DNA of 64,000 nt from Rhizobiales bacterium 64-17 (lineage in GTDB: Bacteria > Pseudomonadota > Alphaproteobacteria > Rhizobiales > Xanthobacteraceae), in contig MKWA01000015.1 in assembly GCA_001899285.1 (NCBI GenBank), forward strand, positions 1 through 64,000. Direction: 5' to 3'. The notes under the pieces were generated by a model, which saw nothing but the letters and a program-made list of their open reading frames with translations, had not been told where the DNA came from and made no database searches. This document shows, in pieces, positions 1 to 64,000 of this stretch (position 1 is its first letter; each line of letters begins with the position of its first letter). The position numbers and the translations under genes are program-made.

Positions 1-130
1 CCCGGCGCCGGCCAAACAATACGGGCGATGATGCATGTCTGTATGTCATCGGCTGTTTGACAATCGCATCGGAACGCAGAGCAATCTTGCAGCGCGCTTG
101 CTGTATGAGGCGACGCACATATCTCACCCC

Positions 131-219
131 GTCATGCGCGGGCTTGACCCGCGCATCCACGTCTTTCTTTCGGGATGCACAGCAAGGCGTGGATGCCCGC
201 AATAAATGCGGGCATGACG
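131..219. repeat. Palindromic intergenic repeat, family A, copy 1
   Basis: Two inverted hairpin arms: the left arm reads GTCATGCGCGGGCTTGACCC and on to a CATCCACGTC end, and the right arm is its approximate inverse, ending GCGGGCATGACG. Near-identical copies lie at 10408-10497 and, degenerate, at 58583-58654. The spacer between the arms differs between copies, which is typical of dispersed palindromic elements in Bradyrhizobium-like genomes. Positions 1-130 before it hold nothing I can identify. Confidence 0.8.
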
Positions 220-241
220 TAGAGAGAGAAGCGAGCTTCTC

Positions 242-1153
242 TCACCCCGCCTTCGGTGGCGCGCCGAGCTTGTCGCTGAAGAACGCCAGCGTGCGCTCCC
301 AGGCGAGATCGGCTGCGGCCTTGTTGTAACGCGCCGCGCCGGTGTCGTTGTTGAAAGCGTGCTGCGTGCCGGGATATTTGTAGATCGTGAAGCTCTTGCC
401 GTTCGCCTTCAGCGCCTCCTCATAGGCGGCGATGCCGGAGTTCACGCCATCGTCGTTCTCGGCGTATTGCAGCAAGAGCGCGGCGTGGATCGCCGGCACC
501 TGCGCCGCCGGAATCTGCCGGCCGTAATAGGCGACGCCGGCGTCGAGTTCGGGGCTCGCCGCCGCCAGCCGGTTGATCATCAACCCGCCGAAGCAGAAGC
601 CGACCGCGCCGACCTTGCCGGTCGATTCCGGATGCTTCTTCAGGAACGACACGGCGGCGACGAGCGCGGTCACGGCGTCATCCTGATTGAGCTTGCCGTG
701 CAGCTCGCGCGCCGCATCCTCGCTTGCCGGCGTGCCGCCGAGCAGCGACAGGAGGTCGATGGCGTAAGCGAGGAAGCCGGCGAGCGCGAGCCGGCGCGCC
801 ACATCTTCGAGATGCGGATTGAGGCCGCGGTTCTCGTGGATCACCAGCACCACCGGGCGCTTGGTCGTGCCGACGCCGGCCTTCAGCCGCGCCAGATAGC
901 CGTTGATGGTGCCCTTCGGCGACGGGAACGAGACACGCTCGGTCGCCAGCCGTGCATCGCCGTCCGGCACGATTGCCGCTTTCGCGTAGTCGTTCTGTAA
1001 CAGCGGCAGCAGCGCCGCGGCGGCGGCGGCCGAGCCGGCGAGATCGCGCAGCCGGTCGAGGAAGTCGCGGCGGTTCATGCCGCCATGGGTGAAGCGGTCG
1101 TAGAGATTGATGATGCGCTGATCCAGATGCGGCGCGTTTTTCGGCTCGGTCAC
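242..1153 (-). CDS. Dienelactone hydrolase family protein, probably exported
   Basis: An alpha/beta hydrolase of the dienelactone hydrolase (carboxymethylenebutenolidase) family, 303 aa. The nucleophile elbow GFCFGG carries Cys187; Asp234/235 in AENDD and His265 in GTQHAF complete the Cys-Asp-His triad known for the family. The N-terminus has an RRDF twin-arginine-like motif at about residues 28-31, followed by an Ala-rich hydrophobic stretch (39-52), so Tat export is plausible, as in related rhizobial proteins. I chose the GTG start at 1153 because the conserved N-terminus begins there and an AGGGG lies upstream; the open frame continues much further without coding character. The substrate cannot be told from sequence. 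It stands alone on its strand and ends close to a palindromic repeat. Confidence 0.85.
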   Translation of the reverse strand: MTEPKNAPHLDQRIINLYDRFTHGGMNRRDFLDRLRDLAGSAAAAAALLPLLQNDYAKAAIVPDGDARLATERVSFPSPKGTINGYLARLKAGVGTTKRPVVLVIHENRGLNPHLEDVARRLALAGFLAYAIDLLSLLGGTPASEDAARELHGKLNQDDAVTALVAAVSFLKKHPESTGKVGAVGFCFGGLMINRLAAASPELDAGVAYYGRQIPAAQVPAIHAALLLQYAENDDGVNSGIAAYEEALKANGKSFTIYKYPGTQHAFNNDTGAARYNKAAADLAWERTLAFFSDKLGAPPKAG

Positions 1154-1279
1154 GGGACACCCCTGCTGTGGATACGTCAGTCTAACAAACGGCGGAGACC
1201 GCGTATTCCTGTGCGGGACGCCTTGACGTTGCCACGGTGTCGCGCCATCCGCTGCCCAGCGATGAAGGAGAACGATGGA

Positions 1280-1708
1280 ATGAAGCTGCCTTGCTGCGCT
1301 GCGATCATGATCTGCTGTTTCGGGGTTGGCGCCGCCTTGGCTCAGGACTTTCCCCGCGACCGTGAACTGCTGCTCGACGCCGCGCCGATGCGGCCGAGCA
1401 AGCGGATTCCGAGCCTGACGCTCGCCGCCGACGGCCGCGCCACTTTCGACCTGTGGTGCCGCAGCATCGCCGGGCGGATCGAGCCGGCGGCGGATGGCAG
1501 CCTGACCGTGACGGCGGAGACGCCGGACCTGGCGCAGGCCCCGCTGCCGGAGATGCAGGGGCCGGGCCAGTGCAGCGATCAGCGCCAGCAGGCCGACTTG
1601 GCGCTGCTCGCGGCGCTGACCCAGTCGAACCGCTGGGAGGCTGCCGGCGAGGGGGTCGCGCTCACCGGCGGGCCGCAGCCGCTGCGGTTTCGCCCGGCGA
1701 CCAACTGA
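1280..1708 (+). CDS. Secreted META-domain-like protein
   Basis: A 142-aa protein with a signal peptide (hydrophobic core about residues 6-18, cleavage after ALA). The mature part runs from a strand-like 'SLTLAADGRATFDLWC' segment to a C-terminal 'GVALTGGPQPLRFRP' segment. That pattern, with two Cys and an 'LLAAL' helix between, resembles the META/HslJ fold (a small beta domain of secreted or envelope proteins of unclear role); this is a pattern judgement, not a strong family match. The ATG at 1280 was chosen because GAAGGAG lies 10 nt upstream and the signal peptide starts there. No operon partner is evident. Confidence 0.6.
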   Translation: MKLPCCAAIMICCFGVGAALAQDFPRDRELLLDAAPMRPSKRIPSLTLAADGRATFDLWCRSIAGRIEPAADGSLTVTAETPDLAQAPLPEMQGPGQCSDQRQQADLALLAALTQSNRWEAAGEGVALTGGPQPLRFRPATN

Positions 1709-1885
1709 AGGGGCCTTCCGCTGGACGCCCGAAGCGGCGGATTTCAAAGGAACTTTTGCCATCTTTATGCTATGATGACATCGCAACAGGCCGCGGGTTG
1801 CGCACGCCCGGCCGGAACCGAGATCGTCGCGTGCGCGTTCGAGAAGCCCGGCAGCGCTGCGTTGCTGGCGAGCCAAGGAGTGCTT

Positions 1886-2437
1886 ATGAGCCGTCGCCGT
1901 CTTGCCCGCCGTCTGGCGTTGTCGCCTGTCTCGCTGGCCCTGTTCGCGGCCTTGGCCCTGGCGGGCTGCGCCAGCACGCGGGAACCCGAGGCGCCGCCGG
2001 CGCCCGCGCCGATCCCGTCGCTGCCGCCGGCCTATCAGCCGGCCGAGATCGTCGGCCGCTACGGCCTCGCCGCCTACCACAAGCCGGAAGACCAGGCGCG
2101 CACCGAAGCCGCCGCCGCCGGCCAGTGCCGCCAGCCCTATGTCATCTCCATGGGACCGACCGGCGGCGTGATCATGCACCTCGCCGACCAGGCGACGCCG
2201 GAAGAGCTGCGGCTCAAGGGCGGCCCGGGCGGCAAGACCTATATCGGCCCCGCCGGGGAGCCGGGCGGCATCCAGGACCGCGAGATCATCTCGTTCGACG
2301 GCCGGGTGATGATCACCCGCTGGATCGACCCGGAGGTGCAGGGCCGCTACGGCACCAGCGTCTATGTCCGCTGCGGCGCCGAGGGCACCAAACCGCGTCC
2401 GCGCGCCACGGCGAAGCCGAAACCGAAGCGGACCTGA
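1886..2437 (+). CDS. Putative outer-membrane lipoprotein
   Basis: A 183-aa protein starting with Arg-rich and hydrophobic segments and a clear lipobox, LALAGC, so Cys at about residue 30 should be lipidated. A Pro/Ala-rich tether (about residues 35-55) follows, then a small globular domain with two Cys and the segment RYGLAAYHKPEDQARTEAAA. The tail is Lys/Arg/Pro-rich. I do not recognise a named family. The ATG at 1886 has AAGGAG 5 nt upstream; the open frame extends 38 codons further up without a good start. An envelope role is inferred only from the lipoprotein signal. Confidence 0.75.
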   Translation: MSRRRLARRLALSPVSLALFAALALAGCASTREPEAPPAPAPIPSLPPAYQPAEIVGRYGLAAYHKPEDQARTEAAAAGQCRQPYVISMGPTGGVIMHLADQATPEELRLKGGPGGKTYIGPAGEPGGIQDREIISFDGRVMITRWIDPEVQGRYGTSVYVRCGAEGTKPRPRATAKPKPKRT

Positions 2438-2534
2438 TCGAACCGATCGGTTTGTTCGATATGCTTTGCGCGAACGCCGCATCTGCCGATGCGGCGTTCG
2501 TCGTTTGCGGGGGAATCCGCTAAAGGATTCCGTC

Positions 2535-3740
2535 ATGCCTCCGCTTCGGGATTTCATCACCGGCCGCTGGCGCGCGGTGCCGGTGCTCGGCCTCACGCAG
2601 ATCCTGTGCTGGGGCGCGATGTTCTACACCCCGGTGCTGATGGTGCCTCTGATCGCGCAGACGCGCGGCTGGTCGATCGCCTTCACCATGGGCGGGTTCT
2701 CCATCGGCCTCTTGGCAGCCGGCGTGACCGCGCCATGGGTCGGCCGCGGCATCGACCGCTATGGCGGCCATGTGGTGATGGCGATTGGATCGCTCACCGG
2801 TGCCCTCGGTTTCGTGCTGCTGGTCACCGCCGCCCACCCCGCCGCCTATGTCTTTGCGTGGATCGTGCTCGGCGTCGCCATGGGCGCCAATCTCTACGAC
2901 GCGACCTTCGCCTCGCTCGGGCGGATTTTCGGCATCGAGGCGCGCAGCGCCATCACCGCGGTGACGCTCGCCGGCGGCTTCGCCTCGACGGTGAGCTGGC
3001 CGGTGACCTATCTGCTGTTGAGCGCGCTCGGCTGGCAGACCACCTATCTCGTTTATGCCGGGGTGCTGGTGCTGGTCGCGGCGCCGCTGCATGCGTTCGC
3101 GCTGCCACGCCTGCGCGCGGTCGCCGCGCCTGCGGTGGCGACGGATGCGCCGGCGCAACCGGCCGCGCTGCCGCCGCGCGGATTGACGTTCCTGCTCGTG
3201 GCGACGGCTTTTGCGGCTTACGCCTTCGTGCCATCGGGTCTGTCCGCGCATCTCCTCGCGATCTTCCAGCGCGGCGGGGTCGAGGCGGCGACGGCGGTGA
3301 GCATCGGCGCGCTGTTCGGGCCGGCGCAGGTCGGTGCGCGGCTGATCGAGTTTCTGTTCGCGCGCAATCTGCATCCGCTGCTGATCGCGCGCGGCGCGGT
3401 GAGTGCGCTGCTGATCGGTTTTGCGATGCTGGAAGTCGTCGGGGTGTCGGTGGCGACAGCGGCAATCTTCATGCTGATGTTCGGCGGCTCGAACGGGCTG
3501 ATCACCATCACGCGCGGCGCGGTACCGCTGTCGCTGTTCGGCGCTGCGGGCTACGGACGGATCATCGGCCGGCTTGCCGCGCCGTTCCTGCTGATGCAGG
3601 CCGCGGCGCCGCTGGTGATGGCGTTCGTGGTGGAGCGGGTCTCAGACCCTGCCGCGCTCGGCCTCGCCGCGTTGTTCGCGCTGGCGGCGCTCGCGTGCTT
3701 CTTCGCGATCCGCAAGCCCGCGCCGGTTATGCCTAGCTGA
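2535..3740 (+). CDS. Major facilitator superfamily (MFS) transporter
   Basis: A 401-aa polytopic membrane protein with about 12 hydrophobic segments and the Gly-rich loop motif GRGIDRYGGH between helices 2 and 3, a variant of the MFS loop signature. It resembles the oxalate/formate-antiporter-like and monocarboxylate-type MFS proteins common in alphaproteobacteria; the substrate is unknown. The ATG at 2535 has an AAAGGA ribosome binding site; the frame runs open upstream for 57 codons but looks non-coding. Its last 8 bases overlap the 3' end of the convergent cheZ-like gene. Confidence 0.85.
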   Translation: MPPLRDFITGRWRAVPVLGLTQILCWGAMFYTPVLMVPLIAQTRGWSIAFTMGGFSIGLLAAGVTAPWVGRGIDRYGGHVVMAIGSLTGALGFVLLVTAAHPAAYVFAWIVLGVAMGANLYDATFASLGRIFGIEARSAITAVTLAGGFASTVSWPVTYLLLSALGWQTTYLVYAGVLVLVAAPLHAFALPRLRAVAAPAVATDAPAQPAALPPRGLTFLLVATAFAAYAFVPSGLSAHLLAIFQRGGVEAATAVSIGALFGPAQVGARLIEFLFARNLHPLLIARGAVSALLIGFAMLEVVGVSVATAAIFMLMFGGSNGLITITRGAVPLSLFGAAGYGRIIGRLAAPFLLMQAAAPLVMAFVVERVSDPAALGLAALFALAALACFFAIRKPAPVMPS

Positions 3741-4329
3741 AGATCAGATCCACATCGTCCTGCGACGCGTGTCCCTTATCGCTATCGAGTTTTGGACCGT
3801 TGACCAGCGCATTGCGTTCGACGGCCGCCGGCGCGGTCACGCGATCATCGAGCGCCGCGACCGCTCGTGCCAGTTGCCCTTCCACCGCGTCGATCGCCAG
3901 CAGCGCATTGGCGATCCGCTGCCCGGCAATGTCCTGGAAATTGCACGCCTCATAGATGCGCGTCGCCTGTTCCTGGATATCCTGCGCCAGCGCGCGATGT
4001 TGATCGTTCTTCAGCGCAGCGGCGAGCGTCTTCGCCATGTCGTCGATCTGCTCGATCGCGCCGAGCACTTTATGCGTCGCTGAATCAGTGTCGCGCCGGA
4101 CGCTTTTTAATTCGTCGGCCATGCGCTGGAGACGTGCGTCGGCGGTCGCGGCGAGTTCTTGCCGCGCGCGCTGCAGCATCTGCCGCATCCGCAACACGTC
4201 GTCGCGCACATGCGATGTGCTGCCGGTGCTGCCCGCGAGGCCGGTGACGGGCCGCTCGCCGGCGATCCGGCGCGCCTGCGGCAGCAATCGTTCGATCCTG
4301 AAGACTTTGTGTTGCACCGTGGCCCCCAA
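3733..4329 (-). CDS. cheZ: CheZ-like protein phosphatase
   Basis: A 198-aa, largely helical protein. The segment NFQDIAGQRI (residues 130-139) matches the CheZ active-site signature QDxxGQ, in which the Gln completes the active site that hydrolyses phospho-CheY. The acidic C-terminal tail DDVDLIFS resembles the CheY-binding helix of CheZ. Together they support a phosphatase acting on a CheY-type response regulator. No other chemotaxis gene is near, so the partner is unknown; in alphaproteobacteria such orphan CheZ proteins may serve receivers other than flagellar CheY. It converges on the MFS gene with an 8-bp overlap. Confidence 0.75.
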   Translation of the reverse strand: MGATVQHKVFRIERLLPQARRIAGERPVTGLAGSTGSTSHVRDDVLRMRQMLQRARQELAATADARLQRMADELKSVRRDTDSATHKVLGAIEQIDDMAKTLAAALKNDQHRALAQDIQEQATRIYEACNFQDIAGQRIANALLAIDAVEGQLARAVAALDDRVTAPAAVERNALVNGPKLDSDKGHASQDDVDLIFS

Positions 4330-4551
4330 CGCGACGCCTCCTTTTTACGAGGGGCGGCTTAACGCGCCGTTGCAATTGCAACAGGTTTGGAAACCCGGCC
4401 TTTACCATGATGGTTCGCGTTTTACACAAAATAAAGGTTACGCCGACGTTTGCCGTGGCATGACGCTCCGATCTGCCACGCATTTACTCCTCGGTGGTGC
4501 TTTTCACCTGTACTTGCGGGCGACAGTTGTTGCGTGAGGCAGGAGGCATCG

Positions 4552-5325
4552 ATGCGGGATCGGTTGATGGGAGGCGCAGCGTTAACGTTGCTGCTGACAT
4601 CCGCTGCGGCGGCGCAGTCCTATCGCGTGCCGCAATATATCTCGCCGCAAAATGCGCCCGCGCCGCGCCAGTATGTCATCGTGCAGCAGCACGCGCGCGC
4701 CGAACCCAATCTCGGCGGCGGCTTCATCGAATTCCTGTTCGGCGAGCGCTCCAGCGGCCGTAGCGAAGCCTATGTGCGGCAGGATGCGATGCCGGCGCAG
4801 GACTACGTCGCGGTGCGACCGGAGACGCAATATGTCGCGGTACAGCCGCGCGAGCCTTATCAACCGGGCCGTCCGGCGATGGATCCGCGCTATCTGCCGC
4901 AGGACGTCGATTATGCGACGGAGGAACCGGCAGGGACGGTGGTCGTCGATACGCCGAACAAGTTTCTCTATCTGGTCGAGGGCAACGGCAGGGCGAAACG
5001 TTACGGCATCGGCGTCGGCCGTCCGGGCTTCACCTGGGCCGGGACGCACACCGTCAGCGCGAAAAAGGAATGGCCGGACTGGCGTCCGCCGGACGAGATG
5101 CTGCAGCGCCAGCCCTATCTGCCGAAATACATGGCGGGTGGACCGAACAATCCGCTCGGTGCGCGCGCGCTCTATCTCGGTTCGACGCTCTATCGCATCC
5201 ACGGATCGAATGAGCCGTGGACGATCGGTCAGAATGTGTCGTCCGGCTGTATCCGCATGCGCAACGAGGACGTCACCGATCTTTATGATCGCGTGAAGGT
5301 CGGTGCCAAGGTCAAGGTGATGTAG
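4552..5325 (+). CDS. L,D-transpeptidase (ErfK/YbiS/YcfS/YnhG family)
   Basis: A 257-aa exported protein: signal peptide at 1-22, a Tyr/Gln/Pro-rich spacer to about 125, then a YkuD catalytic domain. The catalytic motif HG-x(13)-SSGCIRM is complete, with His217, nucleophile Cys233 and Arg235. Such enzymes make 3-3 crosslinks in peptidoglycan or attach outer-membrane proteins to it, which suits polar-growing Hyphomicrobiales. The ATG at 4552 has AGGAGG 5 nt upstream. It shares its terminator region with the convergent DUF2076 gene. A second, distinct L,D-transpeptidase lies at 55931-56683. Confidence 0.9.
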   Translation: MRDRLMGGAALTLLLTSAAAAQSYRVPQYISPQNAPAPRQYVIVQQHARAEPNLGGGFIEFLFGERSSGRSEAYVRQDAMPAQDYVAVRPETQYVAVQPREPYQPGRPAMDPRYLPQDVDYATEEPAGTVVVDTPNKFLYLVEGNGRAKRYGIGVGRPGFTWAGTHTVSAKKEWPDWRPPDEMLQRQPYLPKYMAGGPNNPLGARALYLGSTLYRIHGSNEPWTIGQNVSSGCIRMRNEDVTDLYDRVKVGAKVKVM

Positions 5326-5342
5326 ACGGGCGCAAACAAAAA

Positions 5343-5370
5343 GGGGATCCGGTTCGATCACCGGATCTCC
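5343..5370 (-). terminator. Intrinsic terminator between convergent genes
   Basis: Stem GGGGATCCGGT / ACCGGATCTCC (G-T allowed) with a 6-nt loop. On the minus strand it is followed by TTTTT (plus-strand A tract 5338-5342), so it best terminates the DUF2076 gene; it may also stop the L,D-transpeptidase transcript. Confidence 0.7.
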
Positions 5371-5394
5371 ATTTGTTGCGAACGGATACGCGTG

Positions 5395-6141
5395 TCAGGC
5401 GGTATCGCCGCCGAAGTCGCCACCACCGAAGTCGCCGCCGCCGAAATCGCTGTCATCGAAATCGCTGTCGTCGCCATCGCCGGCATTGTCGTCGTTGCCG
5501 AACAGCGACGCGCGCTGATCGTTGCCACCGCGACCGATGTCGTTCAGCCCGGCCTCGCGCGACAGCTCGCCGCCGGAATTACCCCACGGCGTGTCGCTAC
5601 CAGCGCCGCGATCCATCGCGTTGCTGTCGGCAAATGCCTGACCGCGATGGCCGAACATCGAGCCGATGCTGTTCATCAGCAAGCTGCCGCCGATCACGCC
5701 GGCGGCTGCCGCGGCAGCCGTTCCGAGAAATGACCCGCCGCGTTCGCCGGGCGCCGGTGCGGATTGCGCCGCCATCGGTGCATTGACAGGTGAGCCGGCT
5801 GGCGCGGCCTGCGGCTGACCCCAGCGCGAACCGCTGCTTGGAACCGAACCGCGCGGCGCCTGGTCGCTCCGGCCCATCAGCGCGTCGCGCATCTGGTCGA
5901 GGAAACCGCCGCTCGCGGCGGTGCTGTCGGAGCCGCCTTCAAGCTGGCGGATGCGCTCGTCGGCGCGCTTGAGCGCTTCGTCCTGGACGAGAACGGTCTG
6001 CACCAGCGCATAAACGGCGTTCGGGGCCTGTCGCAAACCGTCCTGGATGGTGCGCACGGCGTCCGGATCGCGGGGCGTGGATTCCAGGCTGGCGAGGCGC
6101 GCGAACAGATCGTCGACCAACTGGCGTTCCTGCGGCGTCAT
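5395..6141 (-). CDS. DUF2076 domain-containing protein
   Basis: A 248-aa protein. Residues 1-70 (MTPQERQLVDDLFARLASLE...) are the typical DUF2076 opening, with a helical RADERIRQLEGG end. The middle is a Pro/Ala/Gly-rich linker with one hydrophobic Ala-rich segment (about 140-160), and the tail is a low-complexity Asp/Phe/Gly repeat (DSDF, GGGDF units). The family is a periplasmic ligand-binding-sensor-protein-like group of unknown function. The gene is monocistronic, with the terminator at 5343-5370 downstream. Confidence 0.85.
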   Translation of the reverse strand: MTPQERQLVDDLFARLASLESTPRDPDAVRTIQDGLRQAPNAVYALVQTVLVQDEALKRADERIRQLEGGSDSTAASGGFLDQMRDALMGRSDQAPRGSVPSSGSRWGQPQAAPAGSPVNAPMAAQSAPAPGERGGSFLGTAAAAAAGVIGGSLLMNSIGSMFGHRGQAFADSNAMDRGAGSDTPWGNSGGELSREAGLNDIGRGGNDQRASLFGNDDNAGDGDDSDFDDSDFGGGDFGGGDFGGDTA

Positions 6142-6292
6142 CGGTTTTGCTCCCTGTGGCCGGATGCCGGCCGTTGCAAACGGATGAAATGTGGGAAGGT
6201 TTCAGCCGCAGGGAATGCCTGCGACAAAATATTTCGTAGTCGTGGTGACGACGCCCTGCCGCAATTTTTGCGCAATTCGCCGACAGGCGCGA

Positions 6293-7129
6293 TCAATTCA
6301 GCACGAATCCGCGCCGTGCCAGTTCCGCGGCAAACGCGCCGCTGGCGAGATAGTCGTATTCCCGCGCGCGCGGATCGGTCAGAGGATCGAGCTGCCGCAG
6401 ATCGTCATCGACATGGCCGGGATGGCACATGACGATGCTGTTATCCGGCAAGCCCTCAAGGAAACGGGGAAAGAGCGACGCCACATCGGCGGCTGTCGCG
6501 AAATCATAGGTGCCGGCAAAGCCGCGATTGGTGGCGACACCAAGCCGCGCCGCGCGGCGGCGGAATGCGACGCTGAGGATGTCGAGCAGCAGTCCCTTGC
6601 GGTCGCGCAGCCGCGCCGGCAGCGCGATGGTACGGCCGCATTGGCGCACAAAGGCGCGCGGCGCGTGGGTGGCGACGCTGTGCAGGAACACGTCGCGCAC
6701 CTGCGGGAAAAGCTGGACGTGCTGGTGTCCGTCGACAAAGTCGGGCGGCTGGCCGAATGTCTTGGCGAAGGCGGCGATCTGCGCGTCGATCTCGCGGGTC
6801 AGGCTCGCGGCATCGAGCCGCCGGGCGGTGGCGGTTGCGAGCATGGCGGCGAGCGGCAGGAATGCGCCGTCACGCAGCGGCTGGAACGAGGGTGTCAGCG
6901 GCCGGAACGGCGCGGTGAGGGTGACGTGCAGGCCGATGGCGCAGCGGCCGTCATCCTTGAGCTTGCGCAGCGCGGCAACCTCGTCGTCGGTCAGCGCCGC
7001 TGCCGGCATCATCACCGAGGTGGCATTGATCCGGCCTTGTGCGATGAGATCGCGGATCGCGGCACTGACGCCGCGCGTCATGCCGTAGTCGTCCGCGCAG
7101 AGCCACAGCCGTCGCGGCGCAGCGGTCAC
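6293..7129 (-). CDS. ChbG/HpnK (YdjC) family carbohydrate deacetylase
   Basis: A 278-aa protein. CADDYGM near the N-terminus supplies the metal-binding Asp pair, and DGHQHVQLFP the His ligands of the YdjC/ChbG/HpnK fold, which deacetylates N-acetylated sugars or hopanoid-linked GlcNAc. HCxGH-type 'MCHPGHVDDD' near the C-terminus is also conserved. Its ATG overlaps the stop of the upstream glycosyltransferase by 4 nt, so the two are translationally coupled. This pairing suggests that the substrate is the lipid-linked sugar made by that transferase (inference). No other hopanoid genes are seen here, so the HpnK function itself is not supported. Confidence 0.85.
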   Translation of the reverse strand: MTAAPRRLWLCADDYGMTRGVSAAIRDLIAQGRINATSVMMPAAALTDDEVAALRKLKDDGRCAIGLHVTLTAPFRPLTPSFQPLRDGAFLPLAAMLATATARRLDAASLTREIDAQIAAFAKTFGQPPDFVDGHQHVQLFPQVRDVFLHSVATHAPRAFVRQCGRTIALPARLRDRKGLLLDILSVAFRRRAARLGVATNRGFAGTYDFATAADVASLFPRFLEGLPDNSIVMCHPGHVDDDLRQLDPLTDPRAREYDYLASGAFAAELARRGFVLN

Positions 7130-8166
7130 TCCGCGGCATCCTTGGCCGCATCCTTTGCCGTATTTTTGGCGGGCACGGCCGATGCGTCATCGGCCGCCTT
7201 CACCTGATGCGCGGCGACGAAATAGACCGGGCGCTGTTTGCTCTCGGCCAGCAGCTTGCCGATATATTCGCCGAGCACGCCGATCATGACGAGTTGCACG
7301 CCGCCGAGCACCATGATGGCGACCGCGAGCGACGGATAGCCCGGCACGTCCTTGCCGTAGAACCACGTCTCGAACAGGATCCAGATGCCGAACAGCAGCG
7401 CAACGAATGCGATGGCAACGCCAAGCAGGCTCGCGACCCGCAACGGCGCGACCGAGAACGAGGTCAGCCCCTCGATCGAGAAGGCGAGCAGCGACCACAG
7501 ATTCCAGCTCGTCTTGCCGTGCTCGCGCGCCGCCGGCTCGTAATCGACGCGCAACTGGCGGAAGCCGATCCAGCTCGCGAGGCCCTTGAAGAAACGATTG
7601 CGCTCCGGCATCTGCCGCAAGGCGGCGGCGGCGCGCGGCGACAGCAGGCGGAAGTCGCCGGCGTCTTCCGGGATTTTCTGCCGCGAACCCCAGTTGATCA
7701 GCGAATAGAAGATGTGCACGCCGCTGCGCAGCAACCACGGCTCGTTCTGCCGGTGCGCCTTGGCGGTATAGACCACGTCGTAGCCGTCATCGAGCCAGCG
7801 CGCGACCAGCGTCTCCACAAGGGATGGCGGGTGCTGACCGTCGCCGTCCATGAACAGCACGGCGCCGCGCCGTGCGTGTTCGAGGCCGGCGAGGAGGGCG
7901 GCTTCCTTGCCGAAATTGCGGGAGAGGCCGACCACCTGCACGTCGGCATCCTGCGCCGGCAGCGACAAGGCGACCTTTTCGGTGTCGTCCCGGGAGCCAT
8001 CGTTGACGTAGACGATCTCGACCGGAAGCCCGCGCGTGTCGCGCAGCCGCGCCGCCACGGCGCAGACCCGTTCATGCAGTTGCGGCAGCCCCGCCGCTTC
8101 ATTCCACAAAGGAATGACGATGGAGAGGCCGGCTGTTGCGGGGTTGGACTGGATCGGTGCCGTCAT
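7126..8166 (-). CDS. GT2 family glycosyltransferase, bactoprenol-sugar synthase type
   Basis: A 346-aa protein: an N-terminal GT-A domain (about 10-240) with LSIVIPLWNEA, NDGSRDDTE and the DxD region DGDGQHPP, then two C-terminal membrane helices (about 245-270 and 280-305). This is the layout of GtrB/YfdH/ArnC-type enzymes, which transfer a sugar from a nucleotide donor to undecaprenyl phosphate at the inner membrane face. I chose the ATG at 8166, just before the conserved domain; a 27-codon upstream extension lacks coding character. It lies in a 4-nt overlap operon with the YdjC deacetylase and is divergent from a GtrA gene. Confidence 0.88.
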   Translation of the reverse strand: MTAPIQSNPATAGLSIVIPLWNEAAGLPQLHERVCAVAARLRDTRGLPVEIVYVNDGSRDDTEKVALSLPAQDADVQVVGLSRNFGKEAALLAGLEHARRGAVLFMDGDGQHPPSLVETLVARWLDDGYDVVYTAKAHRQNEPWLLRSGVHIFYSLINWGSRQKIPEDAGDFRLLSPRAAAALRQMPERNRFFKGLASWIGFRQLRVDYEPAAREHGKTSWNLWSLLAFSIEGLTSFSVAPLRVASLLGVAIAFVALLFGIWILFETWFYGKDVPGYPSLAVAIMVLGGVQLVMIGVLGEYIGKLLAESKQRPVYFVAAHQVKAADDASAVPAKNTAKDAAKDAAE

Positions 8167-8342
8167 AGGGTTCAGATGGGATCGCGCAGGCGGTTTTTCG
8201 AGCCGATCTATAGCGCAACCCAGCCGCTCTGTCGCGCGGTGGAACACGGGGCAAAAGCCGGCGAAAGTCTCTCGGCGCGGCAGGCGGGACGTGCTACGGC
8301 AGGCCGACTGTCCGAAACCGCCGCGCTGACCCGGTTCCCCTG

Positions 8343-8849
8343 ATGAAGCATCTGTTCGACCGACTTGTGGCCGCCTGGACCGAGCGGGCGATCGTGCTCA
8401 AGGCGGTGAGCTTCGCGCTGGTCGGCGTCATCAATGCGACGGTGAACTACATCGTGTTCTGGGTGATGCTGCGGGTGGTTGCGGCGAGCCCGGCGCTGGA
8501 CGCGTTTCTCGCCGATGCGGCACGGAAGGTGGATCTGACCGCCGAGGATGCCGGCGCGATCTTCGCCAATGTGATCGCCTGGGTCGTGGCCGTGACCGGC
8601 TCCTATGTGATGAACTCGTTCTACACCTTCGCCGCCGAATCCGGCCGCAAGCTGACCTGGCGCGCTTATTTCGCGTTCGCTGCCTCCGGCGTGCTGGGCT
8701 TGATCGCCGACACCACGACACTGCTCATCGCCAGCCGGTTTTTGCCGATCATGCTCGCCAAACTGGTTGCGATCGGTGCCGGTTTTGTCGTCAACTTCTC
8801 CATGTCGCATTTCGTCGTCTTCCGGCCCGGCAAGGCCGGCCGGGGATAA
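8343..8849 (+). CDS. GtrA family membrane protein
   Basis: A 168-aa protein with four hydrophobic helices. ALVGVINATVNYIVFWVML and the C-terminal GAGFVVNFSMSHFVVF segment are typical of the GtrA family, thought to flip undecaprenyl-phosphate-linked sugars across the inner membrane. An insert of about 30 polar residues lies between helices 1 and 2 and is longer than usual. Its divergent neighbour is a GtrB-type glycosyltransferase, the classic partner. No strong Shine-Dalgarno is visible before the ATG. Confidence 0.85.
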   Translation: MKHLFDRLVAAWTERAIVLKAVSFALVGVINATVNYIVFWVMLRVVAASPALDAFLADAARKVDLTAEDAGAIFANVIAWVVAVTGSYVMNSFYTFAAESGRKLTWRAYFAFAASGVLGLIADTTTLLIASRFLPIMLAKLVAIGAGFVVNFSMSHFVVFRPGKAGRG

Positions 8850-8891
8850 CGGCGCAAGCGGCCAAAACGCACAACCGGGGGATTCTTCACG

Positions 8892-10133
8892 ATGCGCGAC
8901 GACGAGAACCTGACCACCGAACGACCGACTTTCGTGACGCATCTGGAATGCGCCTATACCGGCGAGCGCGTCAAAGCCGACACGCTGCAAAACCTGTCCG
9001 CGGCCGGCAAGCCGCTGCTGGTGAAATACGACCTCGACGGCGTGAAGAATGCTCTCAGCAAGGAAGCGTTGGCGCGCCGTCCGGCCGATCTGTGGCGCTA
9101 TCGCGAACTGTTGCCGGTGCGCAAGGTCGCGGACATCGTCAGCCTCGGCGAGGTGATGACGCCGCTCATCCGCCTGCCCCGGCTGTCGAAATCGCTGGGC
9201 AGCGGCGAGATCATCGTCAAGGACGAAGGCCGGCTGCCGACCGGATCGTTCAAGGCGCGCGGTCTGGTCATGGCGGTGTCGATGGGCAAGGCGCTCGGCG
9301 TCAAGCACATGGCGATGCCGACCAACGGCAATGCCGGCGCGGCGCTCGCGGCCTATGCGACGCGCGCCGGCATCAAGACGACGATCTTCTGCCCGGAGGA
9401 TACGCCGGAGGTAAACGTCAGCGAGATCGAGCTGCAGGGCGCGACGGTCTATCGCGTCAACGGACTGATCGACGATTGCGGAAAAATCGTCGGCGAAGGC
9501 AAGGCCAAGGTCGGCTGGTTCGACGTATCGACCTTGAAGGAGCCGTACCGGATTGAAGGCAAGAAGACCATGGGTCTCGAACTCGCCGAGCAACTCGGCT
9601 GGGACGTGCCGGACGTGATCTTCTATCCGACCGGCGGCGGCACCGGCCTGATCGGCATGTGGAAGGCGTTTGCCGAACTGGAAGCCATCGGCTTCATGGG
9701 CAAGAAGCGCCCGCGCATGGTCGCGGTGCAGGCCGAAGGCTGCGCGCCGATGGTGCGCGCTTACGAAGCGGGCGAGGAGCACGCGCCGCGGTTCGAGAAC
9801 GCGCATACCATCGCATCCGGCATCCGCGTGCCGCAGGCGATCGGCGATTTTCTGATCCTGCGCGCGGTGCGCGAGAGCAAGGGCTTTGCCATCGCCGTGT
9901 CGGATGAGGCGATCACGGCGGCGCTCGACGAGGTGGCGCGCGGCGAAGGGCTGCTGCTGTGTCCGGAAGGCGCGGCAACCTATGCGGCCTACAAGAAGAG
10001 CCTCGCCGAAGGCCGGGTGTCGAAAAGCGATCGTGTCGTGCTCTACAACTGCGCCAGCGGCCTGAAATATCCGCTGCCGCCGGTGACGCGCACGCTCGAC
10101 CGTCACAAGCCGATCGATTATTCGAAGTTCTAA
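8892..10133 (+). CDS. thrC: Threonine synthase
   Basis: A 413-aa PLP-dependent fold-type II enzyme that converts O-phosphohomoserine to threonine. The PLP-binding lysine is in PTGSFKARG (about residue 120), the PLP-phosphate Gly loop is TGGGTGLIG (about 250), and an N-terminal segment with LECAYTGERV resembles the Cys-containing opening of the plant/archaeal-type enzyme. That class is also close to threonine deaminase and cysteate synthase, so the assignment rests on overall layout. GGGGGA lies 9 nt before the ATG. It is monocistronic and followed by a cluster of repeats. Confidence 0.85.
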   Translation: MRDDENLTTERPTFVTHLECAYTGERVKADTLQNLSAAGKPLLVKYDLDGVKNALSKEALARRPADLWRYRELLPVRKVADIVSLGEVMTPLIRLPRLSKSLGSGEIIVKDEGRLPTGSFKARGLVMAVSMGKALGVKHMAMPTNGNAGAALAAYATRAGIKTTIFCPEDTPEVNVSEIELQGATVYRVNGLIDDCGKIVGEGKAKVGWFDVSTLKEPYRIEGKKTMGLELAEQLGWDVPDVIFYPTGGGTGLIGMWKAFAELEAIGFMGKKRPRMVAVQAEGCAPMVRAYEAGEEHAPRFENAHTIASGIRVPQAIGDFLILRAVRESKGFAIAVSDEAITAALDEVARGEGLLLCPEGAATYAAYKKSLAEGRVSKSDRVVLYNCASGLKYPLPPVTRTLDRHKPIDYSKF

Positions 10134-10161
10134 GAGAGAGGCCAGAGGCGCTCTCTTGAAG

Positions 10162-10382
10162 CCTCATGGTGAGGAGCATCGCCATCAGCGCGTTTACGCG
10201 CGTCTTCGACGCGCTATGGCGATGCGTCTCGAACCATGGGGCGGGAGCGTGGCCGCCTCGTCCACCCATCTCGGGTTTACCCGAGATGGGATTCTTGAAT
10301 GCGCAAGTCGGCCAAGGCCGACTTGCGGTGACGCCCCGCCTACGCGCCATGCGCTTCGGCGCGGCTCCTCAGGATGAGGCGG
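10162..10382. repeat. Composite palindromic repeat, family C
   Basis: The element opens with CCTCATGGTGAGGAG, reaches CGTCTCGAACCATGGGGCGG, and ends with CGGCTCCTCAGGATGAGGCGG. The first and last blocks recur at 60521-60632 and, for the CTCCTCAGGATGAGG block, inside the helicase gene at 63128-63268. Two further perfect hairpins sit inside: CCCATCTCGGG/CCCGAGATGGG at 10264-10290 and GCAAGTCGGCC/GGCCGACTTGC at 10302-10325. With the family A copy that follows, it fills the gene-free stretch 10134-10517. Confidence 0.75.
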
Positions 10383-10407
10383 GTGAGAGGCGCGCTTCTC
10401 TCTCCCC

Positions 10408-10497
10408 GTCATGCGCGGGCTTGACCCGCGCATCCACGTCTTACTTTTTCAAGCTGCGACAAAGGCGTGGATGGCCGGGACAAGCCCGGCCATGACG
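10408..10497. repeat. Palindromic intergenic repeat, family A, copy 2
   Basis: The left arm is GTCATGCGCGGGCTTGACCC plus GCGCATCCACGTC, identical to the copy at 131-219; the right arm is GGCGTGGATGGCCGGGACAA plus GCCCGGCCATGACG. It ends about 20 nt before the hisG stop codon. Confidence 0.8.
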
Positions 10498-10517
10498 GCT
10501 GATAGAGCGGAAGCGTC

Positions 10518-11507
10518 TCAGCCCAGCCCGGCTTCGAGCTTCGCATAAAGCGGATTGTCGCGCGCGAACACATAGCCGAGCTCGGCGACCGACACCGCTT
10601 CCGCGCCGTGCTCGCGCAGGAACGTGGTCAGCGCATACATCTTGTCCGGCGGACAGTGCAGCGTCAGCATGCCCGACGAGGTCGGGCCGCCGAACGGCGT
10701 CGCCACGCCGAAGCGTTGCTTCGCGGTTTCCACCAGCGCGTCGTTGCAGGCGGCAAAGCGCGCGCGCACCTCGCGATAGGCGCGGGCGCGGGCCTGTGCG
10801 GCGATCCGGTCGAGGATCACGCGCGCCAGCTCGCGTTGTCCGGCGCCCCAGTGGGCGCCGCGTGCGGCGGCGAGATTGGCTTGCGAGCGCAGGATGATGC
10901 CGTCATCGACGATCTTCAACGCGTTGGCGGCGAGTGTCGTGCCGGTCGTGGTGATGTCAACGATCAGTTCGGCGGTGCCAGCGGCCGGCGCGCCTTCGGT
11001 CGCACCCGAGCTTTCGACGATGCGATAGTCGGCGATGCCGTGCCGCGCGAAAAACGCGCGCGTCAGGTTGATGTATTTCGTCGCGACGCCCGGCTTGCGG
11101 TTGTGATGCTGTCGGAACGCGGTCGCCACATCGTCGAGGTCCGCCATGGTGCGAACATCGATCCACGCCTGCGGCACCGCGACGACGACCGTGGCGTGGC
11201 CGAAGCCAAGCGGCTCCAGCAGCACGATGCGGCGGTCGGCGTCGCGCACCATTTCGCGCACCAGGTCTTCACCGGTCACACCGAGATGCACCGTGCCTTG
11301 CGCGAGGTGCTGAGTGATCTCGGAGGCGGAGAGGTAAGCCACCTCGACGCCGTCGAGGCCGTCGATGGCGCCGCGATAATCGCGCGCGCCGCGCGGCTTC
11401 GCCAGCGGCAGGCCGGCGCGGGCGAAGAACGTCTCGGCGTTTTCCTGCAGCCGGCCCTTGGCCGGCACGGCGAGGATCAACGGCGTGTTCGCGGGCGATT
11501 TGCTCAT
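10518..11507 (-). CDS. hisG: ATP phosphoribosyltransferase
   Basis: First step of histidine synthesis: joins ATP and PRPP. 329 aa. Recognisable HisG segments are [10 protein letters not shown] at the N-terminus, the [12 protein letters not shown] region, and the PRPP-binding loop [18 protein letters not shown] (about 180-200). The C-terminal ~80 residues ([21 protein letters not shown]...) look like an ACT-like extension, so the protein is longer than the ~210-aa short HisG that usually needs HisZ, yet it overlaps hisZ by 4 nt. The hisZ-hisG pair forms one operon on the minus strand. Confidence 0.93.
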
Positions 11508-12661
11508 GTGCGGTCTCCCGCGGCGAACCGCTCCACCCAGACCGCGAGGCCGACGGCGGGGATCGGCGCTGGTGCGCCGAGGCGCGTCAGCAAGTCGTCG
11601 TAGCGCCCGCCGGCAACCAGCGGTCCGGCGTCCGGCGCGGCGGGGTCGGTCAGCTCAAACACGAGACCACTGTAATAGTCGAAGCCGCGGCTGAACGCGG
11701 TTGAGAAACGGATGCGCGAGACATCGACGCCGCGCGCGGCAAGGAAGCCGGTACGGCTCTCGAACAGATCGAGTGCGGGCGTGACGGTGAAGCCGGCGTC
11801 GGACGCGAGCGCGCGCAGTTGCGCCGCCGCGCTGTCGGGATCGCCGCTGATCGACAGGAACCGCTCGATCATCGCGCGCTGCTCGCGCGGCAGCTTGCTC
11901 GAGGCGCCAAGCGCGGATTGTTCGAGAAACCGTTCGGCGATTTCCGCGACCGAGCGGCCGCCGACCGCGTTGATGCCGGCGATCGACAACAGGTCAGTGA
12001 CGAGGGCGTGCGCGCCTTTCGGATCGGCGCCGGACAGCGCGGCCAGCACGCCGCGATAATCGGGCTGGTTGCCGTTGCTGCCGATCACCAGCCGGTCGAG
12101 ATCCTGCGCGAGATTGCTCTTGCGGTTGAAATCCTTGATCAGCCGCCGCTTCCACGCCGGCGGCAGATCGAGCGCGGCGATCAGCGCCGCGAACAAGGCG
12201 ACGTCGCCGATCTGGATCACCGGCGCGGTGACGCCGTAATGCGCCGTGGCCTCGAGGCCGAGCGCCAGCATTTCCGCATCGGCGGCGGCCTTGTCGGTGC
12301 GTCCGAACGACTCGACGCCGGCCTGCAGGAATTCGGCCGGGCCGTTGTCACGATGACGGAAGACGGGACCGAGGCAGCAATAGCCCTGCGCCTTGCCGGC
12401 ATCCGGCGAGGCGAGGTAGTCGCGCGACACCGGAATGGTGAGATCGGGCCGCAGGCAGCATTCGCTGCCGTCGGGCGCCGTGGTCGTGTACATCCGCATG
12501 CGGATGTCCTCGCCCGACAGATCGAGGAACGGCTCGGCCGGCTGCAGCACGGCCGGCGTCAGGCGGCGATAGCCCGCGCGCTCATAGCCGGCGACCAGCG
12601 CACCGGCGCGCCCACGGGCGTCCGGGTCGAGGCTGGGAAAAGGCGAGCTCTGCGCGTCCAT
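11504..12661 (-). CDS. hisZ: ATP phosphoribosyltransferase regulatory subunit
   Basis: A 385-aa catalytically inactive paralogue of histidyl-tRNA synthetase that activates HisG and mediates histidine feedback. It has the class II fold segments (motif 2-like [35 protein letters not shown] at the C-terminus) but lacks the anticodon-binding domain of HisRS. The ATG at 12661 was chosen because the conserved sequence starts there; the 91-codon open upstream extension is not homologous. Its stop overlaps the hisG start, so the two are coupled. Confidence 0.92.
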
Positions 12662-12951
12662 GGTTCGATCGATCGGTGGCTTGATGCCGGGCTGGCGGTT
12701 CGGCGGCCGTTTAGCATGACAACGGCCGGTTTTCGATGCCCAGCCGCCGATTGGCTTAATGAGCGGCATATGGGCCGCGACGCCCCCAAAACAGGGTTTC
12801 AAAAATGCCCGGTAATCGACCGGTATGGCCGTCAAACTGTTAAGGATGATCGCCGGAGTCGCCAGGTTCCATACGCTGATATCCGGTGGTAACGGCTCGT
12901 CAATGCTCCGCCCCGTAAGCTTTTGGCCGGGCAACGAAGTGGTGCGGGCAG

Positions 12952-13416
12952 ATGCCCCAGACGATCTCGCGGGACCATGTTCTCGCTTTCTATCACGCCT
13001 ACAGCCAACGCGACCTCGCGGCGGTGAGGACGTTTCTGCAGGAGGATGTGCACTGGACCGTCAATGGTCCGGTGGACGTGTTGGCGTATTGCGGCGAGCG
13101 GCGTAACCGCGATGACGTGATGCGCATGTTGCGTCAGGTCGTGCCGCAGATGTTTCGGCACCGGCAGTTCGACATCGACAGGATCCTGATCGACGGCAAT
13201 TCGGTGGCAGTGCTGGCGCGCCTGTCAGGCGTGAAGCATGATGGCCGGGCGGTATGCTTCCGGCTGTCGCATTTCGTCGAATTTCGCGACGGGCGGATCG
13301 CCACGCTGACATCGATCATCGACAGCTTCAACGCGGTCGAGCAGATCACCGGCCATGCCATCGATCTTGGTGCGGCGCCGACGCTCGTTCCCGACAACGA
13401 CGTTGTGACGGTGTAA
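12952..13416 (+). CDS. NTF2-like (SnoaL/ketosteroid isomerase-type) protein
   Basis: A 154-aa protein with the pattern of the NTF2 fold: helix HVLAFYHAYSQRDLAAVRTFL, then DVHWTVNGP, a helical DDVMRMLRQVVPQMF and the beta strands FDIDRILIDGNSVAVLARL and HFVEFRDGRIATLTSIID. Such proteins are small hydratases, isomerases or binding domains; no specific role can be assigned. It sits on the opposite strand between hisZ and hisS, which are usually adjacent in related genomes, and its stop codon lies 3 nt from the hisS stop. Confidence 0.75.
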   Translation: MPQTISRDHVLAFYHAYSQRDLAAVRTFLQEDVHWTVNGPVDVLAYCGERRNRDDVMRMLRQVVPQMFRHRQFDIDRILIDGNSVAVLARLSGVKHDGRAVCFRLSHFVEFRDGRIATLTSIIDSFNAVEQITGHAIDLGAAPTLVPDNDVVTV

Positions 13417-13419
13417 CGC

Positions 13420-14922
13420 TCAGGACGTGCCGCTGCGGGCGAGGATGCCGCGCACCGCCTCGACAAGATCGGCTTCCGGCACGCTGATCTGCGCCTGCGC
13501 CTGCTTGTCGAGATAGAGGTCGCGTGCGGTGTCGTCCTTCGCCAGTTCGGCGCCGCGGGCGAGATCCTTGATGGTGACCTCGCCTTTGGCCTTCTCGTCC
13601 GAACCCTGGATGACGACGCACGGCGCGTTGCGCTTGTCGGCGTATTTCATCTGGTTACCGAAATTCTTCGGATTGCCGAGATAGAGTTCGGCGCGGATGC
13701 CGGCGTTGCGCAGTTGCGTCACCATCGCCTGATAATCGGCGAGGCGGTCGCGATCGAAGATCGTGACGACGACAGGCCCCGTCATTGGCTTGCTGTCGAT
13801 GCGGCCGATCAGCGACAGCGCCGCCATCAGCCGCGACACGCCGATGGAGAAACCGGTCGCCGGCACCGGCTCGCCACGGAAGCGCGAGACGAGGCCATCG
13901 TAACGGCCGCCGCCGCCAACCGAGCCGAACCGTACCGGACGGCCCTTCTCATCCTTCGCTTCGAGCAGCAATTCGACCTCGTAAACGGGGCCGGTGTAAT
14001 ATTCGAGACCACGCACCACCGCAGGGTCGATGACAATGCGGCCGTCATTGTAGCCGGCGCGGTCGATCAACTCGCCAATCGCGTTGAGTTCTTCGATGCC
14101 CTGCGCGCCAGTCGCGGAGGAGCCGATGACGCGCGAGAGGTTGGCAAGCGTATGCGCGGTGTCCGCACCCTTGGCATCGGAGAAGGCGAGCACGCGGTCG
14201 CACGCGGCCGCATCGAGCCCTGCGCCCTTGGTGAAGTCGCCGCTCTCGTCCTTGCGGCCTTCGCCGAGCAACTGTCGCACGCCGTCCGGCCCGAGCCGGT
14301 CGAGCTTGTCGATGGCGCGCAGTACGGTGAGCCGTTTGCCGGTATTGGCGTCGCCGGCGAGGCCGATCGACTCCAGCACGCCGTCGAGCACCTTGCGGTT
14401 GTTGACCTTCACCACGTACTGACCGCGACGGATGCCGAGCTTTTCCATCGTGTCGGCGGCGAGCATGCACATCTCGGCATCGGCGGCCGGGGACGACGAG
14501 CCGACCGTGTCGGCGTCAAACTGCATGAACTGGCGGAAGCGGCCGGGGCCGGGCTTCTCGTTGCGGAACACCCAGCCGAAACGATAGCTGCGATAGGGCT
14601 TCGCCAGCGCGTCGTAATTCTCGGCGACATAGCGGGCGAGCGGCGCGGTGAGATCGTAGCGCAGCGACAGCCACTGCTCGTCGTCGTCCTGGAACGAGAA
14701 CACGCCCTCGTTGGGGCGATCCTGATCCGGCAGGAATTTGCCGAGCGCGTCGGTGTATTCGATCGCCGGTGTCTCAACCGGCTCGAAGCCGTAAAGCTCA
14801 TATTGCGCGCTGATCGCCTCGACCATGCGGCGCGTGGCGATAATGGCAGTGGCGTCGCGGTCTTCGAGACCACGCGGCTTGCGTGCCTTGAGCTTCTGCG
14901 GCTTTTTCGATTTGTCGTTCAT
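13420..14922 (-). CDS. hisS: Histidine--tRNA ligase
   Basis: A 500-aa class II aminoacyl-tRNA synthetase. Motif 2 is [20 protein letters not shown], the histidine-specific segments are the equivalent of [14 protein letters not shown] (HisA) and GGGGRYDGL (HisB), and the C-terminal ~95 residues form the anticodon-binding domain. The motif 2 loop and insert pattern look like the divergent HisRS of Rhizobiales/Caulobacterales, which pairs with tRNA-His lacking the usual G-1; that link is known for the group and is inferred here. The Lys/Arg-rich N-terminal extension (1-18) is ordinary for these. The gene is minus strand, 3 nt from the NTF2-like gene. Confidence 0.95.
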
Positions 14923-15000
14923 TTTTGTCGGTCCTGCCGCGCTTCATAGCCACGGCGGGGCCGGCTGTCATCCCCGCAGTCGATCATCCTGTCGGTGTCG

Positions 15001-18606
<3,606 letters not shown>

Positions 18607-18789
18607 TCTGTGATCCTGTGCCGTCCCGGTGCGGTTATAGGGCTCCGTGTAAAAGTGCGGAAGCGGCGGCGTTGCCGATGCACAGGCCAGGTCGATTTTT
18701 AGGCAGGCCGGGTCTTGCCACCCCCACGGCGAAAGCGCGATGCTTCATCCGGGCCCGTCGCCGGTCTGGCCGGGCATGAGGGGGATGAC

Positions 18790-19764
18790 ATGACGATGGT
18801 GATCCGAGGCGTCGCGGCGCTGGCATTGACGGCTCTGTTGTCGACCGCCGCGCAGGCGCAAACCAAGTGGGACATGCCGACGCCTTATCCGGCCGGGAAT
18901 TTCCACACCAAGAACATCGTCACTTTCACCGAGGATATCGACAAGGCGACCAAGGGTGCGGTGAAGATCACCGTTCATCCGGCCGGCTCGCTGATCAAGC
19001 ATGCGGATATCAAGCGGTCCGTCCGGCAGGGGACGGCGCCAATCGGCGAGATGATCATCTCGCTGGCGTCGAATGAATCGCCGATCTACGGTCTCGATTC
19101 CGTCCCCTTCCTCGCCACCGGATATGATGCGGCGCGCAAACTCTATGCCGCCCAGAAACCCTATCTCGAAAAGCTTCTGGACAAGGAGGGGCTGAAACTC
19201 TTGTTCTCCGTGCCGTGGCCGCCGCAGGGGATTTACGCCAAACGCGACATCAACAGCGTCGCGGATCTCAAGGGCCTGAAATTCCGGACCTACAATGCCA
19301 CCATCGGCAGGATCGCGGCGCTCGCCGGTGCGATCCCGACGCAGATCGAAGTGCCTGATCTTCCGACAGCCTTCGCGACCGGCCGTGTCGATGTGATGAT
19401 TACCTCGGCGTCCACCGGCGTCGATACCAAGGCTGAGGATTACCTGACGCACTACTACGACACGCAGGCCTGGCTCCCGCGCAATATGGTGTTTGTGAAC
19501 AAGGATGCGTTCGCCAAGCTATCGGCAGAGCAGCAGAAGGCGGTGCTCGACGCCGCGAAGGTTGCGGAGGAGCGTGGCTGGAAAGCGTCGGAAGAGGAAA
19601 TGTCGATCAAGACCAGCGCGCTCAAGGCTGCCAAGATCAAGGTGTTGCCGCCGAGCCCGGAATTGAAGGCCGGACTGGCCAAGATCGGCGAGACCATCAC
19701 CACCGAATGGGAAGCGTCGGCTGGCGCGGACGGCAAGGCGATCCTTGCCGCGTTCCGGAAATGA
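18790..19764 (+). CDS. dctP: TRAP transporter substrate-binding protein (DctP family)
   Basis: A 324-aa periplasmic protein: signal peptide to AQA (about residue 23), then KWDMPTPYPAGNFHTKNIVTF and the DctP signature segment SVADLKGLKFRTYN, whose Arg usually salt-bridges the carboxylate of the ligand. The ligand is therefore probably an organic acid. The ATG at 18790 follows GAGGGGGA. It heads a dctP-dctQ-dctM operon divergent from the 5-oxoprolinase gene; the 183-bp gap between them must hold both promoters. Pyroglutamate-binding TRAP proteins are known (Bordetella DctP6/DctP7), so such a ligand is a reasonable guess. Confidence 0.88.
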   Translation: MTMVIRGVAALALTALLSTAAQAQTKWDMPTPYPAGNFHTKNIVTFTEDIDKATKGAVKITVHPAGSLIKHADIKRSVRQGTAPIGEMIISLASNESPIYGLDSVPFLATGYDAARKLYAAQKPYLEKLLDKEGLKLLFSVPWPPQGIYAKRDINSVADLKGLKFRTYNATIGRIAALAGAIPTQIEVPDLPTAFATGRVDVMITSASTGVDTKAEDYLTHYYDTQAWLPRNMVFVNKDAFAKLSAEQQKAVLDAAKVAEERGWKASEEEMSIKTSALKAAKIKVLPPSPELKAGLAKIGETITTEWEASAGADGKAILAAFRK

Positions 19765-19812
19765 CGAAGTGGACGGGCGCTCGCGCATGACACGCGGGAG
19801 CGTCAGCTGACC

Positions 19813-20370
19813 ATGCGTCGGTTTCTCGATGCGCTCTACGCCGTCACGCTGTGGCTTGCGGCCGGGTGTCTGGTTGCGATCGGACTCCTGGTCGGCGTCC
19901 AGCTCGCGAGCCGTATCGTCGATAAGCTGCTGGGGCTGGTCGGGCTGTCGCCCTTCGGATTCATCATCCTCTCGCTTGAGGAGTTTTGCGGCTTCCTGCT
20001 GGCGGCGGCGAGTTTCTTTGCGCTGGCAGGAACGCTGAAAGCCGGCGCGCATATCCGCGTGACCATGTTGCTGTCGGCGGTCGGGGAGACGTGGCGGCGC
20101 TATCTCGAACTGTGGGTGCTTGGCGTCTCGGCGATTGCGGCCGGTTACATCGCCGCGCAGGTCGGGGGCTACGCATTCTATTCCTGGAAATTCAATGAAG
20201 TGTCGTCGGGGGTGGTGCCGCTCCCGCTGTTCTGGCCGCAGGCGGCGATGGCGGTGGGCGCCGGCGTGCTGGCGATCGCGCTGCTCGACGAGTTCGTTCG
20301 TGTCGCGCGCGGCGGGCAACCGACGTTCCGCCAGGCCGAAGACGCGCTGACGCTCGGGAAGGAAGGCTGA
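19813..20370 (+). CDS. dctQ: TRAP transporter small permease subunit (DctQ)
   Basis: A 185-aa protein with four hydrophobic segments. The helix 2 region LSLEEFCGFLLAAASFFALAGTLKAGAHIRV is typical of DctQ, which partners the large permease DctM in the Na+-driven TRAP complex. It starts 48 nt after dctP, and its TGA shares one base with the dctM ATG. Confidence 0.88.
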   Translation: MRRFLDALYAVTLWLAAGCLVAIGLLVGVQLASRIVDKLLGLVGLSPFGFIILSLEEFCGFLLAAASFFALAGTLKAGAHIRVTMLLSAVGETWRRYLELWVLGVSAIAAGYIAAQVGGYAFYSWKFNEVSSGVVPLPLFWPQAAMAVGAGVLAIALLDEFVRVARGGQPTFRQAEDALTLGKEG

Positions 20371-21677
20371 TGGGCCTGATCGAACTGGCGTCGATATTGA
20401 TCCTGCTGCTGTTCGTGATCCTCGCGTCCGGCGTCTGGATTGGCATTGCGCTTGGTCTGGTCGGCTTTGTTGCCGTGCTGACGAAAGCGTCGGTGCCGGC
20501 CGGACAGGTGCTCGCCACGTCGGTCTGGGGCGCATCGAATTCGTGGGATTTGACCGCGCTGCCGATGTTCATCTGGATGGGCGAGATCCTGTACCGCACG
20601 CGCCTCTCCGAAGACATGTTTGAGGGTCTGGCGCCGTGGCTGCAAAAGCTGCCGGGACGGTTGCTGCATGTGAACGTGGTCGGCTGTGCGATCTTCGCGG
20701 CGGTGTCAGGGTCGTCGGCGGCGACTTGCGCGACCATCGGCCGGATTTCACTGCCGCAACTGGTCAAGCGCGGCTACGACATCCGCATGGCGATCGGCAC
20801 GCTGGCGGGTGCCGGGACGCTCGGCTTGCTGATTCCCCCGTCGATCATCATGATCGTCTACGCAACGGCGACCGATCAATCGATCGCGCGATTGTTCATC
20901 GCCGGTGTACTGCCCGGCATCATGCTGGCGTTGCTGTTCTCCGGCTTCATCGTCGCCTGGGCGCTGCTCAACAAGGAGCGGATGCCGCCGCCTGAGCCGA
21001 CCAGCAGTTTTGCGAACCGTATTGCCGCGACCCGTCGGTTGATCCCGGTGATCCTGCTGATCCTCGGGGTGATCGGCTCGATCTATGGCGGTCTGGCGTC
21101 CGCGACTGAGGCTGCCGTGGTCGGCGTGTTTCTGTCGCTCGGTCTGTCGTGGTGGATGAAAACGCTGAACTGGAGCACCTTCCGTGACGCGTTGCTGGGA
21201 GCCACGCGCACTTCCTGCATGATCGCCTTCATTCTCGCGGGCGCCGCTTTTCTCACGACGACCATGGGCTTCACCGGCATCCCGCGCGCGCTGGCGGAAT
21301 GGGTCGGCTCGCTTAATCTCTCGCATTGGGCGCTGCTGGGTGCCCTGACAGTGTTCTATGTGATCCTCGGCTGTTTCCTCGATGGCATTTCGATGGTGGT
21401 GTTGACCACGGCCGTCATCATGCCGGTGGTGCAGAAGGCCGGCTTCGACCTGATCTGGTTCGGCATCTACATCGTTTTGGTGGTTGAGATGGCGCAGATC
21501 ACGCCGCCGGTCGGATTCAATCTCTATGTGCTGCAAGGCATGACCGGTCGCGACATCTTCAAGATCGGTGCCTATACGGCACCGCTGTTCCTGCTGATGG
21601 TCGTGGCGGTAGCGATGCTGGTGGCGTTTCCCGGCATCGCGCTCTGGTTGCCGTCGACGATGCTAGATGCACGGTAA
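20370..21677 (+). CDS. dctM: TRAP transporter large permease subunit (DctM)
   Basis: A 435-aa inner-membrane protein with about 12 hydrophobic segments, including GCAIFAAVSGSSAATCATIG and GTLGLLIPPSIIMIVYA, which are hallmark DctM loops that bind Na+ and substrate. It completes the TRAP transporter with the upstream dctP and dctQ and is translationally coupled to dctQ by a 1-nt overlap. No further gene follows on this strand. Confidence 0.92.
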   Translation: MGLIELASILILLLFVILASGVWIGIALGLVGFVAVLTKASVPAGQVLATSVWGASNSWDLTALPMFIWMGEILYRTRLSEDMFEGLAPWLQKLPGRLLHVNVVGCAIFAAVSGSSAATCATIGRISLPQLVKRGYDIRMAIGTLAGAGTLGLLIPPSIIMIVYATATDQSIARLFIAGVLPGIMLALLFSGFIVAWALLNKERMPPPEPTSSFANRIAATRRLIPVILLILGVIGSIYGGLASATEAAVVGVFLSLGLSWWMKTLNWSTFRDALLGATRTSCMIAFILAGAAFLTTTMGFTGIPRALAEWVGSLNLSHWALLGALTVFYVILGCFLDGISMVVLTTAVIMPVVQKAGFDLIWFGIYIVLVVEMAQITPPVGFNLYVLQGMTGRDIFKIGAYTAPLFLLMVVAVAMLVAFPGIALWLPSTMLDAR

Positions 21678-21687
21678 CGTCGGCTGA

Positions 21688-22569
21688 TCATCCGCGCGTG
21701 ACGCGCATGCGCTGGCCGATCATCACGATCACGACGACGGCGGCCGCGAACAGAAGGGTTTTCAACTCGATCGGCTCGCCGTTGACCGGCCACGCCAGCG
21801 CCACCACGGTGAACGGCTGCAGCAGCAGCATCTGTCCGGCACGCGCGACGCCGATGCGCAGCATCGCCGCGTTGTAGACGAAGAACGAGAGATACTGGCT
21901 GACCAGCGCGACGTAGAGCAGGGCACTCCATTGCGGTGCCGGCACCGAGGCGATGTTCGCTGGCCAAAGTAGAATGACGGCGATCAGGGTCAGCGGCGCA
22001 TACATCACCACCGACCACGAGATCACTTCCCAGCCCGGCATCAGCGCCGTCGCCTTGCCCGAGAGCGTATAGCCGATGCCGCCGAATACGACGGTGGCGA
22101 GCAGGAACAGGTCGCCCCAATGCGCGTCGCTCACGCCGGTGTCGCGGATCATGAACATGACCACCAGCGCCGAGCCGATGACGCCGGTGATCCAGAAGCC
22201 GAGGCTCGGCCGCTCCTTCGCCAGCGCGGCGGCGGCAACGGCGGTCGCCAGCGGCAGGATGCCCATCACCACGCCGCCATGTGCCGCCGGCACCGACATC
22301 ATCGCCAGTGCCGCGCACAGCGGAAACAGCGCGACCGTGAACAGCCCGGCGATAAAGCAGGCGATCAGTTTATTGCGTGACGGGATGCCTCGCCGCGCCA
22401 CGATCAGCGCCAGCGAAGCCGCGATCCCGGCGATGGTGATCCGCATCGCCGTCAGGAACAGCGGGTCGAATCCCTGCACGGCGAGCCGCGTCGCCGGCAG
22501 CGTGCCGGCGAACAGCACCATGCCGAAGAAGGCGAGCAGCAGTCCGGTGGTATCGCGTGGGCCGGTCAT
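21688..22569 (-). CDS. DMT superfamily (EamA) transporter
   Basis: A 293-aa membrane protein with ten hydrophobic segments in two homologous halves. The first begins TGLLLAFFGMVLFAGTLPATRLAV and the second holds VFGGIGYTLSGKATALMPGWEVISWSV, as in EamA-type drug/metabolite exporters. The substrate is unknown. The ATG at 22569 was preferred because the first membrane helix starts right after it; the frame is open 43 codons further up. It converges with dctM, leaving only 10 nt between stop codons. Confidence 0.85.
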   Translation of the reverse strand: MTGPRDTTGLLLAFFGMVLFAGTLPATRLAVQGFDPLFLTAMRITIAGIAASLALIVARRGIPSRNKLIACFIAGLFTVALFPLCAALAMMSVPAAHGGVVMGILPLATAVAAAALAKERPSLGFWITGVIGSALVVMFMIRDTGVSDAHWGDLFLLATVVFGGIGYTLSGKATALMPGWEVISWSVVMYAPLTLIAVILLWPANIASVPAPQWSALLYVALVSQYLSFFVYNAAMLRIGVARAGQMLLLQPFTVVALAWPVNGEPIELKTLLFAAAVVVIVMIGQRMRVTRG

Positions 22570-22709
22570 GATGGGATGAGGCGAGGATGGCGGGAGAGCG
22601 AAGTTGCAGGCTAGGCGATCGCGCCTGCAAGCAGAATGCGCGTTTCGGCAGCCGCGTTCTGCGCAAATGGCTCTTTGCGGACGCGTTGAGACCACCACGA
22701 AAATGGTGA

Positions 22710-22738
22710 GGCGCCCGGCACGGTTTGCGCCGGACGCC
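22710..22738 (-). terminator. Hairpin downstream of rnpB
   Basis: On the minus strand GGCGTCCGGC and GCCGGGCGCC form a 10-bp stem (one G-U) around a 9-nt loop. It starts 9 nt past the RNase P RNA 3' end. The T-run after it is weak (a TTTT about 7 nt on), so terminator function is likely but not certain. Confidence 0.5.
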
Positions 22739-22746
22739 CCCTCAGC

Positions 22747-23162
22747 ATGTCAGCCCGCCTGTAAGCCGGGTTCTGTTCGCGGAAGACGCATACTCTTCGT
22801 CCGCGTGACGACCATTCCTCTGCACCGCCGGTTACCCGGCGTGTCGAGCAACCTACCCGGATGGCTGGTCCGGACGAACCTGGAGATCGCTCTCCGCGCC
22901 ATCCCTATTCGGTTTTGCTCCCGGTGGGGTTTGCCGTGCCGTTCGCGTTGCCGCGACCGCGGTGCGCTCTTACCGCACCGTTTCACCCTTGCCTGCCGCC
23001 GAAGCGGCCGGCGGTCTGCTTCTCTGTGGCACTGTCCCTGGGGTCGCCCCCGCCGGACGTTATCCGGCACCGTTCGTCCGTGGAGCCCGGACTTTCCTCC
23101 CCGGCACCCTTTCGGGGAACGCCCTCGCGGGCTCTGCCGAAGCGGCCGTCCAGCCGACTGAC
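22747..23162 (-). ncRNA. rnpB: RNase P RNA, bacterial class A
   Basis: The catalytic RNA of RNase P, which matures tRNA 5' ends. Reading the minus strand, it contains the universally conserved GAGGAAAGTCCGGGCTCC block near the 5' end, the AGGGTGAAAxGGTGCGGTAAG-type region in the middle, and ACAGAACCCGGCTTACAGGC at the 3' end. The ends were set by the P1 helix: 5' GTCAGTC pairs with 3' GGCTGAC. A CTTGAC-like -35 at 23193-23198 lies 17 nt before a weak TCATCT -10, giving a start near 23163. It lies downstream of ampD on the same strand. Confidence 0.95.
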
Positions 23163-23169
23163 GCGCAAC

Positions 23170-23198
23170 AGATGAGCGTCGCGGCGCGTGCCGTCAAG
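23170..23198 (-). promoter_or_regulatory. Predicted rnpB promoter
   Basis: CTTGAC (23198-23193, minus strand) is a good alphaproteobacterial -35. A 17-nt spacer leads to TCATCT (23175-23170) as a weak -10, about 8 nt before the predicted RNA 5' end. A TATAAT on the same strand further upstream has no matching -35. Confidence 0.45.
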
Positions 23199-23204
23199 TC
23201 GGCA

Positions 23205-23993
23205 TTATATCGATTGTTTCGCCCGTTCCGGGCGTGCGCGGGTTTCCAGCAGGGCGCGCAGCGTCATCTGGGTCGAGGCGTCGGCGATGCCATCGACGCA
23301 GTCCGGACGGAAATGGCGCTGGAATGCGGTGACGACCGTCGCCATGGCCTCGTCGTAGTCGCCGCTGACCGGCTGAGCATAACCGAAATCGGCCAGCATG
23401 CGCTGGAATTGCGCGACATCGTTGCCGAGGTCGCCGGGTCCAAGCCGTGGCCCTTCAAGCTTCAGCGGTGCGGGGCGCACCCAGTGGCCGACGCCGGAAT
23501 CGGCCAGTGTCGCCCACGGGAATTTCTCGCCGGGATCCTGCTTGCGCGCCGGTGCGACGTCCGAATGCGCCAGCACGCGATCGTTCGGGATAGTGTCGCG
23601 ACGGGCGAGAATGCCCTTGCACAGCGAGATCACCGCGGCGATCTGGCGCAGCGGAAACGGCGGATAGCCGTGATCGTGGCCGGGATTGCAGATCTCGATG
23701 CCGATGGAATGCGAATTGATGTCGGTGTCTCCATCCCACGACGAGACGCCGGCGTGCCAGGCGCGCTCGCGTTCCGGCACACACTGGACGATACGGCCGT
23801 CCGGGAAAACGACGTAGTGGGCTGACACCTTGGCATCCGGGTCGCACAGCCGCGTCAGCGCCGCCTGATCGTCGATCATGCCGGTGTAGTGCAGCAGGAT
23901 CATGTCCGGCTGCATACCGTCTTTGCGCTGATCGAAATTGGGCGACGGAACGACGTCGGAGACGACGAACGAGTCGGGCTGGAAGGCGGTCAT
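23205..23993 (-). CDS. ampD: N-acetylmuramoyl-L-alanine amidase, AmpD type, with peptidoglycan-binding domain
   Basis: A 262-aa amidase_2 (zinc) enzyme that cuts the MurNAc-L-Ala bond, used in recycling of anhydro-muropeptides. Zn ligands are visible as His35 (ILLHYTG), His143 (LAHSDV) and Asp153 (KQDPGEKFPW), with Glu100 as the likely catalytic residue. The C-terminal ~70 residues (DLGNDVAQFQRMLADFGY...) form a PG_binding_1 domain. There is no signal peptide, as expected for cytosolic AmpD. Its start is uncertain: ATG at 23993 was chosen, and an ATG at 24029 is also in frame. It lies directly upstream of rnpB. Confidence 0.88.
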   Translation of the reverse strand: MTAFQPDSFVVSDVVPSPNFDQRKDGMQPDMILLHYTGMIDDQAALTRLCDPDAKVSAHYVVFPDGRIVQCVPERERAWHAGVSSWDGDTDINSHSIGIEICNPGHDHGYPPFPLRQIAAVISLCKGILARRDTIPNDRVLAHSDVAPARKQDPGEKFPWATLADSGVGHWVRPAPLKLEGPRLGPGDLGNDVAQFQRMLADFGYAQPVSGDYDEAMATVVTAFQRHFRPDCVDGIADASTQMTLRALLETRARPERAKQSI

Positions 23994-24109
23994 GGTCTTG
24001 AGGGCGTTCACCGGCAGAAAGCCGAGCAATCAGCGCCATAGCCAACCGGGGCTGCGGATGCAAGGCCGACACTAATTCTCCCATGAGTCGGCCGTTCGAC
24101 AAACAAAAA

Positions 24110-24135
24110 GCCCGACCCGGCGAACCGGGTCGGGC
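24110..24135 (-). terminator. Intrinsic terminator of the PRC-barrel gene
   Basis: An 11-bp perfect stem GCCCGACCCGG/CCGGGTCGGGC with a 4-nt loop. On the minus strand it is followed by TTTTTG, 22 nt past the PRC-barrel stop codon. Confidence 0.85.
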
Positions 24136-24157
24136 CGTGTTCATCGATCCGCTGAAA

Positions 24158-24721
24158 TTAGCGGCTGCTGGCTGGCGGGGTGTTGGACGAGGGCCGCGCG
24201 CCCATGCCGGCGCCACCCATGCCACCCGCCGAACCCGTGGTCGTGCGCGGCGGGTTATACGGCTCGAAGTTCTGGGCTTCCTTGAGCTGATCCTTGGTCG
24301 CCGCGAGCTTCAGCTTGTCGGATTCGTTGTTCGTGCCTTTCACGACCTCAAATGCTGAGGGCGCGATGGCCACACTCTTCGAGCCGACGCCGAGGAAACC
24401 GCCCACGCTGATCACGAACGCTTCGATCTTGCCGTCCTTGTCGAACAGGATGTCGCTCACGTCACCGATCTTGGCGTTATCGGTGCCGACCACGTCCGTG
24501 CCTTTGAACTTCGACGCCAGCATCTGCTCCGGCTTCTGCGACGATACGAAGTTCATCGAGCCGGACGCCGCTGGCGCGGCGCTCGAAGCGGCGGGAGCCG
24601 GTGTCGATGTTGCAGCGGGCGGGCTCGCCGTCGAACCGTTGGTGCCGGTGTTCGGTGCCTGCGCGAATGCCGTGGACAGCATCAGCGCACTGATAGCCGT
24701 ACCGAGGACCAGTTTTTTCAT
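24158..24721 (-). CDS. PRC-barrel domain-containing protein, exported
   Basis: A 187-aa protein with a signal peptide (KKLVLGTAISALMLSTAFA), a Thr/Ala/Pro-rich spacer and one PRC-barrel (about 75-150: ASKFKGTDVVGTDNAKIGDVSDILFDKDGKIEAFVISVGGFLG). The tail is Gly/Met-rich. PRC-barrels are small beta domains found in RimM and photosynthetic reaction-centre H subunits; exported versions in rhizobia are of unknown role. GGAGG lies upstream of the ATG. It stands where mraZ would be expected, between ampD/rnpB and rsmH, but on the opposite strand. Confidence 0.85.
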   Translation of the reverse strand: MKKLVLGTAISALMLSTAFAQAPNTGTNGSTASPPAATSTPAPAASSAAPAASGSMNFVSSQKPEQMLASKFKGTDVVGTDNAKIGDVSDILFDKDGKIEAFVISVGGFLGVGSKSVAIAPSAFEVVKGTNNESDKLKLAATKDQLKEAQNFEPYNPPRTTTGSAGGMGGAGMGARPSSNTPPASSR

Positions 24722-24784
24722 GATGTCAGCCTCCATGTGAAATGGTGCGCGGAACCGCGCGAGAAATGCGTCAAAGGTGGCGGC

Positions 24785-24812
24785 TGGAACCCAAGTCTGG
24801 AACCCAGGTTCC
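24785..24812. promoter_or_regulatory. Direct and inverted repeats upstream of rsmH
   Basis: TGGAACCCA occurs twice 13 nt apart (24785-24793, 24798-24806), and the second copy is part of the perfect inverted repeat GGAACC-CA-GGTTCC (24799-24812). It lies between the divergent PRC-barrel and rsmH genes and could be an operator; no regulator can be named. Confidence 0.35.
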
Positions 24813-24929
24813 GCCTGCCCATAACAACGTCCGGTCAGGAGGCAGCGTTCCGCGATTTTTTCGACGCATTTCCGGCATTCGCGACGGAACGCGCGAGAGC
24901 TGGCAACCAATCCTTAAGGCAAAGCACGC

Positions 24930-24944
24930 TTAATGAGCGGTTAA
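24930..24944. promoter_or_regulatory. CtrA-type binding box
   Basis: TTAA-TGAGCGG-TTAA is an exact match to the TTAA-N7-TTAA consensus of the alphaproteobacterial cell-cycle regulator CtrA. A further TTAA lies at 24914-24917. The box sits 51 nt before the chosen rsmH start, where it could control transcription of the dcw cluster. Confidence 0.6.
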
Positions 24945-24995
24945 GGCAGCCGGGCGAAGGCACGGGTGCTCCTCGATTCCCGACGGCCCGGTTCC

Positions 24996-26075
24996 ATGAC
25001 TGCGCATCTTTTCCCTGCAACCGCTTCGAGGCTGGTGCCGCCGGAAGCCTGTGTCGACGCAGGCTTTCCCGATGCCGGCGCCGGCAGTGCGCATATCCCG
25101 GTGTTGGGCGGGCGGATCGCGGAATTCCTCAATGTCCGCGACGGCGGCATCTATATCGATGGAACCTTCGGGGCCGGCGGCTATACGCAGGCCATTCTCG
25201 GCGCCGCCGACTGCCGGGTGATCGCGATCGATCGCGATCCGACGGTGCATGCGCGCGCTGGTTCAATGGCCGACCGGTTCGCCGGGCGCCTGACGCTGGT
25301 CGAAGACCGGTTCTCGCATCTCGATGGTGTCGCGACGCGCTGCGGCGTCTCCGCCGTCGACGGCGTCGTGCTCGATGTCGGCGTGTCGTCGATGCAGCTC
25401 GACGAAGCGGAACGGGGCTTCTCGTTCCGCCAGGACGGTCCGCTGGACATGCGCATGGGCCGCAGCGGGCCGAGCGCGGCCGATCTTGTCGCCGCCGCCA
25501 GCCCGCGCGACCTTGCGGCGATCATCGCCACGCTGGGCGAAGAAAAATTGGCGCGGCCGATCGCCCGCGCCATCGTTGCCGCGCGTGACGAGGCCCCGAT
25601 CCTGACCACCAAAGCGCTGGCGACGGTGATCGCCGGCGTGGTGCGGCAGCGATTTGGCGAGATCCATCCGGCGACGCGGACGTTTCAGGCGTTGCGTATC
25701 TTCATCAATGACGAACTCGGCGAATTGGCCGAGGCGCTGGCGGCGGCGGAGCGTATTCTCCGGCCGGCCGGGCGGCTGGTCGTCGTTTCCTTCCATTCGC
25801 TGGAAGACCGCATCGTCAAGACATTCCTCGCCGAGCGCAGCCGCGTCGGCGGCGGCTCACGACACATGCCCGAAGCGATTCAGGTGCCGGTGACGTTCAC
25901 GGTGCTGACGCGGCGCCCGGTGACGGCCGACGATGCGGAAGTCGCTCGCAATCCGCGTGCGCGTTCCGCCAAGCTGCGCGCCGCCGAACGCACCGCCGCG
26001 CCGCCGCGCGCCTTCGATCCGGCCGATCTGCTGCCGTCTTTGCCGTCGCTTGCCGACGTGATGCGGAGCCGCTGA
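24996..26075 (+). CDS. rsmH: 16S rRNA (cytosine(1402)-N(4))-methyltransferase
   Basis: A 359-aa SAM-dependent methyltransferase (also called MraW). [14 protein letters not shown] opens the conserved domain, [13 protein letters not shown] is the SAM-binding loop, and [29 protein letters not shown] is diagnostic for the family. It methylates C1402 of 16S rRNA. First gene of the dcw cluster here; mraZ, its usual predecessor, is absent. The start is uncertain: ATG 24996 was chosen, and GTG 24966 with AAGG 5 nt upstream is a real alternative. It is followed after 1 nt by ftsL. Confidence 0.93.
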
Positions 26076-26076
26076 C

Positions 26077-26445
26077 ATGCGCATCCTCAACGCCCTGATC
26101 ATCGGCGCGCTGATCCTGGCGGCGTCCTACGTCTACAAGATCAAGTTCGAATCGACGCAGCGTGTGGAGCGTGCCGCCAAGCTGCGCACCGAAATCCGCC
26201 GTGAGCAGGATGCGATCGCAACGCTGCGCGCGAGCTGGGCCAAGCTCGAAGCGCCGAACCGGATCGAAGCTCTGGCGAAGCGCCATCTCGCGCTGAAACA
26301 GGAAACCCCGCAGCAATTCCAGTCGTTCGAGAAATTGCCGGAACGGCCCGCGCCCGTGGTGCAGGCTGATGGCGATCCGATCGGCGGGCTGATCGATGAA
26401 ACCACCGGGAGCATTGCCGTTCCCGCCGACGGAGCCGAGAACTGA
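26077..26445 (+). CDS. ftsL: Cell division protein FtsL
   Basis: A 122-aa bitopic membrane protein: a short N-terminus, one membrane helix (about 4-20, LNALIIGALILAASYVY), then a periplasmic leucine-zipper-like coiled coil (KLRTEIRREQDAIATLRASWAKLEAPNRIEALAKRHLAL). This is the FtsL layout; sequence conservation in the family is low, so position between rsmH and ftsI matters. FtsL links FtsQ/FtsB to the septal synthase FtsWI. Its stop overlaps the ftsI start by 1 nt. Confidence 0.85.
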   Translation: MRILNALIIGALILAASYVYKIKFESTQRVERAAKLRTEIRREQDAIATLRASWAKLEAPNRIEALAKRHLALKQETPQQFQSFEKLPERPAPVVQADGDPIGGLIDETTGSIAVPADGAEN

Positions 26446-28196
26446 TGCCCGGACCGCACGCCGAGACCCGCTTTGCGCGCTGGCAGCGTTTCGTGCGCGG
26501 CCTGGTCTATGGCCGCGACGTCGACCGGCAGATCAAGGCGAAAGCGCGGATCGGTCTTGCCATTCTCGCCTTTGCTTGCGTCTACGCCGTGATCGCCGGC
26601 CGGCTGGTCCTGTTCGGCATCAACAACGAGACGAACAGCGCGCGCCGCACGGCGAGCCAGGACGCGGTGGCGACGGCGCGGCCTGACATTCTCGACCGGA
26701 CCGGCAAGATTTTGGCGACCGACGTGAAGTCGCCGTCGCTGTTCGGCGAGCCGCGCAAGATCATTGATGTGGACGAGGCGGTGGAACTGCTGACGGCGGT
26801 GCTGCCCGACCTCGACGCGACCGAGGTGCGCGAGCGCCTGTCGTCGAAACGCGGCTTCGTCTGGCTCAAGCGCGAAATCACGCCGCAACAGCAGCGCGAG
26901 ATTCACCGTCTCGGCATTCCCGGCATCGGCTTCCTCACCGAGAACAAGCGCGTTTATCCGAATGGCCCAATCGTCTCGCATGCGCTCGGCCATGTGAACA
27001 TCGACAACCAGGGCATCGCCGGCATCGAGAAATGGCTCGACACGCGCGGGCTCGCCGACCTGCATCTCGCCGGCTTTGCGACCGACCGGCTGCAACAGCC
27101 GGTGCAGCTCTCGATTGATCTTCGCGTGCAGCACGCGATGCGCGAGGAGTTGATGGCCGCGCGTGAGAAGTTCAAGGCGAAGGCGGCAGCCGGCATCGTC
27201 TCCGACGTGCGCACCGGCGAGATCGTCGCCATGGTGTCGGAGCCCGATTACGACCCGAATAATCCGCGCGAAGCCAACGACCCGACCCGCATCAACCGGC
27301 TGACCACCGGCGTGTACGAGATGGGGTCTACCTTCAAGGCGCTGACCCTGGCGATGGCGCTCGACAGCGGCAAGGCGACGCTCAACACGACCTATGACGC
27401 GCGCATGCCGCTGCGCTACGGCAAGTTCAACATCCACGACACCCACTCGCTCGGCCGCTACATCACCATGAGCGAGGTGTTCACCTATTCGTCGAATATC
27501 GGCGCCGCGCGCGTCGCGCTGTCGATGGGCGTCGACGCGCACAAGGCGTTTCTCAAGAAGATGGGTCAGCTCGATCGGCTGCGCACCGAACTGCCGGAAA
27601 GCGCCGAGCCAATCGTGCCGAAGCGGTGGGGCGAGCTCAACACCATCACCATCGCGTTCGGCCATGGCCTGTCGGTCGCGCCGCTGCAGGCGGTGATGGC
27701 GATCGATGCGACGGTCAATGGCGGTTATCTGATCCCGCCGACCTTCATCAAGCGCACCCGCGACGACGCGCTGAAGCTCGCCACCAAGGTGGTGAAGACC
27801 GAAACCAGCGACCGGATGCGCTATCTGATGCGGCTCAACGCGGAGAAGGGCACCGCGAAGATGGCCGACATCAAGGGCTATTATGTCGGTGGCAAGACCG
27901 GCACCGCCGAAAAGGTGGTCAACGGCCGCTATTCCAAGAAGCAGGTGCTCAACAGCTTCACCGCCATATTGCCGTCAGATGACCCGCGCTATCTGGTGCT
28001 GATCATGCTCGACGAACCACAGGCGCTGCCCGAAACCCACGGCTTCATCACCTCCGGCTGGAACGCCGTGCCGACCGGCGGCAAGGTGATCGAGCGCATC
28101 GCGCCGCTGCTCGATCTGCAGCCGCGGTTCGATCTGCCGCCGGCCGATCAACTGATCCTCGGGCTCACCTCCAGTATCAAGGCGGCGAAGAAGTGA
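26445..28196 (+). CDS. ftsI: Peptidoglycan D,D-transpeptidase FtsI (PBP3)
   Basis: A 583-aa septal class B penicillin-binding protein. It has one N-terminal membrane helix (about 35-60), a dimerisation domain, and a transpeptidase domain with Ser295 in STFK, SSN at 349-351 and KTGT at 484-487, all intact. It crosslinks septal peptidoglycan together with FtsW, encoded further down the cluster. The stop overlaps the murE GTG start by 4 nt. Confidence 0.95.
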
Positions 28197-29647
28197 GACT
28201 GCGCGACCTGCTGGCGCGATCCGATCTCGTCGCCGGCGACATCGAGATCACCGGCGTCAGCGCAGACAGCCGCAAGGTCAAGCCGGGCTTTCTGTTCGTC
28301 GCGATCCCCGGCACCAAAACCGACGGCGCGCGCTTCATCGAGCAAGCGGTGAAAGCCGGTGCGGTCGCGATCGTCGCCGAAGGCGCTGCGCCATCGGCTC
28401 CAGTAGGCGTTGCCTCCGTTTCAACCACGAATGCGCGGCGCGATCTCGCCCTCGCGGCAGCACGGCTCCATGCGCGCCAACCGGCAACCATCGTTGCCGT
28501 TACCGGCACCAGCGGCAAGACATCGGTCGCCGCGTTCACGCGGCAGATCTGGGCGGCGCAGGGATATGCTGCCGCCAGCATCGGCACGGTCGGTGTCGTC
28601 TCGCCCAAGGGTGAGGTCTACGGTTCGCTGACCACGCCCGATCCGGTCGATCTGCATCGTGCCATCGACACGCTCGCGGGCGAGGGTGTCACGCATCTCG
28701 CGCTGGAAGCGTCCTCGCACGGGCTCGACCAGCATCGCCTCGACGGTGTGCGCATCAAGGCCGGCGGCTTCACCAATCTATCGCGCGACCATCTCGATTA
28801 TCACGCGACACTCGAAGCCTATCTCGCCGCCAAACTGCGGCTGTTCACCGATCTGGTCGCGGCCGATGGTGCGGCGGTAATCGCCGCCGACCACGAGCAA
28901 TCGGCGGCGGTGGCACAGGCGGCGCGCCAGCGCGGCTTGCGCGTGTTCACGGTCGGCCACGTCGGCGAGGCGATCCGCCTGCGCGATGTGGCGATCGATG
29001 GCTTCACCCAGCGCCTGTCGCTCGACGCCGATGGGCGCACGGTCATGGTGAAGTTGCCGCTGGTCGGTGCGTTCCAGATCGAGAATGCGCTGGTGGCGGC
29101 CGGGCTCGCCATCGTCACCGGCAGCGATCCCGATCAGGTGTTTGCCGCGCTCAATCATCTCGAAGGCGCGAAAGGGCGGCTCGAGTTCGCCGGCCGCTTC
29201 CGCGATGCGCCCGTGTTTATCGATTATGCCCACAAGCCCGATGCGCTCGCCAAGGCGCTCGACGCGCTGCGGCCCTATGCGCGCGGACGGCTCGTGGTGG
29301 TGTTCGGCGCCGGCGGCGACCGCGATGCCGGCAAGCGGCCGATCATGGGCGCGATCGCCGCGGAGAAGGCGGACCGTGTCATCGTCACCGACGACAATCC
29401 GCGCAGCGAGAACGCCGCCGCGATCCGCGCCGCGATCATGGCGGCCGCGCCGGGGGCGCGCGAGATCGGCGACCGCGGCGAGGCGATCCATCGGACTATC
29501 GCCGACCTGCAGGCGGGCGACGTGTTGCTGATCGCCGGCAAAGGTCACGAAACCGGCCAGATCATCGGCGATCGAACTATCCATTTCAGCGATCATGAAG
29601 CGGTCGCGGCGGCGCTGGCCGATCTTGGGAGCAAAGATAAAGAATGA
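28193..29647 (+). CDS. murE: UDP-MurNAc-tripeptide synthetase (meso-DAP-adding)
   Basis: A 484-aa Mur ligase. The ATP loop TGTSGKTS is at residues 104-111, and DNPR (401-404) is the signature that selects meso-diaminopimelate rather than lysine, so the organism has DAP-type peptidoglycan. It adds DAP to UDP-MurNAc-Ala-Glu in the cytoplasm. The start is GTG, coupled to ftsI by a 4-nt overlap, and its stop overlaps murF by 4 nt. Confidence 0.96.
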   Translation: MRLRDLLARSDLVAGDIEITGVSADSRKVKPGFLFVAIPGTKTDGARFIEQAVKAGAVAIVAEGAAPSAPVGVASVSTTNARRDLALAAARLHARQPATIVAVTGTSGKTSVAAFTRQIWAAQGYAAASIGTVGVVSPKGEVYGSLTTPDPVDLHRAIDTLAGEGVTHLALEASSHGLDQHRLDGVRIKAGGFTNLSRDHLDYHATLEAYLAAKLRLFTDLVAADGAAVIAADHEQSAAVAQAARQRGLRVFTVGHVGEAIRLRDVAIDGFTQRLSLDADGRTVMVKLPLVGAFQIENALVAAGLAIVTGSDPDQVFAALNHLEGAKGRLEFAGRFRDAPVFIDYAHKPDALAKALDALRPYARGRLVVVFGAGGDRDAGKRPIMGAIAAEKADRVIVTDDNPRSENAAAIRAAIMAAAPGAREIGDRGEAIHRTIADLQAGDVLLIAGKGHETGQIIGDRTIHFSDHEAVAAALADLGSKDKE

Positions 29648-31077
29648 GCGCGCTCTGGACGATCGAGGCGATGGCCAAGGCCATGAACGCCACACGGCAG
29701 GGCGCGCTGCCGGCGAGCATTTCTGGCATCTCAATCGATACGCGCACCGTGCAGCCGGGCGATGCCTTCTTCGCCATTGTCGGCGACAGCCGCGATGGTC
29801 ACGATTTTGTTCCGGCGGCGCTGAAGGCCGGCGCCATTGCGGTGATCGCGCAGGACAAGCGCGGCCTGTTTCCGGCTGATGCGCCGTTGCTGATCGTTGA
29901 CGATGTCCTGGACGCGCTGCGCGCGCTCGGCCGCGCGGCGCGTGCGCGCAGCAAGGCGAAGATCGTCGCCGTCACCGGCTCGGTCGGCAAGACCGGCACC
30001 AAGGAAGCATTGCGGCTCGCGCTGGCCGCCGATGGCGAGACCCATGCGTCGGCCGCGTCCTACAACAATCACTGGGGCGTGCCGTTGACGCTGGCGCGGT
30101 TTCCGGAAACGGCAGCTTACGGCGTGTTCGAGATCGGCATGAATCACGCCGGTGAGATCACGCCGCTGGTGCAGATGGTGCGCCCGCATGTGGCGATCAT
30201 CACCACCGTGGCGCCGGTGCATCTCGAATATTTCGGCTCGGTCGAGGCCATCGCCGACGCCAAGGCGGAAATCTTTCTCGGTCTGGAGCCGGGCGGCGTC
30301 GCCGTGCTCAACCGCGACAATCCCCAATATGCACGTCTCGCCGACGCGGCGAGGCGGGCAAAGGTGTCGCGCATCGTCACCTTTGGCGAGGACGAGGCGG
30401 CCGATGCCCGCGCGCAGAAAATCTGTCTGCGGCCGGACTGCAGTACGGTGCGTGCCACCATTCTCGGCGAGGAGATCACCTACAAGCTCGGCGCGCCGGG
30501 CCGGCATGTGGTCATGAATTCGCTGGCGGTGCTGGCGGCGGTGTCGCTCCTCGAGGCCGATCTGGCCCGCGCCGCCATGGCGTTGGCGCAGCTTGCGCCA
30601 CCCACCGGACGGGGCGCGCGGCAGACCCTGACCGTGCCGGGCGGCACCGCGCTGCTCATCGACGAAAGTTACAATGCCAATCCGGCCTCGATGGGCGCCG
30701 CCATCGCGCTGCTCGGTCAGGCACCGGTCGGCCCGCGGGGGCGGCGGATCGCCGTTCTCGGCGACATGCTGGAACTGGGGCCGCAGGGCCCGGCGCTCCA
30801 TGCTGCTCTGGCAGGGCCGCTGGCGGCGGCCAGCATCGATCTTGTGTTTTGCGCGGGTCCGCTGATGCGCTCGCTGTTCGATGCCCTTCCCTCGGGAAGC
30901 CGGGGCGGCTATGCCGGGACGGCTGCCGCGCTCGAATCATCCATTTTGGAGGGCGTGGCGGCCGGCGACGCGATCATGATCAAGGGATCGCTCGGCTCGA
31001 AGATGGGACCGATCGTTAAGGCACTCGCCGCGCGATTTCCAGCGGCGGAGCAGGACGACACGGCCGCCCACGGGTGA
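29644..31077 (+). CDS. murF: UDP-MurNAc-pentapeptide synthetase (D-Ala-D-Ala-adding)
   Basis: A 477-aa Mur ligase that adds D-Ala-D-Ala, made by Ddl further down the cluster. The ATP loop TGSVGKTGTKE starts at residue 111, NNHWGVPLTL and GMNHAGEI are typical substrate-domain segments, and ESYNANPASM is the C-terminal domain mark. The tail is Ala-rich. It overlaps murE by 4 nt and is followed by a 93-nt gap before mraY, longer than the other gaps in this part. Confidence 0.95.
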   Translation: MSALWTIEAMAKAMNATRQGALPASISGISIDTRTVQPGDAFFAIVGDSRDGHDFVPAALKAGAIAVIAQDKRGLFPADAPLLIVDDVLDALRALGRAARARSKAKIVAVTGSVGKTGTKEALRLALAADGETHASAASYNNHWGVPLTLARFPETAAYGVFEIGMNHAGEITPLVQMVRPHVAIITTVAPVHLEYFGSVEAIADAKAEIFLGLEPGGVAVLNRDNPQYARLADAARRAKVSRIVTFGEDEAADARAQKICLRPDCSTVRATILGEEITYKLGAPGRHVVMNSLAVLAAVSLLEADLARAAMALAQLAPPTGRGARQTLTVPGGTALLIDESYNANPASMGAAIALLGQAPVGPRGRRIAVLGDMLELGPQGPALHAALAGPLAAASIDLVFCAGPLMRSLFDALPSGSRGGYAGTAAALESSILEGVAAGDAIMIKGSLGSKMGPIVKALAARFPAAEQDDTAAHG

Positions 31078-31170
31078 TGACGACCGGCGGTTTCGGTTTG
31101 GCTGACGTTTTGCCGCCGACCTGGATACGTTGAGATGGCGCGATCATGAACGCGCGATAAGGCTGATGCG

Positions 31171-32256
31171 ATGTTTTATTGGCTGACCGAACTGTCGGAC
31201 AAAGTCTCGTTCCTTAACGTCTTTCGTTACATCACATTCCGGACCGGCGGCGCCATCGTCACGGCGATGGTGTTCGTGTTTCTGTTCGGCGGGCCGATGA
31301 TCAAGCTTCTGCGCCTCAAACAGGGCAAGGGCCAGCCGATCCGTGAAGACGGGCCGCAATCGCATCTCGTCACCAAGAAGGGCACGCCCACCATGGGCGG
31401 CCTGATGATCCTGATGGGGCTCGTCGTGTCGACGCTGCTGTGGGCCAACCCGCACAATCCTTATGTCTGGATCGTGCTTGGCGTCACGCTGTCTTACGGC
31501 ATGATCGGCTTCTACGACGATTATCTGAAGGTGACGAAGCAGACCCATGCGGGCTTCTCCGGCCGCACGCGGCTCGCCATCGAGATCGCCATCGCCGTGG
31601 TCGCCTGCATCGCGCTCGCCAATCTCGGCCGGCCGCCGATTGCCACCTCTCTGGTGTTTCCGTTCTTCAAGGAACTGGTGTTCAACCTCGGCTGGATGTT
31701 CGTCGTGCTCGGCGCGTTCGTGATCGCCGGCGCCGGCAATTCGGTGAACCTCACCGACGGCCTCGACGGCCTTGCCATCGTGCCGGTGATGATCGCCTCG
31801 GCGAGCTTCGGCATGGTCGCTTACCTTGCGGGCAACGCGGTGTTCGCCGACTATCTGCAGATCCATTACGTCGCCGGCACCGGCGAACTCGCCGTGCTGT
31901 GCGGTGCGGTGATCGGAGCGGGGCTCGGCTTTCTCTGGTTCAACGCGCCGCCGGCCTCGATCTTCATGGGTGACACCGGTTCGCTCGCGCTCGGCGGCAT
32001 GCTCGGCACCATCGCCGTCGCGACCAAGCACGAGATCGTGCTGGCGGTGATCGGCGGCCTGTTCGTGCTGGAAGCGGTGTCGGTGATCGTGCAGGTGCTG
32101 TCGTTCAAATTGACCGGCAAGCGCGTGTTCAAGATGGCGCCGATCCATCACCACTTTGAACAGTTGGGATGGACCGAACCGCAGATCGTGATCCGATTCT
32201 GGATCATCTCGGTGATCCTGGCGCTGGCCGGCCTCGCCTCGCTGAAACTGCGGTAA
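31171..32256 (+). CDS. mraY: Phospho-N-acetylmuramoyl-pentapeptide-transferase
   Basis: A 361-aa enzyme with about ten membrane helices that makes lipid I from UDP-MurNAc-pentapeptide and undecaprenyl phosphate. Active-site landmarks are the DD pair in [21 protein letters not shown] (catalytic Asp-rich loop), and the HHHFE motif in [13 protein letters not shown]. All are intact. It leads directly into murD with 3 nt between. Confidence 0.96.
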
Positions 32257-32259
32257 CGG

Positions 32260-33642
32260 ATGATTCCGGTCACCACCTTTGCCGGCAAGACCGTCGCGGT
32301 GTTCGGCCTCGGCGGCTCGGGGCTTGCGACCTGTCACGCCTTGAAGGCCGGCGGCGCGACGGTGATCGCCTTCGACGACAGCGCGGCCAGGACCGCGCAG
32401 GCGGCAGAGGCGGGTTTCGCGACCGACGATCTGCGCAGCATCGACTGGAGCAAGGTCGCGGCGCTGATCCTGTCGCCCGGCGTGCCGCTAACGCACCCGG
32501 AGCCGCACTGGTCGGCGGTGAAGGCCGCCGCGGCGCGCGTCCCGGTGATCGGCGACATCGAGCTGTTTGCGCGCGAGCATCGCCAGCACGCGCCGGGTCT
32601 GCCGTTCGTCGCCATCACCGGCACCAACGGCAAGTCCACCACCACCGCGCTGATCGCGCATCTGTTGCGCCACGCCGGCGCCGACAGCCAGCTCGGCGGC
32701 AATATCGGTATTCCGGCCTTGTCGCTTGCGCCGTTCGCCGACAACCGCGCCTACGTGATCGAGTGCTCGTCGTACCAGATCGATCTCGCGCCCTCGCTCG
32801 ATCCGACCGTGGGCCTCTTGATCAATTTGTCGGAAGACCATCTCGATCGGCACGGCAGCATGGAGCACTACGCTGCGGTCAAGCAGCGGCTGGTCGCCGG
32901 CGTCACCGACAAAGGCGCGGCGATCATCGGTGTCGATGACAAATGGTGCCGCGCTATCGCCGACAATGTCGAGCGGCTCGGCAAGACGGTGATCCGTATT
33001 TCCACGCAGACCGTGCTGCGCGACGGCTTCTATGCGGAAGGCACGCGGATCATGCGCGCGCAGGGCGGAAAAGCCTATCCGATGGCGCAACTCGCCGGCA
33101 TCGGCTCGCTGCGTGGCGTCCACAATGCGCAGAATGCGGCCTGCGCGGCGGCCGCGGCGCTGTTCCTCGGCATGGACGTCGAGACGCTGCAGCAGGGCTT
33201 GCGCAGCTTTCCCGGTCTCGCGCATCGCATGGAAGAGGTGGCGCGCAAGGGCAACGTCCTGTTCGTCAACGATTCGAAAGCGACCAATGCCGACAGCGCG
33301 GCGCGGGCGCTGGCGAGCTTCGACGACATCTACTGGATCGCCGGCGGCAAGCCAAAGACCGGCGGCATCGAGAGCCTCAGCGAATTCTTCCCGAAGATCC
33401 GCAAGGCCTATCTGATCGGTGAGGCGGCCGAGGAATTTGCCCGCACACTCGACGGCAAGGTCGAAACCGAGATCGCGGTGACGCTGGACGCCGCGGTGAC
33501 GCTGGCCGGCGGTGACGCCGCCGCGTCCGGTCTCGCGGCCCCGGTGGTGCTGCTGTCGCCGGCCTGCGCCTCGTTCGACCAGTTCCCGAACTTCGAGATT
33601 CGCGGGGAGCGCTTCAAGGACGTGGTCCGCGCCCTGCCGTAA
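32260..33642 (+). CDS. murD: UDP-MurNAc-L-alanine--D-glutamate ligase
   Basis: A 460-aa Mur ligase adding D-Glu. The N-terminal Rossmann domain opens with [16 protein letters not shown], the ATP loop TGTNGKST is at residues 120-127, and [11 protein letters not shown] marks the C-terminal domain. Length and motifs are standard. The 79-nt gap to ftsW that follows holds a long inverted repeat. Confidence 0.96.
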
Positions 33643-33684
33643 CCGGCATTTTATGGCGGTCATTGCCGCCGTTAAGCAGTTAGC

Positions 33685-33727
33685 AACCATACCGAGTCAG
33701 GAGTAGTGCAGGGTACTCCGTATGGTT
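33685..33727 (+). promoter_or_regulatory. Hairpin enclosing the ftsW ribosome binding site and start codon
   Basis: AACCATACCGAGT (33685-33697) pairs with ACTCCGTATGGTT (33715-33727) at 12 of 13 positions around a 17-nt loop. The ftsW ATG (33722-33724) is inside the right arm and the best Shine-Dalgarno, GCAGGG at 33708-33713, is in or next to the loop. Such a structure would hide the start codon until opened by heat, a ribosome or a ligand. It has no T-run, so it is not a terminator. Confidence 0.5.
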
Positions 33728-34864
33728 TCGCGCACAGAACGAACGCCTTTCGGCGAATGGTGGTGGACAGTCGACCGGCTGTCGCTGGCCGCCTGCGGTG
33801 CGCTGATGTTGACCGGCATCGTTATGTCGCTGGCGGCGTCGCCGCCCGTCGCGGCACGGCTCGGCCTCGACCCGTTCCATTTCGTCAACCGGCAGATCTT
33901 CTTCACGATCCCGGCTGCCTTCGTCATGATCGGCGTATCGCTGCTGACGCCACGATACGTTCGGCGGCTGGCGCTGGCGGTGTTCATCATCAGCCTCATC
34001 ATGGTGGCGCTGACCCCGCATTTCGCCGCCGAGATCAAGGGCGCGCGGCGCTGGCTGGTGATCCTCGGGGTCAGCATCCAGCCGTCCGAGTTCCTCAAGC
34101 CGTCCTTCGTGATCATCATCGCCTGGCTGTTCGGAGAATCCTCGCGCCGGCCGGAAATGCCGTCGACACTGTTCGCCTTCCTGCTGTTGATGGTGGTGAT
34201 CACGCTTCTGGTGATGCAGCCGGATTTCGGCCAGACCATGCTGATCGCGCTCGTCTGGAGCGCGCTGTTCTTCATGGCCGGCATGCGGGTGATCTGGGTG
34301 TTCGGCCTCGCCGCCGCCGGCACCGCTGGCCTGCTGGTCGCCTATTCGACGGTGCCGCACGTCGCCGCGCGCATCAAACGCTTCATGGACCCGGCGTCCG
34401 GTGACACGTTCAACATCGATATCGCCACAGAATCTTTCCTGCGCGGCGGCTGGTTCGGGCGCGGTCCGGGCGAGGGTACGGTGAAGCGCATGCTGCCGGA
34501 AAGTCACACCGACTTTGTGTTCGCGGTGACGGCGGAAGAATTCGGCGTGATCTTCTGTCTCGTGCTTGTCTCGCTGTTCTCGTTCATCGTCATCCGCTCG
34601 CTGCTGCGCGCGATGCGGCATGAGGAGCCGTTCCTGCGCTTTGCTGCGGCTGGCCTGACCATCCTGTTCGGCCTGCAGTCGGCCATCAACATGGCGGTCA
34701 ATCTGCATCTGATGCCGGCCAAGGGCATGACGCTGCCGTTCGTGTCCTATGGCGGCTCGTCGCTGATCGCCATGGCCTACGGAATGGGCATGCTGCTCGC
34801 GCTCACCCGTGAACAGCCGAAGGCGGCGATGCTGCCGCCGCATTTCGTCCTCGTGGAATCATAG
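33722..34864 (+). CDS. ftsW: Peptidoglycan glycosyltransferase FtsW (SEDS family)
   Basis: A 380-aa inner-membrane protein with about ten helices that polymerises septal glycan from lipid II and works with FtsI. SEDS landmarks: KGARRWLVILGVSIQPSEFLKP, the large periplasmic loop with GGWFGRGPGEGTVKRMLPESHTDFVFAVTAEEFG (holding the catalytic Asp), and GMTLPFVSYGGSS near the C-terminus. Its stop codon abuts the murG ATG. Translation may be controlled by the hairpin over its start. Confidence 0.96.
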   Translation: MVSRTERTPFGEWWWTVDRLSLAACGALMLTGIVMSLAASPPVAARLGLDPFHFVNRQIFFTIPAAFVMIGVSLLTPRYVRRLALAVFIISLIMVALTPHFAAEIKGARRWLVILGVSIQPSEFLKPSFVIIIAWLFGESSRRPEMPSTLFAFLLLMVVITLLVMQPDFGQTMLIALVWSALFFMAGMRVIWVFGLAAAGTAGLLVAYSTVPHVAARIKRFMDPASGDTFNIDIATESFLRGGWFGRGPGEGTVKRMLPESHTDFVFAVTAEEFGVIFCLVLVSLFSFIVIRSLLRAMRHEEPFLRFAAAGLTILFGLQSAINMAVNLHLMPAKGMTLPFVSYGGSSLIAMAYGMGMLLALTREQPKAAMLPPHFVLVES

Positions 34865-35968
34865 ATGAGCGCGAAGCGGGGCCAACCTCTGGTGCTCCTC
34901 GCGGCGGGCGGCACGGGCGGGCATCTGTTTCCGGCGCAGGCGCTCGCCGTCGCGCTCGGCAAACGCGGTGTGAGCGTGGCGCTCGCCACCGACCGCCGCG
35001 CCGCGCACTACGACTTCCCCGCCGAAAGCGTGCATGTGATCCCCAGCGCGACGATGCGCGGGCGCAATCCGGTGGCGCTCGCCAAAACCTTCGGCTCGCT
35101 CGGCTACGGCACGCTCAAGGCATGGCTGATGGTCGGCAAGCTCGCTCCCGATGCGGTGGTCGGCTTCGGCGGCTACCCGACGGTGCCGCCGCTCTACGCC
35201 GCGACCTTGCGCGGCGCGCCGACCGTGCTGCACGAGCAGAACAGCGTGATGGGCCGCGCCAACCGTTTCCTCGCGCCGCGCGTCACCGCGATCGCCACCG
35301 GCTTCGCCGAGGTGGCGAAGATGAAACCGGCCTGGCAGGCGAAGGCGACCTTCACCGGTAATCCGATCCGCCCGGCGGTGATCGCCGCCGCCGGCAAGCC
35401 GTTCACCGGGCCGGGCGCATCGGGAATGTTCCGGGTGGTGGTGTTCGGCGGCAGCCAGGGCGCGCAGATCATGAGCCAGGTGGTTCCCGCCGCCGTGGCC
35501 CGGCTGGATTCGACGCTACGCGCACGGCTCTCGGTGGTGCAGCAGGCGCGGCCGGAAGATGCCGACACGGTGCGCGATGCTTACGACAGGCTCGGCGTCA
35601 TCGCCGAGGTCGCGACATTCTTCAACGATCTGCCGGCGCGCATGGCGCAGGCGCATCTGATCATTTCCCGTTCCGGCGCCAGCACCGTGGCGGAAGTCTC
35701 GGCGATCGGCCGCCCGGCGATCTTCGTGCCGCTGCCGCACGCGCTCGATCAGGACCAGTTGGCCAATGCCGGCGTGCTGCAGAAGGCCGGCGGGGCGATC
35801 CGAATCAACCAGCCGGATTTCACCCCGGAGCGCCTGTCGGCCGAGGTCGCGGCGCTGGCGGAAACCCCGGAACGGCTGTCCCGCATGGCTGCGGCGGCCC
35901 GCACCGCGGGCACGGTTGACGCGGCCGAGCGATTGGCCGATCTGGTGCTGCGGATCGCCCGGCGTTGA
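34865..35968 (+). CDS. murG: UDP-GlcNAc--lipid I N-acetylglucosaminyltransferase
   Basis: A 367-aa GT28 enzyme that converts lipid I to lipid II on the inner membrane face. [16 protein letters not shown] is the N-terminal lipid-binding G loop, FGGYPTVPP and [12 protein letters not shown] are family marks, and [13 protein letters not shown] and [10 protein letters not shown] form the UDP-GlcNAc site. It directly follows ftsW with no gap. Confidence 0.96.
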
Positions 35969-36008
35969 GAGCGGCCACACTCATCATTCGGCACCAAAGG
36001 GATTTTCC

Positions 36009-37412
36009 ATGAAACTGCCGCGCGACATCGGACCGGTGCATTTCGTCGGCATCGGCGGCATTGGCATGAGCGGCATCGCCGAGGTGCTCGCCAACCTCAA
36101 TTACACCGTCACCGGTTCCGACGTGTCCGACAGCGCCAATGTGAAGCGGCTGCGTGAGAAGGGCATCAAGGTCGAGGTTGGCCACAAGGCGGAGAATATC
36201 GACGGCGCGGACGTCATCGTCGTCTCCTCGGCGATCAAGCCGGACAATCCGGAACTGGTGGCCGCGCGCGCCAAGCGCCTGCCGGTGGTGCGCCGCGCCG
36301 AGATGCTGGCCGAGCTGATGCGACTGAAAAGCTGTGTCGCCATCGCCGGCACGCACGGCAAGACGACCACCACCTCGATGGTCGCGGCGATGCTCGACGC
36401 CGGCAATTTCGATCCGACCGTGATCAACGGCGGCATCATCAACGCCTACGGCACCAATGCGCGGCTCGGTGAAGGTGACTGGATGGTGGTGGAGGCGGAT
36501 GAATCCGACGGCACGTTCCTGAAGCTGCCGACCGACATCGCCATCGTCACCAATGTGGATGCGGAACATCTCGATCACTTCAAGACGTTCCAGGCGGTGC
36601 AGGACGCGTTTCTCGCCTTCATCGAAAACGTACCGTTCTACGGCTTCGCGGTGATGTGCACCGATCATCCGATCGTGCAGCGCATCGTCGGCCGTATTAC
36701 CGATCGCCGCGTCATCACCTACGGCGAGAATCCGCAGGCCGACGTGCGGCTCGCCGACCTCGATAACCGCGACGGCGTCTCGAGCTTCTCGGTCGTGTTT
36801 CGCGACCGGGCGGGCAAGACCGTCCACGAGATTCGCGACCTCAAGCTGCCGATGCCGGGTTGCCACAACGCGCTCAATGCGACTTCTGCAATCGCGGTGG
36901 CGCATGAACTCGGCATTCCCGATGACGTGATCCGCGCCGCGCTCGGCAAGTTCGGTGGGGTCAAACGCCGCTTCACCCGCGTTGGCGACTGGAACGGCGT
37001 CACCATCATCGACGATTACGGCCATCATCCGGTCGAGATCGCGGCGGTGCTCAAGGCCGCGCGCGACTCGACGAAAAAGCAGGTGATCGCCGTGGTGCAG
37101 CCGCACCGCTATACGCGGTTGAAGTCGCTGTTCGAGCCGTTCTCCACCTGCTTCAACGACGCCGACGCGGTGATCGTCGCTCATGTCTATCCGGCCGGCG
37201 AAGCGCCGATCGAAGGAGCCGATCGCGATCATCTGGTCGCCGCGTTGCGCGCGCGGGGCCATCGTCAGGTGATCCCGCTTGACGGCCCGGACAAGCTCGC
37301 CGGTATCGTCAAGGACATTGCCAAGCCGGGCGACTATGTCGTGCTGCTTGGCGCCGGCAACATCACGCAATGGGCCTACGCGCTGCCGGGGGAATTGCAG
37401 GCGCTGGGATGA
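36009..37412 (+). CDS. murC: UDP-N-acetylmuramate--L-alanine ligase
   Basis: A 467-aa Mur ligase adding the first L-Ala. [18 protein letters not shown] is the N-terminal Rossmann motif, GTHGKTTT (114-121) the ATP loop, and [14 protein letters not shown] the family mark. The ATG at 36009 follows AAAGGGA; the frame is open much further upstream but overlaps murG in another frame. A glutamine amidotransferase gene, not murB, comes next. Confidence 0.96.
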
Positions 37413-37433
37413 TGGCGTAGTCCATCGCTCACA

Positions 37434-38138
37434 ATGGTTGACTGCCTCGCCATCCGTCATGTCGCGTTCGAGGATGCCGGTCTGCTGGCCGGCTTGCTCG
37501 CGTCGCGCGGCGTGACCTTGCGCTATGCCGAGGCCGGGATCGATCCGCTCGATGCCGCCGCGCTCCTGGCACCTGATCTGCTGGTGGTGCTGGGTGGGCC
37601 GATCGGCGTCTACGAAGACGATGTTTATCCCTTCCTGCGCGGCGAACTGGCGGCGCTGCGCGCGCGACTCGATGCCGGACGGCCGGTGCTGGGCATCTGC
37701 CTTGGCGCGCAACTGATCGCCAAGGCGCTGGGGGCCGCAGTCGGGCCCGGGCCGCGCAAGGAGATTGGCTGGGGGCGGGTGACGTTGACGGAGGCCGGGC
37801 GTGGCTCGGTGCTGAAACCGCTTACCGATGTGCCGGTGCTGCACTGGCATGGCGACAATGTCGATCTGCCGGCCGGCGCGGTGGGGCTTGCGTCGACGGA
37901 GCCTTGCCCGCATCAGGCATTCGCCGTGGGCGAGCATGTGCTTGCGCTGCAATTCCATATCGAGGCCGATCCCGCGCGCATCGAGAGTTGGCTGATCGGC
38001 CACACGGTCGAACTCGGCAAGGCCGGAATTGATCCGCGCGACATCAGGCAACAGGCGGCGGAGCATGGTGCTGCGACAGCCGCGGCCGGCCGGGCCGTGC
38101 TGTCGGCCTGGCTCGATCAGGTGGGGATTGGACAGTGA
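37434..38138 (+). CDS. Class I glutamine amidotransferase-like protein
   Basis: A 234-aa single-domain GATase1 protein. GICLGAQL gives nucleophile Cys89, and LQFHIEADP gives His175 and Glu177, so the triad is complete. It resembles the GuaA-type/YfeJ-like stand-alone amidotransferases, which detoxify or transfer ammonia to unknown acceptors. It sits between murC and murB (22 nt after murC, 4-nt overlap with murB), so it is co-transcribed with wall genes. Peptidoglycan amidation, as by MurT-GatD in Gram-positives, comes to mind, but no MurT partner is present; the role is unknown. Confidence 0.85.
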
Positions 38139-39049
38139 GCTTTCCCGACATCGTTCCCGCGCTGAAGGCGCAGATGCCGGAACTGCGCGGCCGGCTGATG
38201 GCGGCGCAGCCGTTGAAGGAACTGACGTGGTTTCGCGTCGGCGGTCCGGCGCAGGCGTTCTTCATGCCGGACAGCGAGGACGATCTCGCTTATTTCCTGT
38301 CGAGGCTGTCGCCGGACATCCCGGTCACGGTGGTCGGCCTCGGCTCGAACCTGATCGTGCGCGACAAGGGCATTCCCGGCGTCGTCATCCGTCTCGGTCG
38401 CGGCTTCAACGAGATCGCCGTCGACGGTGACCGGATCACGGCGGGAACGGCGGTGCCGGACGTGAAGGTGGCACGCGCCGCCGCCGACGCAGGCCTTGCG
38501 GGACTCGCGTTCTATCGCGGCATTCCGGGCGCGATCGGCGGGGCGCTGCGCATGAATGCCGGCGCCTATGGCGGTGAGACCAAGGACGTGCTGATCGAGG
38601 CGCGCGGCGTCGATCGTCAGGGCCGCGTGCGCACCTTCAGCAATGCCGATATGGGTTTCACCTATCGCCACAGCGAAGCGCCGGACGATGTGATCTTCAC
38701 CCGCGCGGTGTATCGCGGCACGCCGGGCGACCGGGACGAGATCGCCGCGGCGATGGACAAGATCACCACCTCGCGCGAGGCGACCCAGCCGGTGAAAAGT
38801 CGCACCGGCGGCTCGACCTTCAAGAATCCGCCCGGTCACAAGGCGTGGCAGTTGATCGACGCGGCGGGCTGCCGAGGCCTGTCGCGCGGCGACGCGCAGG
38901 TGTCGGAGCTGCACTGCAACTTTTTGATCAATCGCGGCACCGCGACGGCGCAGGACATCGAAGGATTGGGTGAAGAGGTGCGCAAGCGCGTGCACGACAC
39001 CTCCGGCGTGACCCTCGACTGGGAAATCAAGCGGATCGGCGTCGCCTGA
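38135..39049 (+). CDS. murB: UDP-N-acetylenolpyruvoylglucosamine reductase
   Basis: A 304-aa FAD enzyme that completes UDP-MurNAc. [12 protein letters not shown], the FAD-binding [20 protein letters not shown] and [19 protein letters not shown], and [16 protein letters not shown] (with the catalytic Ser) are all present. The start is GTG, overlapping the amidotransferase stop by 4 nt. The cluster is then interrupted by a repeat and a reversed DUF4239 gene before ddl. Confidence 0.95.
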
Positions 39050-39065
39050 AGCGCACTCTTCCCCC

Positions 39066-39131
39066 GTTCATTCCTGCGAAAGCGGGAATCCACTCTTTAA
39101 GCGTGGGTCCCTGCTTTCGCGGGGACGAACG
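39066..39131. repeat. Palindromic intergenic repeat, family B, copy 1
   Basis: GTTCATTCCTGCGAAAGCGG and CTGCTTTCGCGGGGACGAACG form the two inverted arms. A second copy lies at 58686-58779. It separates murB from the oppositely oriented DUF4239 gene. Confidence 0.8.
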
Positions 39132-39167
39132 GATGCGAAAGCTGATTCAACTTCAACGGATCGATCT

Positions 39168-39929
39168 CTAAAGCTTCAGCAAATCCTCGAGTGGCGCCGG
39201 CGTGACGCGGAACGCGCCGTCGAACGGATGCTCCTGCAACGCGATCAGGCCAAGCGTTACCACCGCAGCGAGTGAGAACACCGTGAGCGCTGCGATCTGC
39301 GCGCCACGGCGTTCGAGGTGCATGACGCCGATGGCGATCTGCGTCATCGCGCCGAGGATCAGCACCGTCACCCATTTCAACGTATTGGTGCGGTCGGTGG
39401 CGAGCGCAAGCCGTTCCGACCGGGCGACGCCGATCCGGGTCGCGGCCTGCATCATCGCATTGTGCACCACCGGACCGGAGTCGCGGGTGAGGTCAGGCTT
39501 GCTGACTTCGTGCAGCAGCGCGTCATAGGCAGCGCGGGTTTCGGGTGAGTTGGTGAGTCGGGCCATGGCCGGCCACTCGACCGTGACGGCGCTTTCCACA
39601 TAGTGCTTGAGCGCCGCGCGGATCGTCTGCATGTCGCTGATCGACGCGACGCTAAGCGTGTACAGGTTGTTTAGCTCGCTGGCTTCGGTCTGCACCGCCC
39701 GCACCGCGCGCTGGTTGCGGTCGCCGACGTCGCTCGCCAGAAATCCGGTCAGCAAGGCGAACAGGATCGCGACGGTGGTGTCGAGGCCGCCGATGCCGTT
39801 GCGGCTTGTGATCGTCTCCCGCATCGGCGAGTGGAAGATCGCCCAGCACAGCGCCGATCCGGTCGCCAGATAGAGAACGGCGAGCGACGCGAACATCGCG
39901 ACGGCAGGGAGTTCAAGCCAGGCATCCAT
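39168..39929 (-). CDS. DUF4239-type membrane protein
   Basis: A 253-aa protein with two N-terminal membrane helices (about 10-30 and 50-68), a long helical soluble part (about 75-180, with NQRAVRAVQTEASELNNLYTL) and two C-terminal helices (about 183-200 and 210-228). This is the layout of DUF4239, bestrophin-like proteins of unknown function. It is the only reversed gene inside the dcw cluster, between murB and ddl, and a palindromic repeat lies at its 3' side. Insertion by rearrangement is likely. Confidence 0.75.
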   Translation of the reverse strand: MDAWLELPAVAMFASLAVLYLATGSALCWAIFHSPMRETITSRNGIGGLDTTVAILFALLTGFLASDVGDRNQRAVRAVQTEASELNNLYTLSVASISDMQTIRAALKHYVESAVTVEWPAMARLTNSPETRAAYDALLHEVSKPDLTRDSGPVVHNAMMQAATRIGVARSERLALATDRTNTLKWVTVLILGAMTQIAIGVMHLERRGAQIAALTVFSLAAVVTLGLIALQEHPFDGAFRVTPAPLEDLLKL

Positions 39930-40048
39930 GTAAACCGACCCTGTAAATCGACCTTGATCATGATCATGAAAGGACTTCGCGCTAGGCCGAGTCCCGCAAA
40001 TCAGCGATGTTATGGGCTGATTCGCAGATCAGCATGACAGGTTCTGCC

Positions 40049-40996
40049 ATGACGCCAACATCTCCTGTTTCCAAAGCCGCGAAGCATGTCGCGGTTCTCA
40101 ATGGCGGCTGGTCGGCGGAGCGGGAGGTATCGCTGCGCTCCGGCAAGGCGAGCGCAGAGGCGCTGGAGCGCAAGGGCTATCGCGTCACCCGCATCGATGT
40201 CGGCCGCGACATCGCCAATGTCCTGACGCTGCTCAAGCCCGATGTCGCGCTCAACATGCTGCACGGTTGTCCGGGCGAGGACGGCACCATTCAGGGCCTG
40301 CTCGAGATCATCGGTGTTCCCTACAGCCATTCCGGCGTTGCCGCCTCGGCGGTCGCCATGCAGAAGGATGTGGCGAAACCGATCCTCGCTGCCGCGGGCG
40401 TGCCGGTCCCCGGCGGCGGCGTGTTTACACGCTCCGAGATCGCGAAAGGGCATGTGATCCCGCCGCCCTATGTCATCAAGCCGATCGCCGAGGGGTCCAG
40501 CGTCGGCGTGTTCATCGTCCAGAAGGACCACGCGCATCCGCCGCAGGAACTCACCCGGACCGACTGGACCCATGGCGACCGGCTGATGGTCGAGCCGTTC
40601 ATCGCCGGCAAGGAATTAACCTGCGCGGTGATCGGCGACCGGGCCACGGACGTGATCGAGATCACAACCGACCTGCGTTTTTACGACTATCAGGCGAAAT
40701 ATGCCCCCGGCGGTTCCCGCCACCTGCTTCCGGCGCCGATTTCACCAATTGTTAACCAAGAGGTCCGAAGACTAACGCTGGCGGCTCACCGCGCGTTGGG
40801 CTGCCGTGGGGTTACGCGCGCCGACTTTCGCTACGACGACACGCTTGAGGGGACGGTGGGACTGTTCTGCCTTGAAGTGAATACCCAACCCGGCATGACC
40901 GAGACATCGCTCGTGCCGGAGCTCGCCGCCCACGCGGGCATAACGTTTGAAGAGCTGGTTGGATGGATGGTCGAGGACGCCTCGCTCAACCGATGA
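40049..40996 (+). CDS. ddl: D-alanine--D-alanine ligase
   Basis: A 315-aa ATP-grasp enzyme supplying D-Ala-D-Ala to MurF. HVAVLNGGWSAEREVSLRSG is the N-terminal substrate motif, HGCPGEDGTIQGLLE the Glu/His region, KPIAEGSSVGVFIV the ATP loop, and CLEVNTQPGMTETSLVPE the Mg-binding C-terminus. In-frame ATGs also occur at 40007 and 40034; 40049 was chosen for its ACAGG 7 nt upstream and fit to the conserved start. It overlaps ftsQ by 4 nt. Confidence 0.94.
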   Translation: MTPTSPVSKAAKHVAVLNGGWSAEREVSLRSGKASAEALERKGYRVTRIDVGRDIANVLTLLKPDVALNMLHGCPGEDGTIQGLLEIIGVPYSHSGVAASAVAMQKDVAKPILAAAGVPVPGGGVFTRSEIAKGHVIPPPYVIKPIAEGSSVGVFIVQKDHAHPPQELTRTDWTHGDRLMVEPFIAGKELTCAVIGDRATDVIEITTDLRFYDYQAKYAPGGSRHLLPAPISPIVNQEVRRLTLAAHRALGCRGVTRADFRYDDTLEGTVGLFCLEVNTQPGMTETSLVPELAAHAGITFEELVGWMVEDASLNR

Positions 40997-41910
40997 CGGG
41001 AACCGAAGACGGCTTCGGCCGCTTCGCGCGCGCCGCGCGTTTCCACGTCCGCTCGATGCCGCTCGGCTGGGCGGTGCGCCGCGTTGGCACGTCCCTGATC
41101 GCCTGGCAGCCGCCGCGCGGCTTCGGGGTGGCGGCGGTGACCGCGCTGATGCTTGCCAGCGTCTGGTACGGCACGGTGCGCGGCGACCATCTCATCGAGG
41201 TCGCCCAGCAATGGCATGACCTGTGCGACGACGGTGCCAATCTGCTCGGCTTCCGCCTCGCCGAAGTGACGCTGTCCGGCAACAAGAACCTCAATCACAA
41301 CGAAATCTTCGCCGCCGCGGGGCTGACGACCCACACCTCGCTGCCGTTCCTCGATCTCGCCGCCGCGCGCGAACGCCTGCTGTCGGTGCCGTGGATCGCC
41401 GAGGCGACGCTGAAGAAGTTCTATCCCGGCACGCTGGAGATCGAGATCAAGGAACGCGACGCGTTCGCGCTGTGGCAGCGCGATGGCAAGGTGTTCGTGA
41501 TCGCCGTCGACGGCAAGGAACTGCAGCCGTTCGACGGAACGCGTTTCGCGCGCCTTCCGCTGGTGGTCGGCAACGGCGCCGGCCCGCGCGCTCATGAATT
41601 TCTCGCGCATCTCGCCGCCTATCCGCAGCTTGCGCAAGATTTGCGGGCCGCGGTGCTGGTGGCGCAGCGCCGCTGGAACCTGCGGTTGAAGAACGGCCTC
41701 GATATCCGCCTGCCGGAAACCGATGTCGATGGCGCGCTCGCCACGCTGACGCGGCTCGACCGCGAACAGAAGCTGATGAGCCGCGACATCGTCGCCGTCG
41801 ATCTCCGGCTGTCGGACCGCGTCACGGTCCAGCTTTCCGATGCGGCGGCGCAGGCGCGCGCCGACGCGATCAAGGACAAGAAGAAGGCCAAGAAGGGAGG
41901 CGACGCATGA
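40993..41910 (+). CDS. ftsQ: Cell division protein FtsQ
   Basis: A 305-aa bitopic divisome protein: a basic cytoplasmic N-terminus, one membrane helix (about 45-62), a POTRA domain (about 85-150: FRLAEVTLSGNKNLNHNEIFAAAG...), and the FtsQ domain (SVPWIAEATLKKFYPGTLEIEIKERDAFALWQ). A Lys-rich tail ends it. It recruits FtsL and FtsB. The ATG at 40993 overlaps the ddl stop (ATGA), and its own stop overlaps ftsA in the same way. Confidence 0.93.
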   Translation: MTGTEDGFGRFARAARFHVRSMPLGWAVRRVGTSLIAWQPPRGFGVAAVTALMLASVWYGTVRGDHLIEVAQQWHDLCDDGANLLGFRLAEVTLSGNKNLNHNEIFAAAGLTTHTSLPFLDLAAARERLLSVPWIAEATLKKFYPGTLEIEIKERDAFALWQRDGKVFVIAVDGKELQPFDGTRFARLPLVVGNGAGPRAHEFLAHLAAYPQLAQDLRAAVLVAQRRWNLRLKNGLDIRLPETDVDGALATLTRLDREQKLMSRDIVAVDLRLSDRVTVQLSDAAAQARADAIKDKKKAKKGGDA

Positions 41911-43226
41911 GCGTCCTCCATTTCGGCCTGACCCCGAAGATGAAGCCGGTATCGCCGCGCCGCTCCACCGTGGCCGCCGCGCTCGACGTCGGAACCGACA
42001 AGATCGTCTGCCTGATCGCGCGGTTGAAACCGCAGTCGCCGCAGGAAGTGCTGCGCCGGCGCAGCCACGGCGTCGAGGTGTTCGGCTTCGGTCACGTCGC
42101 CGCGCGCGGCATGAAGAGCGGCGCGATCAGCGATCTCGCCGCCGCCGAGGCGGTGGTGCGTCAGGCCGTGCATATCGCCGAGAAAAGCGCCGGGGTCGAA
42201 CTCGAATCCGTGGTCGTCTCGCTCTCGGCCGGCCGCATCGGCAGCGAGCGGTTCAACTCCACGGTCGATCTCTCCAGCGCCGTCACCGACAGCGATATCG
42301 GTCGCGTGCTTGCCGCCACCAGCCGGCATTCGGCGCGCGACGGGCGCGCGGTGCTGCATTCCATGCCGATGAGCTTCGCCATCGACGGCGCCAAGGGTAT
42401 CCGCGATCCGCGCGCGATGCTCGGCCGCCGGCTCGGCGTCGACATGCACATGGTCACGGCCGACGTGTCGGCGGCGCGCAACCTGATGCTCACGGTCGAG
42501 CGCAGCCACGTCGATGTCGAGGCGATGGTCGCCGCGCCCTATGTGGCGGCGCTGTCGGTGCTCGCCGACGACGAGGCCGATCTCGGCGCGGCGGTGATCG
42601 ACATGGGCGCCGGCACCACCACCATGGCGGTGTTTTCCGGCGGGCGTTTCGTCCACGCCGACGGTTTCGGCCTCGGTGGCTATCACGTCACCATGGATCT
42701 GGCGCGCGGTCTTAATGCGCGCATTGCCGATGCCGAGCGAATCAAGACGTTCTATGGCACTGTGATCGCCGGTGGTTCGGACGAACGTGACATGATCACC
42801 GTGCCTCCGATCGGCGATGACGAGCGCGAGCCCCCGCAATTCGTGTCGCGCGCGTCGCTGATGCGGATCATCCGGCCGCGCGTCGAGGAAATTCTGGAAA
42901 TGGTGCGCGATCGGCTGGCGGCGTCACCGCTGGCGGCCGAGCCGCGCGCGCGGATTGTACTCACCGGCGGAGCCAGTCAGCTCGTCGGGCTGCCGGATCT
43001 CGCGGCGCGGATCCTGGGACGCAATGTGCGGATCGGACGCCCTCTCGGCGTCTCGGGACTGCGCGACGCCGCGCGAGGGCCTGCTTTCGCGGTGGCAGCC
43101 GGTCTTCTGGTCTACCCGCAAGCCGCGCATCTCGAACATTTTGAACCGCGGCGAACGCGGCAACTGATGACAGGCACAGGTGGCTACATCTCACGGGTTG
43201 GGCAATGGCTCCGAGAAAGCTTCTGA
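41907..43226 (+). CDS. ftsA: Cell division protein FtsA
   Basis: A 439-aa actin-like protein that tethers FtsZ to the membrane. [15 protein letters not shown] is the phosphate 1 loop, an SHS2 (1C) domain lies at about 100-185, [17 protein letters not shown] is the phosphate 2 region, and [17 protein letters not shown] the adenosine motif. The C-terminal amphipathic helix ([12 protein letters not shown]) is the membrane anchor. It is coupled to ftsQ by 4 nt; ftsZ follows after 55 nt. Confidence 0.95.
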
Positions 43227-43281
43227 CCCTCCCGCAAACCCGAAAGGCAACGTGGCAGGCGCCGCGACGAACGAGGCACAC

Positions 43282-45006
43282 ATGACGATCAACCTGAAGA
43301 TCCCCGACATCCAGGAACTCAAACCGCGGATCATCGTGTTCGGCGTCGGTGGCGCCGGCGGCAATGCCGTCAACAACATGATCACCGCCGGCCTGCAGGG
43401 CGTCGACTTCGTCGTCGCCAACACCGACGCACAGGCGCTCGCCAGTTCCAAGGCGCAGCGCATCGTGCAGATGGGTGTGCAGGTTACCGAAGGTCTCGGC
43501 GCCGGCTCGCAGCCGGAAGTCGGCCGCGCTGCCGCCGAAGAGGTGATGGATGAAATCCGCGATCACCTCAACGGCGTGCACATGGTGTTCGTCACCGCCG
43601 GCATGGGCGGCGGCACCGGCACCGGCGCTGCGCCGGTGATCGCGCGCGTCGCCAAGGAGATGGGCATCCTCACCGTGGGTGTCGTCACCAAGCCGTTCCA
43701 CTTCGAAGGCCAGCGCCGCATGCGCTTCGCCGAGATCGGCATCTCCGATCTGCACAAGGTGGTCGACACGCTGCTGGTGATCCCGAACCAGAACCTGTTC
43801 CGGGTCGCCAACGAGAAGACCACCTTCGCCGACGCCTTCGCGATGGCGGACCAGGTGCTCTATTCGGGCGTCGCCTGCATCACCGACCTGATGGTCAAGG
43901 AAGGTCTGATCAATCTCGACTTCGCCGACGTCCGCGCCGTGATGCGTGAGATGGGCAAGGCGATGATGGGCACCGGCGAGGCGTCGGGCGAGAAGCGCGC
44001 GGCGACCGCGGCGGAAGCGGCGATTGCCAATCCGCTGATCGACGATTCGTCGATGAAGGGCGCCAAGGGCCTGCTGGTCTCGATCACCGGCGGCAAGGAT
44101 CTCACCCTGTACGAGGTCGACGAGGCCGCCACCCGCATCCGCGAGGAAGTCGATCAGGACGCCAACATCATCGTCGGCGCGACCTTCGACGAAACGCTGG
44201 AAGGCGTCATCCGCGTGTCGGTCGTTGCCACCGGCATCGACAGCGCGCAGATCGCCGCGCAGAGCCGCCCGATCGAAACGCCGCGCGTTGAAGCCCGGCC
44301 CGAGCACAATCGTCTGGCCGAGCTCAACGCCGCGCGTCGCGTCGAGAGTCAGCGTCTGGCCGATCGCATCGAGCAGGAAACGCGCTCGGCGATGCTGGCC
44401 GCGCGCAATGCGCAGCCGAAGATGGAACAGCCGGTGCCGTCCGTCGCCGCCAGCGATGCCGCGCATGCGGCGGTCGCTGCCGCGCTGATGCCGGCGGCTG
44501 CGGTCGAGGATGTCTCGATCCGTCCGATCCCACTCAAGCCGACGATGTTCGAACCGGCTCCGGTGGAGCCGGTCGCGATCAGCGAGGAGCCGCCGCCGGA
44601 ATCCTTCATCCCGCCGCAGGCGGAGCAGACCGGGCTGCGCAAGCCGCGCATGCCCCGCGTCGATGAGCTGCCGCTCCCGGCCCAGGCGCAGATCAAGGCT
44701 GCCCGTGGCGAAGCCGAATCGGACCAGCATCCCGCCCGCCAGCGGATGGGCCTGATGCAGCGTCTCGCCGCGGTCGGCCTCGGCCGCCGCGAAGAGCCGG
44801 CTATCGAGCCGCCGGTGCCGGTGGCGCCGCGTCCGGTCACGTTCCCGCCGCGCCAGGCCCGCCCGGCCGATCCGCCGGTGTCGGAATATGCCCGCCGCAG
44901 CACGCCGCAGGGGCTCGACCCCCATGGCCGGCCGGCTCCTGTGCACAACAGCGCCGAGGACGACCAGCTCGATATCCCGGCCTTCCTGCGACGGCAGGCC
45001 AACTAA
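43282..45006 (+). CDS. ftsZ: Cell division protein FtsZ
   Basis: A 574-aa tubulin homologue that forms the division ring. [17 protein letters not shown] and NTDAQAL are at the N-terminus, the GTP signature GGGTGTG is at 109-115, and the polymerisation domain ends near residue 320. A long Pro/Ala-rich linker of about 230 residues follows, as in other alphaproteobacteria, then the conserved FtsA-binding tail [13 protein letters not shown]. The ATG at 43282 fits the conserved start; the open 34-codon extension overlaps ftsA. A strong terminator follows. Confidence 0.96.
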
Positions 45007-45016
45007 GCGACAAAAA

Positions 45017-45039
45017 CCCCGGCTTCGGCCGGGGTTTTT
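45017..45039 (+). terminator. Intrinsic terminator after ftsZ
   Basis: Stem CCCCGGC/GCCGGGG around a TTCG tetraloop, extended by A-T pairs on both sides and followed by TTTTT. It closes the dcw transcript 10 nt after the ftsZ stop. Confidence 0.92.
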
Positions 45040-45311
45040 CTTTTATGGTGTTGTTTTTTAAAGATTTTTCCGTATTCGCGGGCGCCGGAGGGTTAACCCT
45101 CAAGATTAATGGCGTCTTTCCGGATCAAATGCGGCGAAATCGCGTAACAGTCCGTAACACAACGTCAGTTGGCGAGGGACGGGGGCTGACTTATTCCCTG
45201 TGCTGCGGAAACGGCCCAAGTCCTTAGAGACGTATGGCTTTGATACCGCAAGCTTATCGCCCGTCGGGGGGCGCGGCCGGATGACCGGCCGGACAGAGAC
45301 GGATCGCGTTG
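45040..45311. other. Gene-free stretch before lpxC, presumed promoter and leader
   Basis: No gene is seen. It holds an AT-rich start, GTTAACCC-N5-GATTAA at about 45093 (TTAA spaced 9, not the CtrA 7), a direct repeat GTAACA at 45144 and 45154, and a hairpin GGCCGG-ATGA-CCGGCC at 45275-45290, some 20 nt before the lpxC start. The lpxC promoter should be here, but I cannot place it with confidence. Confidence 0.4.
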
Positions 45312-46322
45312 ATGACTGTTGCGAAACCGGGCGCCAAATCGACCACGGCGACCACCCTGCAAACCACGCTGCTGGCGCCGGTCTCGGTGTCCGGCATCGG
45401 TGTCCACTCCGGGTTGCCGGCGACGCTGACGCTGCATCCCGCGCCGGCGCATCACGGCATCGTCTTCTCCCGTCTCGGCCGCGCCGGTGAACCGGATCGC
45501 GAAATTCTCGCCGATTTCCGCGCCGTTACCGCGACCGATTTTGCCACCGTGCTCGGCGATGCCAAGGGGCCGCTGTGTTCGACCGCGGAGCATGTGTTGT
45601 CCGCGCTGCGCGGCCTCGGCATCGACAATGTGGTGGTCGAGATCGACGGACCGGAAGCGCCGATCATGGACGGCAGCGCCGCCGATTTCATCGCGGCGGT
45701 CGATCGCGCCGGCATCCGCACGCTGGAAGCGCCGCGCAAATATATCGAAGTGCTCAAGACCATCCGCGTCGCCCGCAAGGACGGCGCGAGCGGCGAACTC
45801 GCGCCTTATGCGCGCGGCTTCCGCGTCGAGGCCGAGATCGATTTCTCCGAGCCGCTGATCGGCCGGCAGAGCTACGCGCTCGACATCACCGCCGACAGCT
45901 TCCGCCGCGAGATTTCGCGCGCGCGCACGTTCGGCTTCATGCGCGATGTGGCGCGGCTGTGGAGCGCCGGTTACGCGCTCGGCGCCTCGTTCGACAACAC
46001 GCTGGTGATCAGCGACAACCGGGTGATGAACCCGGAGGGCGTGCGTTTCGCCGACGAATTCGTGCGTCACAAGGTGCTCGATGCGGTCGGCGATCTGGCG
46101 CTCGCCGGCGCGCCGCTGGTCGGCGTCTATCGCTCGGTGCGCGGCGGCCACGGGCTCAACCATGCCGTTCTCTCGGCGCTGATGGCCGACCCAACCGCCT
46201 GGCGGCTGGTCGATCCGGCGCCCGCCCGCCGGCCGCGACCGGTGGTCGAGCCGCTCGGGGTGCCCGCCAGCGGCCTGCCGGCCGGTCTCGCGGTTCCGGC
46301 CTACGGTCCCAGCGTCTCGTAA
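45312..46322 (+). CDS. lpxC: UDP-3-O-acyl-N-acetylglucosamine deacetylase
   Basis: A 336-aa zinc enzyme, first committed step of lipid A synthesis. STAEHVLSAL carries Zn ligand His94; FVRHKVLDAVGDL supplies His253 and Asp257, and RGGHGLNH the catalytic His280. The N-terminal extension (about 1-20) is Thr/Ala-rich. An ATG at 45312 is the start; the TTG at 45309 is in frame. It has its own leader of about 300 nt after the ftsZ terminator. Confidence 0.95.
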   Translation: MTVAKPGAKSTTATTLQTTLLAPVSVSGIGVHSGLPATLTLHPAPAHHGIVFSRLGRAGEPDREILADFRAVTATDFATVLGDAKGPLCSTAEHVLSALRGLGIDNVVVEIDGPEAPIMDGSAADFIAAVDRAGIRTLEAPRKYIEVLKTIRVARKDGASGELAPYARGFRVEAEIDFSEPLIGRQSYALDITADSFRREISRARTFGFMRDVARLWSAGYALGASFDNTLVISDNRVMNPEGVRFADEFVRHKVLDAVGDLALAGAPLVGVYRSVRGGHGLNHAVLSALMADPTAWRLVDPAPARRPRPVVEPLGVPASGLPAGLAVPAYGPSVS

Positions 46323-46486
46323 CGGGACAGCGTTAACCCTCCGCCACATTGCGGGCTGAATCTCCCGCTTAATCGCGGTTCTCTGTTGCGCCAGACTGTC
46401 ATGCTTGGCCTGACGGCAGATTTTCGATACGTCTCTGGCTGGATGGCCCGCTGCCGATTGGCCGGGCGAGGGGATCGGACAAGGTG

Positions 46487-47356
46487 ATGCTGACACGGGC
46501 TTTCGGGCATAAGCGCGGCCGCGCCATCGCTGTGCGTCTGTTGATGCTGGCGATGATCTCCGTCACCGTGCCGGCCTGCAGCACGTTCAGCGACTGGTTC
46601 GGCAAGAAAGACGATGTCCTGCCCGATCAGCCGGCCGACAAGCTCTATAACGAAGGGCTCTACCTGCTGAACCAGAAGCGGGAACCCAAGGAAGCGGTCA
46701 AGAAATTCGAGGAAGTCGACCGCCAGCACCCGTATTCGGAATGGGCGCGCAAATCGCTGATCATGCTCGCTTATGCGCAGTACGAAGCGCGCGACTATGA
46801 CGAGTGCATCAACTCCGCGAAGCGTTACGTGTCGCTGCATCCGGGCAGTCCGGACGCGGCCTATGCCCAATATCTGATCGGCGCGGCCTATTTCGACCAG
46901 ATCCCGGACATCACCCGCGATCAGGGCGCGACCGACCGTGCGATGCAGGCGCTGGACGAGGTGGTGCGGAAATATCCGACCACCGAATACGCCGCCAGCG
47001 CCAAGAAGAAGCTCGAAGTGGCGCGCGACCAGCTTGCCGGCAAGGAAATGGCGGTCGGCCGCTATTACCTCGAGAAGAAGGACTTCACCGGCGCGATCAA
47101 CCGGTTCAAGGTCGTGGTGACGCAGTATCAGACCACTCGCCATGTGGAAGAGGCGCTGATGCGGCTCACCGAATCCTATATGGCGCTCGGCATCGTGGCC
47201 GAGGCGCAGACGGCGGCGGCCGTGCTCGGCCACAACTTCCCGGATAGTCCGTGGTACAAGAACGCCTATTCGCTGGTGAAGTCGGGCGGCAAGGAACCCC
47301 ATGAAAACCAGGGGTCGTGGATCAGCCGGGCCTTCAAGAAGGTCGGTTTGGGCTGA
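46487..47356 (+). CDS. bamD: Outer membrane assembly lipoprotein BamD
   Basis: A 289-aa lipoprotein of the BAM complex that inserts outer-membrane beta barrels. The signal peptide ends in VPAC, so Cys at about residue 31 is lipidated. Five TPR-like repeats follow (ADKLYNEGLYLLNQKREPKEAVKKFEEVDRQHPYSEWARKS...). A GTG at 46484 with GAGGGG 10 nt upstream is an equally possible start. In rhizobia bamD regularly sits between lpxC and recN. Confidence 0.93.
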   Translation: MLTRAFGHKRGRAIAVRLLMLAMISVTVPACSTFSDWFGKKDDVLPDQPADKLYNEGLYLLNQKREPKEAVKKFEEVDRQHPYSEWARKSLIMLAYAQYEARDYDECINSAKRYVSLHPGSPDAAYAQYLIGAAYFDQIPDITRDQGATDRAMQALDEVVRKYPTTEYAASAKKKLEVARDQLAGKEMAVGRYYLEKKDFTGAINRFKVVVTQYQTTRHVEEALMRLTESYMALGIVAEAQTAAAVLGHNFPDSPWYKNAYSLVKSGGKEPHENQGSWISRAFKKVGLG

Positions 47357-47522
47357 CCGCCTGCTTCGGCTGTTGTCAGCCGGCCCGCCGTTCTATCCAC
47401 ATCGCTGTTTCGCATGCGCCGGGGCTTGTCCCGGCGTTCGGCGTCTTTGATGATGCGAATCTGTCAGTAGTCACAGCCGCCGGCCTGCGCCGGAGATGGC
47501 CGCCCCAGGTACGACACGCCCC

Positions 47523-52606
<5,084 letters not shown>

Positions 52607-52607
<1 letters not shown>

Positions 52608-54436
52608 TAGGTGCGCCCGAGCGGCTCCGTCGCGATAGTCAGCCAGGCGCGCGTCTCGGCATCAACCAGCGGCGACAGCGTGTCGCGCACGCGGGCGTGG
52701 TAGCGGTCGATCCAGTCGCGCTCGGCGGCCGACAGCATCGACGGATCAATCAGCCGGCGGTCGATCGGCGCCAGCGTCAGGGTCTCGAAGGCGTCGAGTG
52801 TCTTTTCCGCGCCCGCGGGCTGCGGTCCGGCGACAACGAGCACGAGATTCTCGATGCGGATGCCATAGGCGCCGGTTTTGTAATAACCGGGCTCGTTCGA
52901 CAGGATTATGCCGCGCTCCAGCGGAACGGTGCCGAGCTTGGAGATGCGCGCCGGGCCTTCGTGCACGGACAGATAGCTGCCGACGCCGTGGCCCGTGCCG
53001 TGGTCGAAATCAAGTCCGGCCTGCCACAGCGGCAGCCGCGCCAGCGTGTCGAGCTGCGCGCCGGTGGTGCCGCGCGGAAACACTGCGGTTGCGATGGCGA
53101 TATGCCCGCGCAGCACGCGGGTGAAGCGGTCGCGCATCTCCGCGCTCGGCGTGCCGACCGCGATGGTGCGCGTCACGTCGGTGGTGCCGTCTTCGTATTG
53201 CGCGCCGGAATCGATCAGGAACAGCTCGTTCAAACCAATCTTGCGGTTGGTGGCGCTGGTGACGCGGTAATGCACGATCGCGCCGTTCGGTCCGGCGCCG
53301 GAAATGGTCGGGAACGACACATCCTTCAGGACGCCGGTGTCGCGGCGGAAACTTTCCAGCGCGGCGACGGCGTCGATCTCGGTCAGTGCGCCGCGCGGCG
53401 CTTCGCGGTCGAACCAGGCGAGGAAGCGCACCAGCGCCGCGCCGTCGCGTTGGTGCGCGCTGCGGCTGCCGGCGATTTCGGTGTCGTTCTTCACCGCCTT
53501 CATCGCCGTCACCGGATCGGCGGCGCGGGTGACATGCGCCTCGGCGGCCTCCAGCCGCCGCGTCAGCGCATCGGCGCCGGTGCCGCGGTCAAGCTGCACG
53601 GCGCGGCCCTTGAGTGCGTCGAGGTCGGCGAGAAAAGCGGCCGGCTCGCGCACATCGGCGAGGTCTTCGAGGGCGGCGCGCGTGCGGTTGTCGAGTTTTC
53701 CGGCGGCGACATAGAGCGCCGGCCGTCCGCGCGCCGGTACCAGCGCGAAGGCGAGCGGCAGGGGCGTATGCGCGACATCACTGCCGCGGATGTTGAAAAT
53801 CCACGCCACGTTGTGCGGATCGGATATCACCAGCGTGTCGATCCGCAATTCCGTGAGCTTTTCGCGCAACCGCGTGAGCTTGTCGCCGGCAGCTTCGCCG
53901 GCATAGCGCGGATCATGCAAATGCACGGCGCCGCTCGGTTCGGCCGGACGTCCGTTCCAGACGCTGTCGATCGGATTGCTGTCGAGCGGGACCAGCGTGG
54001 CGCCGGCCGCTTCGCATGCTTTGCCGAGCACGTCGACCGCTTCGCTGGTGTGCAGCCATGGATCGTAGCCGAGCTTGGCGCCTGGGTGCAGATGCGCGCG
54101 CAGCCATTGGCTCGGTGGCTGTTCGATCAGATGCGCGATCTCGAACACTTTGGTGTCGGTCTGCTCCGGCGCCTGCACCTGATAGCGGCCGTCGACGAAC
54201 AGCGCGGCACGGTCCGGCAGCACGATCGCGGCACCGGCCGAGCCGGTGAATCCGGTGAGCCATGCCAGCCGTTCGTCGGCCGGCGCGACATATTCGTTCT
54301 GCTGGCGGTCGGCGCGCGGAACGATGAAGCCGTCGACGCCACGCCGCTGCAATTCGGCGCGCAAGGCGGCCACGCGCGGCGCGATCTGCGTGCGGTCGCT
54401 GACGTCGTCGAATGTCTGGAAGCGCGCTTCGAACAT
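52607..54436 (-). CDS. Aminopeptidase P family protein (Xaa-Pro aminopeptidase)
   Basis: A 609-aa three-domain M24B peptidase of the long, eukaryote-like aminopeptidase P type: two creatinase-like N-terminal domains (about 20-300) and a pita-bread catalytic domain. The metal ligands are visible as the two Asp in IDSGAQYEDGTTDVTR, His in GTGHGVGS, Glu in SNEPGYY and Glu in IRIENL. It removes an N-terminal residue before proline. ATG 54436 was chosen; an in-frame ATG at 54448 is an alternative. It is followed directly by the drug transporter gene. Confidence 0.92.
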
Positions 54437-54610
54437 GAGTCGCACCATAGGGATTGCCCCAAACGGCGGCAAACACCGCTGTCATGCGCGGATTGCATCA
54501 ACGTCATGCAAGTTGCCGACGCGGCAGGCAGCCAAACGCCCAGGCGTTAAGCGTCATTAACCGCGCATGCGAAACTGCAAACCTGACCCCGCAAGCCTGG
54601 GAGTGGTCAT

Positions 54611-54624
54611 TTGCTGCGATGCAA
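54611..54624. promoter_or_regulatory. Inverted repeat TTGC-N6-GCAA upstream of small gene
   Basis: TTGC (54611-54614) and GCAA (54621-54624) flank TGCGAT, itself carrying an overlapping TGC-GCA symmetry. It lies 74 nt before the 56-codon gene. TGC/GCA palindromes are seen at regulators such as PhaR, but no link can be shown here. Confidence 0.25.
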
Positions 54625-54697
54625 CATAGGTTGTTTTTGCAGTCAGGGGAAATGCCGGGAGTGTCGTCAAACCTTCTGGACAAGACGGAGACACGCC

Positions 54698-54868
54698 ATG
54701 GTTCTTACGAGTTTTATCGCCCGCCTTTATCGCCGTTTCCTCGAAGCGCAGAAGCGTCGCGCCGAGCGGGAAATCGCCATGCACCGGCATCTACTGCCGC
54801 ACGACATGGAAATGTACGGCAACCGGCTGATCCACCGCAGCGAAGACGCGCTGCCGTTCGGCCGCTAA
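54698..54868 (+). CDS. Small conserved basic protein (DUF1127-like)
   Basis: A 56-aa protein, rich in Arg, His and Leu: VLTSFIARLYRRFLEAQKRR is followed by HRHLLPHDMEMYGNRLIHRSEDALPF. Similar short proteins are common in Bradyrhizobium-like genomes, and its N-terminal half resembles DUF1127 proteins. The ATG at 54698 has GGAG 7 nt upstream, which fits better than the longer frame that begins at 54611. Function unknown. Confidence 0.65.
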   Translation: MVLTSFIARLYRRFLEAQKRRAEREIAMHRHLLPHDMEMYGNRLIHRSEDALPFGR

Positions 54869-54884
54869 GCGAACACATCTCCGA

Positions 54885-55820
54885 TCATCCGCGGTCGCCG
54901 GGACCGCGGGGAGATCGCGGGTTCTGCACGCGCGGCTTTCGCATCAGCAGTGTCATCCACTGATCGAGCGGAAAGCGGCGCTCCAGTACAAGCCCGCGTG
55001 CGCGATAGGCGGCGAGTGCCGCATGCGCGTGCACCGGCAGCAGGCCCGACAAGACGATGTAGCCGCCCGGCGCCAGCAGCGCCGCGAGCGGCGTCGCCAT
55101 TCGCACCAGCGGACCCAGCAGAATATTCGCGAAGATCAGATCGTAGGGCGCGCCGTTGCCGATCCGGGCATCGGCGACACCGGCGGCGCGCAACGCGACG
55201 ACTGAGGTCGCCGTGCGGTTGAGCGTGGCGTTGGCGCGCGCCGCGACCACCGCGACCGGATCGATATCGGAGGCGACCGCGCTGATATGCCAGCGGCGCG
55301 CCGCCGCGATGGCGAGCACGCCGGTGCCGGTGCCGACATCGAGCACGCGCTCCGGTTTGAAATGGCGGGCGAGGGCGTCGAGCGCCAGCAGGCAGCCGCG
55401 GGTGGTGCCGTGGTGGCCGGTGCCGAAGGCGAGCGCAGCCTCGATCTCCAGACCGATGCGATTGCTTCCAACGCTGGCGCGATCATGGGAGCCGTGGACG
55501 CGGAAGCGGCCGGCATCGACCGGGGTGAGACCGGCGAGGCTCGCAGTCACCCAGTCGGTCGCGGCGACCGTTTCAAACGTCAAATCCGCCGCGACGGCAT
55601 CGCCGCCGGCGGCCGCGACCAGCGCGCGGATCGCCGCCTCGTCCGGCTGGCTGCCGAAATGCACTTCCACGCACCAGCGGCCATCGTCGCCCTCGAAGGC
55701 CGCGGCGGCGGTGTCGTCAGGCGGCAGGCTTTCGTGCAGCAGGGTGGCGATGCGTTTCGCCCGCGCTTCGTCGGTGACAGCGCGGGCGAGAACCGTGGGG
55801 GCGGGAGTCGGGAGAAGAAT
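54885..55820 (-). CDS. prmA: Ribosomal protein L11 methyltransferase, start unusual
   Basis: A SAM-dependent enzyme that trimethylates ribosomal protein L11. ALAFGTGHHGTTRGCLLALD and VLDVGTGTGVLAIAAARR (SAM motif I) and FANILLGPL (catalytic-type loop) are clear. The first standard start in the frame is GTG at 55670, but translation upstream of it still gives PrmA-like sequence (VTDEARAKRIATLLHESLPPDDTAAAAFE) back to a TGA near 55858, with no ATG, GTG or TTG. An ATT at 55820 preceded by AGGA is the best candidate start (311 aa). A frameshift or sequence error is the alternative. The core 54885-55670 is certain. Confidence 0.8.
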   Translation of the reverse strand: MLLPTPAPTVLARAVTDEARAKRIATLLHESLPPDDTAAAAFEGDDGRWCVEVHFGSQPDEAAIRALVAAAGGDAVAADLTFETVAATDWVTASLAGLTPVDAGRFRVHGSHDRASVGSNRIGLEIEAALAFGTGHHGTTRGCLLALDALARHFKPERVLDVGTGTGVLAIAAARRWHISAVASDIDPVAVVAARANATLNRTATSVVALRAAGVADARIGNGAPYDLIFANILLGPLVRMATPLAALLAPGGYIVLSGLLPVHAHAALAAYRARGLVLERRFPLDQWMTLLMRKPRVQNPRSPRGPGDRG

Positions 55821-55930
55821 GGGAGCGATCCTGCGCGGCGGGATGCCACGTCGTCATTCTAAGGCCGAACCGCGCGGCGGCGATCACTTTTCACCGAAAA
55901 GTTTTCGTCCGCGCGCCGATGACCGGGCCG

Positions 55931-56683
55931 CTACCAGTTGTTGAACACCCCGCGCGGGCGATCATAGAATCGGCCCGGTGCATCGGGGTACTCGTAACGG
56001 CGCGGCGCGATTTCCTCGCCGTAGTAGCGCCCGCGAGACGAACGGGCGCGGCGCGGCTCGTAGCCGTAGTAGCGTGCGTCGGCCTGCGCCTCCATCTGCG
56101 CCTGCGCGCGGGCCTGCGCGGCACGCGCGGCGGCGCGCTCGCGTTCCAGATCCCACCAGTTGGTATCGCTGTTGCCGCTCCAGCCGTCAGCGATCCCCGG
56201 ATCGACGGTGCGCGGCGCGCGCCGCGCCATCGGCACGCCGCCGGAGGGAATCTCACCCTTGAGCACGACGCGGGTGTTAAGCACGCCGTCCTGCTTCACC
56301 AGGCCGAACAGCAGCCGCGCATGCTCGGTGGAGAGCCGCACGCAGCCATGCGACGCCGGCGTGCCGAGCCGCTTGGCATCAAGCGTGCCGTGAATGGCGT
56401 GGCCCTGCTGGGTGAAGAAGATGGAATGCGGCATCGGCGCATCGTCCCACTCCTTGGAGTAGTGGTCCTCTTCCATGCGGAAGGCACGGAAGCTGCCGCT
56501 CGGCGTGTCATGCCCGGCTTTGCCGGTCGAGACCGGCCAGTCGTAAAGCTGGCTGCCGTTCATCTCCACCGTCATGCGCTGCGCGCTCTTGTCCACGGTG
56601 ATCAGAATCGCGGCGCTCGCCTGCGTGACGGTGAGCGCGGCGAAGGACGCCACGGCGGCGGCCAGAACCCATAGACGTTTCAT
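55931..56683 (-). CDS. L,D-transpeptidase, second copy
   Basis: A 250-aa exported YkuD-domain protein: signal peptide 1-24, catalytic domain about 25-145 with HAIHGT (His98) and SHGCVRLS (Cys114, Arg116), then a long Ala/Gln/Arg-rich coiled region and an Arg/Tyr-rich tail. It is different from the enzyme at 4552-5325, with its catalytic domain at the N-terminus. The basic tail may bind the wall or nucleic-acid-like polymers. It is monocistronic. Confidence 0.9.
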   Translation of the reverse strand: MKRLWVLAAAVASFAALTVTQASAAILITVDKSAQRMTVEMNGSQLYDWPVSTGKAGHDTPSGSFRAFRMEEDHYSKEWDDAPMPHSIFFTQQGHAIHGTLDAKRLGTPASHGCVRLSTEHARLLFGLVKQDGVLNTRVVLKGEIPSGGVPMARRAPRTVDPGIADGWSGNSDTNWWDLERERAAARAAQARAQAQMEAQADARYYGYEPRRARSSRGRYYGEEIAPRRYEYPDAPGRFYDRPRGVFNNW

Positions 56684-56829
56684 CGAACCCAACTTCCCCC
56701 GGATGCCCTTGCACCGGCCTGACAACATAGCGCCCCACGGCATAAGGCTGATCGAGTGTGTTGGTTCCTTTGCTGCGACGCAAGGTCTCGCTGGTCACGA
56801 GCGCGTGCGCGCCGCGCGATGCCATGCGC

Positions 56830-57237
56830 TCAGTTGCCCAATTCCAGCACCCAGTACCGGCGCCCTGACTCCGCGCGCGCCGAGGCGAGGCCGTATCCGG
56901 TGACATCACGCCGCAGCATATTGGCGCGATGGCCCGACGAGCGGCTCCACTGGAGGATCGCGCAGGCTTCGTCCTCGCAACCGTAGGACACATTTTCCGC
57001 GGCTGCGCCCGAACTCACCGCACCGATCCGTTCGCGGAAGCCCGCGTGGTCGAGCCGGTTGCGGCTGGCGAGATCGCGCGCATGGGCGTCGGCCGCGGCG
57101 GCAAGGCCGGGATGAAATTGCAGCGGCGGACGCTTGTGGCTGGCGCGGAAGCCGTTGAGATCCATGGCCGCCGCATGCGTGGCGAGCAGCGGGGCGAGGA
57201 TGAGCAGGGGAGATGCAACCATCAGCCGGCGGAACAT
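56830..57237 (-). CDS. CAP (SCP/PR-1) domain secreted protein
   Basis: A 135-aa protein with a signal peptide (MFRRLMVASPLLILAPLLATHAAA) and one CAP domain: FHPGLAAAADAHARDLASRNRLDHAGFRERIG supplies the conserved His, AAENVSYG the Glu, and QWSRSSGHRANMLRRDVTGYGLA the second His region. YWVLELG ends the fold. Bacterial CAP proteins are secreted with mostly unknown roles. The ATG at 57237 follows GAGGA; the frame is open 155 codons further upstream but is not coding there. Confidence 0.88.
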   Translation of the reverse strand: MFRRLMVASPLLILAPLLATHAAAMDLNGFRASHKRPPLQFHPGLAAAADAHARDLASRNRLDHAGFRERIGAVSSGAAAENVSYGCEDEACAILQWSRSSGHRANMLRRDVTGYGLASARAESGRRYWVLELGN

Positions 57238-57296
57238 CTTGCATCCTCTGCTGTTGGGGCAATACTCGACACAGGTTCCATGAGCATCATAGCGAC

Positions 57297-57479
57297 ATGC
57301 CGCCGAAAATCCCGACCCGGACCGATGCTTATGTGCAATGCGGCTGCGGCGGCACCATGGCGATCGCCACCGTGGAGCCGATCCCCGACAAGCCGCTGGT
57401 GATGCGCCACACCTATCGTTGCCTCGAATGCGGCCGCGAGGAGCGGTTCGAGGTGGCGAAAAAAGGCGTCGGCGACTAA
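57297..57479 (+). CDS. Small zinc-ribbon-like protein
   Basis: A 60-aa protein with two Cys pairs, CGC near residue 15 and CLEC near residue 46 (YVQCGCGGTM and TYRCLECGREERFEVAKKG), spaced as in a zinc ribbon. Such proteins are often small rubredoxin-like metal-binding units of unknown role. The ATG at 57297 lacks a strong Shine-Dalgarno. Its stop codon TAA is inside the left arm of the perfect hairpin at 57476-57518. Confidence 0.6.
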   Translation: MPPKIPTRTDAYVQCGCGGTMAIATVEPIPDKPLVMRHTYRCLECGREERFEVAKKGVGD

Positions 57480-57518
57480 AATCTCTCCCTGTTTCATGGA
57501 AACAGGGAGAGATTTTAG
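57476..57518 (+). terminator. 19-bp perfect hairpin terminator
   Basis: CTAAAATCTCTCCCTGTTT pairs perfectly with AAACAGGGAGAGATTTTAG around a 5-nt loop CATGG, followed by GTTTTTGTTTT. It includes the stop codon of the zinc-ribbon gene. The stem is longer than most terminators. Confidence 0.75.
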
Positions 57519-57530
57519 GTTTTTGTTTTC

Positions 57531-57590
57531 TCGCGTTTTCTTGACGCGAACCGGTATCCACTTCGCTTGAAAACGCTTTGGGTGTCGGAA
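57531..57590. repeat. Interspersed repeat, family E
   Basis: TTTTCTTGACGCGAACCGGT and ATCCACTTCGCTTGAAAACG match, from memory, a very common intergenic motif of Bradyrhizobium and related genomes (GAACCGGTATCCACTTCGCTxGAAAACGCT). Only this copy occurs in the window. Confidence 0.5.
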
Positions 57591-57673
57591 CCAGTTTTCC
57601 CATTCCGCGTTGTCCCGCCCGACGCGACCACGCCCGTGGCCGCGATGCGAACGACTGTGCCGGACAATCGACC

Positions 57674-57832
57674 ATGCGCACGATACTTCTGATCATTGCC
57701 ATCCTGCTGGTGCTTGGCGCGCTGCCGACATGGCCCTACAGCGCCGACTGGGGCTATTACCCGTCCGGCGGACTGGTCGTCGTGCTGCTGATTCTCATCG
57801 TGTTCGTGCTGCTGCGCCGCACGCCACGCTAG
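57674..57832 (+). CDS. DUF3309 family small membrane protein
   Basis: A 52-aa protein: helix 1 TILLIIAILLVLGALPTWPYS, then ADWGYYPSGG, then helix 2 LVVVLLILIVFVLLRR. This two-helix layout with the GALPTWP and GYxPSGG motifs is diagnostic for DUF3309. Function unknown. The ATG at 57674 was chosen for family fit. Confidence 0.8.
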   Translation: MRTILLIIAILLVLGALPTWPYSADWGYYPSGGLVVVLLILIVFVLLRRTPR

Positions 57833-58002
57833 AACATGGCATCGCGCGCAATTATCGATCTGCTTTCCCCTTGCACCGCGCGCAAGATGTCGCGGCACCG
57901 CGACGCCGAAGCGCAGGATCGTGATCGCGCGTGCCGACAACAAACTGTCACGTTCGCGCGTTAGTGCGACGGGCGACGCGACTGCCTCATTGGAATACGA
58001 CG

Positions 58003-58407
58003 ATGGAAATGCCCGCCAAGCTCGCTGACGTGACGCTCGCCGATGCCTCACTGGTTGAAACGCTGACGCCGCCATCCCAATCCGCGAATGACAAGCCGTC
58101 CCGCATTCGTCTGACGCGTGTGTTCGACACGGAATTGACGCGCATCATCGGCGAGGCGTTCGATGCCGTGTGGACCGAGGTGGTGAAGGATCCGCGCTAT
58201 TCGCGGGCGGAGCTGGAGTTCGCGCGCGGCTATCTTGCCGAGCGCATCATCGACCTGGCGCAGAAAGGCGAGGCCGATCCCGCACGGCTGCGCGCCGAAG
58301 GCTGCGCGCTGTTTCATCTGGTGCAGGCCGCGCAGGCGGAGGCCGGAACATCGTCGTCTGCCGCCGCGTTATCCCCGCACGGCGCGCCGGGTGACAACCG
58401 GCCGTAA
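58003..58407 (+). CDS. Conserved hypothetical protein
   Basis: A 134-aa protein with no family I can name. The middle is helical and well formed: RIRLTRVFDTELTRIIGEAFDAVWTEVVKDPRYSRAELEFARGYLAERIIDLAQKGEADPARLRAEGCALF. There is no signal peptide or membrane segment. Similar short helical proteins occur in rhizobia. Starts at 58003 or 58009 (both ATG) are possible; the frame is open from 57931. Confidence 0.55.
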   Translation: MEMPAKLADVTLADASLVETLTPPSQSANDKPSRIRLTRVFDTELTRIIGEAFDAVWTEVVKDPRYSRAELEFARGYLAERIIDLAQKGEADPARLRAEGCALFHLVQAAQAEAGTSSSAAALSPHGAPGDNRP

Positions 58408-58582
58408 CGGAGACGATCGACGCAGCTGATTTTGCCGGTTTCTGGCTGCGGCAACAACGCATCGGTACGCGTTTGATCTAACCCGTTCCCGGCGCGCTCC
58501 TTTCGTTTCTTTCCGAATGCTTCAGTCTCTCCCCCCATGCCCGCACATAGCCCGTCGAAGACGGGCGTGAACGCCCTGATGT

Positions 58583-58654
58583 TGCGGGCATCCACGGCTT
58601 GTTTGGGCTCAAGGAAGCAAGACGTGGATGCGCGGAACAAGTCCGCGCATGACG
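58583..58654. repeat. Palindromic intergenic repeat, family A, degenerate copy 3
   Basis: GCGGGCATCCACG... at the left and ACGTGGATGCGCGGAACAAG plus TCCGCGCATGACGG at the right. The left arm is shortened compared with the copies at 131-219 and 10408-10497. Confidence 0.65.
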
Positions 58655-58685
58655 GCCGATGGAATTGAGCGCTACAGCCTCCACC

Positions 58686-58779
58686 GTTCATTCCCGCGAA
58701 AGCGGGAATCCTCACTTTGCTTCTTGCACAACTGCCGATGTGGCCAAGCGTGGGTCCCCGCTTTCGCGGGGACGAACGG
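58686..58779. repeat. Palindromic intergenic repeat, family B, copy 2
   Basis: GTTCATTCCCGCGAAAGCGG and CCGCTTTCGCGGGGACGAACG form inverted arms, closely matching the copy at 39066-39131 but with a longer spacer. Confidence 0.75.
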
Positions 58780-58904
58780 GTGTTGATGCAGTCCGCGCAG
58801 CGCTCTGGATGCGTGCTCGTGTCATCCTGATGCGATTGTCAAACAGCCCGCCTGTTTTCGGACAAGCGTGATCGCCCCTGTTGTTTGCGGCGCGGGGGCG
58901 CCGG

Positions 58905-59318
58905 AGTTCTGTTTCGTCCCTCGTCGCATGACGAGGGGGACGGAGCGCCGCGAAGCGCAACGTCGTAGTCACCGCTCACGCGTCACCGCGTGAACGGAGC
59001 GCATCTCTCCTACGAAAGAGAGACACGCGCGCCTTGCGGCGCTCCATCAGCGGCGATTTCGCTCCCCGGGACCGTGCTTCCGGGGCGCGGACAGATGGAG
59101 TTGTCGATCCTTGCGGGATCGGACCCCACCGGTTCCCACGGGCTTTGGCCCGCGTTCGTCCTACCCCGTCCAGCCCTTGCGGGCGGCCCCACTTAGTTGG
59201 GGCGGACGGCAAACCCAGGGCGTCCCGGACGCAGGGTGCGAGACCTGCGCGCGGGCGCCGCAATTCCTGCTCCACCATCAAGACGCCTCTAGATGACGCC
59301 CCTCGTGAACAGGACAGG
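58905..59318 (-). ncRNA. Chain of short hairpins, possible structured RNA element
   Basis: About ten short hairpins follow one another: CCTCGTC/GACGAGG at 58919, GCGC-TTCG-CGGC region near 58945, TCACGC/GCGTGA near 58976, TCTCTC/GAGAGA near 59005, GCGCC/GGCGC near 59031, CCCCGG/CCGGGG near 59063, GATCC/GGATC near 59110, GGGC/GCCC near 59142, GCCC/GGGC near 59172, CCCCA/TGGGG near 59190. On the minus strand three loops contain GCAA and one is TTCG, stable tetraloop types; on the plus strand they are not. A minus-strand promoter-like sequence lies at its right edge. It matches no RNA I know; SRP RNA and tmRNA features are absent. Confidence 0.4.
58976..59278 (-). CDS. Arg-rich hypothetical ORF within hairpin element
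   Basis: A 100-codon open frame beginning MVEQELRRPRAGLAPCVRDA, rich in Arg, Pro and Gly, with no recognised domain. In its favour, AGAGG lies 7 nt before the ATG and a TTGACT/TATAAT pair (15-nt spacer) lies about 40-70 nt further upstream. Against it, the same stretch is packed with hairpins, and composition looks like a translated repeat. It may be a real small protein, a leader peptide, or chance. Confidence 0.3.
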   Translation of the reverse strand: MVEQELRRPRAGLAPCVRDALGLPSAPTKWGRPQGLDGVGRTRAKARGNRWGPIPQGSTTPSVRAPEARSRGAKSPLMERRKARVSLFRRRDALRSRGDA

Positions 59319-59324
59319 CATAGG

Positions 59325-59352
59325 ATTATAGGCATATAGGAATAAAGTCAAG
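59325..59352 (-). promoter_or_regulatory. Predicted minus-strand promoter
   Basis: On the minus strand CTTGACT (59352-59346) and a perfect TATAAT (59330-59325) with a 15-nt spacer, in an AT-rich island in otherwise GC-rich DNA. The spacer is shorter than the usual 17. It would transcribe into the hairpin chain and the Arg-rich ORF. Confidence 0.4.
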
Positions 59353-59447
59353 AGCCATTAAATCCGCATGCCCCGTTTGATCCGTCGCCGGATTGCGCCG
59401 CAGCCGCGGCCGGCTATCGTGCTCCATCGGATTTGCGGGGTGACGCG

Positions 59448-60518
59448 ATGCAGACAGCCACCAGACCGGCGCTGACGGCGAAGAGCTATCCGGTCGACGA
59501 CTTCGCCGCCGCGCAGGAGTTCTTCCATTCCAACGGCTGGACCGACGGCCTGCCGGTGGTGCCGCCGACGGAGGACGCCATCGCGGCGTGTCTCGACTGG
59601 GCGATGATGCCGCCGGACCAGCTGATCGGCATCGAGCCGGTGCGCGCGCAGCCGATCACGGCGGAGAAGCTCGCCATCAACGCGGTGATGGCCGGCTGCC
59701 TGCCGATGCACTTTCCCATCGTCGCCGCCGCATGGCAGGGGATGCTGAAGGATGAGTTCCTGCTGCACGGCATCTCGTCGTCGACCGGCGGCTGCGCGGT
59801 GCTGGTCGTCATCAACGGGCCGATCCGGCTGGAGATCGGCGCGGCCTCGACCTTCAATGCGCTCGGCAACAGCGATCGCGCCACGTCGGTGATCGGCCGC
59901 GCCATTCGCTTGTCGCTGATCAATCTGATGGATGTGCGGCCGGGCGGCATCGATCGCTCGACGCTCGGCCATCCCGGCAAGTTCTCCTACTGTCTCGCCG
60001 AGGACGAGGAGGACATGACGTGGGAGCCGCTGTCGGTGTTTCGCGGCGTGCCGAACGACGGCACCTCGGCGGTGACGGTGATGGCGGCGCTGGCGCCGCG
60101 CCAGATCATGAACGAGTGGACCACCGATCCGAAGGAGATTCTCGAAACCTTCGCGGCGGAGATGCGCGCCAACCAGCGGCACTATTCGATCTATGGCGGC
60201 AACTACGCCATCATCATCCCGAAGCAGTTGCGCGAGCACATCCAGAACGCCGGCTGGTCGAAGCGCGACATCGCCGAATTCCTTTATGAGCGCGCGCGCA
60301 TCAAGCGCAAGGAATGGGCCGACGTCGGCAAGGCGGCGATCGTGCGGGACCGGCCGGAGAAGGTGCATCCGGCGCTGGAATCGCCGGACCATCTGCTGGT
60401 GATTGCCGCGGGCGGCCCGGCCGGCGGCTTCGGCGCGGTGATCCCGCCGTGGATGGGCTCGAAGACCAAGGCGGTGACGGTGCCGCTCGGCGTCTGCGTC
60501 GATTGCGAGCCCGGCTGA
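59448..60518 (+). CDS. Conserved protein of unknown function next to the selenoprotein
   Basis: A 356-aa soluble protein with no named domain. It opens with SYPVDDFAAAQEFFHSNGWTDGLPVVPPTEDAI, a segment I associate with uncharacterised proteins found beside UGSC selenoproteins, and has conserved-looking INAVMAGCLPMHFPIV, SSSTGGCAVLVVINGP and a C-terminal GVCVDCEPG with two Cys. No membrane helices are seen. The ATG at 59448 follows GGGGTGACG. It is likely functionally linked to the selenoprotein 224 nt downstream, although a palindromic repeat now separates the two. A redox role is only a guess. Confidence 0.7.
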   Translation: MQTATRPALTAKSYPVDDFAAAQEFFHSNGWTDGLPVVPPTEDAIAACLDWAMMPPDQLIGIEPVRAQPITAEKLAINAVMAGCLPMHFPIVAAAWQGMLKDEFLLHGISSSTGGCAVLVVINGPIRLEIGAASTFNALGNSDRATSVIGRAIRLSLINLMDVRPGGIDRSTLGHPGKFSYCLAEDEEDMTWEPLSVFRGVPNDGTSAVTVMAALAPRQIMNEWTTDPKEILETFAAEMRANQRHYSIYGGNYAIIIPKQLREHIQNAGWSKRDIAEFLYERARIKRKEWADVGKAAIVRDRPEKVHPALESPDHLLVIAAGGPAGGFGAVIPPWMGSKTKAVTVPLGVCVDCEPG

Positions 60519-60520
60519 CC

Positions 60521-60632
60521 TCATGGTGAGGAGCCCGGCGAAGCCGGGCGTCTCGAACCATGAGGTGTGCAACGGTCGGGCCGCCTCGTCCTTCGAGACG
60601 CGATCCTGCGGATCGCTCCTCAGGATGAGACG
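60521..60632. repeat. Palindromic intergenic repeat, family C, copy 2
   Basis: CCTCATGGTGAGGAG, hairpin CCCGGC-GAA-GCCGGG, CGTCTCGAACCATGAGG, then CCTCGTCCTTCGAGACGCGA, hairpin GATCC-TGC-GGATC, and GCTCCTCAGGATGAGACGG. The second half recurs as inverted copies inside the helicase gene (63128-63168 and 63222-63268). Confidence 0.8.
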
Positions 60633-60742
60633 GAATTGATCCTTCCCGTGGGGTGAACGTATCGGAATCTGTATTTGCGCTATCGCGCCGCACAGGCGGC
60701 AATTAAGCTCACAGACGGAAATCAAAGAACGGAGACCCGCCG

Positions 60743-61267
60743 ATGACGCTGCACGTGTTCGATCCGACCCATGAAGGCAAGACGGCGGGCTTCGCGCTCG
60801 CGCCGCGGCTCGACACGCTGCGCGGCAAGACCGTCGGCATCATCACCAACGGCAAGGAAGGCACCAAGGGCTTCTTCACCCATCTCGACCGCATGCTGCG
60901 CGATGACCTCGGCGCGGCGGAGGTGGTGTGGCGGCAGAAGAAGAACTACAGCGCGCCGGCCGAGCAGGAGATCATCGCCGAAACGCGCCAGTGGCACGCG
61001 GCGGTGACCGGCATCGGCGATTGAGGCTCCTGCTCATCGTGCAGTCTGCACGACTCCATTGCCGTCGAGAAACAAGGCGTCCCCGCCATCGGCGTGATGA
61101 CCGAACGCTTCACCAGCGCCGCCGCGTTGATGTGCAAGGTGCTCGGCATGCCGGACTACAAATTCGCGGTGATCGGCCATCCGATCTCGAGCGCCTCGGA
61201 TGAATTGCTCGGCGACTACGCGCGGGCGACGATTGAACAGATGAGGGCGGTGCTGCTGAGGGGGTAG
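60743..61267 (+). CDS. UGSC family selenoprotein (in-frame TGA = selenocysteine)
   Basis: Read with the TGA at 61022-61024 as selenocysteine, this gives 174 aa ending at TAG 61265-61267. The first 93 residues (TLHVFDPTHEGKTAGFALAPR..., ending TGIGD) lead into Sec94-Gly-Ser-Cys97, the defining motif of the UGSC family, and on to SSCSLHDSIAVEKQGVPAIGVMTERF and FAVIGHPISSASDELLGDYA, which are homologous to family members. The reading frame stays open for 80 codons after the TGA. The stem-loop at 61037-61053 fits a bacterial SECIS. GGAG lies 7 nt before the ATG. The family is a thiol/selenol protein of unproven activity, with the UxxC pair suggesting redox work. Automatic callers would stop at 93 aa or call it broken. 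Confidence 0.88.
61037..61053 (+). promoter_or_regulatory. Predicted bacterial SECIS element
   Basis: TCGTGCA (61037-61043), loop GTC, TGCACGA (61047-61053): a perfect 7-bp stem with G as the first loop base. The loop begins 19 nt after the TGA, inside the 16-37 nt window known for bacterial SECIS elements, which bind SelB. It lies within the coding sequence, as in all bacterial selenoprotein genes. Confidence 0.75.
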
Positions 61268-61287
61268 GGCGGCGCTTGTTTTTCTTT

Positions 61288-61428
61288 CCCTCTCCCGTTT
61301 ACGGGAGAGGGTGGATCGCGCGGAGTGAAACGAAGCGCGAGCCGGGTGAGGGGATTGTTGTCACGGTGAGACTGTGCCCTCACCCGCCTCGCTGGCGCTC
61401 GGCACCCTCTCCCGCAAGCGGGAGAGGG
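61288..61428. repeat. Palindromic intergenic repeat, family D
   Basis: CCCTCTCCCGTTTACGGGAG plus AGGG at the left and CCCTCTCCCGCAAGCGGGAG plus AGGG at the right, with GCGCGAGCCGGGTGAGGGG and CCCTCACCCGCCTCGCTGGC as an inner inverted pair. It lies between the selenoprotein and the helicase 3' end. Only this copy occurs in the window. Confidence 0.75.
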
Positions 61429-61446
61429 ATTTAACAGCGCGGCGCG

Positions 61447-64000
61447 TTAGACCCGCTCGACGAAACTATCCACTACGCGCTTCTCGCCGGCCTTGTCGAA
61501 GTCGATGGTCAGCTTGTTGCCGTCGAGCGCGATGACATTGCCGTTGCCGAACTTCTGGTGGAACACGCGATCGCCGACCTTGAACGCCGAGGCACCGGTG
61601 GATTTGGCGATCAGCTCGCCCTCGATCACCAACGGGCGCTTGTTGTTGCGGCCCTTCGCGCCGGCGCCACTCTCGCGGCCGGCGAAGCCTTCCACGTCGG
61701 TCGCGCCGAAGCCGCGCTTGGCGTAGCCGTCACGGACATAGCGCTGCTGGCCGGTCTCGCTGAAACCGCCGCGGCCCTTGTTCTGCTGCGCGCGTTGCCA
61801 GCCCGGCGTGCCGTAGCTGGAGCCGAACGAACTCACCTCGTCGAAGCGCGACGCGCCGTAGCCGCCGCGTCCGCCGAAACCGAAGCCGCCGTCGACCTCC
61901 TTCACCTCCACATGCTCTTCCGGCAGTTCGTCGAGGAAGCGCGACGGCACCGTGGTGTTCCACAATCCGTGGATGCGGCGGTTGGTGGCGAAATAGAGCT
62001 TGGCACGTTTGCGCGCGCGGGTGATGCCGACATGGGCGAGGCGGCGCTCTTCCTCAAGCCCGGCGCGGCCCTGTTCGTCGAGCGCGCGCTGGTGCGGGAA
62101 CAGACCTTCCTCCCAGCCGGGCAGGAACACGGTGTCGAATTCCAGGCCCTTGGCGGAATGCAGCGTCATCAGGTTGACGCTCTCGGCGCCTTCGCCGCGG
62201 TCGGTGTCCATGACGAGGGAGATGTGTTCGAGGAACCCCTGCAGGTTCTCGAAGTCCTCCATGGAGCGCACGAGTTCTTTCAGGTTTTCGAGGCGGCCGG
62301 CGGCGTCGGCGCTGCGGTCCTTCTGCCACATCTCCGTGTAGCCGCTCTCGTCGAGCACGATCTCGGCCAATTCGGTGTGCGGCAGGGTCGCGCGCTGCTC
62401 GGTCCAGCGGGTGAACGCATCCATCAGCGCGCGCAGCGAGGCGCGCGCCTTCGGCTTCAATTCGTCGGTCTCGACCACGGCGCGCGCCGCTTCCGAGAGC
62501 GGAATGCGCCGCTTGCGCGCATGGTCGTGCAGGATCTGCACGGTGGCGTCGCCGAGGCCGCGCTTCGGCACGTTGACGATGCGCTCGAAGGCGAGGTCGT
62601 CGGCGGGCGAGGCGATGACGCGCAGATAGGCGAGGGCGTCGCGGATTTCCTGCCGCTCGTAGAACCGCGGGCCGCCGATCACGCGATAGGGCAGGCCGAG
62701 GGTGACGAAGCGGTCTTCGAATTCGCGCATCTGGAACGAGGCGCGCACCAGAATGGCGATCTCGTCGAGATTATGCTCCGCCCGTTGCAGCGCCTCGATC
62801 TCCTCGCCGATGGCGCGCGCTTCTTCCTCGGAATCCCACGCGCCGGTGACGGTGACTTTCTCGCCGGGTTCGTCCTCGGTGTGCAGGGTCTTGCCGAGCC
62901 GGCCCTCGTTGTGGGTGATGAGATGCGCGGCGACCGCGAGGATGTGGCCGGTGGAGCGGTAGTTGCGCTCGAGCCGGATCACCTTGGCGCCGGGGAAGTC
63001 GTGCTCGAATCGCAGGATGTTGTCGACCTCGGCGCCGCGCCAGCCATAGATCGACTGGTCGTCGTCGCCGACGCAGCAGATGTTTTTCTGCGGGCGGGGA
63101 ATGTCGGGGCCTGCAGTGGGGCCTGCATCCTTCGAGACGCGCGGCGCGCCGCGCTCCTCAGGATGAGGAGGGGTATTGGTGTTCGCCGCGGCATCGTGGT
63201 GCGCCACATCCAACTCTCGACCCTCATCCTGAGGAGCCGCGCTTTGCGCGGCGTCTCGAAGGACGAGGCCCGGAGCCTTCGCCGCCACGTTCTGCCCAAG
63301 CAGCCGCAGCCACAGATACTGCGCGACGTTGGTGTCCTGATATTCGTCCACCAGGATGTATTTGAACCGCTCCTGATACTGCCGCAGCACTTCCGGGTTC
63401 TCGCGGAACAGACGGATGCATTCCAGCAGCAGGTCGCCGAAGTCGGCGGCGTTGAGCGTCTTCAGCCGCTCCTGATAGGCGGCGTAGAGCTTCTTGCCCT
63501 TGCCATTGGCGAACGCGGCGGCTTCGCCGGCCGCCACCTGATCCGGCGTCAGGCCCCGATTCTTCCAGCCGTCGATCAAGATGGCGAGCACGCGCGCCGG
63601 CCAGCGCTTCTCGTCGATGTTCTCGGCCTCGAGCAGTTGCTTCATCAGCCGGATCTGGTCGTCGGTATCGAGGATGGTGAAGTTCGGCTTCAGCCCGACC
63701 AGTTCGGCGTGGCGGCGCAGCATCTTCACGCCGATGGCGTGGAAGGTGCCGAGCCACGGCATGCCTTCGACCACCTGGCCGACCATCTGCGCGACGCGTT
63801 CCTTCATCTCCCGCGCGGCCTTGTTGGTGAAGGTGACGGCGAGGATCTGCGAGGGGTGCGCGCGGCCGAGATTGAGGATGTGGGCGATGCGCGTGGTCAG
63901 CACGCGGGTCTTGCCGGTGCCGGCGCCGGCGAGCACCAGCACCGCGCCGTCGAGCGTCTCCACCGCCTCGCGCTGCTCCGGATTGAGCGTGTCGAGATAC
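61447..64000 (-). CDS. ATP-dependent DNA helicase UvrD/PcrA, 5' end beyond window, with repeat insertion
   Basis: A superfamily 1 3'-5' helicase acting in repair and replication, seen for about 850 codons. The frame runs off the window at 64000 (YLDTLNPEQREAVETLDGAV is still coding), so the N-terminus is missing. Motif I AGAGTGKT, II DEYQDTN, III GDDDQSIYGWRGAE, V LHSAKGLEF and VI VGITRARKRAK are all intact, and the C-terminus ends in a Tudor-like fold (VGDRVFHQKFGNGNVIALD). Between motifs II and III lies an insert of roughly 60-70 residues (about 63080-63290) made of an in-frame family C palindromic repeat, not part of the normal protein. Confidence 0.93.
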   Translation of the reverse strand, partial: YLDTLNPEQREAVETLDGAVLVLAGAGTGKTRVLTTRIAHILNLGRAHPSQILAVTFTNKAAREMKERVAQMVGQVVEGMPWLGTFHAIGVKMLRRHAELVGLKPNFTILDTDDQIRLMKQLLEAENIDEKRWPARVLAILIDGWKNRGLTPDQVAAGEAAAFANGKGKKLYAAYQERLKTLNAADFGDLLLECIRLFRENPEVLRQYQERFKYILVDEYQDTNVAQYLWLRLLGQNVAAKAPGLVLRDAAQSAAPQDEGRELDVAHHDAAANTNTPPHPEERGAPRVSKDAGPTAGPDIPRPQKNICCVGDDDQSIYGWRGAEVDNILRFEHDFPGAKVIRLERNYRSTGHILAVAAHLITHNEGRLGKTLHTEDEPGEKVTVTGAWDSEEEARAIGEEIEALQRAEHNLDEIAILVRASFQMREFEDRFVTLGLPYRVIGGPRFYERQEIRDALAYLRVIASPADDLAFERIVNVPKRGLGDATVQILHDHARKRRIPLSEAARAVVETDELKPKARASLRALMDAFTRWTEQRATLPHTELAEIVLDESGYTEMWQKDRSADAAGRLENLKELVRSMEDFENLQGFLEHISLVMDTDRGEGAESVNLMTLHSAKGLEFDTVFLPGWEEGLFPHQRALDEQGRAGLEEERRLAHVGITRARKRAKLYFATNRRIHGLWNTTVPSRFLDELPEEHVEVKEVDGGFGFGGRGGYGASRFDEVSSFGSSYGTPGWQRAQQNKGRGGFSETGQQRYVRDGYAKRGFGATDVEGFAGRESGAGAKGRNNKRPLVIEGELIAKSTGASAFKVGDRVFHQKFGNGNVIALDGNKLTIDFDKAGEKRVVDSFVERV
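63128..63268. repeat. Family C palindromic repeat inside the helicase gene
   Basis: Two inverted copies: CCTTCGAGACGCGCGGCGCG...GCTCCTCAGGATGAGG (63128-63168) and CCTCATCCTGAGGAGCCGCG...GCGTCTCGAAGGACGAGG (63222-63268). They match the second half of the intergenic element at 60521-60632. The insertion keeps the reading frame and contains no stop codon in that frame. Confidence 0.85.

Follow-up and report, generated by a model that had tools for sequence, protein, structure and literature searches.

The UGSC gene and its surroundings

The window (the whole stretch of 64,000 nucleotides that was analyzed) carries on its forward strand, at 60743-61267, a gene that, judging from its sequence, is an ordinary further member of the already known UGSC selenoprotein family. 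The frame opens with an ATG at 60743 and runs for 93 codons to a TGA at 61022-61024 (forward strand), then for another 80 codons to a TAG at 61265-61267, giving a protein of 174 aa including residue 94. This TGA is very probably the codon for Sec94, an assignment that draws on the Sec machinery of the genome and on Sec/Cys exchange across the family (see below). The same layout had been read in a preliminary description made from the letters alone, and our translation agrees with it. The codons directly 3′ of the TGA are GGC TCC TGC (Gly-Ser-Cys), and the Sec/Cys-Gly-Ser-Cys motif required of the family is present. The standard reading frame terminates at the TGA, and a standard translation would truncate the UGSC protein at codon 94.

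When the TGA is read through, the protein matches the Pfam profile PF24696 (UGSC) with 165.4 bits (E 1.8e-48, residues 5-171), which passes the curated cut-off of 25. Scored separately, the first half (60 bits) and the second half (84.4 bits) match consecutive parts of that profile, which bears out the earlier proposal that they belong to one 174-aa protein. The NCBIfam model NF041046 (UGSC_fam) gives 122.7 bits for a query with Cys replacing Sec, slightly below its cut-off of 125. Nothing else notable sets the protein apart from the family as represented by PF24696 and NF041046, with which it shares a full-length match, the Sec-Gly-Ser-Cys motif, a TGA at the codon where homologues have it, and a SECIS-like hairpin. 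It is the sole UGSC match in the source genome (4.63 Mb in 26 contigs).

UGSC is, as the preliminary description stated, a real bacterial selenoprotein family, represented by PF24696 and NF041046 and described long ago (PMC2398784). The accessible portion of that ocean survey counts it among the commoner aquatic selenoproteins, with 255 sequences (PMC2398784), and the family is also named in excerpts of four other papers (PMC13188914, PMC7539508, PMC5029168, PMC9312934). The accessible portions of these five papers contained neither a function for UGSC nor a link to GrdB/PrdB that we could find; the Pfam clan may already record such a link.

Upstream, at 59448-60518 of the forward strand, lies a gene for a protein of 356 aa (hereafter, the partner); matches in relatives show that certain other genomes carry it as a fusion with the UGSC domain. 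The two genes are separated in part by dispersed-repeat-like sequence at 60519-60640 (not assigned to a strand; its end is approximate and was placed by eye), which was recognized by its recurrence in the window: the first 16 bases, CCTCATGGTGAGGAGC at 60519, have an exact copy at 10162 and copies with two mismatches at 10364, 63153, and 63222. On the 3′ side of the UGSC gene, an inverted repeat at 61287-61429 has 27-nt arms that are 93% complementary and a second inner pair, and looks like another palindromic element. Elsewhere in the window, Rfam models match the Rhizobiales sRNA Atu_At1 at 58382-58493 (87.8 bits) and RNase P class A at 22746-23161 (276.2 bits).

Conservation of the TGA codon and exchange with cysteine

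Relatives were collected by scanning genome contigs for the peptide pattern SC[ST]SC[SCG][LM][HQ]D, and the close set discussed here comprises the best 80 of 576 confirmed relatives (55%-77% identity). Because the site of the pattern is 3′ of the Sec codon, the pattern is neutral between Sec and Cys, though residues 96-104 are fixed by it. Ranking by similarity to a Sec-form query may favor Sec forms among the best 80 of 576. It should also be noted that the rows are related by descent, so that a count of 81 of 81 (the window plus the close set) does not amount to 81 independent events.

TGA stands at the same codon in all 80 loci of the close set (best 80 of 576), which range from Hyphomicrobiales to Gammaproteobacteria according to their record titles. 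Base changes relative to the window, summed over these 80 loci, number 1474, 1090, and 2645 at codon positions 1, 2, and 3 before the TGA and 1933, 1522, and 2826 after it; given the third-position excess in both halves, both look like translated sequence. By this evidence (TGA throughout the best 80 of 576 and the third-position excess), the frame is not a chance match.

More distant forms came from a panel of 100 relatives, 12 of which, the source genome included, gave 20 UGSC matches (the divergent set). At the Sec position these have 12 TGA and eight Cys codons, and nothing else. The preliminary description had suggested aligning the read-through protein with Cys versions of the family, and the outcome favors its reading: TGA or a Cys codon occurs in 20 of 20 divergent homologues, and TGA in the best 80 of 576 relatives. 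A tree of the divergent set implies at least four Sec/Cys changes, three of them by starred branches; the branches of this tree are long, seven of its forks are open, and every row was given Cys in the Sec/Cys column. Loci L016-L018 may share genomes with some of L041-L043.

A SECIS-like hairpin after the TGA

A SECIS-like hairpin with a 7-bp stem forms in the window at 61037-61053 (forward strand), its first base being the 13th past the UGA; 61037-61043 pairs with 61047-61053, and the loop is GTC at 61044-61046. Conserved pairing accompanies the fold: all seven pairs are possible in 81 of 81 rows (here and in the rest of this paragraph, the window plus the best 80 of 576 relatives). Six of the pairs are invariant, and the other is G-C in 47 rows, G-U in 29, and A-U in five; the loop reads GTC in 55 rows and GTT in the other 26. 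The stem is part of the best fold in 78 of 81 rows, and the remaining three (L043, L046, L066) prefer another. Codon usage is constrained as well. Every one of the 81 rows encodes Ser101, inside the hairpin, by AGT, a codon that accounts for 56 of the 745 serines in the rest of these genes; codons 99, 100, and 104 are likewise unusually uniform. Mean codon diversity is 0.70 over the ten codons after the TGA, compared with 0.82 before and 0.89 after; as this ten-codon value is just moderately lower, the signal is located in the stem.

When the window itself was recoded synonymously 20000 times, the full set of seven pairs arose 1148 times; when the stretch is folded by itself, its z-score is -1.97, and six of 200 shuffles do equally well. 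Divergent Sec forms outside the close kin of the window have different stems at a similar distance: a stem with the loop GGUC occurs in L022, L026, and L028, and the sequence of L029 would permit it, its best fold being another. Among the eight Cys forms, L027 folds a hairpin at that site with GU in its loop and L019 and L025 fold interrupted ones; no hairpin was seen at that site in the remaining five.

Selenocysteine machinery and predicted decoding of the TGA

The source genome has selA, selB, selC, and selD, all within one 18-kb stretch. The profile matches are to TIGR00474 for selA (592 bits), TIGR00475 for selB (424 bits), and NF002098 for selD (498 bits), and the gene for tRNA-Sec (selC) scores 80 bits against a cut-off of 47. 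These are the genes for which the preliminary description had proposed a search, and each was found. The same stretch holds a second TGA-containing gene, fdhA, which scores 1389.5 bits with TIGR01553 when read through its own in-frame TGA.

We therefore predict, with little doubt, that the UGA at codon 94 is read as selenocysteine. The codon would be decoded by SelB and tRNA-Sec, and decoding would be guided by the hairpin whose first base is the 13th after the UGA. The Sec reading was already given in the preliminary description and now has the support of the Sec machinery, the TGA/Cys alignment, and the conserved SECIS-like hairpin. It is very unlikely that suppression or near-cognate read-through inserts Trp or Cys at the TGA, given that the Sec machinery exists and that the conserved hairpin keeps a fixed distance from this codon; moreover, the eight divergent homologues that are without TGA all carry Cys, and none carries Trp.

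Eight genomes, the source included, have a TGA-bearing UGSC gene (G000, G014, G032, G041, G046, G056, G059, G091). SelA and tRNA-Sec were found in five of the eight (the SelA of G091 is cut at a contig end), and no SelA, SelB wing, or tRNA-Sec was found in the other three, G014, G041, and G056, which are 85%, 72%, and 99% complete, respectively. Because G014 and G041 are incomplete and the sel genes are clustered in the source genome, one missing contig could explain each of these two cases, and overall the absence of Sec machinery from the three genomes would be explicable by missing or misbinned contigs. As for G056 (L023, L026), a TGA-UGSC fusion gene without sel matches could reflect either a misbinned contig or a recent loss of the Sec machinery. 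Among the four genomes with Cys forms only, SelA is present in G094 and was not detected in G008, G016, or G050.

The three TGA-bearing relatives without detected Sec machinery, and the fact that the TGA closes the standard frame, speak for a pseudogene, that is, a Cys-type UGSC gene split by a nonsense mutation. We regard that explanation as extremely improbable, given that all 80 loci (best 80 of 576) share the TGA at this codon, that 80 intact codons follow it, that the hairpin is conserved, and that the source genome has the complete Sec machinery, and we retain the reading of the gene as a selenoprotein gene in what follows.

The partner gene

At E ≤ 0.001, the partner (59448-60518), a gene that the preliminary description does not mention, is matched by no Pfam or NCBIfam model. 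Of the 80 close loci (best 80 of 576), 78 have a match to it on the upstream side of UGSC, and the gap between the two has a median of 30 bases and is largest, at 792, in L076; the gap in the window is 227 bases. One of the other two loci, L089, is uninformative on this point because its UGSC match starts at base 2 of the contig; its genome has a more distant partner elsewhere, beside a UGSC gene of its own. The second, L109, is a TGA-UGSC locus for which the partner is absent from the 702 bases upstream, which carry other frames, and from the rest of the 11.2 kb. The sole partner match in the genome of L109 (L143) is more distant and adjoins another UGSC gene.

Of 100 relatives, 12 have UGSC, and exactly these 12 also have the partner. 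UGSC occurs at 20 places in them, and the partner gives 21 matches, of which two are pieces of a single gene in G041. (At this locus, L018, the partner gene is split across two frames, through either a frameshift or an error of sequencing.) The two are adjoining or fused at 19 of 19 divergent loci: in 10 the partner is a separate upstream frame, and in nine its domain follows UGSC without change of frame. L021, counted among the nine, is not a simple fusion, as its UGSC frame stops before the partner; the fused loci are L022, L023, and L026-L031. At L028 (G059), the frame after the UGSC-partner fusion resembles the start of selB by eye, and a SelB domain lies ∼3 kb off on the same contig. By these arrangements the partner is a near-constant companion of UGSC, with L109 the exception, and because the UGSC gene is almost always beside it, the two proteins are suggested to work as one enzyme.

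A comparable arrangement is given in the accessible part of the ocean survey, in which UGSC is fused to a domain called Unknown_1 (PMC2398784, Figure S1A). As in the fused loci listed above, UGSC is there joined to a second unnamed domain, whereas the two genes of the window are separate and in the opposite order. Unknown_1 is probably the same domain as the partner.

A structural model of the partner (pLDDT 85.3) found no convincing fold match with Foldseek. Class I fumarase ranked at the top of the Foldseek results (E 2e-3) and was rejected, despite that rank, at an hhalign probability of 0.3% against 10 fumarase rows. In the search for a GrdE/PrdA template to compare with the partner, PF09338 matched none of 190 genomes and none of the controls.

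Predicted fold and a proposed relationship to GrdB/PrdB

Structure predictions used alignments of 43 (UGSC) and 40 (partner) of the 80 close loci (best 80 of 576). The AlphaFold model of UGSC (pLDDT 89.1, pTM 0.84) consists of five alternating strand-helix units and has Sec94 between a strand (86-92) and a helix (95-110). Foldseek returned weak generic matches, the fold being a common one.

A distant relationship to GrdB/PrdB is indicated at the level of profiles. The PrdB/GRDB-like template comprised 11 rows from 12 loci fetched, with L122 left out, and hhalign placed UGSC on it with 84% probability over residues 73-172, Sec aligned with Sec. The profile score of 41.8 compares with a maximum of 18.4 among 60 column shuffles, 15.2 for the reversed profile, and 16.2 for the partner. 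After the Cys columns were changed to Ala, the score was 36.1 against a maximum of 21.8 (to which Ala-on-Ala matches may add slightly), with Sec still in register. Single PrdB-like rows scored from 15 to 40, and three of 11 exceeded the best of 69 unrelated proteins (26.0). As few single rows beat unrelated proteins, the link is good but dependent on the profile. UGSC thus resembles GrdB/PrdB in a remote profile similarity over residues 73-172, in the superposition of Sec on Sec, and in the UxxC spacing, and differs in that the window protein has no direct match to PF07355 (GRDB), none being listed at E ≤ 10. Among 11 PF07355 matches, nine have TGA at the Sec position; two PrdB-like Cys proteins (L127, L130) extend ∼250 residues past the PrdB-like part.

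Published opinion is different. The accessible text of PMC2398784 calls UGSC likely thioredoxin-like, as does PMC13188914 by listing, and the UxxC motif would suit a selenoprotein that is a thioredoxin-like thiol oxidoreductase unrelated to GrdB/PrdB, a reading that competes with the enzyme part of our interpretation only. We consider this unlikely, in view of the five alternating strand-helix units of the AlphaFold model and of a profile link to PrdB/GRDB that exceeds its nulls. Thioredoxin was absent among the 50 structure matches listed for the UGSC model, and could occur beyond them.

A possible two-component enzyme

In PrdB and GrdB, the Sec is thought to be catalytic. Tentatively, we infer that UGSC and its partner may form a Sec-dependent enzyme with two components, similar in kind to PrdB/GrdB. 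Such an enzyme might represent an undescribed class, distantly akin to component B of glycine and D-proline reductase and with a partner of unrecognized fold, for reductive cleavage or reduction in carboxylate/CoA-ester metabolism, a suggestion that we hold equally tentatively. The UGSC domain would be Rossmann-like and distantly related to the C-terminal portion of GrdB/PrdB, and its Sec94-x-x-Cys97 pair would sit at the junction where a beta strand gives way to a helix. It would act together with the protein of 59448-60518, as two components or, in some genomes, as one chain. A small metabolite could then undergo a thiol-driven reductive step, in which the selenol would be the nucleophile and Cys97 would provide the resolving thiol.

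It is also conceivable, if rather unlikely, that UGSC is a Rossmann-like selenoprotein whose Sec binds a metal or serves as a redox sensor instead of being the catalytic nucleophile, which would alter only the functional part of the interpretation. The partner has no detected relative, and the accessible literature on UGSC was found to give no function, both of which leave room for such a role. The UxxC spacing and the register with PrdB/GrdB, with their presumed catalytic Sec, argue against it.

Genes near the pair hint weakly at carboxylate and CoA-ester metabolism. Among 69 neighbors scanned, LysR regulators were counted 12 times, luciferase-like proteins and enoyl-CoA hydratases six times each, and members of the methylmalonyl-CoA mutase, CoA-transferase, and acyl-CoA dehydrogenase families twice each. 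Because the more distant neighbors of the pair vary, the substrate is a guess. Three loci have record titles that name strains and not MAGs, namely, Rhodopila globiformis DSM 161, Reyranella soli NBRC 108950, and Enhydrobacter aerosaccus ATCC 27094. These strains, together with the near-constant presence of the partner and the link to PrdB/GrdB, make the question of what UGSC does testable.
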